This document shows positions 1-64,000 of a DNA stretch of 64,000 nt, piece by piece. Where the stretch lies: NCBI RefSeq assembly GCF_003259155.1, contig NZ_QGMQ01000009.1, positions 62,001-126,000 of the forward strand, given 5' to 3'. The translations under genes were made by a program, and so were the position numbers. Within the stretch, counting starts at the first letter, position 1. Every line of letters begins with the position of its first letter. Source of the stretch: Marinimicrobium alkaliphilum (GTDB taxonomy: Bacteria > Pseudomonadota > Gammaproteobacteria > Pseudomonadales > Cellvibrionaceae). The notes under the pieces are model-generated. The model made no database searches. It was not told where the DNA came from and worked only from the letters and a program-made list of their open reading frames with translations.

Positions 1-216
1 GGTTTTACCGGAGGATTCCGGCCCGTAGATTTCCACAATCCGCCCCTTGGGAAGACCGCCAATGCCGAGCGCCGCGTCCAACCCCAGAGAGCCCGTAGAA
101 ATCGAAGGAATTGCGACCAATTCCTTGTCCCCCATACGCATGACCGTACCTTTACCAAACTGACGCTCAATCTGGCCTAAAGCCGCCTGCAACGCTTTCT
201 CTTTGTTCGCATCCAT
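1..216 (-). CDS. recA: RecA recombinase, N-terminal part (cut by window edge)
   Basis: Only the first 72 codons are inside the window, beginning at the ATG at 216 ([17 protein letters not shown]). The segment contains the RecA N-terminal helix, the conserved [13 protein letters not shown] stretch and the start of the Walker A loop (GPESSGKT) exactly at the window edge. RecA forms filaments on single-stranded DNA, drives strand exchange and triggers LexA self-cleavage. A GAGGT ribosome binding site lies about 7 bases before the start. The upstream region carries two LexA boxes, as expected for an SOS-induced recA. Position next to a cinA-type gene and mutS matches the pseudomonad arrangement. 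Confidence 0.97.
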
Positions 217-333
217 CCGAGACACCTCAATATCAAGTCAAAAGTTACTGAAACCGCGGTCGTACCGCGCCTTCTCATTCTTAGTTGTTGACACTGGCGC
301 CACCACCTACCGACCCGCCAGCGATTACCCGTA

Positions 334-361
334 AGCATACAACATTTCACTGTATACGCAA
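334..361 (-). promoter_or_regulatory. recA core promoter
   Basis: Read on the minus strand, TTGCGT (plus 356-361) and TATGCT (plus 334-339) are separated by 16 bases and resemble a sigma-70 -35/-10 pair. The -35 element lies inside the proximal LexA box, so bound LexA would block polymerase directly. Assignment is by eye. Confidence 0.5.
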
Positions 362-365
362 ACAG
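350..365 (-). promoter_or_regulatory. LexA (SOS) box 1 of recA
   Basis: The 16-mer CTGTATACGCAAACAG fits the gammaproteobacterial LexA consensus CTGT-N8-ACAG exactly in both half-sites. It overlaps the predicted -35 element of recA, so it is the likely repressing site. Confidence 0.8.
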
Positions 366-367
366 TA

Positions 368-383
368 CTGTGAATTTTTACAG
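368..383 (-). promoter_or_regulatory. LexA (SOS) box 2 of recA
   Basis: The 16-mer CTGTGAATTTTTACAG is a second perfect CTGT-N8-ACAG match. Its centre is 18 bases from that of the first box, so two LexA dimers would sit nearly two helical turns apart. It lies upstream of the -35 element. Confidence 0.65.
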
Positions 384-410
384 GTCTTGGGCCGGTACTG
401 TCAGATTTAC

Positions 411-574
411 GCCCTTGAGGGAGGGAAGGGGGTCCTCGACTCGCTGTAAATACTTCCCTGTACGCTCGAAGTCGGCCGTCCCTACGCGCTCCAGGCGCTT
501 CGGGACACTTCCCACATCCCTGTGGGTCGTCCATGCCTCCTACGGTCGAGCACCCCCTTCCCTCCCTCAAGGGC
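411..574. repeat. Long inverted repeat with internal palindromes (copy A)
   Basis: Arms 411-440 and 545-574 are reverse complements over 30 bases with one mismatch (434/551). The ~104-base centre contains further modules, including a 28-base stretch at 442-469 that recurs in opposite orientation at 663-690 with 3 mismatches. No credible gene lies here. It looks like a composite intergenic repeat of the kind scattered in many gammaproteobacterial genomes, but copy number cannot be judged from this window. Confidence 0.75.
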
Positions 575-604
575 TCTCTCCAGAACGGCCCAAACGCTGT
601 CTGA

Positions 605-726
605 GGAGGTGGGTGGGGGCTGAAACAAGGGTTGGTGACCGTGCGCGGCAGGGATGCCGCGCTCGAGCGTACAGGGACGTATTCACCGCGTGTCACCAAC
701 CCTTGTTTCAGCCCCTGCCCACCTCC
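605..726. repeat. Long inverted repeat overlapping the cinA 3' end (copy B)
   Basis: Arms 605-639 and 692-726 are complementary over 35 bases with two mismatches that would be G-U pairs in RNA. The loop (640-691) carries the 28-base module shared with copy A plus a short GC palindrome around 644-661. The right arm covers the stop and last codons of the CinA-type gene, so the repeat supplies the C-terminal residues PPEVGRG. Confidence 0.75.
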
Positions 727-1250
727 GGCGGCTCATAGGCACGCCCGCCATGCTGACAGATATCCACCAGCTCCCGCAAGGCCACCACCACCGCCTGGCG
801 CCGCACACTCGCCCGGTCGCCATCAAAATAGAAACAACGTGCCCGGCGCCAGCCGTCAGCCCGGCCCCAGGCCAGCCATACCGTCCCCACCGGCTTTTCA
901 CGCGAGCCGCCATCAGGCCCGGCGATACCGCTCACCGCCACCGCCAGATCCGCGCCAGAGGCCGCCAGGGCACCCTCCACCATCGCCAGCACCACCGGCT
1001 CGCTCACCGCGCCGTGGGCCTCCAGAGTCGCCTCAGGGACGCCCAGCAGCGACGTTTTGGTCCGGTTGGCGTAGGTGACAAAGCCCACTTCAAACCAGGC
1101 CGAGCTTCCCGCCACGGCGGTAATCGCCGCGGCGATACCGCCCCCCGTGCAGGATTCTGCCGCCGTTACCTGCCATTGAAGGGCCTTCAACTCCGCGCCC
1201 AACTCCGCCGCCAGGTGCATCAGAGTCACATCCAAATCCGCGTGCTGCAT
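708..1250 (-). CDS. CinA C-terminal-type nicotinamide-nucleotide amidohydrolase (PncC)
   Basis: This 180-residue protein corresponds to the stand-alone CinA C-terminal domain (PncC family), which deamidates NMN to nicotinate mononucleotide in NAD recycling. Family hallmarks are visible: [16 protein letters not shown] near residue 29, [15 protein letters not shown] near residue 48, SGIAGPDGG near residue 107 and [10 protein letters not shown] after it. The ATG at 1250 has AAGGGTG just upstream. The gene lies between recA and mutS, its usual place in pseudomonads, and is divergent from mutS. The last seven residues are encoded by an inverted-repeat arm, making the C-terminus slightly longer than expected; this tail is probably non-essential. 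Confidence 0.9.
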
Positions 1251-1261
1251 TAATCACCCTT

Positions 1262-1289
1262 TTGAGGCCTCGATGAATCCCTGTAGAAT
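1262..1289 (+). promoter_or_regulatory. Candidate mutS promoter
   Basis: TTGAGG at 1262-1267 and TAGAAT at 1284-1289 are spaced by 16 bases. If used, transcription starts near 1296, which excludes the upstream in-frame ATG at 1273 and supports initiation of mutS at 1327. Confidence 0.45.
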
Positions 1290-1326
1290 ACCCGCCTTAA
1301 ATTCAGACAACCAGTCCAAACACTCT

Positions 1327-3933
1327 ATGGCAACTACCAGCGCGCCCGATCAGCATACCCCGATGATGCAGCAGTACCTGCGCATCAAGGCCGAACACCC
1401 ACATGAGTTGGTGTTCTACCGCATGGGCGACTTCTACGAGCTGTTTTACGATGACGCCAAAAAGGCTTCCGAGCTGCTGGATGTGACCCTCACCGCCCGA
1501 GGCAAGTCCAACGGTCAGCCGATTCCCATGGCGGGCATCCCCTACCATGCCGCTGACGGCTATCTGGCCAAACTGGTGCGCGCCGGGGTATCGGTGGCAA
1601 TCTGCGAACAGATTGGGGATCCGGCCACCAGCAAGGGGCCGGTGGAGCGCAAGGTTATGCGCATCGTCACCCCCGGCACCATCAGCGACGAGGCGTTGCT
1701 CGACGAGCGCCGGGATAACCTGCTGGTGGCTGTTCATCAGGACGGTGAGCACTACGGCATCGCCTCCCTCGATATGGCCAGCGGCCGCTTCCTGGTGCTG
1801 GAGGTGGACGGCCTGGATGCCGCCCTGGGCGAGCTGCAACGGCTGAGTCCGGCCGAGCTGTTGGTGAGCGACGACCTGGGCGCGCCCGAGCTGCTGCAGG
1901 GCCGCAAGGGCCTGCGTCGGCGCGGCCCCTGGGAGTTCGAGCTGGATACCGCCCGGCGCCTGCTGACCCAGCAGTTCGGCACCCAGGATCTGGCCGGTTT
2001 TGGCTGCGATCATATGCACACCGCGCTCGCGGCCGCCGGCTGCCTGCTCAGCTACGCACGGGAGACCCAGCGCACCGCTCTGCCCCACGTGCGCGGCCTG
2101 GCGGCAGAGGTTCGCGACGAGGCGGTCATTCTGGACGCCGCCACCCGGCGCAATCTGGAACTGGATATCAACCTCGGCGGGGGCGAAGAGCACACCCTGT
2201 TCGCGGTCCTCAACACCGCCGCCACCAGCATGGGCAGCCGCCTGCTGCGCCGCTGGCTAAACCGTCCGCTGCGGGATCTGGCGCAACTCCAGGCGCGCCA
2301 GGAGGCCATCGCCAGCCTGCAACACAACTACGGTTTTGAGCCTGTCCACCAACTGCTCAAGCGCGTCGGCGACCTGGAGCGAATCCTCGGGCGCCTGGCA
2401 CTGCGCTCCTCCCGCCCCCGGGATCTGTCGCGTCTCTATATGTCTCTGGCCTGTTACCCGGAAGTGCAGAGCGCGCTGAAAGACCACGAGGCGCCGCTGC
2501 TCAAACAGTTGGCAGCGCGCATCAGTACTTTTCCTGCCCTGGTAGATTTGCTTGGGCGCGCCATTGTGGAGAATCCGCCGGTGGTCATTCGCGACGGCGG
2601 CGTCATCGCCGAGGGCTACGACCCGGAACTGGACGAGCTGCGCAATATCAGCAACAACGCCGGCCAGTATCTGGTCGATCTGGAAACCCGCGAACGTGAA
2701 CGCACAGGCATTTCCACCCTGAAAGTGGGCTATAACCGGGTCCACGGCTACTTTATTGAACTGACCCGGTCACAGGCCGGCCAGGCCCCGGCGGACTATA
2801 TCCGGCGCCAGACCCTGAAAAACGCCGAGCGCTTCATCACGCCCGAGCTGAAGGAGTTCGAAGACAAGGCGCTGTCCGCCAAGAGCCGGGCGCTGACACG
2901 GGAAAAAGCCCTGTACGAGGAGCTACTGGAAATTCTCAATGAGCAGCTGTTGCCGCTGCAGGACTCCGCCGCGGCCATTGCGGAGCTGGACGTACTCAGC
3001 ACGCTCACCGAACGCGCTGACGCACTGAGTTTTTGCCGCCCCACGCTCAAAGAGACTCCGGGTATTGCCATCACCGACGGCCGTCATCCGGTCGTGGAGC
3101 AGGTCAGCGAGGCACCTTTTGTGCCCAACGACCTCAACTTCGGGCCTGAGCGCCATATGCTGCTGGTCACTGGCCCCAATATGGGCGGTAAATCCACCTA
3201 TATGCGCCAGGCGGCACTGATTGTGTTGCTCGCCCATATCGGCAGCTTTGTGCCCGCTGCGCGGGCAGAGATCGGGCTGGTCGATCGGATCTTCACCCGA
3301 ATCGGTTCTTCGGATGATCTCGCCGGTGGCCGGTCCACCTTCATGGTAGAGATGACCGAGACGGCCAATATCCTCCACAACGCGACTGCGCGCAGCCTCG
3401 TGTTGATGGATGAAATTGGTCGGGGTACCAGCACTTTCGACGGTCTTGCCCTGGCCTGGGCCTGCGCCCGCCACCTGGCGGAACAGGTCAAAGCCTACAC
3501 CCTGTTCGCCACCCACTACTTTGAGCTGACCTTACTCCCCAGTGAGCTGCCCGGTATTGCCAACGTCCATCTGGACGCCACCGAGCACAAAGACAATATT
3601 GTGTTCCTGCACAAGGTTCAGGAGGGTCCGGCCAGCAAAAGCTATGGCTTACAAGTGGCCAAGCTGGCGGGCATCCCCGACCCGGTGCTGCATGACGCCA
3701 AACACCAGCTAGCGCTACTCGAGCAAAGCGACGAACGGCTCAAGGGCGAGAAGGCCCCCGCCAAAGACATCCTCGGGGCGGCACCAACGCCGGCAGGAGG
3801 CCCCGTTCAGGGCGGCCTGTTCGACAGTCAGCCGCACCCGGCGATGGATGCCCTGGGCGAGCTGAACCCGGACGAACTGACCCCGCGCCAGGCGCTGGAG
3901 CGCCTTTACGCCCTGAAAGAGCTGTTAAAATAG
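1327..3933 (+). CDS. mutS: DNA mismatch repair ATPase MutS
   Basis: MutS (868 residues from the ATG at 1327) recognises mispaired bases and recruits MutL. The mismatch-reading DFYELF motif is near residue 35. The ATPase carries Walker [14 protein letters not shown] near residue 616, the Walker B motif [16 protein letters not shown], and the switch region FATHYFELT. The C-terminus ends with the short helical clamp/tetramer segment typical of proteobacterial MutS. An in-frame ATG at 1273 exists with a GAGG before it, but it lies inside the candidate promoter and would add 18 non-conserved residues. The length is normal for the family and there is no sign of damage. Confidence 0.96.
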
Positions 3934-3973
3934 TCATTCGGGGCCACGGCGCCCTACCAAAAGCTGAGAATGC

Positions 3974-3982
3974 TGCTAAAAT
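3974..3982 (+). promoter_or_regulatory. Candidate extended -10 promoter of fdxA
   Basis: TGC followed by TAAAAT (3977-3982) forms an extended -10 element 50 bases before the fdxA start. No good -35 is visible, which is common for extended -10 promoters. Confidence 0.4.
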
Positions 3983-4032
3983 GCGCGCATTCCAAACAAC
4001 CGTGACCGCAATCGAGACTACTGGAGCCTGAT

Positions 4033-4356
4033 ATGACGTTTGTCGTTGGGGAAAACTGCATCAAGTGTAAACATACCGACTGTGTTGAAGTCTGCCCGGT
4101 AGACTGTTTCTATGAAGGCCCCAATTTTCTGGTCATTCACCCGGACGAGTGCATTGACTGCGCACTTTGTGAACCTGAGTGTCCGGTGGATGCCATCTTC
4201 TCGGAAGATGAGCTGCCCGAGGAGCAGGCGGTTTATCTGGAGCTGAATGCCGAGCTGTCGGAAGTGTGGCCCAATATCACGGAAAAGAAAGACGCCCCGG
4301 CCGATGCCGAGGAGTGGGATGGCGTACCGGACAAACTGCAGTACCTGGAGCGTTAG
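4033..4356 (+). CDS. fdxA: 7Fe ferredoxin FdxA
   Basis: A 107-residue FdxA-type ferredoxin carrying a [3Fe-4S] and a [4Fe-4S] cluster. Cysteine ligands are seen in [19 protein letters not shown] (residues 8-25) and in [17 protein letters not shown] (residues ~38-54). The C-terminal extension of about 50 residues is characteristic of the Azotobacter/Pseudomonas ferredoxin I family, which acts in low-potential electron transfer. The start is the ATG at 4033, preceded by GGAGCC. In pseudomonads fdxA sits between mutS and rpoS; here two lipoprotein genes intervene. A strong terminator follows. Confidence 0.95.
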
Positions 4357-4390
4357 TACCTTCGACCCAGTTCCCGGTGCCGACCGACAA

Positions 4391-4425
4391 AAAAGCCCTC
4401 AGGCGCGAGCCGAGGGCTTTTTTTA
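4391..4425 (+). terminator. Rho-independent terminator of fdxA
   Basis: AGCCCTC (4394-4400) pairs with GAGGGCT (4412-4418), followed by a run of T. An A-rich stretch lies on the other side. Confidence 0.85.
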
Positions 4426-4430
4426 CGAAT

Positions 4431-4457
4431 AAAAAAGGGTGCCCTTGTAGAGCACCC
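4431..4457 (-). terminator. Rho-independent terminator of the di-heme lipoprotein gene
   Basis: On the minus strand GGGTGC (plus 4452-4457) pairs with GCACCC (plus 4437-4442) and is followed by six T (plus 4431-4436). It lies 12 bases after the stop codon at 4470. Confidence 0.8.
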
Positions 4458-4469
4458 AAGCTAGGAGGA

Positions 4470-7148
4470 TCACAACGACCGAAGGAACTCCAGAACATCC
4501 TGTTGCTGCGACTCTGACAACGCCTCATAGGCATTTTTAGCGGACTCGCCTTCTCCGCCGTGCCACAGAATCGCTTCTTCAATAGTGCGCGCACGGCCAT
4601 CGTGCAAGTAACCGTGCTCCGGCGTGCATTCGCGTTGGCCTGGCGGAGCCTGGGTCATGCCCCCGGTTACGCAGGCGGAATGCCCCAGACCCCACAGCGG
4701 TGCTGTGCGCCACTCGGAACCCGAGGCCTCGCCTTCACCCAGGGTATCCGCCATATCCGGGCCCATATCGTGAAGGAGCATATCGGTGTAGGGATAAATA
4801 GTCTGGTCGCGCAGCTCCGCCAGTGGGTGATAGGGGCTGGTCTGGAAGCTCGGCGTATGACAACTCGCACAGCCAATCTCGGAGAAAGCTGTCTCACCCC
4901 GCATCACGGCAGGATCATCGTAATTCTGCTGTGGCGGCACGCCGAGCAACGCAATGTACTTGACCAGATTCTCCACGTGGATATCGTCCAACTCGGCGCC
5001 GCTCGGGCCACAGTCAGTCTGCGCACTGCCACAATCCGGCTCGGGCATCACCGAGGTCATCACGCCCATGTCGGTGTTCAGGGCACCGACAACCTGGTGC
5101 AGGATGCTCACTTTGCCCGCCTTCCAGCCAAAGCGGCCCAAGCGGGTTTCGCCGGTTTCCGGATCAACCACCCGGTTGGCACGGCCGGAAATACCATCGC
5201 CGCTCTCGTCATAGGGATCTTCCAACGCCAATATCGCTTCCTCAGGGATAGCCTCCAGTAACCCCATACCCACGAGCTGCGGCGCAATACGGGCCGAGAA
5301 GCGCTCAGGCGTCACACCGGTAAACTCATAAACGGGCCGGCGCAGACCGTTTTGCTCAAACCAGGAGGCGATAAACACTTGGCCTTCACTCTCGGCCCCC
5401 TGATTGGCCTCGGCCTGCAGCACCCGCCCCAAATACGGGTGAGGATTACCTTCTTCGTCGCCGACCTGAAAAACCCATTTCTCGAGATGTTCACCCAAAG
5501 CCTCAGGTACGGCACGACCATTGCGTACATGGCAATCCGAGCAGGCTTCATTGATATAGCGAGGACCGGATAAACCCGCGAGTTCTTCAAACACCGGATT
5601 TTCCGCTGGCAATTCGTCGTGAGTACCATCGACGAATGAGGTATGCAGCACTCGCCGGCCTTCGACAAACGGCTGGGCATTGTCGTAACCAAGATTGGTG
5701 GCCATCTGCATAAACCGGTTCTGGGGTTCACCGGACGTATTCGCATGCAGCGTTGTATCGCCACCAAGCCAGGCGCGCTCGGGAATTTTAACCGAATCTT
5801 TTATCCCCCCTGCGGGTGTTGTGCCGCCAACATTCCAGGGCACGATACCTTCGCCGACAATATAGAGGTAGGTGGTACCGTAATAAGGTGCCCGACCATT
5901 GGGTACACCCGGAGCCAGGAACTGACTGATTTCAAACTCGAGCCGATCACCGAGCTGGATAGCACGGCCCTGACGGCAGTTGTGACTGCGCTCCTTGTAG
6001 TAATTCAGATCGTCAATCACTTCCATCGTGCCGTTATCACAAAACTCCGCAACGGTATTTCTGCCCACATAAAACCAACGATTTTCCGCTTCCAGGTCAT
6101 TCAAGCGCCACTGAGTACGCACATTCATACGAATACTGTCGCCGCCTTTGGCAACCCGGTCGATAATTTCAATCGCCGCCGTGCGGTGCTCCCAATAGAA
6201 GCTCAGGAAATGGTCGTATTGCTGAAATTGATCTTCCTTGGCATGACGGTCACGGGCGCGATCCGAAAAACGGGTAATCAGCGCATCATCAGTTTCATAG
6301 GTGATGACCGGCTCCAGTGGCGTTCCTGCGTGAAAAAGTGGCATGACACCGCCAACTTCTGTGGGCTGATAATCCGGATCGTGCGGCGGGGTATATCCAC
6401 CCTCGGAGTAATCGGTATTTGGAGGACTGCTGCTGGAGCTCGAGCTATCGTCGGGATCGCTGCTTGAGCTGGAGCTGGAGTTCGCGTCTCCTCCAGTGGA
6501 GTACTCGTCCGACTCGGCGCCTTCAGCGTACACTAGAGATACCCAAGTGGCATCGGTTGGGCCCGGGTAAAACAGTTGACCGGCACCCGGTTCAAAGCTG
6601 AAAAAACGCGCTTCGATCCGGTCACCGTCATCGTAGCTGCTTTCGCGCACCACGTGATAGGTAAAAGTGCCGTCACCGTTGTCAACCTCGGCACCACTCT
6701 GACTCTGGATATCGTTGACCACGAAATCCTGGGCACCGTTGCGGCGGGCAAAGACATGGACCGCATCTTTACGCATCGGCACGGTAATACTGAAACGGAC
6801 ACTGCCTCCGGCAAGTGCACTGATCCGCACCTGATCCAGATAATTAGCCTCTTCCGCGGCTGGCGCACTGGAGCTGGAGGACTGTGTGCCGTCAGAATGA
6901 TTATTGTCAGACGACTCGCTGCTGTTGTTGTCCGCAACGCTGCTGGAACTGTTACCCGACTCGTCATTATCACCCTCGTCGGGAGGCGCGCTGCTGCTGT
7001 GGTCACTGCTCATTGAAGACTGCTGTGAACCATTACCATCATCCTGATTGGGGGGCGGCTGTTCGCCACTGGAGCCGCCGCAAGCACTCAGGATGACAGT
7101 GACCGCGAGGGCAAACAATACCCGGCGGCTGATTGAGAAGAAAATCAT
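4470..7148 (-). CDS. Di-heme oxidoreductase (DHOR/COG3488-like) lipoprotein with Ser-rich linkers and extra N-terminal domain
   Basis: An 892-residue predicted lipoprotein: the signal MIFFSISRRVLFALAVTVILSAC has its lipobox cysteine at residue 23. A Ser/Asp/Asn-rich linker (24-100) precedes a ~105-residue domain (103-210) that also occurs twice in the neighbouring lipoprotein. A second poly-Ser linker (222-245) leads to a C-terminal part (about 265-892) with two c-type heme sites, CSDCH (536-540) and CASCH (760-764), plus GISGRANRV and GRFGWKAGK. These fit the di-heme 'thiol oxidoreductase' family (DHOR). The substrate is unknown. The region 270-450 is an expansion I do not recognise. It probably acts at the outer membrane or cell surface. 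It may be cotranscribed with the gene at 7239-8894, 90 bases upstream. Confidence 0.8.
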   Translation of the reverse strand: MIFFSISRRVLFALAVTVILSACGGSSGEQPPPNQDDGNGSQQSSMSSDHSSSAPPDEGDNDESGNSSSSVADNNSSESSDNNHSDGTQSSSSSAPAAEEANYLDQVRISALAGGSVRFSITVPMRKDAVHVFARRNGAQDFVVNDIQSQSGAEVDNGDGTFTYHVVRESSYDDGDRIEARFFSFEPGAGQLFYPGPTDATWVSLVYAEGAESDEYSTGGDANSSSSSSSDPDDSSSSSSSPPNTDYSEGGYTPPHDPDYQPTEVGGVMPLFHAGTPLEPVITYETDDALITRFSDRARDRHAKEDQFQQYDHFLSFYWEHRTAAIEIIDRVAKGGDSIRMNVRTQWRLNDLEAENRWFYVGRNTVAEFCDNGTMEVIDDLNYYKERSHNCRQGRAIQLGDRLEFEISQFLAPGVPNGRAPYYGTTYLYIVGEGIVPWNVGGTTPAGGIKDSVKIPERAWLGGDTTLHANTSGEPQNRFMQMATNLGYDNAQPFVEGRRVLHTSFVDGTHDELPAENPVFEELAGLSGPRYINEACSDCHVRNGRAVPEALGEHLEKWVFQVGDEEGNPHPYLGRVLQAEANQGAESEGQVFIASWFEQNGLRRPVYEFTGVTPERFSARIAPQLVGMGLLEAIPEEAILALEDPYDESGDGISGRANRVVDPETGETRLGRFGWKAGKVSILHQVVGALNTDMGVMTSVMPEPDCGSAQTDCGPSGAELDDIHVENLVKYIALLGVPPQQNYDDPAVMRGETAFSEIGCASCHTPSFQTSPYHPLAELRDQTIYPYTDMLLHDMGPDMADTLGEGEASGSEWRTAPLWGLGHSACVTGGMTQAPPGQRECTPEHGYLHDGRARTIEEAILWHGGEGESAKNAYEALSESQQQDVLEFLRSL

Positions 7149-7181
7149 AATAATTACCTCGAACGCCTCACTGACCGCGCG

Positions 7182-7212
7182 CCGCAGAATGCATGGTTAA
7201 TGGCATCCTGCG
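7182..7212. repeat. Hairpin between the two lipoprotein genes
   Basis: CGCAG-A-ATGC and GCAT-C-CTGCG form an imperfect stem around ATGGTTAAT. There is no T-run, so it may be an mRNA-stabilising hairpin between the two cistrons rather than a terminator. Confidence 0.35.
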
Positions 7213-7238
7213 ACTCGTGAGGTGATTGTGGTTAACGG

Positions 7239-8894
7239 TCAGTCAGTGAAGGTTGTTTCTGCCCAATCGCCATCGGTCGGGCCCGGGTAGAATGACTGCC
7301 CCGAAGCGGGGGTGAAGGTATAGAAACGCGCCCTGATCACGTCGCCATCTTCGTAAGGCGTATCCTCTCGCAGTGCCACGTAGGTCCAGGAGCCATCACC
7401 GTTGTCGATCTCATTGCTGGGGGTATGTTGGATGTGGTTAACCACAAAATCCTGGCCACCGTTGCGCTGGGCGAACAGATGCACGTCTTCCTTGCGCTCG
7501 TCCAGGCGGATACTGAAGCGCACATCGCCATTGTCCAACTGCGCAATAACGACCTCACCAATGCCACCGGCAATCTCGTCGTGACCGTTGTCCCCCGAGC
7601 CGTTGTCGTCATCACCGGTTTCACCGCCACCATTGTCGCCATCCTCGCTGTCATCAACGCCTTCAACCACAAGGCCCGCAGCGTAGGTCAAAGACAACCA
7701 GTCATCGTCAGTCGGTCCTGGGTAAGGGGCTGCTCCGCTGTCGGAAGCACCATAGAAACGTACCTCGACCAGGTCATCGTCGGCATAACCGTCCTCGCGG
7801 ATCACTTCATAGGAGTAGGTCCCATCGCCATTGTCAGTCACGGCACCGTCGATGCCCTCGATATGGTTAACGACAAAGTCCTGAACACCGTTGTGACGAG
7901 CAAATAGATGCAGTACATGCTGCTCCTCCGGTAGACGGATAGTGAAGCGCGCACCACCGCCAGTCAGTGCCTCAAAGCGAATTTGCTCAAGCTCACTCGC
8001 GGGCGGGCTGGGCTCATCATCTTCCTGGAGCGGCTGTACCGCTTCCAGCGCGCAGTCTTCAGCGGCGCAAACGTACTGGATGTTGTTCAGGTGCACCAGT
8101 GCTGTACCACCCGCGGCCTCCAATACAAAAGCGTTGATGATTCGCGCAAGATCAGCCGAGCCCGGCTCCAGCGTGTTGTCGATAAAGTCAGCAACAGGGA
8201 CACTCATGGAGACCCATTCACCCACCTCGGGGGTTTCCAGGGTGTACTCACTGACGCTGGGCCAGCCGCTATCAAGTTTGACCGTCAGACGGGTCTCGGC
8301 GTCAATGGCATCCACCTGGATATCAAACTGAACCTCGCCGTGATCCCGCATGGCTGAGGTCATCGTCAGACCATGACTGAACGGCGTGTCTTCCACACCG
8401 AGGAAAACATTACTGGCGTTGGGATCGTTAAACTGGATTTCCCAGACTGTCTGGCCATCGGCGCCAATGCCTTCGGCATTGGACTCAACAGTGCCGTATT
8501 GGCCGGGCGTCAGCACACTGGAGACTTGCTCACCATCGACCGTCAGTGCCAGCGTCGCCAGCCCGTCAGCGTAGAATGACCAGGCTTCAGAATCGGGGGC
8601 TGCCGGTTCGGACGAGTCGTTGCTGGACTCGGAACTGCTTTGGTGCTCCTCTGAGCTTTCGCTCGATTCGCTGGATTCACTGGATTCGTCATTGCTCGAC
8701 TCAGAACTGCTTGAGGAGGAGTCTTCACTGGACTCTGAGCTAGCACTACTCTCAGAGGAGGACTGATCGCTGGAAACGGAGCTGCTGCCACCACTGGCGT
8801 CTTCATCAGAACTGCTGGAGCTGCCACACGCAACCAATCCGGACGAGATTAATAGGGCCAGCATAAGTTTGTTGACTTTGATTATTTTTCGCAT
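7239..8894 (-). CDS. Ser-rich lipoprotein with ExoP-like galactose-binding domain and two copies of an unnamed domain
   Basis: A 551-residue predicted lipoprotein (lipobox LVAC, cysteine at residue 23) with a very long Ser/Glu linker (25-100). Residues ~103-276 resemble the ExoP galactose-binding-like domain found with GH3 exo-glucanases (WSFYADGLATL...YGTVES...WEIQFND), suggesting carbohydrate binding. Two further domains, ~302-410 and ~446-550, share LFAxxNGxQDFVVNHI, DNGDG and YPGPTDxDW with each other and with residues 103-210 of the di-heme protein. A Gly/Asp/Asn linker (411-444) separates them. No catalytic domain is evident, so a surface glycan-binding role is inferred. The ATG at 8894 has GAGGT about 9 bases upstream; an in-frame GTG at 8915 is less likely. 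Confidence 0.75.
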   Translation of the reverse strand: MRKIIKVNKLMLALLISSGLVACGSSSSSDEDASGGSSSVSSDQSSSESSASSESSEDSSSSSSESSNDESSESSESSESSEEHQSSSESSNDSSEPAAPDSEAWSFYADGLATLALTVDGEQVSSVLTPGQYGTVESNAEGIGADGQTVWEIQFNDPNASNVFLGVEDTPFSHGLTMTSAMRDHGEVQFDIQVDAIDAETRLTVKLDSGWPSVSEYTLETPEVGEWVSMSVPVADFIDNTLEPGSADLARIINAFVLEAAGGTALVHLNNIQYVCAAEDCALEAVQPLQEDDEPSPPASELEQIRFEALTGGGARFTIRLPEEQHVLHLFARHNGVQDFVVNHIEGIDGAVTDNGDGTYSYEVIREDGYADDDLVEVRFYGASDSGAAPYPGPTDDDWLSLTYAAGLVVEGVDDSEDGDNGGGETGDDDNGSGDNGHDEIAGGIGEVVIAQLDNGDVRFSIRLDERKEDVHLFAQRNGGQDFVVNHIQHTPSNEIDNGDGSWTYVALREDTPYEDGDVIRARFYTFTPASGQSFYPGPTDGDWAETTFTD

Positions 8895-9061
8895 TGGGAG
8901 TCTACCTCGTTGCACTGTTTACATTTATCGTTATTTCTCAGCGTCATAACCGATTCTGGGAGATGGGCCGATAGTTCACAGTGCGCCCGGGACAACAATA
9001 AATCGTCCCACTAGCGGAAAAAAACCAAAGTGGTACCTCGAAATGCCGAATGACGAGGGCT

Positions 9062-9137
9062 GGCGGAGAATTAAGAGCAGTGCCAACAGGGTGAATTCCC
9101 ACTTTTCAGGCCCATAGGCGAAAAGTGGAACTCCGCC
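9062..9137. repeat. Nested hairpin in the gap between rpoS and the lipoprotein genes
   Basis: CCACTTTTC (9099-9107) pairs with GAAAAGTGG (9120-9128), and outside it GGCGGAG (9062-9068) pairs with CTCCGCC (9131-9137). The rest of the 270-base gap (8916-9165) holds no ORF that I can support. This is the place where pseudomonads carry the rsmZ sRNA, but the array of GGA loops expected for such an RNA is not seen. Confidence 0.4.
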
Positions 9138-9165
9138 TCAAGCCAAGCATTGCCCAAAGTCCCAC

Positions 9166-9193
9166 AAAAAAACCGCGCCTGAGCGCGGTTTTT
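9166..9193 (-). terminator. Rho-independent terminator of rpoS (bidirectional)
   Basis: AACCGCGC (9171-9178) pairs with GCGCGGTT (9183-9190) with a CTGA loop. It is flanked by A7 on the left and T5 on the right, so it can work on either strand; on the minus strand it lies just after rpoS. Confidence 0.85.
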
Positions 9194-9216
9194 ACGTGAG
9201 CTTGGCTGCCGAGTGC

Positions 9217-10221
9217 TTAGGCGCTAAAAATGGCCTGACTATCCAAACCCTGACGCGCCATGATGTCTTTCAGGCGCCGCAGCGCTTCTACCTGGATCTG
9301 CCGCACACGCTCGCGAGTCAAACCGATCTCCCGGCCCACTTCCTCAAGCGTGCTGGTCTCATGGCCGCGCAACCCGAAACGCCGCGCCAACACTTCGCGC
9401 TGCTTATCGTTCAACTCGTCAAGCCAATCATCCAGGCTATCAGTGATGTCGCTGTCCTGTAGCAGCGCAGCCGGGTCTGAATCCTGGGTGTCGGGTATGG
9501 TATCCACTACGGTGCGGTCGGAGTTGTTGCCGATCGGACTATCCGCAGAGGTGACACGCTCATTCAAGCCGAGCATACGTTCGACATCCGCAACGGGCTT
9601 TTCAAGCACTTGAGCGATTTCGTCCGGCGTGGGTTCGTGATCAAGCTTCTGTGCCAATTCGCGTGCAGCACGCAAATAGACGTTGAGCTCCTTCACGACG
9701 TGAATGGGCAAACGGATGGTTCGGGTCTGATTCATGATAGCCCGCTCGATGGTCTGGCGGATCCACCAAGTGGCGTAGGTAGAAAAACGAAACCCGCGCT
9801 CCGGATCAAACTTTTCAACCGCTCGAATCAACCCGAGGTTGCCCTCTTCAATCAAATCAAGCAGGGCCAGGCCACGATTGACATAGCGGCGGGCAATCTT
9901 CACGACCAGACGCAGGTTGCTTTCAATCATTCGTTTACGCGCACTCTCATCGCCGCGCAGCGCTTTACGGGCGAAGAAAACCTCTTCTTCTGCCGTCAAT
10001 AAGGGGGAGAATCCAATTTCGTTGAGGTAGAGCTGGGTGGCGTCGAGCGTCTTGTCGGAAGCCGCTTCGCTGCGGTGAGAGGTTTTTCGCCGGGATGTAG
10101 AAACCCTGGCCTTATCATCGGTGGTGCTCAGATCTTTTTGTTCACTGTCAAACCGGACTTCGCTGACCGCAGCGTTGTCACGATCGTTGGTTTTGCTCGA
10201 ATCCCTTGTTTGCATAGCCAT
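9217..10221 (-). CDS. rpoS: RNA polymerase sigma factor RpoS
   Basis: Stationary-phase/general stress sigma-S (334 residues from the ATG at 10221). Region 1.2 is seen at [21 protein letters not shown], region 2 at [70 protein letters not shown] (in short pieces: [21 protein letters not shown]), and the region 4 helix-turn-helix at [26 protein letters not shown] lies 7 bases before the chosen start; an ATG two codons later (10215) is an alternative. It sits directly downstream of nlpD, the classical arrangement in which an rpoS promoter often lies inside nlpD. Confidence 0.96.
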
Positions 10222-10350
10222 GATCTGCCCCTTATTGTCAATTGCTCCACCGAAGGTCCATCGTACTATCCTTGGGTGGGTCTGATGCGTTTTCAAGTGG
10301 AACCACTCTTAAACACTCAGGGAAGCCTACGCAGCGAGGTGCAATTTAGA

Positions 10351-11196
10351 TCAACGGTTTGGCAAATAGTCCATGGGGTTCACCGGATTGCCATCACGCC
10401 GTATTTCAAAATGCAATTTCACCCTGTCGGTACCACTTGAGCCCATCTCGGCCACTCTCTGCCCGGCTTCGACAACATCCCCCTCCTCTACCAGCAAGCG
10501 GTTGTTGTGTGCATAGGCACTCAGGTAGGTATCGTTGTGCTTGATGATAAGCAACCTGCCATAGCCGCGCAGCCCACTGCCAGCGTATACAACCTGGCCA
10601 GAGGAGGCCGCAATCACAGGCTGTCCCAAATCGCCGGCAATATCAATACCCCTATTCAGTCCTGCATTGCTGTTGAAGGTCCCGATAACCCGTCCGTCAC
10701 TGGGCCAGCGCCAGTTCGGACTGCCGCTTGGGGTCGCCGTAGCTCTCGACGAAGTTGTTCTATTTTCTGAACGGCTAGAGACTGGCGGCTGACTCGCCTG
10801 AGGGCGACTGGTCGCCGGCGGCTGAGCACGCGCCTGCGCCGCGGCCGTGCGCCCCACGTCCAGACGCAAGGTTTGTGAAGGATAGATTACAAAAGGTTCA
10901 GCAATACCGTTGTGACGGGCCAACTCCCGGTAGTCAAGGCCATAACGCCACGCAATTGAGTAAAGTGTCTCACCGCGAGCGACCCGATGCTCGCCGGAAT
11001 CGGGCACCGGTGTCCGCTGAGTGGCGCCCCCACCGGTGGGCCGGGCACCGTCCTGAATACGCCGACTGGGAGGCTGATCGCGCTCACTGATCTGTGCGGG
11101 AGGCGCCGTGCCACAACTCTTCAACAGCACACAAACGATCAATATACTGATCGATCGAATCACTGTGAATGTGGCTTTTCGACACCCCTGAGGCAT
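10351..11196 (-). CDS. nlpD: NlpD-type lipoprotein, LysM plus M23 peptidase (amidase activator)
   Basis: A 281-residue lipoprotein (hydrophobic stretch IRSISILIVCVLLKSC with the lipobox Cys near residue 28). A LysM domain (HRVARGETLYSIAWRYGLDYRELARHNG, residues ~68-110) binds peptidoglycan. A C-terminal M23 domain (from WRWPSDGRVIGTFN to the end) follows. The M23 metal-binding residues look degenerate (GIDIAGDLGQPV in place of HxxxD; LHFEIR in place of HxH), as in NlpD/EnvC, which activate AmiC-type amidases during septum splitting rather than cleave themselves. The gene is upstream of rpoS and follows the DUF368 and pcm genes on the same strand. A GAGA lies just before the start. Confidence 0.92.
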   Translation of the reverse strand: MPQGCRKATFTVIRSISILIVCVLLKSCGTAPPAQISERDQPPSRRIQDGARPTGGGATQRTPVPDSGEHRVARGETLYSIAWRYGLDYRELARHNGIAEPFVIYPSQTLRLDVGRTAAAQARAQPPATSRPQASQPPVSSRSENRTTSSRATATPSGSPNWRWPSDGRVIGTFNSNAGLNRGIDIAGDLGQPVIAASSGQVVYAGSGLRGYGRLLIIKHNDTYLSAYAHNNRLLVEEGDVVEAGQRVAEMGSSGTDRVKLHFEIRRDGNPVNPMDYLPNR

Positions 11197-11233
11197 ACCA
11201 TTCTCGATGTGCTAGACCAATAAACGACCACTT

Positions 11234-11262
11234 TTTATAATAAAACGCTCTAAAAAGTGAAA
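11234..11262 (-). promoter_or_regulatory. Candidate nlpD promoter
   Basis: On the minus strand TTTCAC (plus 11257-11262) and TATAAA (plus 11234-11239) are 17 bases apart, within an AT-rich 135-base gap. CACTTTTT/AAAAAGTG in the same place is an inverted repeat. Confidence 0.35.
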
Positions 11263-11331
11263 ATCCGATTTAAAAATACTCTATGTTTTTGGCACCAAAT
11301 TCCCAAAATGCCCTGCAATGTAACGGATTTC

Positions 11332-12273
11332 TTAGTGTGGCGTCCGAGGTTCTGTGCCCGCTTTCGGGCGCCCTTTGGCCGCACCCCACTCTACCGCCAA
11401 CACCAGAAAAAAACCAAGGACGGCAAGTGCCAGAACCGCCGGCCACAAAGACTCCCCCGGATAATTGCCCGGCCATACGTTGACCTGAACCAGCGCCTGG
11501 GGTTCGCCCCGATGATCCAGACCGGCTGTAACCATCTGTTTCCAAGGCCAGATGATGGTCAGAGACCCCAGCAGAATACCCGTCAGTAACGCCAGTGTCC
11601 GGGCGTGGTAGTGGTGTAGAAGCCAGGACAACAGGTGCGAAAATGCCAACAAACCAACGACACAACCACCAAAAAAACTCGCCAGGATTGCTACATCGAA
11701 GCTGCTCAGCGCCGCCAGAAATACCGGATACATGCCCATCATCAGCAACAGGAAACTACCCGAAATACCCGGCAGGATCATTGCGCAAATAGCAATCATG
11801 CCGGCAATAAACACCATCCACCACTCTCCCGGCAGCTGTGCCGGGCGCAACTGGGAGATCACCAGGGCGATCGCCACGCCGACCAGCAGCGCCACCCAGA
11901 CTCCCGGGCTACGCCAGACTAATTGACGCGCCACATAGAGCACAGACGCCAAAATCAAACCAAAAAAGAAACCCCACACCAGCAACGCGTGGTGCTCAAG
12001 CAAGTAGGTAACGGCATTGGCCAGTGTGAACAGACTGAACAGAACCCCGGCAAACAGGGTCAGGAGAAAGCTGCCGTTAATGCGCCGCCAGAAGGCCAGA
12101 ATACCCTCACGCCGCCACACGCCAAGCGCTGACGGCGTCAAACCGCGCAGGGAATCGATCAATTCTTCGTAGATGCCGGTGATGAAGGCGACGGTGCCGC
12201 CGGAGACGCCCGGGACAACGTCGGCGGCACCCATGGCGACGCCCTTCAACCACAATATCAGGTAGGAACGCAC
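11332..12273 (-). CDS. DUF368 membrane protein, probable polyprenyl-phosphate transporter (PopT-like)
   Basis: A 313-residue polytopic membrane protein with 8-9 hydrophobic segments. The family signature MGAADVVPGVSGGTVAFITGIYEELI is at the N-terminus (residues 15-40) and the related motif ILPGISGSFLLLMMGMY in the middle, an internal pseudo-repeat typical of DUF368. Members of this family (PopT) have been shown to recycle undecaprenyl phosphate across the cytoplasmic membrane for cell-wall synthesis. It lies between pcm and nlpD on the same strand, where surE/pcm neighbours are usual. The function here is inferred from the family. Confidence 0.85.
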   Translation of the reverse strand: MRSYLILWLKGVAMGAADVVPGVSGGTVAFITGIYEELIDSLRGLTPSALGVWRREGILAFWRRINGSFLLTLFAGVLFSLFTLANAVTYLLEHHALLVWGFFFGLILASVLYVARQLVWRSPGVWVALLVGVAIALVISQLRPAQLPGEWWMVFIAGMIAICAMILPGISGSFLLLMMGMYPVFLAALSSFDVAILASFFGGCVVGLLAFSHLLSWLLHHYHARTLALLTGILLGSLTIIWPWKQMVTAGLDHRGEPQALVQVNVWPGNYPGESLWPAVLALAVLGFFLVLAVEWGAAKGRPKAGTEPRTPH

Positions 12274-12290
12274 GGTCTCTCCTTGGCTCT

Positions 12291-12305
12291 CCCCGATGAT
12301 CGGGG
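12291..12305. repeat. Short perfect hairpin between popT-like gene and pcm
   Basis: CCCCGA-TGA-TCGGGG is a compact palindrome just upstream of the DUF368 start. It has no T-run and its role is unknown. Confidence 0.35.
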
Positions 12306-12308
12306 CAA

Positions 12309-12983
12309 TTATCGGGTTATGCCGGACAGCAAGGGCACAAATTTCACCGGTTCGAGCACTTGGGTCACAAACTTATCGGTGTCCGGTTCGCGGATCACCA
12401 GATGCAGTTGCTGAGTCTGCCCGCCCACAGGGATCACGAGCACCCCGCCCGGGGCCAGCTGTTGTTTGAGCTCTTCCGGCACGAATTGCGGCGCCGCCGT
12501 ACTCAGAATACCATCGAAGGGCCCCTGCTCGGGCCAGCCGAAACCGCCATCAGCGTGCTTGAGCTGGACATTGTGAAGCCCCAGTTGCCGCAGGCGCTCA
12601 CGCGCACGATCTTGCAGTGGTTTGATACGCTCAACGCTGTACACCTGCTCTACCAACTGTGCCAGCACCGTCGTCTGGTAGCCGGAGCCAGTGCCCACCT
12701 CGAGCACGCGACGCAGGGATCCACCCGCAGCCGCCAGCAGTATTTCAGTCATTCTCGCCACGATATAGGGCTGGGACAGCGTCTGCCCGTAGCCGATCGG
12801 CAAGGATGAGTCCTCATAGGCCCTATGTGACAGGGCTTCATCCAGAAAAAGATGTCGGGGCGTATTGCGAATAACGTCAAGCACCCGAAAGTTGGTTACG
12901 CCCTGGTCCATCAGACGTTGCAACAGGCGCTCGCGGGTACGCAGTGAGGTCATCCCCACGCCTTCAAGAATCAGGCTGCTCAA
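12309..12983 (-). CDS. pcm: Protein-L-isoaspartate O-methyltransferase
   Basis: Pcm (224 residues) methylates isoaspartyl residues in aged proteins using S-adenosylmethionine. The SAM-binding motif [18 protein letters not shown] lies near residues 92-109. The family motif [31 protein letters not shown] precedes it, and [20 protein letters not shown] and GGVLVIPVG follow. It belongs to the conserved truD-(surE)-pcm-nlpD-rpoS stretch of gammaproteobacteria, but surE is missing between truD and pcm. A candidate extended -10 promoter lies upstream at 13025-13030. Confidence 0.95.
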
Positions 12984-13024
12984 CCCAAGTCCTCCATTTG
13001 ATACTGCAGGCTGTAAAAAACGCC

Positions 13025-13033
13025 ACTATAGCA
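13025..13033 (-). promoter_or_regulatory. Candidate extended -10 promoter of pcm
   Basis: On the minus strand TGC-TATAGT forms an extended -10 element 42 bases before pcm; TTGAAG lies upstream at a spacing that is rather short. Confidence 0.3.
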
Positions 13034-13046
13034 CAAGGCCCCGACT

Positions 13047-14003
13047 TCAAGCGCTGGTCCAGTCACAGAGTTCACGCAACAATGCCGTAGCGTAGGTGCC
13101 CACACCGAGCCGAAAGCGCAAAACCAGATCCGCCCCCTGCCAGTGCCAACTCAGGTCCTCCGGGAGCAACTGTAAGGCCCGTCGCTCCTGATTCAGGCCA
13201 ACATGCTCGAGCCCGTCACACCAGGCTTGCCAAGGTGCCAGTACCTTCTGCTCAAGCGCTCCCAACTCGCCGCTCGTCAGGGGCCGCCCGCGCCCCCAAA
13301 GCGGTCCTGAAGCCTGCGCCTCGGGCTCCCCATCAATCAACGCCCGCCAGTTGCCCTGTCGAACCCGCTCCGCCAGCACCTGATTGAACAACCAGGAACG
13401 TGCAGCGGAAAGCACCAACCCACGCTCCTGGCGCCGCCGGATGGGGCGCCGTTCGACCAGTAAAGCCTGGGCCAAAGGCAGGTTGCCTCCCTCGCGACCA
13501 AAACGCTGCTCCCCAAAGTAGTTGGGGGCGCCCTCCCGTGCGAGCCGTTGCAGACGCGGTTCGAGCGCTTCCTCAGAGGTACCTTGGAGGTCCCGCAACC
13601 GAATGACGAAGTCATTGCCCCTATGCTGTCCGCGGCGCAATTTGCGATTGTGTCGGGTCACCTGCAACAACTGCACGTCGTCATTCTCCACCTCGGACCA
13701 CCGGGGTTCGGCGCCCTTGGGCTGGTAGATGCTGAACCACTGGGTGGTGACCGCATGCCGATCCTTGAGTCCGCAGTAGCTGACGTCCCTGGATTCTACC
13801 CCCGCCACGCTGGCCAGCTGACGGGCGATCCAGTCGGTGTTCTGGCCACGCTTGCGCAAGTGGATGCACCAATGCTCACCACTACCCGAAGGCTCGAACC
13901 CGAGTACCTCATCCACCTGAAAATCCTCAGGGGTCGCTCTCAAGATGGCGCGCGCCTCGGGCTCACCCAGAACCCGCGGAAAATTCAGATCAAACTCAGT
14001 CAT
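13047..14003 (-). CDS. truD: tRNA pseudouridine synthase D
   Basis: TruD (318 residues from the ATG at 14003) makes pseudouridine 13 in tRNA-Glu. The catalytic aspartate lies in YCGLKDRHAVTTQW, and RGNDFVIRLRD, NYFGEQRFGREG and the TruD-specific insertion domain follow. Upstream in-frame codons (to 14087) are rejected because they overlap the preceding gene and encode no family sequence. The start overlaps the stop of the YheT-like gene by 8 bases, so the two are likely translationally coupled. Confidence 0.95.
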   Translation of the reverse strand: MTEFDLNFPRVLGEPEARAILRATPEDFQVDEVLGFEPSGSGEHWCIHLRKRGQNTDWIARQLASVAGVESRDVSYCGLKDRHAVTTQWFSIYQPKGAEPRWSEVENDDVQLLQVTRHNRKLRRGQHRGNDFVIRLRDLQGTSEEALEPRLQRLAREGAPNYFGEQRFGREGGNLPLAQALLVERRPIRRRQERGLVLSAARSWLFNQVLAERVRQGNWRALIDGEPEAQASGPLWGRGRPLTSGELGALEQKVLAPWQAWCDGLEHVGLNQERRALQLLPEDLSWHWQGADLVLRFRLGVGTYATALLRELCDWTSA

Positions 14004-14979
14004 CAGTGGTAACACTCTCAAAAAAGTCCATAAGGCGCCGATCCAGCCACCATCGATCACCGCCACCCCAAAAGCCCACATGCCCACCCGAAGCCGTGAT
14101 TTCCAGGGGTAGCTGGGCGTTTTTCGCCGCCTGCGGCTCAGGGAAGCACTCGGGGGTCAGGAAAGGGTCGTTGCGCGCGCTGACCATCAGCGTCGGCACA
14201 TCAATGGGGGCAAGGAAGAAACGCGCACTGCACTGCCGGTAGTAATCCTCGGCGTCCCGGAAGCCGGCGTGCGGTGCTGTGTAGTAATCATCCAGTTGCC
14301 AGAGGGTGCGACAGTGCGCCAGCGGCGCGGTATCGAAGTGTTCCGGGAACTGGGCGGCTTTGCGTTGCAGCCGCGCCTTCATTGCCCGGACAAAGTGGCG
14401 CCGGTAAATCACGTTGGCCGGGCGCTCCAGCGCGATCGCACAACCGCGCAAATCCGCGGGCACCGACGCCGTTGCTGCGGCGCGCACGCCCCGCCGGGCG
14501 GCCTCGGGCCCCTGCTCACCGAGCCACTTGAGGGTCATATTACCCCCGAGGGAAAAACCGGCGAGCACGAAATGGGTATAGCCGCACTGCTCGGCCGCCC
14601 AGGTGATTACCGCGTCCAGATCGTAGCTGGCGCCCGAATGGTAAAGCGTGGGCGTCAGGTTGTCGGCGCGGCCGCAGCCGCGCAGGTTCCAGGCCAGTAC
14701 CGGGTAACCGAGCGCCTGAGCCTGTTGCGCCAGGCCGAGTACATAAGCGCGCTGGGAATTACCCTCCAGGCCGTGGGAAATGATCACCAGAGGTTTTCCC
14801 GGCTGCGCATCCGGGTAGAGGTCCGCCACCAGGCGATCGCCATCGGGCAGGGGGATTTCTACCGGCTGACTGGTCAGCACCGGCCTGCGCGCGAAGCGCG
14901 GCACCAGGGTTTGCAGGTGTCCCCCGGGCTGCCACCAGGGCGCCTTGAACGTCGGGACGCGCGAGGTCAATACCGACAC
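13996..14979 (-). CDS. YheT-like alpha/beta hydrolase (UPF0017 family)
   Basis: A 327-residue alpha/beta hydrolase of the YheT/Emb8 family. The N-terminal FKAPWWQPGGHLQTLVPRFAR is the family signature. The nucleophile Ser is in GFSLGGNMTLKWLGE (near residue 143), the oxyanion region in ISHGLEGNSQRAY, the acid in SARNDPFLTPECF, and the His in ITASGGHVGFWGG. The substrate is unknown; members are short-chain or lipid esterases. It starts with GTG, one base after the ispF stop, and overlaps truD at its end. Its insertion between ispF and truD departs from the usual ispD-ispF-truD order. Confidence 0.88.
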   Translation of the reverse strand: MSVLTSRVPTFKAPWWQPGGHLQTLVPRFARRPVLTSQPVEIPLPDGDRLVADLYPDAQPGKPLVIISHGLEGNSQRAYVLGLAQQAQALGYPVLAWNLRGCGRADNLTPTLYHSGASYDLDAVITWAAEQCGYTHFVLAGFSLGGNMTLKWLGEQGPEAARRGVRAAATASVPADLRGCAIALERPANVIYRRHFVRAMKARLQRKAAQFPEHFDTAPLAHCRTLWQLDDYYTAPHAGFRDAEDYYRQCSARFFLAPIDVPTLMVSARNDPFLTPECFPEPQAAKNAQLPLEITASGGHVGFWGGGDRWWLDRRLMDFFESVTTDD

Positions 14980-14980
14980 C

Positions 14981-15460
14981 TCAGGTCTGTACCGGGTTCA
15001 GCAAGACGACCGCCTGGGCCGCAATACCTTCTTCGCGCCCGGTAAACCCGAGGCGCTCGGTGGTGGTCGCCTTGACATTGATCTGCCCGGGCGCCACCTC
15101 CAGGTCTGCCGCAATGTTGGCCACCATGGCGTCAATATGGCGGGCCATACGGGGCGCCTGGGCGACCACAGTCATATCTGCATTGCCCAGCCGCCAGCCC
15201 GCGGCTTTGAGTTTGGCGTAGACCATACGCAGCAGCGCGCGGCTGTCGGCATTGCGGTACTGGGGATCGGTATCCGGAAAGTGGCGACCGATATCACCCA
15301 TGGCCGCCGCCCCCAACAGAGCGTCGCAGAGCGCATGCAGAAGCACATCGCCATCAGAGTGCGCGACCAGCCCTTGGGTATGGGGAATCAAGACGCCGCC
15401 AATAACGATTTTTTCGCCCGAACCAAAGGCGTGGACATCGTAACCCTGTCCTACTCTCAT
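14981..15460 (-). CDS. ispF: 2-C-methyl-D-erythritol 2,4-cyclodiphosphate synthase
   Basis: IspF (159 residues) forms the cyclic diphosphate in the MEP isoprenoid pathway. Metal ligands are seen in GYDVHAF (residues 6-12) and [10 protein letters not shown] (around 40-50), with the signature [18 protein letters not shown] and [14 protein letters not shown]. The C-terminus [22 protein letters not shown] is typical. The start overlaps the ispD stop by 4 bases, indicating tight coupling with the preceding pathway step. Confidence 0.96.
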
Positions 15461-16167
15461 GGGGTTTTCTCCTGCTGTTCAAGGATCAGCGCCGCCAGGG
15501 GCAAATCCTCCGGGCGGGTGACTTTGAGGTTGTCCTCGCGCCCCTCAACCATCAGCGGGCGGTGGCCAAAGGCTTCGACGGCCGAGGCTTCGTCGGTGAT
15601 CGCCAATCCCTGTTCAAGCGCGGTGGCGAGGCAGTCGCGCAGCAGGCGATAGCGAAAAATTTGGGGGGTCTGCGCGCGCCACAGGGGTCGGCGATCTTCG
15701 GTCGCCAAAATTTCACCTGCGCTGACGCGTTTGACTGTATCACTCACGGGTACGCCGAGAATACCGCCCACCGGGTGCTCAACGACGGCCGTGCGCAGCG
15801 CCTCAATCTGAGCTGGGGTAATGCAGGGACGCGCGGCATCGTGTACCAGCACCCAGTCATCGGCACCGGCGTAGGGCTCGAGTGCGCGCAGACCATTGAG
15901 CACCGAATCAGCACGCTCGCTGCCGCCAATCAAGGTCTGAATGCGGCTGTCATGACTGAGAGGCAACTGGTGCCAGTAGTCATCTTCTGCGCTCAGCATC
16001 AACAGCAACGCGCGGATATCCGATGCTGCCAACAAGCGCGTCAGAGTCTGTTCAAGCAGCGTATGATCACACAGCGGCAGGTATTGTTTGGGGCGATTCG
16101 CTCCCATCCGGACGCCGACGCCGGCGGCGGGCACCAGCACCCAGGTTTTGGCAGGATCAAGACTCAC
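15457..16167 (-). CDS. ispD: 2-C-methyl-D-erythritol 4-phosphate cytidylyltransferase
   Basis: IspD (236 residues from GTG at 16167) makes CDP-methylerythritol. The CTP-binding motif [23 protein letters not shown] is at the N-terminus, with the conserved [11 protein letters not shown] in the middle and [14 protein letters not shown] near the end. The GTG start is preferred to an upstream TTG because it follows the ftsB stop by 4 bases and has a GAGGACG stretch before it. It forms an ftsB-ispD-ispF operon, as in most gammaproteobacteria. Confidence 0.95.
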
Positions 16168-16171
16168 GGAA

Positions 16172-16447
16172 TTACTCGTCCTCAACAATCATAAAAAACG
16201 TTTCGTCCTCATGAATCATGCCCATATCCTGGCGGGCGCGCTCTTCTATGGCATCGTGGCCGGTTTTAAGATCCTCAACTTCCACCGCAAGCACCCGGTT
16301 GCGCTCGCGCAGGCGCTCGTTCTCGGCTTGCTGACGCTGAATCTCACGTTCAAGACGGGCTTGATCCGCGCGGCTGCCCTCGCCGACCCACAGGCGATAC
16401 TGCAGGCCAACCAGGAGAATCAGTAAAAGTGTGACCATCCATTTCAT
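16172..16447 (-). CDS. ftsB: Cell division protein FtsB
   Basis: FtsB (91 residues from the ATG at 16447) is a bitopic division protein that joins FtsL and FtsQ. One membrane helix (MVTLLLILLVGLQYRLWVG, residues 4-22) is followed by a coiled coil (QARLEREIQRQQAENERLRERNRVLAVEVEDL) and the conserved IEERARQDMGMIHEDETFF. Upstream in-frame codons encode no conserved sequence. The gene lies at the head of ftsB-ispD-ispF. Confidence 0.93.
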   Translation of the reverse strand: MKWMVTLLLILLVGLQYRLWVGEGSRADQARLEREIQRQQAENERLRERNRVLAVEVEDLKTGHDAIEERARQDMGMIHEDETFFMIVEDE

Positions 16448-16541
16448 GGCAGAACCGGTTGGAAATTCGAGGACTGTCATGGTACACCAAGGGTCTGCGG
16501 GGGCAAAGCGACCCCTTCCGGCAAAGATCACACTTTTTACC

Positions 16542-16547
16542 TATAAT
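16542..16547 (+). promoter_or_regulatory. Candidate -10 element of sodC
   Basis: A perfect TATAAT lies 63 bases before sodC; the -35 region (CGGCAA at 17 bases) is poor, so an activator may be needed. Confidence 0.45.
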
Positions 16548-16609
16548 GATCCCCAACAACGTCGCCGACGTTATCTGTCTACACACTTGCACCACCAAGA
16601 GGACTGATC

Positions 16610-17152
16610 ATGAGCAAATTATCTGCACTTGTCGCCGGCACGGCATTGACCCTGAGCGCTGGCGCACTGGCCCACAACCACGGTGACGCGCCCGCCAGTG
16701 CCTACGCCGAAATGATCGACAGCGATGGCGACACCGTCGGTCAGATTCACCTGCGCCAGGGTCCCAACGGCGTATTGTTCAGCCTGGAGTTACGCGGTCT
16801 CGAGCCCGGCATGAAAGCCATCCATATTCACAGTGTGGGCACCTGCGATGATCACGAACACGGCTTTCAGGATTCGTCCGGACACCTCAACCCGGATGAC
16901 AAGCAGCACGGCTTGATGAACCCCGAAGGGCCGGACGCCGGTGACCTGAACAATTTTTACGTCCATACAGACGGCTACGCGCGCGCCGAACTGTTTAACG
17001 AGCGGGTCAGTCTGGATGGCAGCCGGGCTGCGGCACTCCTGGGTGGCGACGGTACGGCCCTGGTGATCCACGAGAACCCCGACGATCACTACAGCCAGCC
17101 CATTGGCGGCGCCGGTGCGCGAATCGCCTGCGGCGTCATCGTTGGGGATTAA
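16610..17152 (+). CDS. sodC: Periplasmic Cu/Zn superoxide dismutase
   Basis: SodC (180 residues) dismutates superoxide in the periplasm. A signal peptide (MSKLSALVAGTALTLSAGALA) precedes a His-rich segment (HNHGD) that may hold copper. Metal ligands are visible in KAIHIHSVGTCDD, SSGHLNPDDKQHGL and NFYVHTDGYA. The C-terminal HENPDDHYSQPIGGAGARIACG carries the signature and the disulfide cysteine. AAGAGGA sits before the ATG. It is an insertion, with the photolyase-type gene, between ftsB and eno, which are usually adjacent. Confidence 0.95.
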   Translation: MSKLSALVAGTALTLSAGALAHNHGDAPASAYAEMIDSDGDTVGQIHLRQGPNGVLFSLELRGLEPGMKAIHIHSVGTCDDHEHGFQDSSGHLNPDDKQHGLMNPEGPDAGDLNNFYVHTDGYARAELFNERVSLDGSRAAALLGGDGTALVIHENPDDHYSQPIGGAGARIACGVIVGD

Positions 17153-17227
17153 ACCTCACACTACCGCGCTCGTCCGGACAGGCTTTTAGGCCGTATCACC
17201 CCACTACGATTCCGAGGTATACAGCCT

Positions 17228-18538
17228 ATGATCCAGACCGCGATTTACTGGTTTAACAACGACCTGCGCATCGCTGACAACCCAGCGCTACAGCAGGCCG
17301 CCTTGCACAGTCAGAAATTGATTTGTGTATGCTGGCCAGAGGCGCCCTGGACCCGCTCAAGCCTCTATCCTCAAGCCACCCCAGGGGCCGAACGTCAACG
17401 GTTTCGGGAGGAGGCCCTCACCGACCTGTCCCAGCGTCTCAGCAAGCTGGGGCAAACCCTGTATGTCATTCGCGCTGATCTGCTCGGGACCTTAAAGTCG
17501 CTGATCGCAGAGCAGCGGGTCGACGCCCTGTTCCGTTCCGTACAAGCAGGCGAATACGAGAACCGATACTGGCACAATCTCGGCGTCAGCCACCCCGGAC
17601 TGACGTTACGCGAGTTCCACACCCACACCCTGTTTCGCCCCAACGAGCTGCCTTTCGACATCGAGGAGCTGCCCAGTACCTTCTCCGGGTTTCGTAAGCG
17701 GGTAGAGAAGCTCAATGTCGCCCCGCCGTTAGGAACCGTGGTGTCATTGCCGCCCGCACCCAAATCGGTGTCGTTGCCCCTATGGCCCGCCGACGTCGGT
17801 GCAGACTCGCCGATTGCCGGCGGTGAGAGCGCTGCCGAGCGGCACGTAAGGGACTACTTCGCTGACAATCGTGCCCACACCTACAAGGAAACCCGCAACG
17901 CCCTGGACGACTGGAACAGCTCCACCAAGTTTTCCCCCTGGCTTGCCCTCGGCTGCGTCTCGGCCAAGACGCTGGTACAACATTTACGCACCTACGAGCG
18001 CACCCATGGCGCCAACGACTCCAGCTACTGGATCTATTTCGAGCTGCTCTGGCGCGAATACTTTCAATGGTACGCCCACAAGCATCGACAACACCTGTAC
18101 CGATTCAGCGGTATCGGAACCCGTAGGCCCCTGACCAGTTTCTACCCGGAACGTTTTCGCAAATGGTGCCGAGGTGAAACGCCCTATCCGTTGGTGAACG
18201 CTTGCATGAAACAATTGCTCGCCACCGGCTATATGAGTAATCGCGGCCGACAGATCGCGGCCAGCTGCCTGATCCATGAGCTGAAATGTGATTGGCGCTA
18301 CGGTGCCGCTTTTTTTGAGCAGCACCTGCTCGATTATGATGTCGCGAGCAATTGGGGGAACTGGCAGTACATCGCCGGTGTGGGAGCGGATCCGCGCGGG
18401 GGCCGACATTTCAATATCGACAAGCAGGCTCAGATTTGGGACCCAAACGGGGAGTTCATAAACCGCTGGGCAGGCGCTGCACCGGCCCAACAACTGGACT
18501 CGGTGGATTATCATGACTGGCCGATCAGCCCCAAATAA
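17228..18538 (+). CDS. DASH-family cryptochrome / photolyase
   Basis: A 436-residue photolyase-superfamily protein. The N-terminal antenna domain begins AIYWFNNDLRIADNPAL. The FAD domain has TYKETRNALDDWNSSTKFSPWLALGCVS, then LLWREYFQWYA and MSNRGRQIAASCLIHEL. The segment ASNWGNWQYIAGVGADPRGGRHFNIDKQ is the diagnostic DASH pattern. DASH proteins bind FAD and repair single-stranded or loop cyclobutane dimers. GAGGTAT lies before the ATG. The gene is downstream of sodC; both would help a surface-water organism under light and oxidative stress. Confidence 0.93.
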   Translation: MIQTAIYWFNNDLRIADNPALQQAALHSQKLICVCWPEAPWTRSSLYPQATPGAERQRFREEALTDLSQRLSKLGQTLYVIRADLLGTLKSLIAEQRVDALFRSVQAGEYENRYWHNLGVSHPGLTLREFHTHTLFRPNELPFDIEELPSTFSGFRKRVEKLNVAPPLGTVVSLPPAPKSVSLPLWPADVGADSPIAGGESAAERHVRDYFADNRAHTYKETRNALDDWNSSTKFSPWLALGCVSAKTLVQHLRTYERTHGANDSSYWIYFELLWREYFQWYAHKHRQHLYRFSGIGTRRPLTSFYPERFRKWCRGETPYPLVNACMKQLLATGYMSNRGRQIAASCLIHELKCDWRYGAAFFEQHLLDYDVASNWGNWQYIAGVGADPRGGRHFNIDKQAQIWDPNGEFINRWAGAAPAQQLDSVDYHDWPISPK

Positions 18539-18567
18539 AAAGGGCCGGCAAATGCCGGCCCTTTTTT
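18537..18567 (+). terminator. Bidirectional terminator between cry-DASH and eno
   Basis: GGGCCGGC (18542-18549) pairs with GCCGGCCC (18554-18561), followed by six T and preceded by A5. It serves both convergent genes. Confidence 0.85.
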
Positions 18568-18594
18568 CGTGGCGCCTGAGCGTTTCAGCCTGAT

Positions 18595-19908
<1,314 letters not shown>

Positions 19909-19940
19909 TTAAATCGGTTGTACAGCGTACCCGCGCGAGG

Positions 19941-22448
<2,508 letters not shown>

Positions 22449-22477
22449 TCAGTAGATCGAGTGCGACAGGATGCAGG

Positions 22478-22517
22478 CAAATACACGCAGAACGCTCGGC
22501 TCGAGCGCGGGTATTTG
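22478..22517 (-). repeat. Two-part hairpin in the pyrG leader
   Basis: CAAATAC (22478-22484) pairs with GTATTTG (22511-22517), enclosing a CGCTCG-GCT-CGAGCG hairpin (22493-22507). It lies between tilS and pyrG, 42-80 bases before the pyrG start, without a T-run. It may be an RNA structure in the pyrG leader or a processing site. Confidence 0.4.
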
Positions 22518-22564
22518 TCTTCAGGACGGGGCGTCAGGGTAGCAGAAAGGCCTGCGCTTCTCAA

Positions 22565-23929
22565 TCAAAAGTTGCGCCCGGCGCGCCAGTGCAGACGATA
22601 GCCTGGGGCGCCCGGCGCGGCTTCAAAACCCCGGCATAGCCACAGATCCGCCACCGCCACCAGCTGCTCACCGCTATATATCAGCGGCAGCGACGGCCGC
22701 AGCCAGGGTGCCAACGCGTGCTCCTGAAGAAGGTTTTTCAAGCGCTGGGAGTGCGCCCGCCCGCTCGGCTGACAGCGCTCACCACCGATACGCCCGCGCA
22801 CATGCAGATCCGGCAAGTCCGCACGGAGCCAGCTACCCGGCACCGGATCCGGCGGTACCAACGCCCGAAATTCGCACTCAAGCTCACCCCCGGAAGGCAG
22901 CACCAAGGTCTGATCGCACTGGTTTGCCACTGCCACGCACTCGCCCTCCGGCCAAGGAGCAGGCCGTTGAGCACGGGGCCAAACCACCAGGCGATCACGG
23001 TGGCGTCCGGCCTGGGCGTCACCCCACTCCACCAGTGCCTCACTGTCCGTGCTTCCTTCGAGCAACTGCTGCCTGAGCGCCGCCAAGTGCACCCGCTCGG
23101 GTATAGCCAAACCTTGTTTGGCGAACCAATACCGCAGGACGTTGGTTCGCCGGTGCTGGGTCAGTGCGCAAAGACCGTCCGCCCGCAAGCTCTGCCCCAG
23201 ACGCTCCGGGCGCGGCTCCAATGTTTGGAGATCAATGGCAGCCAAATCATCGAGCAACGTCTGAGCCTCGGCCAGCTGTGCGCTCGTCCGCTGCCAACGC
23301 CGGGCAAAGTCCGGCCAACGTTCGGCCAGCACCGGCATGACCCGCTGGCGCAGATAATTGCGATCGAAGGCGGTATCCCGGTTGCTCTCATCCTCAACCC
23401 AGCGCAGGTCGACCGTATCAGCATAACTCCGCAGTGCAGAACGCGGCAGCGTCAGCAACGGGCGAACCACGAGCCCCTGGCCCAGAGGGCGGGTTCGGTG
23501 CATGGCGGCCAGACCGCGCAGGCCACTTCCCCGAAGCAGACGCAACAGTAAGGTCTCGGCCTGATCATCCGCATGATGCCCCGTGAGTAACAGGGCGCCG
23601 GGCGTCAGAAGCGACTCGAAGACCCGATAGCGTGCGTCCCGGGCAGCGCTCTCCAGGCCCTTGCCCTGCGCCTGAACACTGACCTTGCGCACGGTCAACA
23701 CTACCCCAAGGGCCGCGCACAACTGCTCGCAATGGGCCTGCCAGGCATCGGCGTTGTCGGACAAACCATGATGGACATGCACCGCCCGGATACGACCCGC
23801 CGCCCCGCGTCCAGCCAGAGCATGCAGTAAGACGCTGGAGTCCAGCCCGCCACTGAGCGCCACCCACAGGGGCGTTCCGGGCGGGGTGTCGCGCAGCAGC
23901 GCATCCACCTGGCGATTCACGTCTGTCAT
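22565..23929 (-). CDS. tilS: tRNA(Ile)-lysidine synthetase
   Basis: TilS (454 residues from the ATG at 23929) attaches lysine to C34 of the CAU-anticodon tRNA-Ile. The PP-loop SGGLDSSVLLHAL is near residue 26, with TGHHADDQAETLLLRLLRGSGLRGLAAM and the TilS substrate-binding and C-terminal domains after it. Upstream in-frame codons to 23980 are not conserved. It precedes pyrG on the same strand; in pseudomonads accA sits upstream of tilS, but here the next gene is a divergent peptidase. Confidence 0.92.
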   Translation of the reverse strand: MTDVNRQVDALLRDTPPGTPLWVALSGGLDSSVLLHALAGRGAAGRIRAVHVHHGLSDNADAWQAHCEQLCAALGVVLTVRKVSVQAQGKGLESAARDARYRVFESLLTPGALLLTGHHADDQAETLLLRLLRGSGLRGLAAMHRTRPLGQGLVVRPLLTLPRSALRSYADTVDLRWVEDESNRDTAFDRNYLRQRVMPVLAERWPDFARRWQRTSAQLAEAQTLLDDLAAIDLQTLEPRPERLGQSLRADGLCALTQHRRTNVLRYWFAKQGLAIPERVHLAALRQQLLEGSTDSEALVEWGDAQAGRHRDRLVVWPRAQRPAPWPEGECVAVANQCDQTLVLPSGGELECEFRALVPPDPVPGSWLRADLPDLHVRGRIGGERCQPSGRAHSQRLKNLLQEHALAPWLRPSLPLIYSGEQLVAVADLWLCRGFEAAPGAPGYRLHWRAGRNF

Positions 23930-24006
23930 ACGGGCGGTTGATCCTTGGGCGCAGGCTATTGATAATGGGTGACTCACCATTGTCCATAATCCACGCGTGT
24001 AAATCC

Positions 24007-25944
24007 ATGACTACTACAGCTCCCTATGGCAGTTGGCGCTCTCCGATTACCGCCGCACGCCTGACCGAGAAAAACGTCCGCCTGTCCGAGCCCCGGATCG
24101 ACGGTGGCAACAGCTACTGGCTTGAGGCACGGCCCGAAGAGGGTGGGCGCAACGCACTGGTGGAACTCAACGCTAAGGGTGAGCATCGCGACCTCCTGCC
24201 CGCACCCCATAGCGTTCGCACCCGGGCCAATGAATACGGCGGCGGCAGTTACACGGTGTACGCCGGCCATGTTTACTGCGTGCTCGACGCTGACCAGCGG
24301 GTGTACCGACTCGAAGCAGGCAGCGCCACACCGGAGCCAGTGACGCCTGAAGGCGCCTACCGCTACGCGGATTTGCACCTGGACTACCGCCGCCACCGAC
24401 TCCTTTGTGTGCGAGAGGACCATACAGTCAACGGCGTGGAAGAGCGCGCCGAGATTGTCGCCATCGACCTGCTCGAACCCGGCAACGTGGAGGTGCTGGT
24501 CAGCGGGGCCGACTTTTACAGCAACCCGCGGATCAGTCCCGACGGCCGCCATATGAGCTGGCTGTGCTGGCACCACCCCCAGATGCCCTGGGACGGCACC
24601 GAGTGCCACCTGGCACGCCTGGACAGCCACGGCGCTATTTTTGACAGTGCCGTCATTGCGGGCGGACCGGATGAGTCCATTTTCCAGCCCCAGTGGTCTC
24701 CAGACGGACAGCTGTACTTTGTGTCCGATCGCAGCGGGTGGTGGAACCTCTACCGGTGGAACGGCACCGGCAGCGATGCCCTCTGCCCAATGGATGCGGA
24801 ATTCGCCACACCCCAGTGGGTGTTTGGCATGTCCACCTACGGCTTCCTCGATTTCCATAACCTTCTGTGCACCTACACCCGCAACGGTCGCTGGCACCTG
24901 GCGCGCCTGTCGCTGAGCAATGGCGAACTCACCCCCCTGGCCGAGAACCTGACCGACGTGTCCGGTATCCATTGCGGCCCCGGACGAGGGCTGCTGCTTG
25001 GCGCCAGTCCCAAGCAGAGCGCTACGCTGTGGCGCTACACCGACGGCGACACCAAGCTCAAGGCACTGGCCCACGCAAGTGCGAAACCCTTGCCCGAAGC
25101 CTATCTTTCACTTCCGGAGGCAGTCAGCTTTGCCACCCAGGATGGCGAGCAGGCCCACGGTCACTTTTACCCGCCGCACAACCCGGATTACCGCGCGCCC
25201 AAAGACAGCCTGCCGCCGCTGCTGGTGGTATGTCACGGTGGCCCCACGGGGGCGACGGAGTCGTCTCTCAACCCCAAGATTCAGTTCTGGACCAGCCGCG
25301 GCTTTGCCGTGCTGGATGTCAACTACCGAGGCAGCACCGGGTATGGTCGCCCCTACCGGGACAGACTCAAGGGTAACTGGGGCGTGACCGACGTGATCGA
25401 TGTCTGCAGTGGCGCCCGCCATCTGGCGAAGGCCGCCCGGGCGCACCCGGATCAGCTCGCCATTCGTGGCAGCAGCGCCGGGGGCTATACGGTGCTGGCC
25501 GCCCTCACCTTTACCGACGTCTTCAAAGCCGGGGCCAGTCTTTACGGTATCGGCGATCTGGAAACCCTCGCCCGGGATACCCACAAGTTTGAGTCGCGCT
25601 ACCTGGACTCGTTGATCGGCCCCTATCCCACCGAGCAGGCCACCTACCGGGCGCGTTCGCCCATCCACGCCATTGAACAGCTACGCTGCCCGGTGATCGT
25701 ACTTCAAGGCTTGCAGGACAAGGTCGTCCCCCCGAGTCAGGCCGAAGCGGTCGTCGACGCACTGACCGCCAAGGGCATTGCCAATGCCTATGTGACCTTT
25801 GCCGAGGAAGGCCACGGCTTCCGCCAGGCTGACAGTATTCAGCGGGCCATGGAAGCGGAACTGTCTTTCTATGGACAGATTTTTGGCTTCACCCCCGCCG
25901 ATCCTCTGGAGCCTGTCGCCATCACCCGACCGGAGGCGCACTGA
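24007..25944 (+). CDS. S9 family prolyl oligopeptidase-type serine peptidase
   Basis: A 645-residue S9 peptidase without an evident signal peptide, so probably cytoplasmic. The N-terminal ~380 residues are a beta-propeller with WD40-like strands (RISPDGRHMSWLCW, QWSPDGQLYFVSDRSG). The C-terminal hydrolase has the nucleophile in IRGSSAGGYTVLAAL, the Asp in QGLQDKVVPPSQAE and the His in EEGHGFRQ. The start is the ATG at 24007, since upstream codons cross the divergent tilS promoter. It overlaps greB by one base (TGATG), suggesting coupled translation. Its natural substrate is unknown. Confidence 0.88.
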   Translation: MTTTAPYGSWRSPITAARLTEKNVRLSEPRIDGGNSYWLEARPEEGGRNALVELNAKGEHRDLLPAPHSVRTRANEYGGGSYTVYAGHVYCVLDADQRVYRLEAGSATPEPVTPEGAYRYADLHLDYRRHRLLCVREDHTVNGVEERAEIVAIDLLEPGNVEVLVSGADFYSNPRISPDGRHMSWLCWHHPQMPWDGTECHLARLDSHGAIFDSAVIAGGPDESIFQPQWSPDGQLYFVSDRSGWWNLYRWNGTGSDALCPMDAEFATPQWVFGMSTYGFLDFHNLLCTYTRNGRWHLARLSLSNGELTPLAENLTDVSGIHCGPGRGLLLGASPKQSATLWRYTDGDTKLKALAHASAKPLPEAYLSLPEAVSFATQDGEQAHGHFYPPHNPDYRAPKDSLPPLLVVCHGGPTGATESSLNPKIQFWTSRGFAVLDVNYRGSTGYGRPYRDRLKGNWGVTDVIDVCSGARHLAKAARAHPDQLAIRGSSAGGYTVLAALTFTDVFKAGASLYGIGDLETLARDTHKFESRYLDSLIGPYPTEQATYRARSPIHAIEQLRCPVIVLQGLQDKVVPPSQAEAVVDALTAKGIANAYVTFAEEGHGFRQADSIQRAMEAELSFYGQIFGFTPADPLEPVAITRPEAH

Positions 25945-26459
25945 TGGGGCGCTGGCGTGCGCCCGGGCCGCGCAGTTCCGCCTACATCACACCCATGGGC
26001 GCCCGCCGCCTGCAGGAAGAACTTACCCAGCTCTGGAAGGTAGAGCGACCACAGGTCACCCAGGTGGTGCACGAAGCGGCCAAGAACGGCGACCGCTCGG
26101 AAAACGGCGATTACATCTACGGCAAGAAGCGGCTGCGGGAAATCGACCGACGGGTGCGTTACCTGAGCAAACGACTCGATCAGCTAACCGTCGTGGACCG
26201 CCTGCCCGACGACCGCAGCCGCATTTTTTTTGGCGCCTGGGTCACGCTCGAAGACGAGCAGGGCGAAGAGCGTACCTACCAGATTGTCGGCCCCGACGAA
26301 TTTGATCTCAGCCGCGGACAACTGAGCGTCGATGCCCCCCTCGCCCGCCAGCTTCTGGGCAAGCGGGTGGATGATGAAGTGGTGGTGCGCACACCCGAGC
26401 GGGGGGAGCTGACCTATTGGGTGTGCAGGATTGAGTATCGGCCTTATGCGGAAGTATGA
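25944..26459 (+). CDS. greB: Transcription elongation factor GreB
   Basis: GreB (171 residues) enters the RNA polymerase secondary channel and stimulates cleavage of backtracked RNA. The N-terminal coiled coil carries YITPMGARRLQEELTQLW and the acidic-tip region KNGDRSENGDYIYGKKRLREIDRR, followed by the C-terminal FKBP-like domain (GAWVTLEDEQGEERTYQIVGPDEFD). The GreB-type KKRLREIDRRVRYL sequence distinguishes it from GreA. It is translationally coupled to the S9 peptidase. Confidence 0.93.
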   Translation: MGRWRAPGPRSSAYITPMGARRLQEELTQLWKVERPQVTQVVHEAAKNGDRSENGDYIYGKKRLREIDRRVRYLSKRLDQLTVVDRLPDDRSRIFFGAWVTLEDEQGEERTYQIVGPDEFDLSRGQLSVDAPLARQLLGKRVDDEVVVRTPERGELTYWVCRIEYRPYAEV

Positions 26460-26557
26460 GCCTTTACGAATGTGACTTCGATCACGCCATCTGAGCAAAT
26501 GAGCCGTTAAGATTTGCGCAATGGAGCTGACAATGTTTTAACAGGGAGTTTCAATCC

Positions 26558-27091
26558 GTGCCGACACCCATCGCCTCTCTCTCTCGCCTACCGCGCAGAA
26601 AATGTTACTCACATTTTCGCCGAGCACTGTTTGTCTTTGCCCTCTTCTCATCACTCGCTTACATCAATACGGGGTTTGCCATGGCACCTTTTTTCTCGAA
26701 AACGGAAGCCGTTCTCTTTTCTCCCCTGAAAGGGACACTGACTTACAAGGGTGAACCGGCGGCCAATGCTGAGATCACGCTGCTCCTTCGCTGGAAGGAT
26801 GATAAAGGCGAAACCTTTCACTACCGCACGAATGAGAGAGGGGAGTTTTCAATACCGGAGCATAGGGGCACATACAGAGGCGGAGCGCTTGTTACCCTGG
26901 TAGTTGATCAGGAAATCAGAGTGACATATAAGAGTTCGGACTACTTAATCTGGGATATATCCACGAAAGGCGGCGAGAAATTTGGCGAGCTTGGAGCGGA
27001 ACCAAGCGGCCTGCGTTGCGAACTGCTCCGAGAGCTTGAGAGTTTAAGAACACCAAACAGCCTTGGCAAGGTTGCTTGTAAATGGGACTGA
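26558..27091 (+). CDS. Exported small protein, possible partner/immunity protein of the downstream lipase
   Basis: A 177-residue protein starting at GTG with GGGAG ten bases upstream. A hydrophobic segment (RRALFVFALFSSLAYINTGFAMA, residues 21-43) looks like a signal peptide or anchor. The remainder begins KTEAVLFSPLKGTLTYKGEPAANAEITLL, an opening typical of carboxypeptidase-regulatory-like beta-sandwiches; from memory it resembles DUF6795 proteins seen next to type VI lipase effectors. An internal ATG at 26681 would give a version without the signal. It is 24 bases upstream of the lipase gene, so they form an operon. The immunity role is inference from arrangement only. Confidence 0.6.
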   Translation: MPTPIASLSRLPRRKCYSHFRRALFVFALFSSLAYINTGFAMAPFFSKTEAVLFSPLKGTLTYKGEPAANAEITLLLRWKDDKGETFHYRTNERGEFSIPEHRGTYRGGALVTLVVDQEIRVTYKSSDYLIWDISTKGGEKFGELGAEPSGLRCELLRELESLRTPNSLGKVACKWD

Positions 27092-27115
27092 CAGTACAGG
27101 AAGGGAGACCAAAAA

Positions 27116-28270
27116 ATGCATACCGTAACACCCACCGAGGCCGCCCGGCTTGCGGACGAAATCTATCTGGTACGCAACGAAAGGCGAGTCGATGATTTTC
27201 TGAACAGCTCGCTTTTCAAGCAATCACATCGAGCGAAGCCACTAAAAGCCGAAGTCGGCGGTCGCCTGCTACTGAATCACCAGGATGCCTTTGGCGTCTG
27301 CGCGCACGGCGCCAACCGTTACCAGGGCGACGTTTTTCTGATTTTTCGGGGTACGACAACGGCGAACAGTGGCGCTGACTTTCTGACTGATGCGAGAATT
27401 GGGCTATCCGTGTCCTCGGGTGGGGTGCCAGTACACAGCGGGTTTGAGCACTGCTTTAGCAGCATGCTGCCCCAGATAAAAGGCTTTTTTGCCCAGTGCA
27501 AGGCGGGCATCAGAACGGTGCACTGTATCGGGCACAGCCTCGGCGGCGCCATTGCATCTCTGGCGGCCGACTGGGTTGCGCGGACACTGCATCACTCGAC
27601 CCGCCTGTATACCTTCGGCGCCCCCAGAGTCGGGACCGAGCAGTTTGCCAAACGCACTACCGCCGCCTTGACCAGCGCCAATATCCATCGGGTTTACCAT
27701 CGGACCGACCCGGTGTCCCTGGTGCCACTGTACCCGTTTATGCATGCGCCCTTCAGAGAGACAGGACACTATATCCATTCCAATGAACCTCTACTGTCAG
27801 GGGTTGCCCACGGAATGGTGCGTTACATTAAATCGGTCGAGGGATTGGCCTGGGCGCAAATCAATGAAAAACCCGAACAACCCTATACCCTTGAAAGCGC
27901 CATTGAGGGCTGGCTGGAATCAAAATCGCCCGTCGACACATCATCGGCGACTTTCTGGCGCTGGCTGGACTCCGCGCTGATCCACGTGATCAGCAAAGTC
28001 GCCTCGGCTGCGGCTGTTGTGATTCAGGCCACGTTTATCGGCGCCTTTACCATCGCCGACAAACTCGCCTACATTCTGAAAAAAGGCATTGATCTGACCG
28101 AGAGCATCAGTCGCTGGGTACTCCACCTTATTCGACGCATGATGCAGGCACTCAATATGACAGCGAAAGTCACCCGCGAGCTACTCACGCAGAACTTCAT
28201 CCGCTCACTGCTTGAAAGGCTGATGCGCAAAGCCCACCGGGAGGCGCGCAATGCGCTCAGAAATCTCTGA
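27116..28270 (+). CDS. Class 3 lipase with C-terminal hydrophobic/helical extension (candidate effector)
   Basis: A 384-residue alpha/beta hydrolase of the lipase class 3 family. DVFLIFRGT (72-80) and the nucleophile elbow IGHSLGGAIASLA (S141) are followed by YTFGAPRVGTEQF, Asp198 in HRTDPVSLVP and a candidate His232. There is no N-terminal signal peptide. After residue ~285 comes a hydrophobic stretch (VISKVASAAAVVIQATFIGAFTIADKLAYIL) and a basic amphipathic helical tail, which could insert into membranes. No type VI secretion genes are in the window. The pair could be an orphan antibacterial lipase cassette, or simply an intracellular lipase. AGGAAGGGAG precedes the start. Confidence 0.78.
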   Translation: MHTVTPTEAARLADEIYLVRNERRVDDFLNSSLFKQSHRAKPLKAEVGGRLLLNHQDAFGVCAHGANRYQGDVFLIFRGTTTANSGADFLTDARIGLSVSSGGVPVHSGFEHCFSSMLPQIKGFFAQCKAGIRTVHCIGHSLGGAIASLAADWVARTLHHSTRLYTFGAPRVGTEQFAKRTTAALTSANIHRVYHRTDPVSLVPLYPFMHAPFRETGHYIHSNEPLLSGVAHGMVRYIKSVEGLAWAQINEKPEQPYTLESAIEGWLESKSPVDTSSATFWRWLDSALIHVISKVASAAAVVIQATFIGAFTIADKLAYILKKGIDLTESISRWVLHLIRRMMQALNMTAKVTRELLTQNFIRSLLERLMRKAHREARNALRNL

Positions 28271-28273
28271 CCG

Positions 28274-29515
28274 CTAGTGCTTAAGCACCAGCCCCTGACG
28301 CTGGAAGTCCTTTAGGGCCAGTCCCAGGTGACCGTCGGCGTGAACCCTCTGGATCAGAAAATCGCGTTTGAGTTTACCCTGTTCGATCAGTGACAAATCG
28401 ATAATACGCTGGCGCTCCAGAGGCAGCTCGCCACGATTGATCACAATCACCTTGGGGAGTTGGCGGTAGCGCTGGCTGGTTTCCAGGACAAAACCCACTA
28501 GGCCGTTCTTCAGCTCCACCAGGCTACCCGGCGGATAAAGACCGACACATTTGAGAAATGCCAGAGTCAACGCCTCGTCAAACTGAGTGCCGCGGGCCTG
28601 GTAAAGCACTTTCAGCGCGTCGGTGGTGGGACGGGCACTGGCGTAACAGCGATCGGCAGTCATGGCGTCGTAAGCATCGACAATCGCGACAATGCGGGTG
28701 TACTCGGAAATACCGGTTGCCGCCAGTCCGCGCGGGTAACCCTTGCCGTCCATCTGCTCGTGATGGTTGTGTGCCACATCGATCGCACCCCGGTATACCC
28801 CGGGCGAGGCCATCAGCAAATTGCGTCCGAACACGGTGTGGGCACGCATGGTCTTGAGCTCTTTGGGGGTCAAGGAACCCCGTTTGTTGAGAATCTCCGT
28901 GGGTACCCGCATCTTGCCCACATCGTGCAGCAGCCCGCACAGCCCCAGCTCTTCCAGGGCATCCTCGCTCAACCCCAGATGGCGACCAAAGGCAATGGCC
29001 AGAATACACACATTCAGGCAGTGCTCTGCGGTGTATTCATCCTCGCTGCGGATACGGGTCATCCAGATCAGGGCGTCGGGATTGCGCAGAATACTGTCCA
29101 CACACGAACGCACAGTTTCTTTGGCCCCCTGGGTATCAATAACCCCCCGGAGGCGGGCCTCATCGAGTAGACTCCGGGTCAGTTTGCGCGCGGTCCGATA
29201 GACCCCAAGCGCCTGCCGATGCTCTTCGCGCGCGGGAATTTTATTGATATACGACGTGGTTTTACGTGCGGGGGGAACAGATTTTCGGGCCGCCGCGGCC
29301 GGGCGCTCTGGCGTGCGCTGACGGGGCTCGGGCACCGCATCGACCCACACATAGGTAGCATATTCGGCCAGCGTATCAATATCGTCAGGGTGTTCGATCA
29401 AAAAACCCTGCATCAGGAACGGCGTTTCCAACCAGTCCCGGTCAAGCTTGGACACATACATGCCCACCTGAAGCTCGGAGACATGCACCTGGATACTCTC
29501 ACTGCCCTCCCCCAT
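28274..29515 (-). CDS. HD-GYP cyclic-di-GMP phosphodiesterase with DUF3391 N-terminal domain
   Basis: A 413-residue cytoplasmic protein. The N-terminal DUF3391 region (VHVSELQVGMYVSKLDRDWLETPFLMQGF) precedes an HD-GYP domain with AEHCLNVCILAIAFG, HDVGKMRVPTEILNKRGSLT, AHTVFGRNLL, HNHHEQMDGKGYPRG and the metal-site lysine/aspartate in VDAYDAMTADRCY. The complete HD and GYP motifs predict an active enzyme that degrades c-di-GMP, favouring motility over biofilm. The ATG at 29515 has GGGAGG six bases before it; upstream codons are excluded. It converges with the lipase gene with only 3 bases between. Confidence 0.92.
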   Translation of the reverse strand: MGEGSESIQVHVSELQVGMYVSKLDRDWLETPFLMQGFLIEHPDDIDTLAEYATYVWVDAVPEPRQRTPERPAAAARKSVPPARKTTSYINKIPAREEHRQALGVYRTARKLTRSLLDEARLRGVIDTQGAKETVRSCVDSILRNPDALIWMTRIRSEDEYTAEHCLNVCILAIAFGRHLGLSEDALEELGLCGLLHDVGKMRVPTEILNKRGSLTPKELKTMRAHTVFGRNLLMASPGVYRGAIDVAHNHHEQMDGKGYPRGLAATGISEYTRIVAIVDAYDAMTADRCYASARPTTDALKVLYQARGTQFDEALTLAFLKCVGLYPPGSLVELKNGLVGFVLETSQRYRQLPKVIVINRGELPLERQRIIDLSLIEQGKLKRDFLIQRVHADGHLGLALKDFQRQGLVLKH

Positions 29516-29585
29516 CGCTGCCCTCCCGCGCACGGCTTTCGCGAACAATTGCTCTGGGTCACATCAGTATAGACCAAATGGCGCG

Positions 29586-30436
29586 TCAGTCCGCTCTTTT
29601 AGCCGCTTCCCAAAGCCGATCCAGCGCTTCCATGTCTGCATCCTTGAGGGGCGTTTGGCAGTGTTGCTCAACATAGCGAAAGCGGGTTTCAAACTTGCGG
29701 TTGGCGGCACGCAGAGCGGTTTCCGGGTCGATTTTCAGGTGGCGCGCGGTGTTCACCACGGCAAACAGCAGGTCACCCAGCTCCTCAGCGGCATGGATTT
29801 TGTCGCCTGCGGCCACGGCCTCTTCCAGTTCGGTCAGCTCCTCGCGAACCTTGTCGAGCGGGCCATCGACGGCGGGCCAGTCAAAACCCACACCTGACGC
29901 CCGCTTTTGCAGTTTCGCAGCCCGGCTCAGAGCCGGCAGGGTCACGGGCACATCGTCCAGCGTCCCGCTCACGCCCTTCTGGGCCCGCTCTTCCCGCTTG
30001 ATGGCTTCCCAGCGCTGCTTGACCTCGGTGGGTACTTCTGGGCCCGCTCTTCCCGCTTGATGGCTTCCCAGCGCTGCTTGACCTCGGTGGGTACTGAGGC
30101 TTGATCTTCAACCCGGCTCGCCAGGGTGCCGTCGGGAAATACGTGGGGATGGCGGCGAATCAACTTGGCCACCAACTCGGAGACAATACCGGCAAAATCA
30201 AAGTGCCCGTCTTCCTTGCCCAACTGGCTGTAAAAGATCACCTGAAACAGCAGATCGCCCAGCTCTTCACGCAAATGCCCCTGATCGCCGCGCTCGATGG
30301 CGTCGACCACTTCATAGGCTTCTTCAATGGTAGAAGGTGCGATGGTCCGGTAGCTCTGCGCCACATCCCAGGGGCAACCGGTGTCCGGGTCGCGTAGTCG
30401 GGCCATCAGGTATAGCAGATCATCCAACGAATACAT
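29586..30436 (-). pseudogene. mazG: MazG nucleoside triphosphate pyrophosphohydrolase, split by a 59-bp tandem duplication
   Basis: MazG hydrolyses NTPs and helps limit ppGpp-linked stress. The N-terminal half (155 codons, 30436 down to 29969) is normal MazG up to K134, then reads 21 out-of-frame residues. The C-terminal half (128 codons, GTG at 29972 down to 29586) carries the second MazG domain with EELTELEEAVAAGDKIHAAEELGDLLFAVVN. The break is an exact 59-bp tandem repeat (29976-30034 and 30035-30093). Removing one copy restores a 263-residue protein, the standard length. The two halves overlap by 4 bases (GTGA) and each keeps a full domain, so they could still be made as coupled polypeptides. 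It lies 12 bases after relA, as in pseudomonads. Confidence 0.85.
29976..30095. repeat. 59-bp exact tandem duplication inside mazG
   Basis: Copies 29976-30034 and 30035-30093 are identical, and the match extends two more bases (CT), giving 2-bp microhomology at the junction. Because 59 is not a multiple of three, it shifts the reading frame between the two MazG domains. Absence of any difference suggests a recent event, or an assembly artefact. Confidence 0.9.
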
Positions 30437-30448
30437 AGATCGCCTTGT

Positions 30449-32695
30449 TCAGTGCTTGCGTCGCGCCGAGGCGACGTTGGGCAGTTGATTGAGCCGGGTG
30501 AGAATACGGCTCAACTCGTCAAAGCCGCGAATTTCAGCGGTCAATTGCATATCTACCGTGTTTTTACGTTTATCCGACAGGGTTTGCATGGCACTTACAT
30601 TGATCCGCTCGCTGTCGAGCAGCGTGGTGATATCGCGCAACAGCCCGTGTCGATCGTAGGCCTCTATCATGATATCTACCGAGTAAGTACTCTGCGGCGT
30701 CTGGCCCCAGTCCACCTTGATGATGCGCTCGGGCTCATCGGCCTGAAGCTGCAATACATTGTTGCAATCCTGGCGGTGAATGGACACGCCCCGTCCGATG
30801 GTGATGTAGCCGATAATGGCATCCCCCGGCACCGGGTGACAGCAATTGGCAATCTCGGTGAGCAGATTGCCCACCCCTTCGATAAAGAAGTCGGAATCCT
30901 TTTTCCGCGCGTTCTTCGGGACCGATTTGAACGGAATCACCGGCTCCTTGGGGTTGCTCGCATCGAGCATCCGCTGGGCCGCCGCCAGCACCTGACCGAC
31001 GCCGATGTCGCTCGCGCCCACGGCGGCATAGAGATCGTCCAGGCTGGCCATTTTGAGCTTTTTCGCCAGAGCCTGAAAGTCCAGATCCAGCAGCGCCAGG
31101 CGGCGGAATTCGCGATCGAGCAGAGCCTGACCCTCGGCAATATTCTGATCCCGCGCCTGAAGTTTGAACCAGTGCTGGACCCGCGAGCGCGCCCGGGCGG
31201 TGTGCACGTAACCCAGCGCCGGGGACAACCAGTCCCGGCTCGGCGCCTCGCGCTTGCCGGTGATGACTTCCACCTGATCGGCATTGTTGAGTGCGTAGTT
31301 GAGTGGCACGATCCGGTTGTTGACCTTGGCCCCCCGGCAGCGGTGACCAATATCGGTGTGAATCCGGTAGGCGAAGTCCAGAGGCGTCGCCCCCTTGGGC
31401 AGATCGACCACATGGCCCTCGGGGGTAAACACGTACACCCGATCCTGATCGACACCGCCGAGATCGTCCTGGAGTTGCTGGGAGTCCGTACCCAACTCGT
31501 CATGCCACTCAAGCACTTGCCGCAACCAGGCAATCTTCTGCTCGTAGCTGTCCTGGTTAGAGCGGGTGTCCGTACCCTTGTAGCGCCAGTGGGCACACAC
31601 CCCCAGTTCCGCTTCCTCGTGCATGGCCTGGGTGCGGATCTGGATTTCCAGCACCTTGTTTTCCGGACCGATCACCGCCGTGTGCAAGGAGCGGTAGCCG
31701 TTTTCCTTGGGGGAGGCGATATAGTCGTCAAACTCGTGGGGAATGTTCCGCCACAGGGTGTGGACAATCCCCAACACCGAATAACAGTCGCTCACACTCG
31801 GCACCAGAATACGCACCGCGCGGATATCGTAAACCTGGGAAAAGCTGATGCCCTTGCGCTTCATTTTGCGCCAGATGCTGTAGATATGCTTGGCCCGGCC
31901 GGTGACCTCGCCATCGATATTGACCTTGGTCAGCTCGCTGCGCAGCAACGTCAGCACTTCGTCGATATAGGCCTGGCGGGCGAGCCGACGCTCGTCCAGC
32001 AGCTTGGCAATCTGCTTGTACTCCGTCGGTTCCAGGTAGCGGAACGCCAGATCCTCCAGCTCCCACTTGATGTGCCCGATACCCAGGCGGTGCGCCAGAG
32101 GCGCGTAGACATCCGAGACCTCGCGCGCGACCTGGCGTCGACGGGCGGCGCTGGCGTTTTTGACAGCCCGAATGGCACAGGTGCGCTCGGCCAGTTTGAC
32201 CAGAGCCACACGCACGTCGTCAACCATCGCCACCAGCATTTTGCGAATGTTGTCGGCCTGCTCGACCGACTCCTGTCCAAACACACGGCCCTCGCAATCG
32301 CTGCGCTGATAGCTGATCGCCGCCATGCGCAGAACCCCTTTGACCAGCTTGGCCACGGTTTCACCAAAATCGGCTTTAACCTGATCCAGGGCCAGTTTTT
32401 GCTCACGCACGGCCCGGTAGAGCACCGCTGCGACCAGGGTATCCGGGTCGAGCTGTAGATCGGCGAGGATTTCGGCCATCTCCAGGCCGATCAGAAAACA
32501 ACTGGTGCCCTCCCCCCAACTACTCTCTGCATCGCCCGGGCGACTGTCAGCCTCACGCACTGCCTCGCAGGCACGTTCAAGCACTGCCAACGCTGTGTCC
32601 GAATGCGACTGGACGTGAGGCAAGCGGCCAATCCAGGCCTGAATATCGACCGCACCATCGTCAGTGAGCGGGTGATCTTTTCTGACTTTAACCAT
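30449..32695 (-). CDS. relA: RelA (p)ppGpp synthetase
   Basis: RelA (748 residues) makes (p)ppGpp on ribosomes with uncharged tRNA. The N-terminal HD domain is degenerate: the place of the catalytic HD pair reads LYRAVREQ, so hydrolase activity is not expected. The synthetase domain has RAKHIYSIWRKMKRKGISFSQVYDIRAVRI and the substrate loop EFDDYIASPKENGYRSLHTAV. TGS (VYVFTPEGHVVDLPKGATPLDFAYRIHT), zinc-finger/CC (ANCCHPVPGDAIIGYI) and ACT domains follow. It lies between rlmD and mazG, the conserved pseudomonad order. Confidence 0.96.
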   Translation of the reverse strand: MVKVRKDHPLTDDGAVDIQAWIGRLPHVQSHSDTALAVLERACEAVREADSRPGDAESSWGEGTSCFLIGLEMAEILADLQLDPDTLVAAVLYRAVREQKLALDQVKADFGETVAKLVKGVLRMAAISYQRSDCEGRVFGQESVEQADNIRKMLVAMVDDVRVALVKLAERTCAIRAVKNASAARRRQVAREVSDVYAPLAHRLGIGHIKWELEDLAFRYLEPTEYKQIAKLLDERRLARQAYIDEVLTLLRSELTKVNIDGEVTGRAKHIYSIWRKMKRKGISFSQVYDIRAVRILVPSVSDCYSVLGIVHTLWRNIPHEFDDYIASPKENGYRSLHTAVIGPENKVLEIQIRTQAMHEEAELGVCAHWRYKGTDTRSNQDSYEQKIAWLRQVLEWHDELGTDSQQLQDDLGGVDQDRVYVFTPEGHVVDLPKGATPLDFAYRIHTDIGHRCRGAKVNNRIVPLNYALNNADQVEVITGKREAPSRDWLSPALGYVHTARARSRVQHWFKLQARDQNIAEGQALLDREFRRLALLDLDFQALAKKLKMASLDDLYAAVGASDIGVGQVLAAAQRMLDASNPKEPVIPFKSVPKNARKKDSDFFIEGVGNLLTEIANCCHPVPGDAIIGYITIGRGVSIHRQDCNNVLQLQADEPERIIKVDWGQTPQSTYSVDIMIEAYDRHGLLRDITTLLDSERINVSAMQTLSDKRKNTVDMQLTAEIRGFDELSRILTRLNQLPNVASARRKH

Positions 32696-32728
32696 AATTG
32701 TTTACAACATTCTCCATTGTCGACACCG

Positions 32729-34114
32729 TCAAGCGCGAACAAACAACGCCATTGACTCCACATGCGCAGTGTGCGGAAACATATCCAAGACCCCGAGGGA
32801 CTGCAACCTGAAGCCCTGGGCTGCCAGTATTTTGGCATCACGCGCCAAGGTCGCGGGATTGCAGGACACATAGACCAGACGACGGGCCGAGAGTTGCCCA
32901 ACGTGCTCAACCACGGCTTGAGCACCATCGCGGGGCGGATCGAGCAAAATAGCATCAATTTTGCCCCGTTCACGCTCAAAACGTCGGGCGTCGATATCGG
33001 CCAGGTCGGCCCGGACGAAATCAGCACGTTCTATGCCATTGGCTCGGGCATTGTCGTGAGCTCGGGCGACCATGCTGGCGACCCCCTCGACCCCGAGCAC
33101 CTCCCCCGCCCGGCGCGCCAGCGGCAGGGTGAAGTTGCCAATCCCACAGAACAGGTCCAGCACCCGATCATCCTGCGTCGGGGCCAGCAGGTCCAGTGCC
33201 TGACTGACCATGGCGCGATTGACAGCGGGATTGATCTGGATAAAGTCGCCAGGGTGGAAGCTCAAGCGCAAGTCACCGTCGGGGTGTTCGCCGTCGAGAC
33301 GGTATTGCAGGCGCGGATCACAGGGTTCACCGTCGAGAGCCGTCAGGCCGTCTGCCCCGGCATCCAGCCAGACACGCGCTTTGGCGCTCACGGCCAATTC
33401 CCCCAGGCCGGCGCGATCGCCGTCGGTCAGCGCGCGCACATGGCGCACAATCAATGCGGCGCCTTCGGCATCGGCCACCAACTCCACATGCGTCACAGCT
33501 TTGTGCGCCTGAAGCCCGGCGAGCCAGCCGCTCAGGGGCAGGATCAGTGCATTCAACTCGGGCGTCAGCACCCAACAGCTTTTAATCGGTGTCAGGCGCC
33601 GGCTCTGGCGCTCGCGGAAACCAAAGGTAACGCTGCCATCACGGTTATACCAAACCGCCAGCCGGGCCCGGTTGCGATAGCCCTGACTGGCGCTGGTGAT
33701 GGGCGCCAGGACCTGCTCCGGCTCCAGTCCGGCCCAGCGCTGAAGCTGGTCCAGTAGCGCCGACTGCTTGTGAGCCAACTGCTGCTCGGGCGCCAGGTGC
33801 TGCAACTGACAACCCCCACAGCGGCTATAGTGCGCACACGGCGGCTCAACGCGCGTCGGGGCGGCCTCTATTACGGTTGTCGCAACGGCCTCTGCAAACT
33901 TGCCTTGCTCGCGCAACAGCAACGCCTCGACCCGCTCCCCGGGCAGAGCATTGTCGACAAACAGGGTTTTGCCGTGCCAGTCGCCAATGCCCCGGCCGTC
34001 GTGGCTCATCCGGCTGATACTCAATTCGCCCAAGGGGCGCTGAATCTGGGGCTTGGCCTGCGGCCGGCCGCGCCTGGAGGGTGCCCGGCGCGAATGCTCG
34101 CGCCGCCTACTCAT
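32729..34114 (-). CDS. rlmD: 23S rRNA (uracil-5-)-methyltransferase RlmD
   Basis: RlmD (461 residues from the ATG at 34114) methylates U1939 of 23S rRNA. A TRAM domain (SISRMSHDGRGIGDWHGKTLFVDNALPGE) is followed by the iron-sulfur cysteines in PPCAHYSRCGGCQLQHL. The SAM site is at DDRVLDLFCGIGNFTLPLARRAGEVLGVEG, DPPRDGA holds the NPPY-like motif, and the nucleophile is in YVSCNPATLARD. A basic Arg-rich N-terminus (SRRREHSRRAPSRRGR) may bind rRNA. It overlaps the cysM stop by 8 bases. Confidence 0.94.
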   Translation of the reverse strand: MSRRREHSRRAPSRRGRPQAKPQIQRPLGELSISRMSHDGRGIGDWHGKTLFVDNALPGERVEALLLREQGKFAEAVATTVIEAAPTRVEPPCAHYSRCGGCQLQHLAPEQQLAHKQSALLDQLQRWAGLEPEQVLAPITSASQGYRNRARLAVWYNRDGSVTFGFRERQSRRLTPIKSCWVLTPELNALILPLSGWLAGLQAHKAVTHVELVADAEGAALIVRHVRALTDGDRAGLGELAVSAKARVWLDAGADGLTALDGEPCDPRLQYRLDGEHPDGDLRLSFHPGDFIQINPAVNRAMVSQALDLLAPTQDDRVLDLFCGIGNFTLPLARRAGEVLGVEGVASMVARAHDNARANGIERADFVRADLADIDARRFERERGKIDAILLDPPRDGAQAVVEHVGQLSARRLVYVSCNPATLARDAKILAAQGFRLQSLGVLDMFPHTAHVESMALFVRA

Positions 34115-34997
34115 TAAATACCCCAGAGGACAGGTAGCGGTCGCCCCGGTCACAGACAATCGCCACGATCACAGCATTGCTGACCTGGGCGCTGAGATCC
34201 AGTGCTGCCGCTACCGCTCCCCCGGATGAGACACCACAAAAGATCCCCTCGCGCCGGGCCAGCTCACGCATGGTGTGCTCGGCCCGGGCCTGGGACATAT
34301 TCACCACCCGATCGACCCGGGCAGCATCGTAGATGCTGGGAAGGTACGCCTCGGGCCAGCGCCGGATACCGGGAATGCTCGCGCCGTCCTCCGGCTGCAG
34401 ACCAATAATTTCGATGGCGGGGTTTTGCTCCTTCAGGTAGCGGGAAACCCCCATGATGGTGCCCGTGGTGCCCATGGAGCTGACAAAGTGCGTCACTTTG
34501 CCTTCAGACTGTTGCCAGATCTCCGGACCGGTGCCCTCGTAATGCGCTCGGGGGTTATCGGCATTCCCAAACTGATCCAGCACCCTACCCTTGCCCTCGG
34601 CCTGCATCTTCAGCGCCAGGTCGCGCGCGCCCTCCATGGAGGCCTCCTTGGATACCAGAATCAGCTCTGCCCCAAAGGCGGTCATCGCCGCCTTGCGCTC
34701 CGCGGTGCTGTTATCCGGCATAATCAGAATCATGCGGTAGCCTTTGATGGCCGCTGCCATCGCCAGGGCAATACCGGTGTTGCCGCTGGTCGCCTCAATA
34801 AGGGTGTCGCCGGGCTTGATCAACCCGCGCTCCTCGGCGCACTGAATCATTGATACGGCCGCACGATCCTTGACCGAACCCGCAGGGTTATTGCCTTCAA
34901 GCTTTACCAAAATCTCGTTGCTGGTCTCGCCTGGCAGACGCTGCAAGCGCACCAGTGGAGTATTGCCAACATAAGCTTCGATCGTGGGAAACGCCAT
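34107..34997 (-). CDS. cysM: Cysteine synthase B (O-acetylserine / thiosulfate sulfhydrylase)
   Basis: CysM (296 residues from the ATG at 34997) is a PLP enzyme that makes cysteine or S-sulfocysteine. The PLP lysine lies in LVKLEGNNPAGSVKDRAA, the substrate loop in EATSGNTGIALAMAA, and the phosphate loop in SSMGTTGTIMGVSRYLKE. RWPEAYLPSIYDAARVDRVV matches the CysM rather than CysK subgroup. GAGG lies five bases before the chosen ATG; a GTG two codons upstream overlaps this site. It is first in a cysM-rlmD-relA-mazG array, divergent from the sensor kinase. Confidence 0.95.
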   Translation of the reverse strand: MAFPTIEAYVGNTPLVRLQRLPGETSNEILVKLEGNNPAGSVKDRAAVSMIQCAEERGLIKPGDTLIEATSGNTGIALAMAAAIKGYRMILIMPDNSTAERKAAMTAFGAELILVSKEASMEGARDLALKMQAEGKGRVLDQFGNADNPRAHYEGTGPEIWQQSEGKVTHFVSSMGTTGTIMGVSRYLKEQNPAIEIIGLQPEDGASIPGIRRWPEAYLPSIYDAARVDRVVNMSQARAEHTMRELARREGIFCGVSSGGAVAAALDLSAQVSNAVIVAIVCDRGDRYLSSGVFNE

Positions 34998-35108
34998 AAA
35001 CACCTCAAAATACGCGTCATGCGGTTGCGGCGAGCCGCAAAGGGGGCTTATTCTACCGCCGAACGCCCCCTGACGAAACTCACACCCACTACAGGCCCTG
35101 GCTGACCC

Positions 35109-37946
35109 ATGAAAAAAGATAAAAGCCTGAAGGCGGAAATCTGGCGCTTTATTCTGATTCCCGCCGTCACCATTAGCCTGCTGCTCTCGGGCACTCTCGC
35201 CTACCTGTATCTGGCGCAGCTACATCAGTACGTGGAGGTGCGTAATCAGACCTATGTGCGCAAAACCGTCAAATTGGCCGAAAGTGACCATCAGGAGCTG
35301 CTCGAGCCGCTCTTGACGTCGCAACTGGAAGAGCACTTTATTCGGGCACTGGCGGTGCACTACCCGGACGGCTCCCGCCTTCAGGTGGGCCCAGGCTTTA
35401 TCGAACCGCTTACCCCTCTGAATGAGCCTCGCCAACACCCGGGCCGTGTCGAAACCCCTCGCAGCGTGCGCTACACACAGGCTCTGAGCCCCGGGCGCGA
35501 CGGCAGCAGCAGGGGCTGGGTTGAAGTTGAATTGCTCAACGCGCCCATGCAGGTTATCCACTACCAAACGCTACTGACCACCGGTGTCGTGGCACTGATC
35601 GGGATTCTGCTGACCGTCATCCTGTCCCTGCGCCTGCAGCGGCGCATCAATCGCCCGGTCGAACACATCCGGCAGATCATCGAGGGCATCACCCGCGGCC
35701 AGTACGATCGAAAAGTCGAGCCTCAACGCAGCCGGGAATTCCACGACCTGGCCACCGCCGTAAACACCATGGCCGAAATCCAGGGGCGCGCTCAACAGGA
35801 ATTGCAACTGCACATCGACCAGGCGACCGAAGACCTGCGCGAAACCCTGGAAACCATCGAGATCCAGAATATCGAGCTGGACATGGCGCGCAAGGAAGCG
35901 CTCGAGGCAAGCCGGGTGAAGTCCGAGTTCCTGGCCAACACCAGCCACGAGATTCGCACGCCGCTCAACGGTATTCTCGGATTTACCAACCTGTTGCTCA
36001 AAACCGAGCTGGGAGAGCAGCAACTGGAATATTTGCACACCATTCGCGACTCATCCCAGAACCTGCTCACCACTATCAACGACATTCTCGATTTTTCAAA
36101 AATCGAAGCGGGCAAGTTTTCGCTCGACTATACCCCTTTGCATCTTCGCTCCCTGATCGAGGAAACCGTCCACAACCTGGCCGCTGACGCGCACGAAAAA
36201 CACCTGCAACTGCTCACCTTTATTCAGCGCGATGTTCCCCTGCACTTGCTGGGGGACCCAATGCGTATCAAACAAGTCCTCAGTAATCTGGTGGGCAATG
36301 CCATCAAGTTCAGTGATGCTGGCAATATTGTTATCGAGGTGCAGACCCTCGCGCGCCAGGATAACCAGACCACGCTGAAAATTACGGTCACCGACCAGGG
36401 AGTGGGCCTTGTCGAGGATCAGGTCAGCGACCTGTTCAACGCCTTTGCGCAAGCCGACGGATCGACCACCCGCCTCCACGGCGGCACCGGGCTCGGGCTG
36501 GCCATCAGTAAGGGGTTGGTTGAGCGCATGGGCGGAGAAATCGGGATCAACCAACACCAGACCCAAGGCGCCCAGTTCTGGTTTACCCTCCGTCTAGGCG
36601 TCGATCCCCACCAACCGCAAGCGGCGATTCCCTCAGAGCTGAGCGGCCAGCGAATTCTGATTTGTGGTGAAGAAGCTGAGGCCAGTCGTCAGCTCAGCCA
36701 TTTACTCGACCACTGGGAAATCGAGAGCCAACTGATTGCCACCGTCCACGACATCTTCCCGGCCTTGCGCGAAGCCGCTCAAGCCAAACGGCCATACCGG
36801 GCCGTAATCCTGGATCTGGCGCCGGCCGAGCGACGCATTCAGCCAGTGTTACTTGGCAACCTGACCGAGCAGTTGGAAGACGAGTTCGACTGCAAAGTGA
36901 TCGCCTGCTGCACGCCCGCCCATCAGCGCATGCTGCGCTCCCAAAACCCGGATCTGAACACCGAATTTGTCACTCGCCCAGTCAGTTATCAGGCACTGCT
37001 CGATGCCCTCGCCCGCGCCCTCAGCATCACGCTTCAAGGCGCAGCGCCGGGGACACCGGCGGTCCCTGTAAAAACGCGCCCGACGCGCGTACTGGTGGTC
37101 GATGACAACCCCGCCAACCTGCAGCTGGCAAGTGAGCTGCTGCGCGACCTGAAGGTCGAGGTCAGCCAAGCCCGCAGCGGCAGACAAACACTGGATATTT
37201 GTGAACACGCGGACTTCGACCTGATATTAATGGATATCCAAATGCCCGGGATGGATGGCATAGAAACGACTCGCCACTTGCGGGAAAACAACCGGGTCAG
37301 CCGACGCACGCCCATTATTGCCCTGACCGCGCATTCAATTACCGAGCAAAAAGCGGAACTGTTGATTGCGGGTATGGACGATTGCCTGAGCAAACCTGTT
37401 AGCGAGAGCCAGCTCGCACATCTGCTTAACCGCTGGCTCGGCGATCGTGCGGCCGCCCGAGCCGCGCTGACACCCTCGGTGCCGGCGCCATCACCTTCGA
37501 GCGCAGAGTCTGAGTCTGAGCCCGAGCTCAATGCCAGCCCTGTGGATATCCTCCGCTGCCTGAAGCTGGCCAACAACAAGCCGACACTGGCCAAGGATAT
37601 GCTGACGATGCTCATCGAAGGCTTGCCCGCGGAGCAGAAAGCCATCAATCAGGCTTTTCGCGAGCGCGACTATGAGCGCCTGGAGGAGCAGGTTCACCGC
37701 CTTTACGGCAGCAGCTGCTATTGTGGCGTACCCTACCTGAAAAGTATTAGCGGACTGCTGGACAAGATGCTGCAGAAACAAAGTTACGGTCAATTGGAAG
37801 GAGCTGTCACCAGTCTCAACAACCAGATCACCGCCCTACTGCAGTGGAGCTACAACCGCGACATTGATGCGTTATTTGACCTGGGTGTGAGTACCGGCGA
37901 AGAGCGCGCGACTGTGCAGGGGACGAATACCGAGCAAGGGGCGTAG
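35109..37946 (+). CDS. BarA/GacS-type hybrid sensor histidine kinase
   Basis: A 945-residue tripartite hybrid kinase. Two membrane segments (14-36 and 155-175) flank a periplasmic domain, with HAMP at ~176-230. HisKA has the phospho-His at residue 280 (SEFLANTSHEIRTPLNGILGF). HATPase motifs include GNAIKFSDAGN and GGTGLGLAISKGLV. A degenerate receiver-like domain (~515-640) precedes a true receiver (RVLVVDDNPANL, phospho-Asp near 708 in LILMDIQMPG) and a C-terminal Hpt domain with VHRLYGSSCYCGVP. This is the GacS/BarA layout that phosphorylates a GacA/UvrY regulator controlling CsrA/RsmA small RNAs. Its place beside cysM matches gacS in pseudomonads. The 3' end overlaps recO by 75 bases. Confidence 0.93.
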   Translation: MKKDKSLKAEIWRFILIPAVTISLLLSGTLAYLYLAQLHQYVEVRNQTYVRKTVKLAESDHQELLEPLLTSQLEEHFIRALAVHYPDGSRLQVGPGFIEPLTPLNEPRQHPGRVETPRSVRYTQALSPGRDGSSRGWVEVELLNAPMQVIHYQTLLTTGVVALIGILLTVILSLRLQRRINRPVEHIRQIIEGITRGQYDRKVEPQRSREFHDLATAVNTMAEIQGRAQQELQLHIDQATEDLRETLETIEIQNIELDMARKEALEASRVKSEFLANTSHEIRTPLNGILGFTNLLLKTELGEQQLEYLHTIRDSSQNLLTTINDILDFSKIEAGKFSLDYTPLHLRSLIEETVHNLAADAHEKHLQLLTFIQRDVPLHLLGDPMRIKQVLSNLVGNAIKFSDAGNIVIEVQTLARQDNQTTLKITVTDQGVGLVEDQVSDLFNAFAQADGSTTRLHGGTGLGLAISKGLVERMGGEIGINQHQTQGAQFWFTLRLGVDPHQPQAAIPSELSGQRILICGEEAEASRQLSHLLDHWEIESQLIATVHDIFPALREAAQAKRPYRAVILDLAPAERRIQPVLLGNLTEQLEDEFDCKVIACCTPAHQRMLRSQNPDLNTEFVTRPVSYQALLDALARALSITLQGAAPGTPAVPVKTRPTRVLVVDDNPANLQLASELLRDLKVEVSQARSGRQTLDICEHADFDLILMDIQMPGMDGIETTRHLRENNRVSRRTPIIALTAHSITEQKAELLIAGMDDCLSKPVSESQLAHLLNRWLGDRAAARAALTPSVPAPSPSSAESESEPELNASPVDILRCLKLANNKPTLAKDMLTMLIEGLPAEQKAINQAFRERDYERLEEQVHRLYGSSCYCGVPYLKSISGLLDKMLQKQSYGQLEGAVTSLNNQITALLQWSYNRDIDALFDLGVSTGEERATVQGTNTEQGA

Positions 37947-38588
37947 CAACTGACGCGTAAGGGCCTTGGCCTGGCGTCGGCAGAGCTCATCGGCATAGTC
38001 GCCGGTGTTGATGGCCAAAAGGTGGCCACCGCTGATTTTCGCGCGCTCGTCATCCCCTTCACGCCAGGGGACGAAACCCGCGTCAGCCACTAGCCGGTAG
38101 TGGCCCTGCGGCTCGATCGGCGCACCACTCTCGGCCTGTTCGGTAAAAGAAATACCATAGCCGAGATCGGCCAACAGGTTAAACTCAAACGCCCGCAATA
38201 CAGGCTCAACATCGGTGCATGCTTGAAGCTGGTACAGGCTGTCCTGATAATGTTCAAACAGCGACGGGGAAGCATCCTGCTCCGGTAACAGACGCACCAA
38301 CAGTTCATTCAGGTAGAGTCCGGAAAAGGACGCAAGCCCCTGCAGGGCCAACACCGGTGCATCGGCTTCAATACCGGTTAGCGTCTTGAGGTTGCCGCGC
38401 CCCTGGGCACTGAGCAAAATACGGCCAAAGGGGTTGAGTAACTGACGCCGGGGACTCTTGCGCTGACGGACCCCTCGCGCTACCACCGACAAGCGCCCAC
38501 AATCGCGGGTAAATACATCCACCAGCAGGCTGGTATCCCGGTAGGGACGAGTGTGCAGGACGTAGGCAGGCTCAAACGCCAGTTGCAC
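37872..38588 (-). CDS. recO: DNA repair protein RecO
   Basis: RecO (238 residues) loads RecA on SSB-coated DNA in the RecFOR pathway. The N-terminal OB fold reads PAYVLHTRPYRDTSLLVDVFTRDCGRLSVVARGVRQRKS, and the helical part includes GLYLNELLVRLLPEQDASPSLFEHYQ. The start overlaps nothing and lies 10 bases after era, forming lepA-lepB-DUF4845-rnc-era-recO. Its C-terminal codons overlap the end of the convergent sensor kinase gene. Confidence 0.93.
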   Translation of the reverse strand: MQLAFEPAYVLHTRPYRDTSLLVDVFTRDCGRLSVVARGVRQRKSPRRQLLNPFGRILLSAQGRGNLKTLTGIEADAPVLALQGLASFSGLYLNELLVRLLPEQDASPSLFEHYQDSLYQLQACTDVEPVLRAFEFNLLADLGYGISFTEQAESGAPIEPQGHYRLVADAGFVPWREGDDERAKISGGHLLAINTGDYADELCRRQAKALTRQLLRPLLGIRPLHSRALFAGTHTQVK

Positions 38589-38598
38589 GGTCGACTAC

Positions 38599-39504
38599 CT
38601 AGAGGTCGTCGTAGCCCAGGCTGCGCAGGGCCCGCACGTCATCAGACCAGCCCGAGCGAACCTTAACCCACAATCGCAGCATGATTTTATTGTCGAACAG
38701 GGACTCCATATCCTGGCGCGCCTGCTGCCCGATCTGCTTGAGGCGGTCACCTTTCTCACCGATCAGAATCCGTTTTTGGCCTTCGCGCTCGACCAGAATG
38801 CAGGCCGAAATATGCAGCGTCTTCCCGTCGTGTTTATACTCTTCAATCTCCACCGCCATCTGGTAGGGCAGCTCGTCACCCAACTGCCGGGTAATTTTTT
38901 CCCGTACAATTTCTGCCGCCATAAAACGCGAACTGCGATCAGTAATCTGATCTTCCGGGTAAAAATACTCGCCTTCAGGCAGATGCTCGAGGATCACCGC
39001 TTCGAGGCGATCCAGATTCGTGTTGCGCAACGCCGACACCGGAATAATCTCCGCCTTCGGCAGACGCTCGGCCAGCTTCTGCAGGTGCGGCAAGAGGGTA
39101 TTTTTACTCTCCACCTTGTCGACTTTATTCACCACGATAAGCACCGGACAGCCGGACTGCTCAACTTGCAGAGCCACCATTTCGTCCTCTTCGGTCCAGA
39201 CGCTCCGGTCGACCACAAACACCACCAAATCGACATCGCGAATCGCACTGCTGGCGGCCTTGTTCATATAGCGATTGATCGCCTTCACCTCGGCCTGATG
39301 CACCCCGGGCGTATCGACGAAAACGATTTGGTAATCGTTGCCGGATTTTATACCTACCACCTTGTTGCGGGTGGTTTGGGGTTTGCGTGAGGTGATACTG
39401 ACCTTCTGCCCCAGCAGATGATTGAGCAGCGTCGATTTGCCGACGTTGGGTCGGCCGACAATGGCGACAAAGCCGCAACGATTATGGGTGGATGCATCGG
39501 ACAT
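38599..39504 (-). CDS. era: GTPase Era
   Basis: Era (301 residues from the ATG at 39504) binds the 3' end of 16S rRNA in 30S assembly. G1 is [10 protein letters not shown]2/G3 are in QTTRNKVVG and DTPGVHQ, and G4 is NKVDKV. The KH domain has [39 protein letters not shown] precedes the ATG. Upstream in-frame codons to 39621 fall inside rnc and are rejected. It follows rnc by 11 bases. Confidence 0.96.
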
Positions 39505-39515
39505 GCTAATAAACC

Positions 39516-40196
39516 TCAAAGATTGAGCTGGCGCAGCGCTTCGGCCGCCGCCTGCTTTTCCGCTTCGCGCCGGTTGCTGGCCTGGCCACGGGTCGGCGCA
39601 GACAGCAGGCTGATCCGGCACTCCACAGTGAACTCGAATGCGTGCGCTTCGCCCTGCGTCTCGACGACCCGGTACTCAGGCAGAGGCTCATGACGCGCCT
39701 GCAAGGTTTCCTGTAACCGGGTCTTCGCATCCTTGGCCGAGGTATTGAGTGAAAGCTGGGCAAGCCGTGCGGCGTACCAGTCCAGCACCCGTTCGCGACA
39801 ACGCTCCAGGCCGCTCTCCAGGTAAATAGCACCAATCAGGGCCTCAACCGTATCGGCCAGGATAGAGTCGCGGCGCTTACCACCACTTTTGAGTTCGCCC
39901 TCTCCCAAGCGGAGATGCTCACCCAACTCAAACTCGCGCGCCAACTCGGCCAGGGTATCCCCGCGCACAAGGTGTGAACGCAGGCGACTCAGCTGCCCCT
40001 CCCGCCCCTGCGGAAACTGCTGGTAAAGCGCCTCGCCGATAATGAAGTTGAGAATAGAGTCGCCCAGAAACTCGAGCCTCTCATTATTGTCCGCGCCATG
40101 GCTGCGGTGCGTCAATGCCAGGCTCAAAGCCGTGGTGTTACTAAACTGATAGCCCAATCGAGCTTGCAGTTGGTTCAGTGCGTCGGGGTTACTCAC
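39516..40196 (-). CDS. rnc: Ribonuclease III
   Basis: RNase III (226 residues) cuts double-stranded RNA, including rRNA precursors. The signature [16 protein letters not shown] holds catalytic acidic residues, and [15 protein letters not shown] holds the second acidic pair. A dsRNA-binding domain is at the C-terminus ([34 protein letters not shown]). It is 3 bases after the DUF4845 gene and 11 before era. Confidence 0.96.
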
Positions 40197-40199
40197 GTA

Positions 40200-40637
40200 T
40201 CAACGTTCCGGTTTGCAGCACTGATCAAAGCGCTGACTGTCGAGATGATTTTCAAATTCGAGGACGATATAGACCGTCCCAAGCAGCGGTGCATTTTCAA
40301 ACAGACGCACGCGCCGATCGTAGTCAATGCGCACCAGAATACCGTTCGCGCCACGCTCAATCACCACGCCCCGAGCCTCCTCAAAGCGCACACCATTAAC
40401 GGTATAAAAATTGCGCAACTTCTGCTGGATCTCGGCGTTGGTCATGGCCTCCAACTCCTGGGGGCTGTCGGCCACCGAACGCAGTGCGGAGCTGATCATT
40501 CGATCGTCCAGATACAGCGGCGTCAGGCGAATAATCAGTAGCAAGAAAAATCCGACCAGAGCAATCAGGCCAATCCAGGCGGGCAGTGCCAGCCCGCGCT
40601 GGCGTCGATACGTCAGGGTGTGTTTGGTGTTATTCAT
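40200..40637 (-). CDS. DUF4845 membrane-anchored protein
   Basis: A 145-residue protein with one N-terminal membrane helix (ALPAWIGLIALVGFFLLLIIRL, residues 17-38) after the basic RRQRG motif, resembling a type IV pilin-like anchor. The rest is a small soluble domain (YTVNGVRFEEARGVVIERGANGILVRIDYDRRV). DUF4845 proteins are regularly encoded between lepB and rnc in gammaproteobacteria, and their role is unknown. It lies 27 bases after lepB and 3 before rnc. Confidence 0.88.
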   Translation of the reverse strand: MNNTKHTLTYRRQRGLALPAWIGLIALVGFFLLLIIRLTPLYLDDRMISSALRSVADSPQELEAMTNAEIQQKLRNFYTVNGVRFEEARGVVIERGANGILVRIDYDRRVRLFENAPLLGTVYIVLEFENHLDSQRFDQCCKPER

Positions 40638-40664
40638 GGTCTACCCCTTTTTGGTACCACACGA

Positions 40665-41510
40665 TTAACGAATGCGCCCTACGCGCTCGAAGCTGGGCAA
40701 GCTGAACAGTGAATCCCAATGCATCCAGATGGCAAACGCTTTCCCCACAATGGCATCTTCCGACACCATGCCCCAGCCACGGCTGTCATGACTGCTATCG
40801 CGGTTGTCGCCCATCATAAAGTAGTAGCCCTCGGGCACAGTCCAGCGCCCCTCGCGACTGAACGATCCCGGCGTCAGGTTCTTATAAACGCTGAATTCAG
40901 TATCGCCCAGCTGTTCGGTCACCTGCCGGACCTGAGGGCCTGCACCGGGAAGCAGTTCTTCGGAGCTCTCTACTACCGGCTCCCCGTTAATGGTGAGCTG
41001 GTGATTGTTATATTCCACCACATCACCGGGAATACCGATGACGCGCTTGATGAAATAAATATCCGGTTGGTGCGGTGGAAAAAACACCATCACATCACCG
41101 CGCTCAGGATCGTTAACCGGAATGACTTTGCGATTGATCACAGGCAGGCGCAGGCCATAGGTAAACTTGTTGACGAGAATGAAGTCACCGATTTCCAGCG
41201 TCGGCTCCATTGACCCGGAAGGAATCTGAAACGGTTCGGCAATAAACGATCGCAGCACGAACACCAGCAAGAGCACCGGAAAGAACGACTTGGAATACTC
41301 GATCAGCGTCGGTTCCTGCTCGACCTGATCCCGCGCCAGCCGGTAGCGTTCACGCTCTTTGGGTTCCTGGAGCCGGGCATCGGAGTACTCCGCATCGAGC
41401 GCCGCCAGCGCACGCTTGCGCGGCTTGGATAACACCAACCAGTCAAACAGCCAAATGCCGCCAGTAATCAACACTGCCAGTGTCAATATCAGGGGGAGAT
41501 CAATATTCAT
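40665..41510 (-). CDS. lepB: Signal peptidase I
   Basis: LepB (281 residues) removes signal peptides at the outer face of the inner membrane. Two membrane segments are seen (LPLILTLAVLITGGIWLFDWLVL and FFPVLLLVFVLRSFI). The catalytic Ser is in QIPSGSMEPTLEIGD (box B) and the Lys in YFIKRVIGIPGD (box D). Box E reads MMGDNRDSSHDSRGWG. It is the second gene of the lepA-lepB-rnc-era-recO operon, and would process the many exported proteins here except lipoproteins. Confidence 0.96.
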   Translation of the reverse strand: MNIDLPLILTLAVLITGGIWLFDWLVLSKPRKRALAALDAEYSDARLQEPKERERYRLARDQVEQEPTLIEYSKSFFPVLLLVFVLRSFIAEPFQIPSGSMEPTLEIGDFILVNKFTYGLRLPVINRKVIPVNDPERGDVMVFFPPHQPDIYFIKRVIGIPGDVVEYNNHQLTINGEPVVESSEELLPGAGPQVRQVTEQLGDTEFSVYKNLTPGSFSREGRWTVPEGYYFMMGDNRDSSHDSRGWGMVSEDAIVGKAFAIWMHWDSLFSLPSFERVGRIR

Positions 41511-41552
41511 TACCAGAGTCCTGTTCCTTTATCGGTCACGCCCGAGGCGCCC

Positions 41553-43352
41553 TTAGCTATCAACCTTGAGTACGGCAAAGAAGGCTTCCTGGGGAATCTC
41601 TACTCGCCCGACCTGCTTCATACGCTTTTTACCGGCCTTTTGCTTCTCCAACAGTTTTTTCTTGCGTGAAGCATCACCACCATAACACTTGGCGGTAACG
41701 TTTTTGCGCAGGGCTTTAACCGTGGTACGAGCAATCACCTGACCACCGATAGCGGCCTGAATCGCCACATCGAACATCTGCCGGGGAATCAGCTCTTTCA
41801 TCTTTTCGGTCAGAGAGCGGCCAATGTTGTGGGATTTTTCCCTGTGTACAATCAGCGCCAAGGCATCCACTTTTTCACCATTAATCAGCACGTCCAGACG
41901 TACCAGCTTAGCCGGCTCAAAACGATCAAAACTGTAGTCAAGCGACGCAAACCCGCGGCTGGCGGATTTCAGACGGTCGAAAAAGTCCAGTACCACTTCA
42001 CTCATGGGCAGATCATAACGCAGTGACACCTGCGAGCCTGTGAACTGCATATCCTTTTGAATACCGCGCTTTTCCGCGCACAGGGTGATGACATTACCCA
42101 CGTGCTCCTTGGGCACCAAAATATTGGCCTCCACAATGGGTTCACGCATCTCCTCGATCAACCCCGGCTCAGGCAGCTTGGAGGGGTTGTCCACATAGAG
42201 GGTTTCACCACTGGTGGCGATAATTTCGTACACCACCGTGGGCGCTGTGGTGATCAGGTCCAAATCGTACTCGCGCTCCAGGCGCTCCTGGATAATCTCC
42301 ATGTGGAGCATGCCCAGGAAGCCACAGCGAAAACCGAATCCGAGGGCATCGGAGCTTTCCGGCTCATAGAACAGCGAGGCATCGTTGAGGGTCAGCTTGG
42401 ACAGCGCCTCACGGAAGTTTTCGAAGTCATCCGCGTTGACAGGAAACATCCCCGCGTAGACCTGCGGCTTGACCTTCTTGAACCCGGGCAGCGCCGGGGT
42501 ATCGGCGCTGTTGGCATGAACAATGGTATCCCCCACCGGGGCGCCCTGGATCTCCTTGATGCCGGCAATCACAAAGCCCACTTCACCAGCTTTCAGTTCT
42601 TTCTGTTTGGTCAGCTTGGGGTTGAATACCCCCACGCTGTCGACCACATGGGCCTTGGCGGTCGACTTGGAAATGATCTTGTCTTTGACTTTGAGGCTAC
42701 CCTGAGTGACGCGCACCAGCGACACCACACCCATGTAGTTGTCAAACCAGGAATCGATAATCAGGGCCTGCAAAGGCGCGTCGATATCGCCCACGGGGGG
42801 TGGCACGCGGCGCACCAGCTCTTCCAGCACGTCCTCAATGCCGAGCCCGGACTTGGCACTACAGCGCACGGCGTCAGTGGCCTCAATACCGATAATGTCT
42901 TCAATCTCCTGGGCCACCCGCTCCGGTTCGGCTTGGGGCAAGTCCATTTTATTGAGTACCGGTATCACCTCCAGGCCCTGCTCGATCGCCGTGTAGCAGT
43001 TGGCTACGGACTGAGCCTCGACGCCCTGGGCGGCGTCGACCACCAGCAGCGCTCCTTCACAGGCCGAGAGCGAGCGCGACACCTCGTAGGAGAAGTCCAC
43101 GTGTCCCGGGGTATCAATGAAGTTGAGCTGGTAGGTCTTACCGTCACGGGCGGTGTAGTTGAGTGTGACACTCTGGGCTTTGATGGTAATGCCCCGCTCC
43201 CGTTCAAGATCCATGGAGTCGAGCACCTGCTCGGCCATTTCCCGATCGGTAAGCCCCCCACACACCTGAATAAAGCGGTCTGCGATGGTGGATTTGCCGT
43301 GGTCGATATGGGCGATGATGGAGAAATTGCGGATATGGCTTAAATCGGTCAC
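41553..43352 (-). CDS. lepA: Elongation factor 4 (LepA)
   Basis: LepA (599 residues) is a ribosome-bound GTPase of the EF-G family. G1 is [11 protein letters not shown]2 is [10 protein letters not shown]3 is [12 protein letters not shown] and G4 is NKMDLP. The LepA-specific C-terminal domain has [23 protein letters not shown]. It heads the lepA-lepB-rnc-era-recO operon, and two terminator-like hairpins separate it from the upstream protease gene. Confidence 0.97.
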
Positions 43353-43390
43353 CGGATGTCAGCTACCTTGTCGTCTTGAGCGATGGATGG

Positions 43391-43423
43391 AAAAGGCCGC
43401 CAGTTTAGCCTATTTGGCGGCCT
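43391..43423 (-). terminator. Rho-independent terminator of the DegQ/MucD-like gene
   Basis: On the minus strand AGGCCGCCA (plus 43415-43423 complement) pairs with TGGCGGCCT and is followed by TTTTCC. It lies between the protease gene and lepA. Confidence 0.65.
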
Positions 43424-43448
43424 ATCGCTATGAAATCACGGTGAAAAT

Positions 43449-43473
43449 GGTCCGCCGCAGGGCGCGACGGACC
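43449..43473 (-). terminator. Second terminator-like hairpin downstream of the protease gene
   Basis: GGTCCG (43449-43454) pairs with CGGACC (43468-43473) around a GC-rich loop; on the minus strand ATTTTC follows. It sits 6 bases after the stop, in tandem with the hairpin at 43391-43423. Confidence 0.45.
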
Positions 43474-43479
43474 AAGCAT

Positions 43480-44886
43480 TCAATCCTCGGCAGGGATGGT
43501 GATGGTGCGGAATGCGGGGCGCCCATTGCGGAAGAAGCGAATCGGCAACAAAGTGTCCTCCGGCAGCTCGGCAAGCAGCATCTCGTAGGCCTCCACCGAG
43601 TCGATCTCGTTGTAACCGATTTGGACGATGACATCACCCGGCATCAGGCTCGCCTGCGCGGCGGGGCTTGCCGGCCGAACCTGGCGAATAAGGACACCGC
43701 CCTCAAGCTGCCAACGACGCAAATTGCGCTCATCGACGGGCTCTACCACAAGGCCGAGACGATCAGTGCCATCGGGGCGCTGACCAGGCTCGCGGGTACT
43801 GGCCGTTTCATCCACGGCAAGTGTCCCCACAGTGACGGTAAGCTCGCGCTCGCTGCCCTCGCGCACCACCCGCAACGTCACGTCAGTACCCGGTGGTGTG
43901 CGCCCGACCAGGTGCGGCAAATCCGACGAGGTCAATACATCGGCGTCGCCAAACCCGAGAATCACATCACCAACACGCACACCGGCCTCGTCTGCCGGGC
44001 CGCCGCTCTCCACCTGGTTGATCAGGGCGCCCGTGGGGCGATCCAGGCCAAAGGAGCTGGCCAGGTCCTTATCGACCGGCTGAATCACCACCCCAAGCCA
44101 GCCGCGATCGACCCGGCCCTTTTCCTTGAGCTGGGCAATCACATCCTGAGCCACGCCCGAAGGGATCGCAAAAGACAGTCCGATAGAGCCACCGCCGCGG
44201 GTATAGATTTGCGAATTGATACCCACCACCTGGCCGTCGAGGTCGAACAGCGGGCCTCCGGAATTACCCGGGTTGATGGCGACGTCGGTCTGAATGAAGG
44301 GGACGTAGGTTTCGCTCCGGGCCGAGGGGATACTGCGCCCGAGGGCGCTGACGATACCGGCACTGGCCGAGTAATCCAGGCCGAAAGGCGAACCAATGGC
44401 CACAACCCACTGCCCCACCCGCAAGCTGTCAGGCTCAGCAAAACCCAGCGTCGGTAAGTCGGTGGCATCAATCTTGAGCAGCGCCAGATCCGAGCGCGGA
44501 TCGGTACCGATCACCTCAGCGATATATTCACGTCGATCAATAAGACGCACAACCACTTCGTCGGCATTGTCAATCACGTGGTTGTTGGTGACCACGTAGC
44601 CATCGCCGGAGAGAATAAAGCCCGAACCCATGGAACGCACATCCCGCTCGGGGCGGCGACGCGGTTCAAACAGCTCGCGGAAAATGTCCGGCATTTGTTG
44701 CGGCATCTGTTGTTGCTGTTGTGATCGGCCACGCACGCGCTCAACGGTGCTGATCTTGACCACCGCTGGCGAGCTCTTCTCGATCAGCCCAGTGAACTCC
44801 GGCAGCCCCTGAGCACTGACCTGGGCCGCCGCAAGCAGCCACACCACAAAAAACCCTACAGCGCTTTTTAAAAAGGCGTCTTGCAT
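43480..44886 (-). CDS. Periplasmic serine endoprotease, DegQ/MucD type
   Basis: A 468-residue HtrA-family protease. A signal peptide (SAVGFFVVWLLAAAQVSAQ) is followed by the catalytic triad: His in VVTNNHVIDNAD, Asp in RSDLALLKID, Ser in GNSGGPLF. Two PDZ domains (about 265-355 and 380-460) follow. It degrades misfolded envelope proteins. Upstream of lepA it occupies the place of mucD in pseudomonads, but the algU-mucA-mucB genes that normally precede it are absent; a MotY-like gene is there instead. The Q-loop has a polyglutamine stretch (RSQQQQQMPQQMP). Confidence 0.93.
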   Translation of the reverse strand: MQDAFLKSAVGFFVVWLLAAAQVSAQGLPEFTGLIEKSSPAVVKISTVERVRGRSQQQQQMPQQMPDIFRELFEPRRRPERDVRSMGSGFILSGDGYVVTNNHVIDNADEVVVRLIDRREYIAEVIGTDPRSDLALLKIDATDLPTLGFAEPDSLRVGQWVVAIGSPFGLDYSASAGIVSALGRSIPSARSETYVPFIQTDVAINPGNSGGPLFDLDGQVVGINSQIYTRGGGSIGLSFAIPSGVAQDVIAQLKEKGRVDRGWLGVVIQPVDKDLASSFGLDRPTGALINQVESGGPADEAGVRVGDVILGFGDADVLTSSDLPHLVGRTPPGTDVTLRVVREGSERELTVTVGTLAVDETASTREPGQRPDGTDRLGLVVEPVDERNLRRWQLEGGVLIRQVRPASPAAQASLMPGDVIVQIGYNEIDSVEAYEMLLAELPEDTLLPIRFFRNGRPAFRTITIPAED

Positions 44887-44976
44887 GTATCACTCCTCAC
44901 TATCATTACCCACTAACAGCGGTTCGACCCACCGCTGAGCAATAAATTCCGCGCCGAGGCGCTGGGGTAATGTTAA

Positions 44977-45915
44977 CTAGGGAGCGGTGTTTGAGGCCAG
45001 AGGAGCGTCGTTCTCATCCAGGCGATCGACCCGAAGGGTTACCCGGCGATTCTGAGCCCGGCCACTGGCTTCGCGGTTGGAGGCGACCGGGTAGCGCTCA
45101 CCGTGCCAGCGTGTGGTAATCAAATGCGACGGCACCCCTCGCTCGACCAGATACTGCGCTACCGCCTCGGCCCGCTCGCGTGACAATTCCAGGTTGTCGG
45201 CGCGCAAGCCCACGCCATCGGTATGGCCGTCGACGTAAATACCCGTCACCCCGTCATCGGCGAGGACGTAGCGGGCGAGGCTATCGAGCTTCCGCAGCTC
45301 AGCTTCAGCCATATCTTCATGGGCACTGCCAAAGTAAAGCACCGTTCGGGCGACCTGATCATAGTTTGCGGGTAGCAACCCCGCCAGACACCCTTGATAC
45401 TCCCGGTAGGCCACACGAAACCCGACCGGCTCCACCAGCACTTGCACCGGTTGCTCGCGGTCATACCAGGCCACACGCTCAAACAATAGTCGTTGACCTT
45501 CCTGCAACTCGGTCACCAGGGCTTGAGAGCGCTGCCAATCAAGCTGCAGAGCGCGATCCCGACGCTGTACCTCTACAGCGCCCAACGGTTGTTGCCCCGT
45601 AAAAGGACGCCACGCCGGACTGAGGGACACCACCTGCGCCTCACCCGGGGCAAACTGGTGGTTACTCTGGTAGAGGTAGAAAATCTGACCTTCACCCGCG
45701 CGCCGCTCAAACACGGCGCTGCCGTACTGATCAATGGGGTGCACCAGCCGGCACTGGAAGACCGAGCTGTCGGCACGCCAGTGGGCATCGCTCAGCGTGG
45801 TACCGAATTGCACCGCCGACGCCGCCACCCCGGCGGGCAGCAACACACACGCGCACACCACCCATAGGCGCACACGGCTGATCCGGTTCCAGAAAGTTTG
45901 CGACACAGGCCCCAC
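44977..45915 (-). CDS. MotY-like sodium-type flagellar protein (OmpA-like C-terminal domain)
   Basis: A 312-residue exported protein. A signal peptide (LWVVCACVLLPAGVAASA) precedes a MotY-type N-terminal domain (VQFGTTLSDAHWRADSSVFQCRLVHPIDQYGSAVFERRAGEG) and a C-terminal OmpA/peptidoglycan-binding domain (LDSLARYVLADDGVTGIYVDGHTDGVGLRADNLELSRERAEAVAQYL). MotY forms the T-ring that anchors PomAB/MotAB stators to peptidoglycan. The motY-pyrC-rnt neighbourhood matches pseudomonads. No other flagellar gene lies in the window. Confidence 0.85.
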   Translation of the reverse strand: MGPVSQTFWNRISRVRLWVVCACVLLPAGVAASAVQFGTTLSDAHWRADSSVFQCRLVHPIDQYGSAVFERRAGEGQIFYLYQSNHQFAPGEAQVVSLSPAWRPFTGQQPLGAVEVQRRDRALQLDWQRSQALVTELQEGQRLLFERVAWYDREQPVQVLVEPVGFRVAYREYQGCLAGLLPANYDQVARTVLYFGSAHEDMAEAELRKLDSLARYVLADDGVTGIYVDGHTDGVGLRADNLELSRERAEAVAQYLVERGVPSHLITTRWHGERYPVASNREASGRAQNRRVTLRVDRLDENDAPLASNTAP

Positions 45916-45985
45916 CGGCGTTAATTAAGGGAAAATGGCTCTACAGTAGTCTATCGGCGCAAACGGCCGGGCCTTTAGCGGCAAT

Positions 45986-46016
45986 TTGTGCGCTCGCGTG
46001 GCAATTTTGGTAGGAT
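45986..46016 (+). promoter_or_regulatory. Candidate pyrC promoter
   Basis: TTGTGC (45986-45991) and TAGGAT (46011-46016) are 19 bases apart, with TGG immediately before the -10 (extended -10 type). It lies 41 bases before pyrC in the divergent gap to motY. Confidence 0.4.
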
Positions 46017-46057
46017 GCAAGCTCCTCAGAACCCGACCCTGGAGAGCTTTCGGCCCC

Positions 46058-47089
46058 ATGACCGAACAACTGACCCTGACCCGTCCGGACGACTGGCACA
46101 TCCATCTGCGTGATGACGACGCGCTGACACGCACGGTTCCCGACGTTGCACGAACCTTCGCCCGGGCTATTGTCATGCCCAACCTGGTGCCCCCGGTCAC
46201 CAGCGCCGCCCAGGCCGAAGCCTATCGCGAACGTATTTTGGCCCAGCGCCCCCCCGGCAGCCGCTTCGAACCGCTGATGGTGCTCTATCTGACCGACAAT
46301 ACCGACCCGGCCGAAATCGCCCGCGCCAAGGCAGCGGGCGTGGTCGCAGCCAAGCTCTACCCCGCGGGCGCCACCACCAACTCTGACTCTGGCGTGACCG
46401 ACCTGGCAAAAATCTACCCAGTGCTCGAGGCCATGCAAACCGCCGATATGCGGTTTCTGCTCCACGGTGAAGTGACAGACGCGAGCATCGATATCTTCGA
46501 CCGGGAAAAGACCTTTATCGAGCGCACCTTTAAACAGGTGGTAAGCGATTTTCCGGCACTGAAAATGGTGCTTGAGCACATCACGACCCGGGACGCCGCT
46601 GAATTCGTGGCACAGGCTCCCGCCAACGTCGCCGCCACCATCACCGCGCACCACCTGCTCTACAACCGTAACCACATGCTGGCCGGGGGGATTCGCCCGC
46701 ACTATTACTGCCTGCCGATCCTCAAACGCAACACTCACCAGGCCGCCCTGATCGACGCAGCCACCAGCGGCAGCCCCAAGTTTTTTCTGGGCACCGATTC
46801 GGCCCCCCACGCCAAGAACAAAAAAGAGGCCGCTTGCGGCTGTGCCGGCTGCTACACTGCCCATGCGGCCATTGAGCTGTATGCCGAGGCCTTTGAGGAG
46901 GCGGGCGCGCTAGACAAACTGGAGGGCTTTGCCAGCCACTTTGGAGCAGATTTCTACGGTCTGCCACGCAACACCGACACCATTACCCTGGTCAAACGCA
47001 AGTGGCAGGTACCTGAAACCCTGCCCATGGGCGACCAGCCTCTGGTGCCTTTGCGCGCCGGGGACACCCTGAGCTGGCAACTGACCTAA
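46058..47089 (+). CDS. pyrC: Dihydroorotase
   Basis: Class II dihydroorotase (343 residues from the ATG at 46058) cyclises carbamoyl-aspartate in pyrimidine synthesis. Zinc ligands appear in [10 protein letters not shown] (residues 11-20). The carboxylated Lys is in [13 protein letters not shown], His ligands are in LLHGEV and EHITTRD, and the catalytic Asp is in FLGTDSAPH. Upstream in-frame codons are not conserved, and CTGGAGAG sits before the chosen ATG. rnt follows 9 bases later. Confidence 0.96.
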
Positions 47090-47098
47090 GGACAGATT

Positions 47099-47773
47099 GT
47101 GAACGAACCGGTACAAGCAAAGGACGAAAAATCACCCATGGCACGCCGCTTTCGCGGCTACCTTCCGGTCATTGTGGACGTCGAAACCGGGGGCTTCAAC
47201 GCCCACACCGACGCCCTGCTCGAGATCGCCGCCGTGACTCTGTTCATGGATGATGAGGGCTACCTGCGCCGGGACCAGACGTTCGACTTTCACGTCGAAC
47301 CCTATGAAGGTGCCAATATCGAGCAAGCGGCACTGGACTTTACCGGCATCGACCCCGACAGCCCGGAGCGCCCGGCCGAACCCGAAGATATGGTCATGAA
47401 CGACCTGCTCAAGGCCGTGCGTCGGGCAGTGCGCGACAGCGGCTGCACACGGGCCGTCATGGTTGGTCACAATGCCCACTTTGACCTTGGGTTTGTCAAT
47501 GCGGCGGTCGCGCGCTGCGCGATCAAGCGCAATCCGTTTCACCCCTTTTCCTGCTTTGATACCGCGACGCTGGGCGGACTTGCCTGCGGCCAGACCGTGC
47601 TCGCCAAGGCCTGCCGTGCCGCCAATATCGAATTCAGCAACAGCGCAGCGCACTCGGCCGCTTACGACGCCGAAAAAACCGCAGACCTGTTCTGCTATAT
47701 CGTCAACCGCTGGAAAGAGCTGGGCGGCTGGCAACCTTTTGAGCAAGACCAGGACACGGAGACCGATTCATGA
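47099..47773 (+). CDS. rnt: Ribonuclease T
   Basis: RNase T (224 residues) trims tRNA and other small RNA 3' ends. The DEDD exonuclease motifs are seen: Exo[22 protein letters not shown], Exo[18 protein letters not shown], Exo[17 protein letters not shown]. It starts with GTG, and AAGGA overlaps the pyrC stop, so the two are probably cotranscribed. Its stop overlaps the next small ORF (ATGA). Confidence 0.95.
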
Positions 47774-47922
47774 GCAACTCCCAGCAGTGGCAGCGCCGAT
47801 CCGACGACTGGGTCAAGCGTTCACATGCCTCGCGCCAGCGCAAGGAGGCTGAATTTGCCCAGCGTGAGGCCGAGCGCAAGGCCCGGGAGCAGCGGGAGAA
47901 GAACAGCCAAGGCGGCAACTAG
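47770..47922 (+). CDS. Small basic coiled-coil-like protein downstream of rnt
   Basis: A 50-codon ORF whose ATG overlaps the rnt stop in an ATGA junction. The product ([20 protein letters not shown]..., ending EKNSQGGN) is rich in Arg, Lys, Glu and Gln and looks like one charged helix. I do not recognise a family. The translational coupling with rnt and strong helix-like composition are the main support; it could bind RNA, but this is a guess. Confidence 0.5.
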
Positions 47923-47948
47923 CCAATCCCGCCCACGGCTGCCGTCAT

Positions 47949-47962
47949 TGGATCTGGATCAA
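47949..47962 (+). promoter_or_regulatory. Candidate Anr/FNR box upstream of the universal stress gene
   Basis: TGGATCTGGATCAA matches the consensus TTGAT-N4-ATCAA at 9 of 10 positions. Its centre is about 61.5 bases upstream of the start predicted from the -10 at 48005-48010, the spacing of a class I activator site. Confidence 0.45.
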
Positions 47963-47980
47963 AGCACCGCCATTGAAAGC

Positions 47981-48010
47981 TTGTAAGCGCGGGCATGCTT
48001 GGGGTATGTT
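47981..48010 (+). promoter_or_regulatory. Candidate promoter of the universal stress gene
   Basis: TTGTAA (47981-47986) and TATGTT (48005-48010) are 18 bases apart, giving a predicted start near 48017 and a 70-base leader. Confidence 0.4.
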
Positions 48011-48086
48011 TGCTGCCACAAGCGGTTCAACACGATAACAACGTATGTTGTCAGCGATTGACAGTTACCGACTAAGGAGCCCCCTA

Positions 48087-48905
48087 ATGTCAATACAGCA
48101 GAAAATTTTCGTGGTCGTTGACCCCAGCGCCAAAGAGCACGTTGCTCTTGAGCGCGCGGTCATCACCTCTGCCCTGCACGCCACCAAACCGTATATTTAT
48201 GTATTCGTGGCTGTGGATGGCGATGCCACCGATACCCGGGCCAGTAACGATAGCCTATTCCGTGATCAGCGCTGGTTTGACGAGCAAATCAAACAGCCCC
48301 TGGAATCTGCCGGACTTGACTACCTGATTGAGGTTTCCTGGTCCACCGAGTGGCAGAAGTCGATTCATCAGTCTGCCAAGCGCTTTGGTGCCGACCTGAT
48401 CTACCTGCCGGTACAGGCCAAGCACAACACCCGCCGATTTACCTTCAGCGAATCCAAGTGGGAGCTGCTCAAAGGCGCTGACTGCCCGGTCGTCCTGATC
48501 CGCCCGGGTGCCAAGCCCCAGCGCAAGGTGATCCTGGCGGCAGTAAACTTCCAGGCACGGCGCGACGTCCAGCGCGAGCTCAACACCATCATTATCGAGC
48601 AGGCTCGCCACTACGCCGAAGTGTACGGCGCTGAACTGCACGTGGTGAATGCCTATCTGGACTCCATGCTCTATCCGGACCGCGGCCGCCTGGCGAAAGA
48701 GACCCAGACACCGTCCGAGCGTATTCACGTGAAAAACGGCTACTCGTCCGACGTGATTGCGCAGGTAGCGGAAGAAATCAACGCCGATTTGGTGGTGATG
48801 GGGACTCTGGGTCAGACCGGCATGCTCAAGACCCGTCGCGGGAATACCGCCGAGCGGATCATCGCAGCATTGGATGATGATGTGATGGTGATCAACCACG
48901 AGTGA
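48087..48905 (+). CDS. Tandem universal stress protein (UspE-like)
   Basis: A 272-residue protein with two Usp domains (about 1-140 and 145-272), cytoplasmic. The second domain keeps the ATP-binding pattern VMGTLGQTGMLKTRRGNTAERI; the first is more divergent (IYLPVQAKHNTRRFTFSESKWELL). AAGGAG lies before the ATG at 48087, making it clearly the start. Usp genes of this kind are often induced by oxygen limitation through Anr/FNR, and a candidate site is present upstream. Three REP elements follow the gene. Confidence 0.9.
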   Translation: MSIQQKIFVVVDPSAKEHVALERAVITSALHATKPYIYVFVAVDGDATDTRASNDSLFRDQRWFDEQIKQPLESAGLDYLIEVSWSTEWQKSIHQSAKRFGADLIYLPVQAKHNTRRFTFSESKWELLKGADCPVVLIRPGAKPQRKVILAAVNFQARRDVQRELNTIIIEQARHYAEVYGAELHVVNAYLDSMLYPDRGRLAKETQTPSERIHVKNGYSSDVIAQVAEEINADLVVMGTLGQTGMLKTRRGNTAERIIAALDDDVMVINHE

Positions 48906-48917
48906 TGGTGCCACGGG

Positions 48918-48950
48918 TGTCGGATTACGGCTTCGCCTAATCCGACCTAC
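48918..48950. repeat. REP-type palindrome 1
   Basis: TGTCGGATTACGG...CCTAATCCGACCTA forms a hairpin around GCTTCGC. It belongs to the GTAGGTCGGATTAG family of repetitive extragenic palindromes. Confidence 0.8.
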
Positions 48951-48974
48951 TGGAAGCAGCGTGCCGTTGTTCAA

Positions 48975-49009
48975 GTAGGTCAGATTAGCCCGCAGGGCGT
49001 AATCCGACA
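48975..49009. repeat. REP-type palindrome 2
   Basis: GTAGGTCAGATTAG...CGTAATCCGACA forms a stem around CCCGCAGGG. It is inverted relative to element 1, with a diverged loop. Confidence 0.75.
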
Positions 49010-49046
49010 ATCACGCACCCGACCCAAACATCGCGCCATTGTTCAG

Positions 49047-49079
49047 GTAGGTCGGATTAGGCGAAGCCGTAATCCGACA
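49047..49079. repeat. REP-type palindrome 3
   Basis: GTAGGTCGGATTAGG...CCGTAATCCGACA is the reverse complement of element 1. The three elements form a cluster between convergent genes and may act as a terminator or mRNA stabiliser. Confidence 0.8.
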
Positions 49080-49109
49080 ATGAGGCACCCAGCCTCAACC
49101 AAACCCCTC

Positions 49110-49730
49110 TCAATAACGCTCAACCCAATCATCCAACTCCATCTGTAACATCCGCACCCAACGCTCAAACGCCCGCTGCACCTGCACACGGGTCACCGAC
49201 CGGTTATTGCTCTGCCAACTCTGACCAAACGGCTGGCGATTGGTTATCACCGCCAACAACCGGTTACTCTGGGCATCGTACAGCTCCATATTGATGATCA
49301 ATGACCCGGTACTGTCCCCTCCCTCCGCGGAACGCGGTGGCGGCGGTGACTGACGTACTTCGGATACCAGAATCAGGACATCCTCATCCGGATCAATACT
49401 CATCCCCCAGCCGGCCTCGCCGACCAGGTAGTGCACCACCAGCTCGGAATAGAGCGAGCGGTAGTAGCGCCGATCGGCGTCACTCAAGCCCCAGCCACTG
49501 GGATCAAACCCGGGCGCCCCCAACTCCACACTGACATCGGAATCCAGTTGCAGGTCGGTCACCAACAGGCGCCGGTAGCCGCTGAAATCGGCATCGTGAG
49601 CCACGAACACCCCTTCGTGCACGGGCTCTTCGACGGGGCCGGCAGACGGCTCCTCCGCCGTGGTGGCACAGCCACCCAGAACAAGGGCGACCAAACTGAC
49701 CAGGGCAATTCTGGCTAAGGCGTTCAACAT
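49110..49730 (-). CDS. Predicted outer-membrane lipoprotein of unknown function
   Basis: A 206-residue protein with a lipoprotein signal (MLNALARIALVSLVALVLGGC; lipobox LGGC). The mature part contains YRRLLVTDLQLDSDVSVELGAP and ends with a region resembling DUF3313-type small lipoproteins (LIINMELYDAQSNRLLAVITNRQPFG). I cannot assign a function. The ATG at 49730 has GAGAG three bases upstream; longer in-frame readings run into the purL end. It is 89 bases downstream of purL on the same strand. Confidence 0.75.
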   Translation of the reverse strand: MLNALARIALVSLVALVLGGCATTAEEPSAGPVEEPVHEGVFVAHDADFSGYRRLLVTDLQLDSDVSVELGAPGFDPSGWGLSDADRRYYRSLYSELVVHYLVGEAGWGMSIDPDEDVLILVSEVRQSPPPPRSAEGGDSTGSLIINMELYDAQSNRLLAVITNRQPFGQSWQSNNRSVTRVQVQRAFERWVRMLQMELDDWVERY

Positions 49731-49779
49731 AGACTCTCGACTCTCTGATTGGATACGGGCCACAGACCCCAATAACGAC

Positions 49780-49804
49780 AATGGAGGCCGAAGCCCCCAT
49801 TGTA
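49780..49804 (-). repeat. Hairpin downstream of purL
   Basis: CAATGGAGGC and GCCCCCATTG pair around a CGAA/TTCG tetraloop in the 89-base gap after purL. There is no T-run, so it may be a weak terminator or an mRNA-stabilising stem. Confidence 0.5.
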
Positions 49805-49819
49805 GTTCCCGTCGGATGA

Positions 49820-52800
49820 TCAATCCACAAACACCCGGGCGTTGCGGAACAGGCGTAACCAGGGACTATCCTCACCCCAATCCTCCGGGTGCCAGGAATG
49901 GGTCACGGTGCGGAACACCCTCTCGGGATGCGGCATCATGATGGTGGCGCGACCATCTTCACTGGTAACACTGGTGATACCGCGGGGCGACCCATTGGGG
50001 TTGGCCGGATAGGTCTCGGTCACCGACAGCTGGTTGTCGATATAGCGCATCGCCACCAAACCGCTGGTGTCGCACTGGCCCGCGGCCTGCTCATTGGCGA
50101 ATTCGGCCCGCCCCTCACCGTGAGCGACCGCCACCGGCAAGTGCGACCCCTGCATACCGGCAAAAAGCACCGAGGGCGATTCCTGAATCTGCACCAGGCT
50201 ATAGCGCGCCTCAAACTGCTCGGACAGGTTGCGCACAAAGTGCGGCCAATGCCCCGCCCCCGGAATCAGGGACTTAAGATTGGACATCATCTGACAGCCG
50301 TTACAGATACCCAGGCTGAAGGTTTCCGGACGCTCAAAAAAAGCCTGGAACTGGTCCCGGGCCCGGGCGTTGTAAAGGACCGTCTTGGCCCAGCCTTCCC
50401 CCGCCCCCAGTACGTCGCCGTAGGAGAAGCCCCCGCAGGCCACCAGGCCTTTGAAATCTGCCAGCGACACGCGCCCGGAGAGCACATCACTCATGTGTAC
50501 ATCCTGCGCCTGGAAGCCCGCACGATCAAAGGCAGCGGCCATTTCGACGTGGCCATTCACGCCCTGCTCACGCAGCACGGCGATACTCGGGCGGGCGCCG
50601 GTGTTGATATAAGGTGCGGCCACATCGTCCTGCGGATCGAAACTGAGCGATGCACTCAAACCCGGGTCGCGACTCAAAAGGCGGTCGAATTCCTGCTGGG
50701 CGCACTCGGGGTTATCACGCAGCGATTGCATCTGGTAACTGGTTTCGGTCCAGAGCGTCTGCAGAATCACGCGCGACTGATCAAAGATCATCTCGCCATC
50801 TTTGTTGATGTGCAGCCAGTCTTCATCGTTTGGAGCACCGATGGTCTTCGCCATCAGCCCGGCCTGCTCAAAGCGCTCAAGCACCACCCGGGTGTGCTCA
50901 CTGGCCACCTGCAGCACAGCACCGGGCTCTTCGCTGAAGAGCACCGCCAGCGGGTCCTCACCCAGGCCGGTAATATCGATATCCAGACCGCAGTGGCCGG
51001 CAAACGCCATTTCCGCCAGGGTCGTGAACAGACCGCCGTCGCTGCGATCGTGGTAGGCCAGTAATTGCCCCTGGGCCAGGCTTTCCTGCACCGCACCAAA
51101 GAAGTTTTTTAACTGCTCGGCGCTGTCCAGATCCGCGCTTTCCTCGCCCATCTGGTTGTACACCTGCGCCAGAATCGAGCCGCCCAGGCGGTGCTTGCCG
51201 TTACCCAGATCCACCAGGATCAGGTCACTCGCGCCCTTATCTACACGCACTTGCGGCGTCAGCGTCTGACGCACATCCAGCACCGGCGCGAAAGCCGAGA
51301 TCACCAGTGACAGAGGTGCAGTCACGGCCTTTTCCTTGTCACCGTCCTGCCAGGCGGTACGCATGGACATGGAGTCCTTGCCCACCGGAATGGTGATGCC
51401 CAGCGCCGGGCACAACTGCATGCCCACCGCTTCCACGGTGCGGTAGAGTTTTTCTTCCTCACCTTTATGGCCCGCCGCACACATCCAGTTGGCAGACAAT
51501 TTAATATCGGACAGCTTTTCGATGCGCGTCGCGGCGATATTGGTAATCGCTTCGGCCACCGCCAGACGGCCAGAAGCCGGGGCGTCCAGCAAAGCCACCG
51601 GGGTGCGCTCGCCCACACTCATGGCTTCGCCCCGGGTGCTGTCGTAGCTCACGGTGGTCACGGCACAGTCGGCCACCGGGACCTGCCATGGGCCTACCAT
51701 CTGGTCGCGCGCAACCATACCGGTCACCGAGCGATCGCCAATGGTGATCAGAAAGCTTTTGTTCGCCACGGCCGGGTGTTTGAGGACCCGCTCGGCAGCA
51801 TCGTTAATGTGAATATCACTGGTCAAAAAGCTCTGGGTCGCGCCCTGATAGCGCTCGGCCACGCGGTGCATTTTCGGGGGTTTACCGAACAATACAGACA
51901 TTGGCAAGTCGACCGGCTTGGCGTCAAAGTGCTTGTCGTTGACCCGCAGGTGCTTCTCGCTGGTGGCTTCGCCCACCACCGCATAGGGCGCGCGCTCGCG
52001 CTCACAGATGGCCTCAAAGCGCGCCAGGTCTTTGGGTTGAATTGCCAGTACGTAGCGCTCCTGGGACTCATTGCACCAGATCGCCAGCGGGCTCATACCC
52101 GGCTCGTCGTTAGGGACATTGCGCAATTCAAATTCGCCGCCGCAACCCCCGTCCTTGACCAGCTCGGGGAACGCGTTGGACAGACCACCGGCACCCACAT
52201 CGTGAATAAAGGCGATGGGGTTGTGTTCGCCCAACTGCCAGCAGCGATCGATCACCTCCTGACAGCGACGCTCGATCTCCGGGTTCTGCCGTTGCACCGA
52301 GGCGAAGTCCAGGTCCTCGGTGGACGTGCCCGAATCCATGGACGAGGCCGCGCCACCGCCCAGGCCGATCAACATCGCCGGGCCGCCCAAGACCACCAGC
52401 TTGGCACCGGGTTCAAATTCAGGCTTATCCACATGCTCGGCTTTGATGTTGCCGTAACCACCGGCCAACATGATGGGCTTGTGATAGCCACGGCGCTCGC
52501 CGTCAAAATTATCTTCAAAGGTGCGGAAATAACCGCAGATATTCGGGCGGCCAAATTCGTTGTTAAACGCGGCTCCGCCGATCGGGCCCTCAAGCATGAT
52601 GTCGAGGGCGCTGGCAATCCGGCCCGGCTTGCCGTAGTCCTGCTCCCAGGGCTGGGTAAAGCCGGGAATCTGCAGGTTCGAGACAGTAAAGCCGGTCAGG
52701 CCCACCTTGGGCTTGGAGCCGCGCCCTACTGCACCCTCATCGCGGATCTCGCCACCGGCGCCAGTGCCCGCACCAGGATTCGGAGCAATCGCGGTCGGGT

Positions 52801-53686
52801 GATTGTGGGTTTCCACCTTCATCAGAATATGGATCGGCTCTTCGTGGAAGCCGTAAGTGAAATTGTCGGGATCGGGGTAAAAACGCCCGGCAACGGGACC
52901 GGCAATAACCGCCGCGTTATCGGCGTAGGCCGAGAGCACATCCTCGCCCCCCAGGGCATAGGTGTTCTTGATCATCTTGAACAGGCTGTGGGGCTGATCC
53001 TCACCGTCCAGGGTCCAGGAGGCGTTGAAAATCTTGTGCCGACAGTGCTCGGAGTTGGCCTGGGCAAACATCATCAGCTCCACATCCACCGGATTGCGGC
53101 CCAGGTTGCGGAAACTGTCCACCAGATAGTCAATCTCGTCATCGGCCAGAGCCAGACCCAGATCGCGGTTCGCCCTTGTCAGCGCCTCGCGACCGCCCCC
53201 CAGGACATCGACCGTGGTCTGTGGCGCGGGCTGTTGGTGCACGAATAGTTGATTGCCCTGCTCCGGATCGGACAGTACCGTTTCCACCATGCGATCGTGC
53301 AGTACCGCACCGACCGCGCCTTGTTCCTGTGGTTCAATGTTTCCGGCGACACGGTAAGCGATACCTCGCTCCAAACGACGAACCGACGCCAGGCCACTGT
53401 TGCGCGCGATATCTGTCGCCTTTGACGCCCAGGGCGAGATGGTGCCGGGTCGCGGGACTACCAGAAACAGGGCGCCGTCAGCCTGAGTCTGCTCCAGGTG
53501 CGGGCCGTAGGTCAGCAGCCCCGCCAATACTTGCTGCTCATCTTCCGAGAGCGGCGCGGCCACATCGGCAAAGTGCGTAAACTCGGCGCTGACGCCTCGA
53601 ATACCGGGCGCTACCTGCTGCAGGCTGGCCAAAAGTTTTTGGGTACGGAAAGCGGAAAGAGCGGGTGCGCCACGCAGAATCAACAT
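49820..53686 (-). CDS. purL: Phosphoribosylformylglycinamidine synthase
   Basis: Large-type PurL (1288 residues from the ATG at 53686) converts FGAR to FGAM with glutamine and ATP. The linker/synthetase part has [45 protein letters not shown] in short conserved pieces, and [14 protein letters not shown]. The C-terminal glutaminase has the Cys in [13 protein letters not shown] and the His in MPHPERVFR. The upstream extension to 53836 is not conserved. Divergent from mltF with a 325-base gap in which I see no ORF and no clear purine operator. Confidence 0.96.
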
Positions 53687-54011
53687 GATGGGATCGGACC
53701 TTGAGCTATCAGGGGGTTTTGAAGTGCGCGAATTGTACTTGATCTGGCCGCTCAAGGCAGCCTCGCCGATCATTTTTGAACCAAGATTCTGGATCGGACG
53801 ACTAAAGAGTTGAAAAAATGTGGATTTCGAGGCCAAAGTTGGCTAATATTTGTTCAGTGCGTGCTTGTGCTACCTGATTTTAGTGTAAAAAACAAGCTGG
53901 TAGTTCACGGATTGAACAAGTAAAATTCGCGCCACCTTTGGATCGGACCCGGCCACAAGGCCTGCCAAAAGCAGCCCCCGGCCGCTGTTTCTTAACCGGA
54001 GACACCAATAT

Positions 54012-55532
54012 ATGGATATGAACGATCATTACGCCCCTGCGCGCTTTTCTTTTATGAACGCCATCGGTGGGCTGCTCTTTATCGGCATCAGCGCCCTGTT
54101 AACAGGCAGCGCGACTCCCGCGACACTCCTGGAACGCCTGCTTGCGCAAGGCGAGTTGCGGGTATTGTCACGCAACGGGCCGACGACCTACTACGAAGGC
54201 CCCTACGGCCGCACCGGCTTTGAATACTACATCCTGCAGGGCTTTGCCGACGAACTGGGCCTGGAGCTCGTTATCGAGGATGAAGAAAAGCTCGACCGGA
54301 TGATCGACCGGATCGCGCAGCGCCAGAGCCACTTCGCGGCGGCAGGGCTGACCGTCACCAAGAGCCGCGAACACAAAGTACACTTCAGCCTCCCCTACAA
54401 ACACGTAACCCAGCAGCTGATATACAACAGCCGCACCGAGCGCCCCAGCACCCTGGAAGACCTGACCGATAAAAAGCTGCTGGTCATTGCCGGCTCCTCC
54501 CATGCGGAGCGCTTGGCGGAGTACAAAGAGATCCACCCCGCCCTGAGCTGGGAAGAACGCGACGCGCTGGAAATGATCGACCTGCTGGAAATGGTGCACA
54601 AAGGCGAGATCGACTATGCCGTGGTGGACTCTAATGCCTACAAGCTGAACCGCAACGTCTTCCCCCGCGCCCAGGTGGCGTTTGACGTGGGCACCCCCCA
54701 GGCGCTGGCCTGGGCCTTCCCCAAAGGCCGCGATCGCAGCCTGCTGGAACGTGCCGAGCAGTATCTCGCGCGCATTCAACATGACGGCAGCCTCGCGCAG
54801 CTGGAGGCGGAGCTCTACGACCATATTGATGAGATCAACACCGGAGGCGCCCTGCTGTTCGCCTATCGCCTGGAGCACCGCCTGCCGCGCTGGGAAGAAG
54901 AGATGCGCACCGCCGCCGAAACTTTTGACCTGGACTGGCATTTGCTCGCGGCCATCAGCTACCAGGAATCCCATTGGAATGCCAATGCCCGCTCGCGCAC
55001 CGGTGTGCGCGGCCTGATGATGCTGACCCAGGCCGCCGCCCAGGATATGGGCGTAACCAACCGTCTCGACCCGACTCAAAGCATCTATGGCGGCGCCAAA
55101 TACTACCGCTGGATGTACGACCGCCTGGCCCCGGAAGTTACCGGCGAAGACCGGACCTGGATGGCGCTGGCCGCCTATAACGTCGGCCTGGGCCACCTTG
55201 AAGATGCCCGCACGCTTACCCTGGAACATGGCGGCGATCCCAACCGCTGGACCGACGTCAGCCAATACCTGCCCCTACTGGCGCGGCGCCAGTACTACCG
55301 GGAAACCCGCTTCGGCTACGCCCGCGGTTGGGAACCGGTGACTTACGTACGCAACATCCGCAACTTCTACAACATCATCGCACTCCACGATCAACAGGAG
55401 CAGCGCCGCCTGGCCATGGCCCGCCATTTCGAAGAAGAAGCCCTACTGGAAGACGCCAGCCTGGAACTGGACGAACGCGACGCCGGCGAGCGGCGCGTCC
55501 CGGAATTTACGGCGTCGATGTCAGTGTTGTAG
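54012..55532 (+). CDS. mltF: Membrane-bound lytic murein transglycosylase F
   Basis: MltF (506 residues) cleaves peptidoglycan to anhydro-muropeptides. A hydrophobic N-terminus (AIGGLLFIGISALLTGSA) anchors or exports it. A periplasmic binding-protein-like regulatory domain (~40-280: LLERLLAQGELRVLSRNGPTTYYEG) precedes the catalytic SLT domain with the Glu in AISYQESHWNANARSRTGVRGLMMLT, then YGGAKYYRWMYDRL and ALAAYNVGLGHLEDAR. Divergent from purL, as in many gammaproteobacteria. GGAG lies upstream of the ATG. Confidence 0.95.
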   Translation: MDMNDHYAPARFSFMNAIGGLLFIGISALLTGSATPATLLERLLAQGELRVLSRNGPTTYYEGPYGRTGFEYYILQGFADELGLELVIEDEEKLDRMIDRIAQRQSHFAAAGLTVTKSREHKVHFSLPYKHVTQQLIYNSRTERPSTLEDLTDKKLLVIAGSSHAERLAEYKEIHPALSWEERDALEMIDLLEMVHKGEIDYAVVDSNAYKLNRNVFPRAQVAFDVGTPQALAWAFPKGRDRSLLERAEQYLARIQHDGSLAQLEAELYDHIDEINTGGALLFAYRLEHRLPRWEEEMRTAAETFDLDWHLLAAISYQESHWNANARSRTGVRGLMMLTQAAAQDMGVTNRLDPTQSIYGGAKYYRWMYDRLAPEVTGEDRTWMALAAYNVGLGHLEDARTLTLEHGGDPNRWTDVSQYLPLLARRQYYRETRFGYARGWEPVTYVRNIRNFYNIIALHDQQEQRRLAMARHFEEEALLEDASLELDERDAGERRVPEFTASMSVL

Positions 55533-55552
55533 CGGGTACCATCGGGAAGAGC

Positions 55553-55990
55553 TCAGTCACAATCAGTTGACTGCACCGCAAGCGTGGCAATCTCCTTGCC
55601 CTGATTGCCATAATAGGCATACACCACCGGTATGCGATGCTTGACGAAAACCGCCATTTCCTTATTGGTACACACCCCGGCCGTCAGCTGCGGCCGCATA
55701 TGCGACACAAACACCTCGGGGTCAATATCCTCTGAGGCGTAATTGACCATCGTATAGTTGTAGCGGAACGTCCGGTCGCTTCCCGACGCCGAGTCCAGGC
55801 GCGTTTCCTCATCAACCATCATGGGCAGGGTCGCATTCAACTGGTCAGCGGAATCCAGCAATGCCGCCTGAATACTCGCCTCGCTAGAACCGCCCAAAAA
55901 ACTGCCGACTGCAAACTTTCCAAGACCGAAAACAACAGCAGCGCTGACAACCAACGCCGCGCCGCCTAGAAAACCTTTTTTGTCATTCAT
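55553..55990 (-). CDS. Small membrane-anchored protein of unknown function
   Basis: A 145-residue protein with an N-terminal membrane helix (GGAALVVSAAVVFGLGKFAVG, residues 9-29) and a soluble domain of about 110 residues (DSADQLNATLPMMVDEETRLDSASG, HMRPQLTAGVCTNKEMAVFVKHRIPVVYAYY). No family is recognised. Two cysteines (GVCTN and STDCD) could form a disulfide outside the cell. A good AAAGGA lies just before the ATG. It is the last gene of a minus-strand group of lower GC that includes the channel gene. Confidence 0.65.
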   Translation of the reverse strand: MNDKKGFLGGAALVVSAAVVFGLGKFAVGSFLGGSSEASIQAALLDSADQLNATLPMMVDEETRLDSASGSDRTFRYNYTMVNYASEDIDPEVFVSHMRPQLTAGVCTNKEMAVFVKHRIPVVYAYYGNQGKEIATLAVQSTDCD

Positions 55991-56113
55991 TCCTTTTTCC
56001 TTGTGTGATATTGAGCATTGTAGATGCTGGGCTTAAATTTCCTATAGCCAAACCAAGGTGCAGCCAAAGCCCTTAGACGTTACAGTACTGCAGCAGTAAA
56101 TGGCTCAATAGCT

Positions 56114-56902
56114 TTAAAAACGCCGGTCGCTGTCACCCTTGGCTTCCATTTTATTGCGGCGATCCTGAAACGCGTCGCTGAAAGCGGCAGCCAGAACCCC
56201 GGTAGGCATTGCTACCAGGCCAATACCAGCGGCCGCCGCAAAGCCTGCAAATATGCGTCCCATCACTGTCACCGGCGTAACATCGCCGTAACCAACAGTC
56301 GTTAAGGTGGCGACCGCCCACCACAGTGATCGCGGAATACTCCCGAACTCCTCCGGTTGAGCCGCAGCTTCGGCCACGTAAATAAACGATGCAGAAAAAA
56401 CCAGTAGAAAACCCGCAACAACCAAAGACAACAGCAGCTCATATTTTCGGCGTGATATAGCCTCACCCATAATCGACCATGCTGCGCCGAAGGGCCCTAA
56501 CCGCAGAATCCTGACCAGGCGAAGAAACTTTAACAGCCGGACAACCACCAAATTGACACCGCCCAACGTCAGGATAAACGGCAGTATGGCTATAAGATCA
56601 ATGATCGACCATTTACTAAAAAGGTATCGGATACGGCCTGCAAACCCTGCATATTTTTCTTGCTCGCCAGCAGCTATTAAGCGCGCAATATATTCCACTG
56701 AGAACAGGGCAATAAAGAATATCTCGGCATAAAGAAAGAACCCCGGAAACAAAGACCTAACGGTAACTTCAGTTTCAAACACAGCTACCAGGGTCGCAAA
56801 AATAATCAGACAAGCGATACAACGGTTTGTAAAGGACAGGCCTGCTTCCCTTGCGCTCGGCTCAAGTTGCCGGTATAGCACCTCTCTCACTGACATTGAC
56901 AT
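56114..56902 (-). CDS. Voltage-gated-type potassium channel (6TM ion transporter family)
   Basis: A 262-residue membrane protein with six predicted transmembrane helices. The S4 helix has regularly spaced Arg (VVRLLKFLRLVRILRLG), and the pore loop has the K+ selectivity filter ATLTTVGYGDVTP. The soluble tail is short (QDRRNKMEAKGDSDRRF). The family gives inward or delayed K+ currents in bacteria; its physiological role is unclear. The start lies 3 bases after the stop of a 57-codon ORF, so the two are probably cotranscribed. GC content is visibly lower than in flanking genes. Confidence 0.9.
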   Translation of the reverse strand: MSMSVREVLYRQLEPSAREAGLSFTNRCIACLIIFATLVAVFETEVTVRSLFPGFFLYAEIFFIALFSVEYIARLIAAGEQEKYAGFAGRIRYLFSKWSIIDLIAILPFILTLGGVNLVVVRLLKFLRLVRILRLGPFGAAWSIMGEAISRRKYELLLSLVVAGFLLVFSASFIYVAEAAAQPEEFGSIPRSLWWAVATLTTVGYGDVTPVTVMGRIFAGFAAAAGIGLVAMPTGVLAAAFSDAFQDRRNKMEAKGDSDRRF

Positions 56903-56905
56903 TTA

Positions 56906-57079
56906 TTAGCCGCCCTGGACCAGCACTAGCCCAAATTTCCGTTTACATTCATTAAAACACTGCTTACAGACCCAATAATAACCGTCGTCGCATGTGTACC
57001 TTTCAGCTTCAGCGTGTCTATCGAGCAGATCCCCTGGCATGGCCCACGCACCGTCAAAGCTTTTGCCGACATTCCCCAT
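56906..57079 (-). CDS. Cys-containing mini-protein upstream of the channel gene
   Basis: A 57-codon ORF (MGNVGKSFDGAWAMPGDLL...) ending 3 bases before the channel start. It has the pattern YTCDDGYYWVCKQCFNECKRKFGL with four cysteines (CxxC plus outer cysteines), suggesting a small zinc ribbon. No strong ribosome binding site is seen. Support comes from its position, aromatic-rich composition and the Cys pattern. It could be a degraded or partial gene; no function can be given. Confidence 0.45.
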   Translation of the reverse strand: MGNVGKSFDGAWAMPGDLLDRHAEAERYTCDDGYYWVCKQCFNECKRKFGLVLVQGG

Positions 57080-57341
57080 ATTTTGAAAGCTCGACTTTTA
57101 TGGGGTTGAGCTGATCGTTGATTCCCTAATACGGGTAGCGTCAGGTTCAGCGGCCCAGAACGAAGCGAAGGCCAATGCCCAAACCAGTTGCGCGTGATAA
57201 ACGCGTAAAACCTACAATAAGAACGAACCAGTTTTCAGCGATCCTAGCGCAATTTCACAGGTAGCGAAAGCCTAAGACAGGCCCTTTTGCAGCCAAATTT
57301 TGTGCTGTTGTCGGGGCTGGCATTCCTGCCGTGTAACCGTT

Positions 57342-57347
57342 TACAAT
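57342..57347 (+). promoter_or_regulatory. Candidate -10 element of the SGNH lipoprotein gene
   Basis: TACAAT lies 33 bases before the chosen ATG; GGCATT at 17 bases is a poor -35. The rest of the 300-base gap from 57080 contains nothing that I can name. Confidence 0.3.
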
Positions 57348-57379
57348 CTCGCTTTCCAATAACAACCGAGATTCCCCCA

Positions 57380-58126
57380 ATGCGCCACTCCACACTAATT
57401 GTCCTCTTTGCCTGTGTTATCGCCGCTGGCTGCGCCCATTCCCCGGAGGACGCGTCCGCTGCAGCGCCCGAGTCAATCACCCCCAAGCCCCGTATGGTCG
57501 AGTATCCCTGGATGAGCCTTGAGCGCTGGTATCAGATGCACGCCGAAGATGTGGGCATTGCGGCGCGGGAGCCGGTGGAGCTGTTGTTTATCGGTGATTC
57601 CATTACCGAGGGCTGGCCCACGCACTTGCTTGAAAAGCACTTTGGGCGCTATCAGCCCGCTAATTTTGGTATTGGGGGCGACCAGACTGACAATCTGCTC
57701 TGGCGCTTGCGCCACGGTGCCAGCGGGACGCTGGAACCCAAAGTGGTATCTCTGCTGATCGGGGTCAACAACTTCGGGCTGCGCGGGGATAATGTGAATG
57801 AGGTATATCGGGGTATTGAGGCGGTGGTGACGGAGCTGCGCCACCACTTTCCCGAGGCGGAGATCATTGTCCACGGCATTTTTCCCCACCGGGAGTCCGG
57901 GGAAGATCCGGAGCGGGACAAGGTGAAGGCGGTTAACCGCCAGTTGGAAGCACTGGCCACCGGGCAGGTCCGGGTCCACTATCTGGATATCGGTGAGCAG
58001 TTGGTCATGACCAACGGTGATCTGTCGCCGGAGGTGATGCCGGACTTTTTGCACCTGTCAGAGGTCGGCTATGAAATTTGGGCCAGTGAACTCTTACCCG
58101 TAGTCGAGACCCTGATGGGTCATTGA
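57380..58126 (+). CDS. SGNH/GDSL-type esterase lipoprotein
   Basis: A 248-residue predicted lipoprotein (MRHSTLIVLFACVIAAGC, lipobox AAGC at residue 18). The SGNH blocks are present: block I LLFIGDSITEGWP with the nucleophile Ser, block II Gly in FGIGGDQTDN, block III Asn in IGVNNFG, block V DFLHLSEVGY with the Asp-His pair. It resembles PAF-acetylhydrolase-like and carbohydrate esterases, so it may deacetylate glycans outside the cell; that is inference. The ATG at 57380 is chosen for the lipobox. It converges with tadA, overlapping by 7 bases. Confidence 0.85.
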   Translation: MRHSTLIVLFACVIAAGCAHSPEDASAAAPESITPKPRMVEYPWMSLERWYQMHAEDVGIAAREPVELLFIGDSITEGWPTHLLEKHFGRYQPANFGIGGDQTDNLLWRLRHGASGTLEPKVVSLLIGVNNFGLRGDNVNEVYRGIEAVVTELRHHFPEAEIIVHGIFPHRESGEDPERDKVKAVNRQLEALATGQVRVHYLDIGEQLVMTNGDLSPEVMPDFLHLSEVGYEIWASELLPVVETLMGH

Positions 58127-58635
58127 CCTTCGCTTTGGGGGGCGGTCGCTTTCGCGGCCTTGGCCGCCGCCCGTCGCTCGCGGAAGAAGTCGCTGAGTTG
58201 ATGCTGGCAACTGTCGGCCATAACGCCGCCCGTGTAGTCGATGTGGTGGTTGTAGTGGTCGCTGTCGAGCAACTGTAACTGACTGACGACAGCGCCGGCT
58301 TTGGGTTCGGTGGTGCCGTACACCAGGCGTTCGATGCGCGCATGGATCAGAGCGCCAATGCACATGGTACAGGGCTCCAGGGTGACGTAGAGGGTGCTGC
58401 CCGGCAGGCGATAGTTGTTGGCCGCTTTTGCAGCTTGGCGCAGGGCGACGATTTCGGCGTGCAGGGACGGGTCACAGCCGCTGATGGGCTGGTTGAAACC
58501 TTCCCCAAGCACGGTGCCCTGACGCACCAGTACCGCGCCCACGGGCACTTCGCCCAAGGCCTTACCCTGTTCAGCCAGAGTCAGGGCGTGGGTCATCCAC
58601 TGTTGATCGACTTCTTCGAGGCTGGTTTCGGTCAC
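58120..58635 (-). CDS. tadA: tRNA-specific adenosine deaminase
   Basis: TadA (171 residues from GTG at 58635) converts A34 to inosine in tRNA-Arg(ACG). Zinc ligands and the proton shuttle are in PSLHAEIVALRQAA and LEPCTMCIGALIHARI. The C-terminus has CQHQLSDFFRERRAAAK. The GTG start overlaps the stop of the DUF1653 gene by 4 bases (GTGA), which supports it over longer upstream readings. Confidence 0.93.
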   Translation of the reverse strand: MTETSLEEVDQQWMTHALTLAEQGKALGEVPVGAVLVRQGTVLGEGFNQPISGCDPSLHAEIVALRQAAKAANNYRLPGSTLYVTLEPCTMCIGALIHARIERLVYGTTEPKAGAVVSQLQLLDSDHYNHHIDYTGGVMADSCQHQLSDFFRERRAAAKAAKATAPQSEGQ

Positions 58636-58880
58636 TGGCCGGCCCACTGTGCGCTTTTGTCGAGGGGACCGACGTAGGCAAAACGCGCTTGTTCTTTGCC
58701 GTCGAGGGTGACGGTTTCGGTGAACATCGCGAGCGGACGCACCCACCAGCTGTAGTCGCCGTAGAGGCAGCGGTAGACGACGAGTTGTTCGCCGGTTTCG
58801 CTGTGGGTGGCGGTGTGGATGACTTCGTAGTCGCTGCCTTTGTAGTGACGGTAAAGGCCGGGTTCTGGGGTCATATTCAT
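58632..58880 (-). CDS. DUF1653 domain protein
   Basis: An 82-residue protein with the DUF1653 pattern GLYRHYKGSDYEVIHTATHSETGEQLVVYRCLYGDYSWWVRPLAMFTE, cytoplasmic, function unknown. DUF1653 proteins are short SH3-like folds. The ATG at 58880 is chosen; a second ATG at 58874 and an upstream in-frame extension to 58952 are possible. It is translationally coupled to tadA (GTGA overlap). Confidence 0.82.
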   Translation of the reverse strand: MNMTPEPGLYRHYKGSDYEVIHTATHSETGEQLVVYRCLYGDYSWWVRPLAMFTETVTLDGKEQARFAYVGPLDKSAQWAGQ

Positions 58881-58958
58881 GGTCTCGATAGTGGATCGTC
58901 GCGCTGAAAGCTCGGTAAAAGTGTATCTCTTTCCTATCGCCTTAGCCATCAAGACGCA

Positions 58959-60359
58959 TTAAAGGCTATCCATTTGATCCCCAATCGACAATATCAGATG
59001 CTTCATCTGTTTTTGTTCACTTTCCGTCAGAGATCGCTTCAACCATTTGCGCAGCCAGTACAACCACTGGACCTGTTGACGGGATGCCAAGCCTTCGAGC
59101 CACTGGTTCAAGTCGGACCCGGACAGCCTCAGCGCCGCACGATCCGCGTGGTTACGCACCCGAACCTGATACCAGATGCGCAATGCTCGCCCGAACAGCG
59201 CAACCGCAAATTCGAGATTGCTGACGGGCCCCAATTGCCAATGCTCGTAACCGGGTATCTTCTCGACCCATTGCACGGTGACCGGATCACGACCAGCAAA
59301 GTTTCCAGCCAGACCACCGATCACGCCGCCCAGAGCAGCACCCAGCAGTAAGCTGGTGCCACCGGCCGCTGCATCAACAGCCAACCCGGACGCCGCACCG
59401 GCGGCCGTGCTCAACGCGGCAAGTCGGCGCCGTGGCAGCCCCCAGGCACGCCACTCGCGCCGATCGGTCAAATCTCGATGGCTCAGTGGCTGCCACTCGC
59501 CCTCCCAATCCAGATGATGATGCCCATAGATGCGCGCCAGCGTTCGTTGTAGCCGGGATTCTCGGCGTTGCAATTCGGCATTGTATTGCGCCAGCGCCCG
59601 CGCTTTCAGTTGCTCCTTGGGCCCGGCCAGGGGGACCTGCAGTTGAAAGCGATAAACCTGCTCACAGTAACCGACCACAGCATCTGCCGCCTGGTCATGA
59701 CGCTCCTGACGCTGATGCTCAAGAGCGTCAACACCTTCAAGCAAAGCGCTTTGCCAATCGGGGGCGATTTCAGCGAGGCTACGGATCAGCGCCAGTTGGC
59801 TGGTAAAGGAATCACGCAGCGGGTTAAAGGTGCGCACCAGCGAAAAATACTGTTGCAGCGCCTGCTGCCACTGAGTGCGGGTTGCCGCTACCTGATCTGC
59901 TGGCCCCATGGGATTAAGCAAGGCCAACCTGGGTTGTGCCGTCCAGGACAGGAGCGTCAACTCGGCGTCGTGGGCCGCCGAGTAGGGCTGGCTGGAATTG
60001 ACCACATAGATAATGCCCGCTCCAGCCAAAACCGGTGTCAACACGGCGCAATCGTCGGCAAAGCGCGGGTCGGTTTTGTGTTCCTCGACAAACTGCGACA
60101 AGAGTGCGGGCCGATCCGCAGCCGAGTGCGCTCGCTCATTACACCATTCCAGTATCTGGCGCGCACGCTGAAAACCCGGTGTATCAATCCACTCATAGAG
60201 CACCCGCTCCTTGAGCACCAACCGATAGCGGTGCGCTTCTCGGGTCGTACCGCTGACGGGGGAGATGGCGATGTGATCATCCTGGGCCAGGGTAGACACC
60301 ACACTGGATTTCCCCTGATTGGGATGCCCCACCACGGCAAAACAAGGAAACTCAGCCAT
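58959..60359 (-). CDS. GTPase with DUF3482 domain
   Basis: A 466-residue protein. The N-terminal GTPase has G1 GHPNQGKSS, G2 in SGTTREAHRY and G3 DTPGF; the G4 motif is not canonical (NPMG). The C-terminal DUF3482 part includes a Gly/Ala-rich amphipathic region (LSTAAGAASGLAVDAAAGGTSLLLGAALGGVIGGLAGNFAGRD, in short pieces), as in membrane-associated dynamin-like or colicin-like regions. It overlaps the DUF2868 gene by 8 bases; the pair is conserved in gammaproteobacteria and is of unknown function. Confidence 0.85.
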   Translation of the reverse strand: MAEFPCFAVVGHPNQGKSSVVSTLAQDDHIAISPVSGTTREAHRYRLVLKERVLYEWIDTPGFQRARQILEWCNERAHSAADRPALLSQFVEEHKTDPRFADDCAVLTPVLAGAGIIYVVNSSQPYSAAHDAELTLLSWTAQPRLALLNPMGPADQVAATRTQWQQALQQYFSLVRTFNPLRDSFTSQLALIRSLAEIAPDWQSALLEGVDALEHQRQERHDQAADAVVGYCEQVYRFQLQVPLAGPKEQLKARALAQYNAELQRRESRLQRTLARIYGHHHLDWEGEWQPLSHRDLTDRREWRAWGLPRRRLAALSTAAGAASGLAVDAAAGGTSLLLGAALGGVIGGLAGNFAGRDPVTVQWVEKIPGYEHWQLGPVSNLEFAVALFGRALRIWYQVRVRNHADRAALRLSGSDLNQWLEGLASRQQVQWLYWLRKWLKRSLTESEQKQMKHLILSIGDQMDSL

Positions 60360-61557
60360 GCTTTTGCACCTCCGGCTGCACCACAGTCAGGTGCACCCTG
60401 AGCTGTTGCCGCTCGACGAAGGTTTGCCAACTGCGCAACAGGTTATTCAATTCTGAGGGCTCCGGGTCTGGCACACAGAGTATCAAAGTGGGGTGATCGC
60501 ATTGCTGGCTATGGAGTTGAATCAGATCGGCCAGGTCGCCGGTCGCAACCTGGTCCACGCGACAATACCAGTGCTTAAGCACGCCGCCTTCGTTGCGCAC
60601 ACTTTGCTCATCCGCCTTGTGCCCTCCCCTCCCCAAATACACTGAGCCCGCCGGCAAATAACCTTCTGGCTGAAGCCAGCCAAAGCCGGGTTCAGTCAAA
60701 GGGTGTCGGGCTATGGCCAGCTTATTGGCTGAAAGCGAAGCATCCGGCTGCGCCGGCTCCAGTGCCGTATAGCGCAAAGGGTCCTGTTTCAGGCTGTGGT
60801 AATAGCGACGCAACTGGGCGTTGTGGTCGGGCCAATGCGCCAGGGTGCGGCGCATGCGCCAATGGCACAAACCGGCCAGTATCAGCGCCGGAGCAATCAC
60901 CCACAATAGCATGACCTGACTCAGCCAGGCGCCCCAATAAGCCGCATGGGAGAGTAACGCCGTTTCCCAACCGGTAATGGCGCCGGCCTCGGATGCGCTG
61001 ATCACCAGGGCTCGGGGTGCAGTGATCACGCCGAGGCTAAGCACCTGAAACAGAGAATCGACCCGCTGGCTGACCCATTCGATGGAGGTACTCCAGTAAA
61101 AGACCATCTGTCGGGAAATCAACATCAACCACAACCAGACCAGCGCCGAGCCCACGAAAGACGCTTGCGCCAGGAGGGCCTGACGGCAACTCCAGAGATT
61201 GATCGCCGGATCCCGGTGCTGTGTCACCAGCCACCGCCACCAGGGTGCTCGACCCCCAATCAGGCCGGCAAGGGCCGTCCACAACATCAACAAAAATGGC
61301 AGCAGCACCAGGGTCATAATGAAAATCAGCAAATGCACCCCACTGCGGCTTGGCCACAGCATCAACGCATTCATCGCCAGCACACCATTGAAACCAGCCA
61401 TCAGAGGCCAGAAGCGAGCAACCTGCCAGCGAGCACCCAGTCTGGACTCTGGCGCCTTGCTCAGGAAGGCATCGAAGTTGGCCACAGTCGGTTGATGTTC
61501 GACTTCCGCGCTGGGCGTATCCAGCCAACCAAGACCTTGTTTCAGGCGCTTATTCAG
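60352..61557 (-). CDS. DUF2868 membrane protein, partner of the DUF3482 GTPase
   Basis: A polytopic membrane protein with about four helices (for example LLIFIMTLVLLPFLLMLW and WLSQVMLLWVIAPALILAG) and a C-terminal soluble Rossmann-like region. It ends overlapping the GTPase gene by 8 bases. The start is uncertain. GTG at 61485 (377 residues) has no ribosome binding site. CTG at 61557 (401 residues) has AAGGAG six bases upstream and extends the frame without a stop, so I give the longer form. The function is unknown. Confidence 0.75.
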   Translation of the reverse strand: MNKRLKQGLGWLDTPSAEVEHQPTVANFDAFLSKAPESRLGARWQVARFWPLMAGFNGVLAMNALMLWPSRSGVHLLIFIMTLVLLPFLLMLWTALAGLIGGRAPWWRWLVTQHRDPAINLWSCRQALLAQASFVGSALVWLWLMLISRQMVFYWSTSIEWVSQRVDSLFQVLSLGVITAPRALVISASEAGAITGWETALLSHAAYWGAWLSQVMLLWVIAPALILAGLCHWRMRRTLAHWPDHNAQLRRYYHSLKQDPLRYTALEPAQPDASLSANKLAIARHPLTEPGFGWLQPEGYLPAGSVYLGRGGHKADEQSVRNEGGVLKHWYCRVDQVATGDLADLIQLHSQQCDHPTLILCVPDPEPSELNNLLRSWQTFVERQQLRVHLTVVQPEVQKHG

Positions 61558-61607
61558 AACGAGCTCCTTGTTTTATCCGTTCAGGTGTTTTTTAAGGAAC
61601 GACACCA

Positions 61608-61720
61608 GCAAGTTCTTTAACTTCCAGTACCGCTACCTGATTGATGGTGAGCAGCGGGAGAACGACTGGCAAGTCGAAAATTATATCACTCCGCGCTCAC
61701 GCAAGCTGGCGAGCGACTGA
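61608..61720 (+). pseudogene. Remnant of an isoamylase early-set / CBM48 protein
   Basis: In one plus-strand frame this stretch reads NDTSKFFNFQYRYLIDGEQ, then RENDWQVENYITP, and ends SRKLASD before a stop. It matches the C-terminal half of small CBM48-like proteins (typically FRYLIDGExWENDW). No start and no N-terminal half are visible, and the end overlaps the convergent CoA-transferase gene. I read it as a gene fragment left by rearrangement. Confidence 0.5.
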
Positions 61721-62886
61721 GCATCCAAATCCAAGAGATCACCCAGGACACTATCGGTGTGGGTGCCGACATCTTCGCCGGCCCAGTCGGTGCGTCCGGG
61801 GGTGCCCGTGAGGCGTGGCGCCATAGCGGGAATTTTGAGGGGTTTGCCATTGATTTCAACTTGCTCGAACAGGCCCCGGGCGTTGAAGTGGGGGTCGGCG
61901 AACATGTCCGCGACGTTGTAAATAGGGCCGGAGGGTACCCGGGCGGTTTCCAGTTTTTGGAGCAGGTCGGCGGAGTCCAGGGTGACGCACCAGGCGGCCA
62001 GGGCGGCGTCGATGGCGACTTCGTGTTCTACCCGCCCGGCGTTGGTGGCGAGGCTCGGGTCTTCGGCCATGTCGGTACGTCCGGCGGTTTCCATGAGGCG
62101 TTTGAAGATGGAGTCGCCGTTGCCGCCGATGACAACGTATTTGCCGTCTTTGCAGCGGTAGGTGTTGGTGGGCACGATGCCGGTCACCGTGGTGCCCGAG
62201 GGTTCGCGGATGACACCGGCGCCGTCGTACTCGGGCACCACCGCTTCCATGAGGTTGAACATGGCTTCGTACAACGCCACGTCCACCACCTGCCCGGCAC
62301 GGGCGTCGTCCTGTTCGCGTTCGAACAGGGCCAGGGCGATACCCAGGGCGGCGTGCAACCCGGCGATGGAATCGCCGATACTCAGGTTCGGCCGCACCGG
62401 CGCCTGGTCGGGGAAGCCGTTGACGTAGCGAAAGCCGCTGATGCCTTCGCACACCGAGGCGAAGCCCGGCTTCTGAGCGTAAGGACCGGTCTGGCCGTAG
62501 CCGGAGATACGGGTATAAATCAGGCCGGGGTTGGATTCTTTGAAGGTCTCGGGTCCCAGGTCCCAGTTTTCCATGACGCCGGGGCGGAAGTTTTCGATGA
62601 CGACGTCGGCGCTGTCGATAAGTTGTTTGGCGAGGGCGCGCCCTTCGTCCTGTTTGAGGTCGAGGGTGACGCTTTTTTTGTTGCGCCCGAGGCTTCGCCA
62701 CCAGAGCGAGGTACCCTCTTCCACGACGCGCCAGCCGCGCAGCGGGTCGCCTTTGCCCGGCGGCTCCACTTTGATCACCTCGGCACCAAAGTAGCCGAGC
62801 AGGCAGCCGGCAAAGGGGCCGGCGATCAGTTGGCCGAGTTCAATCACGCGCACGCCGTCCAGGGGGCGCTTGGCCGTTGTCGTCAT
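61681..62886 (-). CDS. CaiB/BaiF family III CoA-transferase
   Basis: A 401-residue enzyme of the formyl-CoA transferase family. It has the N-terminal LDGVRVIELGQLIAGPFAGCLLGYFGAEVIKVEPPGKGDPLRGW, the motif VENFRPGVMENWDLG, and the catalytic Asp expected in VVDVALYEAMFNLMEAV. C-terminal GEDVGTHTDSVLGDL is typical. The acyl substrate cannot be predicted; roles range from carnitine to succinate or mesaconate metabolism. It lies between the DUF2868/DUF3482 pair and the GH5 gene, with a terminator separating it from the latter. Confidence 0.9.
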   Translation of the reverse strand: MTTTAKRPLDGVRVIELGQLIAGPFAGCLLGYFGAEVIKVEPPGKGDPLRGWRVVEEGTSLWWRSLGRNKKSVTLDLKQDEGRALAKQLIDSADVVIENFRPGVMENWDLGPETFKESNPGLIYTRISGYGQTGPYAQKPGFASVCEGISGFRYVNGFPDQAPVRPNLSIGDSIAGLHAALGIALALFEREQDDARAGQVVDVALYEAMFNLMEAVVPEYDGAGVIREPSGTTVTGIVPTNTYRCKDGKYVVIGGNGDSIFKRLMETAGRTDMAEDPSLATNAGRVEHEVAIDAALAAWCVTLDSADLLQKLETARVPSGPIYNVADMFADPHFNARGLFEQVEINGKPLKIPAMAPRLTGTPGRTDWAGEDVGTHTDSVLGDLLDLDAQSLASLRERGVI

Positions 62887-62907
62887 AAAGCGTTATATCC
62901 TCTACAT

Positions 62908-62938
62908 AAAAAAACCGGGCATACAGAGTATACCCGGC
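62908..62938 (-). terminator. Rho-independent terminator of the GH5 gene
   Basis: CCGGGCATA (62915-62923) pairs with TATACCCGG (62929-62937), allowing one G-U, and a run of T follows on the minus strand. Confidence 0.8.
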
Positions 62939-62965
62939 TTTGTCGCTTGGTTGCGATTGAGAGGG

Positions 62966-64000
62966 TCAGTCCGCGGTGCCCAAAATCACCTGAATCAGTT
63001 CCGGTTCGATCTGAGCGCCGGTGTGACGATCAAACAGCGCGAAGCCGAAGTTTCCGGCCCACCCGTTATCCCAGTACACGGGCACCAGACCGTGTTCAAG
63101 GGCAGAGGCGGTGATGTACTCGTTCCAGTAGCGGCGATAGATTTCGTGATCCGGCACGTTCGGACGCGAGATCACGCCGTACTCACCCAGAATCACACCG
63201 ATACCCTGATCCACAAAGTGGGTTTTCATACGCAGGAATTGCGTATCTACCCAGGGCTCGTCAGCCCAGGTTTCCGTCGCGCTCGGGTCGGTGGCAATGC
63301 TGCCCCACTGGGTAATGTCGCTGCTTTCATTGAGCGTGAAGTTGTAGGGGTCGTAGTAGTGAACTTCCATCAGCAAACGGTCATCGGCCGGATCGTCGGG
63401 AATTTCGGCAAAGTTGACGGTGTGGTCGATGTTGGTGTTGAAGCCCTGCACGATCAGGTAGCGATCAGCGTTGTTGCCGCCCGTGGCGCGCACGGTATCC
63501 ACAAAGGTCTGGTTGAAGCTGTTTTGCACCGTGTAGTACTCCTCGGTGGGGGTACCATAGTCACCCTCGACCATCACTTCGTTGGTGCCTGCAAACAGCA
63601 GACGATAATCGTAATCTTCAAAGTGCTCGGCAATCTGTGTCCACATAATCGCCAGACGGTTGTTGACGTACTCTTGATCCGCATAGGTGGGCTGCATCCA
63701 GCCACCATCCCAGTGGATATTCATCATGACATAGAAATCGGCGTCCAACGCGTAGTTGACCACCTCTTCAACACGGGCCATCCAGTCACTATCGATAATG
63801 TAGTTTTGCTCGTCGGAAAACACACTCCAGGCCACGGGGATGCGAATGTTGTCGAAACCGGCGTCACGCACCGCGTCGATCAATTCGCGAGTGGTGGGCG
63901 GATTGCCCCAGGCGGTTTCGCCGCCAACGGCTTCCAGGGAGTTGCCCAGATTCCAGCCAATACCCATCTGGTAGGTCAGCTCAACACTGCTCAGGCCGTC
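62966..64000 (-). CDS. GH5 family glycoside hydrolase (cellulase-like), N-terminus outside window
   Basis: The C-terminal 344 residues of a GH5 enzyme; the frame stays open to the window edge, so the N-terminus and any signal peptide are not seen. Motifs include QMGIGWNLGNSLEAVGGETAWGNPPTT, FDNIRIPVAWSVF, the acid/base Glu in FAGTNEVM, the substrate His-Tyr in VHYYDPYNF, the nucleophile Glu in VILGEYGVI, and the aromatic VYWDNG. It probably cleaves beta-1,4-glucan or related polysaccharide outside the cell. A terminator follows. This fits a polysaccharide-degrading bacterium. Confidence 0.92.
   Translation of the reverse strand, partial: DGLSSVELTYQMGIGWNLGNSLEAVGGETAWGNPPTTRELIDAVRDAGFDNIRIPVAWSVFSDEQNYIIDSDWMARVEEVVNYALDADFYVMMNIHWDGGWMQPTYADQEYVNNRLAIMWTQIAEHFEDYDYRLLFAGTNEVMVEGDYGTPTEEYYTVQNSFNQTFVDTVRATGGNNADRYLIVQGFNTNIDHTVNFAEIPDDPADDRLLMEVHYYDPYNFTLNESSDITQWGSIATDPSATETWADEPWVDTQFLRMKTHFVDQGIGVILGEYGVISRPNVPDHEIYRRYWNEYITASALEHGLVPVYWDNGWAGNFGFALFDRHTGAQIEPELIQVILGTAD

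Follow-up and report, generated by a model that had tools for sequence, protein, structure and literature searches.

The window analyzed here, a stretch of 64,000 nucleotides from Marinimicrobium alkaliphilum (contig NZ_QGMQ01000009.1, positions 62,001 to 126,000), carries two adjacent lipoprotein genes on the minus strand, B (7239–8894) followed by A (4470–7148). They are separated by 90 bases and probably form one operon. A scan for terminators and promoters at this operon remained at chance level and gave no promoter evidence. Judging from their translations, the neighboring genes look like housekeeping genes and the operon lies outside any polysaccharide locus, which counts against a role in glucan use.

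Based on the open reading frame, its translation and Pfam (PF06537), protein A is a lipoprotein of 892 amino acids. A signal peptide with the lipobox LSAC (residues 20–23, with Cys23; 7080–7148), recognized by eye, is followed by a Ser-rich linker, a single copy of a repeated domain (residues 101–211; 6516–6848; delimited by BLASTP and alignment, AlphaFold mean pLDDT of 89), a second Ser-rich linker and a long-form di-heme oxidoreductase (DHOR). The DHOR core spans residues 478–892 (4473–5717), as judged from the best PF06537 stretch (617–892) and a tree, and an alignment of long forms places its two heme-binding motifs, CSDCH and CASCH, at residues 536–540 (5529–5543) and 760–764 (4857–4871), respectively. 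N-terminal to this core, phmmer and alignments outline a region of about 200 amino acids (residues 265–470; 5739–6356) that is conserved in long DHOR proteins resembling that of the window and may be a separate domain; Pfam lists no family of its own for it (a second DHOR stretch is reported without its position). Protein B, a lipoprotein of 551 amino acids according to its translation, Pfam and NCBIfam, likewise starts with a signal peptide identified by eye (lipobox LVAC, residues 20–23, with Cys23; 8826–8894) and a Ser-rich linker. These are followed by an ExoP_C-like domain (residues 101–285; 8040–8594) and two copies of the repeat, copy 1 at residues 299–410 (7665–8000; BLASTP and alignment) and copy 2 at residues 440–551 (7242–7577; alignment, AlphaFold mean pLDDT of 81). 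No catalytic domain was found in protein B with Pfam or NCBIfam.

The ExoP-like domain originally predicted is weak in this copy of protein B. The domain remains under the cut-off of PF18559 (ExoP_C; 16.5 bits against 26.1), but it is clearly related to residues 370–556 of the GH16 protein encoded by the same genome (32% identity, E 8e-25). In the counterpart of protein B in L021, ExoP_C passes with 27.2 bits (residues 318–427). The host genome has one GH16 protein, which carries ExoP_C at residues 609–724 and adjoins a GH3-ExoP_C gene. This pair of GH16 and GH3 genes, both with ExoP_C-type modules (L081:3108–7822), is likely a beta-glucan locus. As the domain of protein B is akin to these GH16 and GH3 modules, protein B shares parts with the glucan-type enzymes of its own genome. 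The same genome also encodes one LPMO10 with GbpA_2 and CBM2. CBM56 was not detected in it, a negative that carries no weight because the control genomes gave no signal either.

A rare repeat and its carriers

The repeat, a domain of about 105 residues, is present in three copies that are 45–53% identical. The copy of protein A aligns to copy 2 of protein B with 53% identity (E 7e-35) and to copy 1 with 51% identity (E 1e-33; BLASTP). The pairwise scores of the three copies (293, 299 and 240) lie 38–51 standard deviations over the mean of 500 composition-preserving shuffles each, of which the best score 52, 61 and 51. A domain common to the two Ser-rich lipoproteins, as originally proposed, is therefore confirmed far above shuffled sequences, and the motifs cited for it (LFAxxNGxQDFVVNxI, DNGDGT and YPGPTDxxW) are present. 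In a tree built from 17 copies, one of 14 inner branches is starred, and this lack of resolution is why no history is drawn from it.

Neither Pfam nor NCBIfam provides a significant curated family for the repeat, with scattered, weak matches over the 13 copies scanned. In Pfam, no family matches more than three copies and the best E-value (0.001) belongs to a phage adaptor on one copy; NCBIfam gives four families with one copy each (best E 0.004). PF22184 (CBM56) is absent from the matches of all 13 copies at E 10, and no copy reaches its curated cut-off. A single copy searched against PDB sequences also remains at chance level (best E 0.17), the matches being mainly a filamin-type gelation factor and an antifreeze protein. 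On these scans the repeat qualifies as a candidate new family, for which a CAZy number (CBM or X-module) may already exist. In the titles and opening abstract lines of the papers listed on CBM56, CBM39 or GH81 with Cellvibrio, no module like it is named.

One copy used as query against its own genome retrieves nothing beyond the three known copies. In a search of 145 relatives, a 3-row profile (E 0.01) detects the repeat in 9, so it does occur outside this locus. A 13-row profile (E 0.001) gives 10 of 144 family genomes, counting the genome of the window. With the latter profile, only two of 390 genomes in the order sample contain it (the own genome and a weak one), and in the class sample the own genome is the sole hit (1 of 369). 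Across the genomes searched, the repeat is thus uncommon, with few occurrences beyond a single family; two carriers come from Cellvibrio records. The 18 rows of the family search were merged into 16 carrier proteins: the named records L018 and L019, of which the latter is cut by a contig end, agree in length and position with the rows G463 and G467, so that they were treated as identical loci and enter the count a single time. Two rows obtained with the 3-row profile, G064 (E 0.0044) and G098 (E 0.0098, in a frame of 11102 amino acids), were dropped from this count, and neither is among the matches with the larger profile, for which G064 is listed in the order sample with no match. A Gordonia match (L020) was rejected as it is restricted to the surroundings of DNGDGT. 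G171 (L083:1777–4320; E 2.4e-4), a ThuA domain protein with FN3 repeats, has two to three distantly repeat-like stretches, two of them with a PGPGD..W-like ending; it is a possible distant relative outside the 16 carriers counted.

According to Pfam, most carriers (n = 10) are GH81 proteins (L018, L019, L022, L023, L024, L025, L077, L078, L079 and L080). Two are DHOR proteins, two are ExoP_C-like proteins (those of the window and L021), one (L026) combines GH16, two CBM10, the repeat and DHOR in a single chain of 1553 amino acids, and one (L027) is a frame of 271 amino acids without any Pfam family. L026 and L027 are distant carriers, the latter without a glucan-related domain. In two GH81 carriers (L023 and L080), CBM56 passes its cut-off ahead of the repeat, and in L077 it stays under the cut-off. 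The C-terminal 97–98 amino acids of the GH81 proteins of L018 and L022–L025 form a domain-like stretch with no Pfam family over cut-off; that of L018 has a weak CBM_56 match (E 0.035). L021 contains a pair like that of the window in the same gene order, with one repeat in the DHOR protein and two in the ExoP_C-like protein. Its DHOR part (L021:4074–6005, G059) is spread over two frames, as ORF 4707–6794 stops early and a frame of 280 amino acids provides the rest, which reflects either an error in sequencing or a disrupted gene.

Beta-1,3-glucan occurs in algae and in the walls of fungi. GH16 comprises many activities; the GH16 domains observed here appear laminarinase-like, helped by a second Pfam match to the beta-glucan family SKN1_KRE6. 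The substrate of GH81 is described as beta-1,3-glucan (PMC9609564), although the accessible text of another paper gives beta-1,6-glucan instead and reports that glu81A of Cellvibrio japonicus is strongly induced on fungal necromass (PMC11497827). The presence of a GH81 or GH16 catalytic domain in 11 of the 16 carriers, as assigned by Pfam, argues for beta-1,3-glucan as the ligand of the repeat over another glycan such as 1,3-xylan, mixed-linkage glucan, cellulose or alpha-glucan. The two CBM10 of L026 speak for such another glycan, as does the one DHOR-glycosidase fusion found in print, which involves a 1,3-xylanase (PMC9638140). N-terminal Ig-like domains of an alpha-amylase are also near in fold (Z 9.1 for the model of the A copy in VIA-align). 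Taken together, we deem a different glycan unlikely. The carriers also bear on a second proposal, in which the repeat docks a redox partner of the di-heme enzyme. It does stand beside a DHOR domain in the window, L021 and L026, but the ten GH81 carriers contain no redox domain in Pfam and the repeat is found in none of 20 other long DHOR proteins sampled. Because most carriers lack a heme domain in Pfam, redox docking is disfavored, and we give it the least credence of all readings. Of the originally suggested choice between glycan binding and redox docking, the former is thus retained and narrowed to beta-1,3-glucan.

The DHOR side

The assignment of a di-heme oxidoreductase next to the repeat, also part of the original prediction, stands firmly: protein A scores 239 bits against PF06537, for which the cut-off is 22, and both CXXCH motifs are conserved in all 15 aligned long-form DHOR proteins. 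PF06537 occurs in 73 of the 117 relatives searched. A set of 20 proteins with long frames was picked by hand from the PF06537 list, leaving out its other members. In all 20, CBM-type modules (F5/8 type C, CBM6/35 or CBM56) are located ahead of DHOR, and GH16 is found in five; a presumed hydrolase of the polymer class is fused in the same chain in several DHOR cases. PF22184 passes its cut-off in half of the sample (10 of 20) and is absent from the other half. Where present, CBM56 is the last Pfam-placed module before DHOR in six proteins (L059, L061, L063, L066, L067 and L074), and other modules lie in between in four (L065, L070, L071 and L073). The repeat profile matches none of the 20 proteins at E 0.01; its best row among them (E 0.025) is the CBM56 of L061.

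A tree calculated from 30 DHOR cores places the protein of the window in a clade of 15 rows (support 100/99) that comprises ten CBM56 carriers, two repeat carriers (the window and L026) and three proteins with neither. None of the seven long-form DHOR proteins outside this clade has CBM56. The resulting contrast (10 of 13 window-like against 0 of 7 other DHOR proteins; Fisher P 0.003) is descriptive, as the sample is hand-picked and its members are related. L026 belongs to a subclade of eight rows (100/99) that excludes the DHOR of the window, which implies either several separate acquisitions of the repeat by DHOR proteins or an exchange. Judging from domain order, the repeat appears to occupy the place where many related DHOR proteins have CBM56, a known beta-1,3-glucan binder. 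The frequency of CBM56 in this clade (10 of 15) also speaks against a different glycan, though F5/8 type C and CBM6/35 are present there too.

The DHOR region as a single sequence has no match in PDB, and a 7-row profile gives a cytochrome c match over 51 residues (E 0.002) next to chance rows. In the DHOR proteins of L069, L070 and L071, PF03640 (Lipoprotein_15) repeats directly precede the DHOR region. The literature searched gave no activity measurement for a DHOR like that of protein A.

Predicted fold and the proposed glucan module

Copy 2 of protein B and the copy of protein A were modeled with AlphaFold2 from the same five-row alignment (the copies of the window and the Cellvibrio loci) with a different target. 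The models reach a pLDDT of 80.7 and a pTM of 0.74 for copy 2 of B, and a pLDDT of 89.2 and a pTM of 0.83 for the A copy. For both, the best solved match in VIA-align is BhCBM56 (PDB 5t7a), with Z 9.9 (rmsd 2.8, 89 aligned) for copy 2 of B and Z 10.4 (rmsd 2.3, 87 aligned) for the A copy. Crystal structures of insect beta-GRP/GNBP3, whose N-terminal domain we take to be labeled CBM39, are the next matches for both models (Z 9.2–9.9). Ig-like domains without known sugar binding come close behind, at Z 8.9 for copy 2 of B and at 9.4, for an MHC-like domain, for the A copy. The scores of further CBM56 and beta-GRP entries fall within the range of these plain Ig domains (6a6c with 8.4 and 9.0, 7quz with 8.2, and the NMR entry 2kha with 8.3 and 8.2). 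In Foldseek, 5t7a ranks second for copy 2 of B (E 1.1e-3) after an MHC-like chain (E 7e-4). For the A copy it ranks first (E 2.3e-4); the rest of the best 50 are mainly MHC class II chains and include no beta-GRP. As plain Ig domains score nearly as high, the fold alone is no proof of glucan binding. The models indicate that the repeat shares the Ig-like fold class of CBM56 rather than a close kinship, with plain Ig domains within about one Z unit. While the family scans revealed no significant known family, the predicted fold does point to CBM56 and beta-GRP.

Sequence comparison hints in the same direction. Among PDB chains, the repeat profile scores best on the CBM56 of BglH, at an E of only 0.47, and beta-GRP is absent from the two sequences matched at E 10. 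In hhalign, repeat and CBM56 rows align weakly over 80 columns (score 25.4, P 7e-4, probability 26%). One of 200 column shuffles is as good, the reversed control scores 13.4 and five control domains score 10.4–13.9. This link is suggestive of a module that works like CBM56, rather than one that is a CBM56.

An Ig-like fold would also suit a structural spacer of the Big, FN3 or filamin type without any ligand, and chance-level matches to filamin, invasin and cadherin models can be read in the same way. Nonetheless, F133, N137, Q140, R181, P195, G196 and W202 (numbering of protein A) are invariant in 17 of 17 aligned copies, and in related DHOR proteins a binding module stands at that place, which makes a mere spacer highly improbable to us.

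The explanation that we favor, and consider probable as a whole, is that the repeat is a CBM56/CBM39-like beta-1,3-glucan module and that the operon encodes a glucan-binding lipoprotein together with a glucan-tethered di-heme enzyme. The repeat would be an Ig-like module of CBM56/CBM39 type that has diverged past the reach of the CBM56 model. Beta-1,3-glucan is inferred as its ligand because of the GH81 and GH16 carriers, the CBM56 seen at the equivalent place in related DHOR proteins and the predicted fold. Both proteins are presumed to be exposed on the outside of the cell. Protein B, with no recognized catalytic domain, would hold beta-1,3-glucan at the cell surface by its two repeats and ExoP_C-like domain, and the single repeat of protein A would anchor its two-heme DHOR enzyme to that polymer. 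The heme enzyme would then serve polymer breakdown, as an electron donor, a peroxidase or an oxidant. A more far-reaching version, which we regard as doubtful, is that repeat and CBM56 keep this DHOR clade attached to beta-1,3-glycans in insoluble, triple-helical form, and that the heme enzyme directly oxidizes the polymer there as a copper-free counterpart of an LPMO.

If the favored explanation is right, the repeat represents a candidate for a new CBM family that has a specific ligand, and the operon points to a group of heme enzymes in the Cellvibrio family that are joined physically to modules for beta-1,3-glucan. From its domain composition, protein A seems to be a di-heme enzyme tethered to glucan, a type of which little is known and an unusual partnership.

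Comparison with known systems

CBM56 (PF22184; BhCBM56, PDB 5t7a) resembles the repeat in the predicted Ig-like beta-sandwich and in its company, as both accompany GH81 and precede DHOR on the N-terminal side. It is reported to make GH81 more active on curdlan and pachyman in insoluble form (PMC9609564). The repeat differs in being longer, in its DNGDGT and YPGP-W signatures, which the CBM56 rows aligned here lack, and in that the PF22184 model matches none of its 13 copies. The likeness to beta-GRP/GNBP3 (CBM39) lies in the fold (Z 9.2–9.9 for crystal entries, 8.2–8.3 for the NMR entry). According to the accessible text of PMC7915573, this protein binds beta-1,3-glucan, often as a triple helix, with a preference for the triple-helical form in some insects, and its domain and CBM56 are alike in fold and laminarin-binding surface. 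It differs in being an animal immunity protein, and the PDB profile search found no sequence match to the repeat.

Among the papers listed in the literature search, Xyn65 of Gilvimarinus xylanilyticus is the only relevant fusion of DHOR to carbohydrate-active parts; no report of a glucan-linked DHOR group was found in the mostly open-access papers searched. Xyn65 is described as GH26-CBM31-CBM6-Big-DHOR (PMC9638140) and thus joins a secreted DHOR, CBMs and a glycosidase for a beta-1,3 polymer in one chain. It is set apart from protein A, as described in the accessible text, by acting on 1,3-xylan rather than glucan and by the absence of any report of such a repeat. Its authors raise the same question of the DHOR role, for a 1,3-xylanase (PMC9638140). 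Cbp2D and Cbp2E of Cellvibrio japonicus similarly tie a CBM to redox domains, with c-type cytochrome domains in Cbp2D. As far as the accessible texts describe them, they are needed for growth on insoluble cellulose, and an electron-donor role has been proposed (PMC12542752, PMC8981238). They contain CBM2 and X158/X183/X132 domains rather than DHOR and are linked to cellulose rather than beta-1,3-glucan. Both Cbp2D/E and Xyn65 raise the question of which role extracellular cytochromes play in polysaccharide breakdown. The fusion of DHOR with a 1,3-xylanase is already in print, and what is added here is the beta-1,3-glucan group, in which a glucanase-type domain, a binding module and a di-heme enzyme in one chain make this cytochrome role directly testable.
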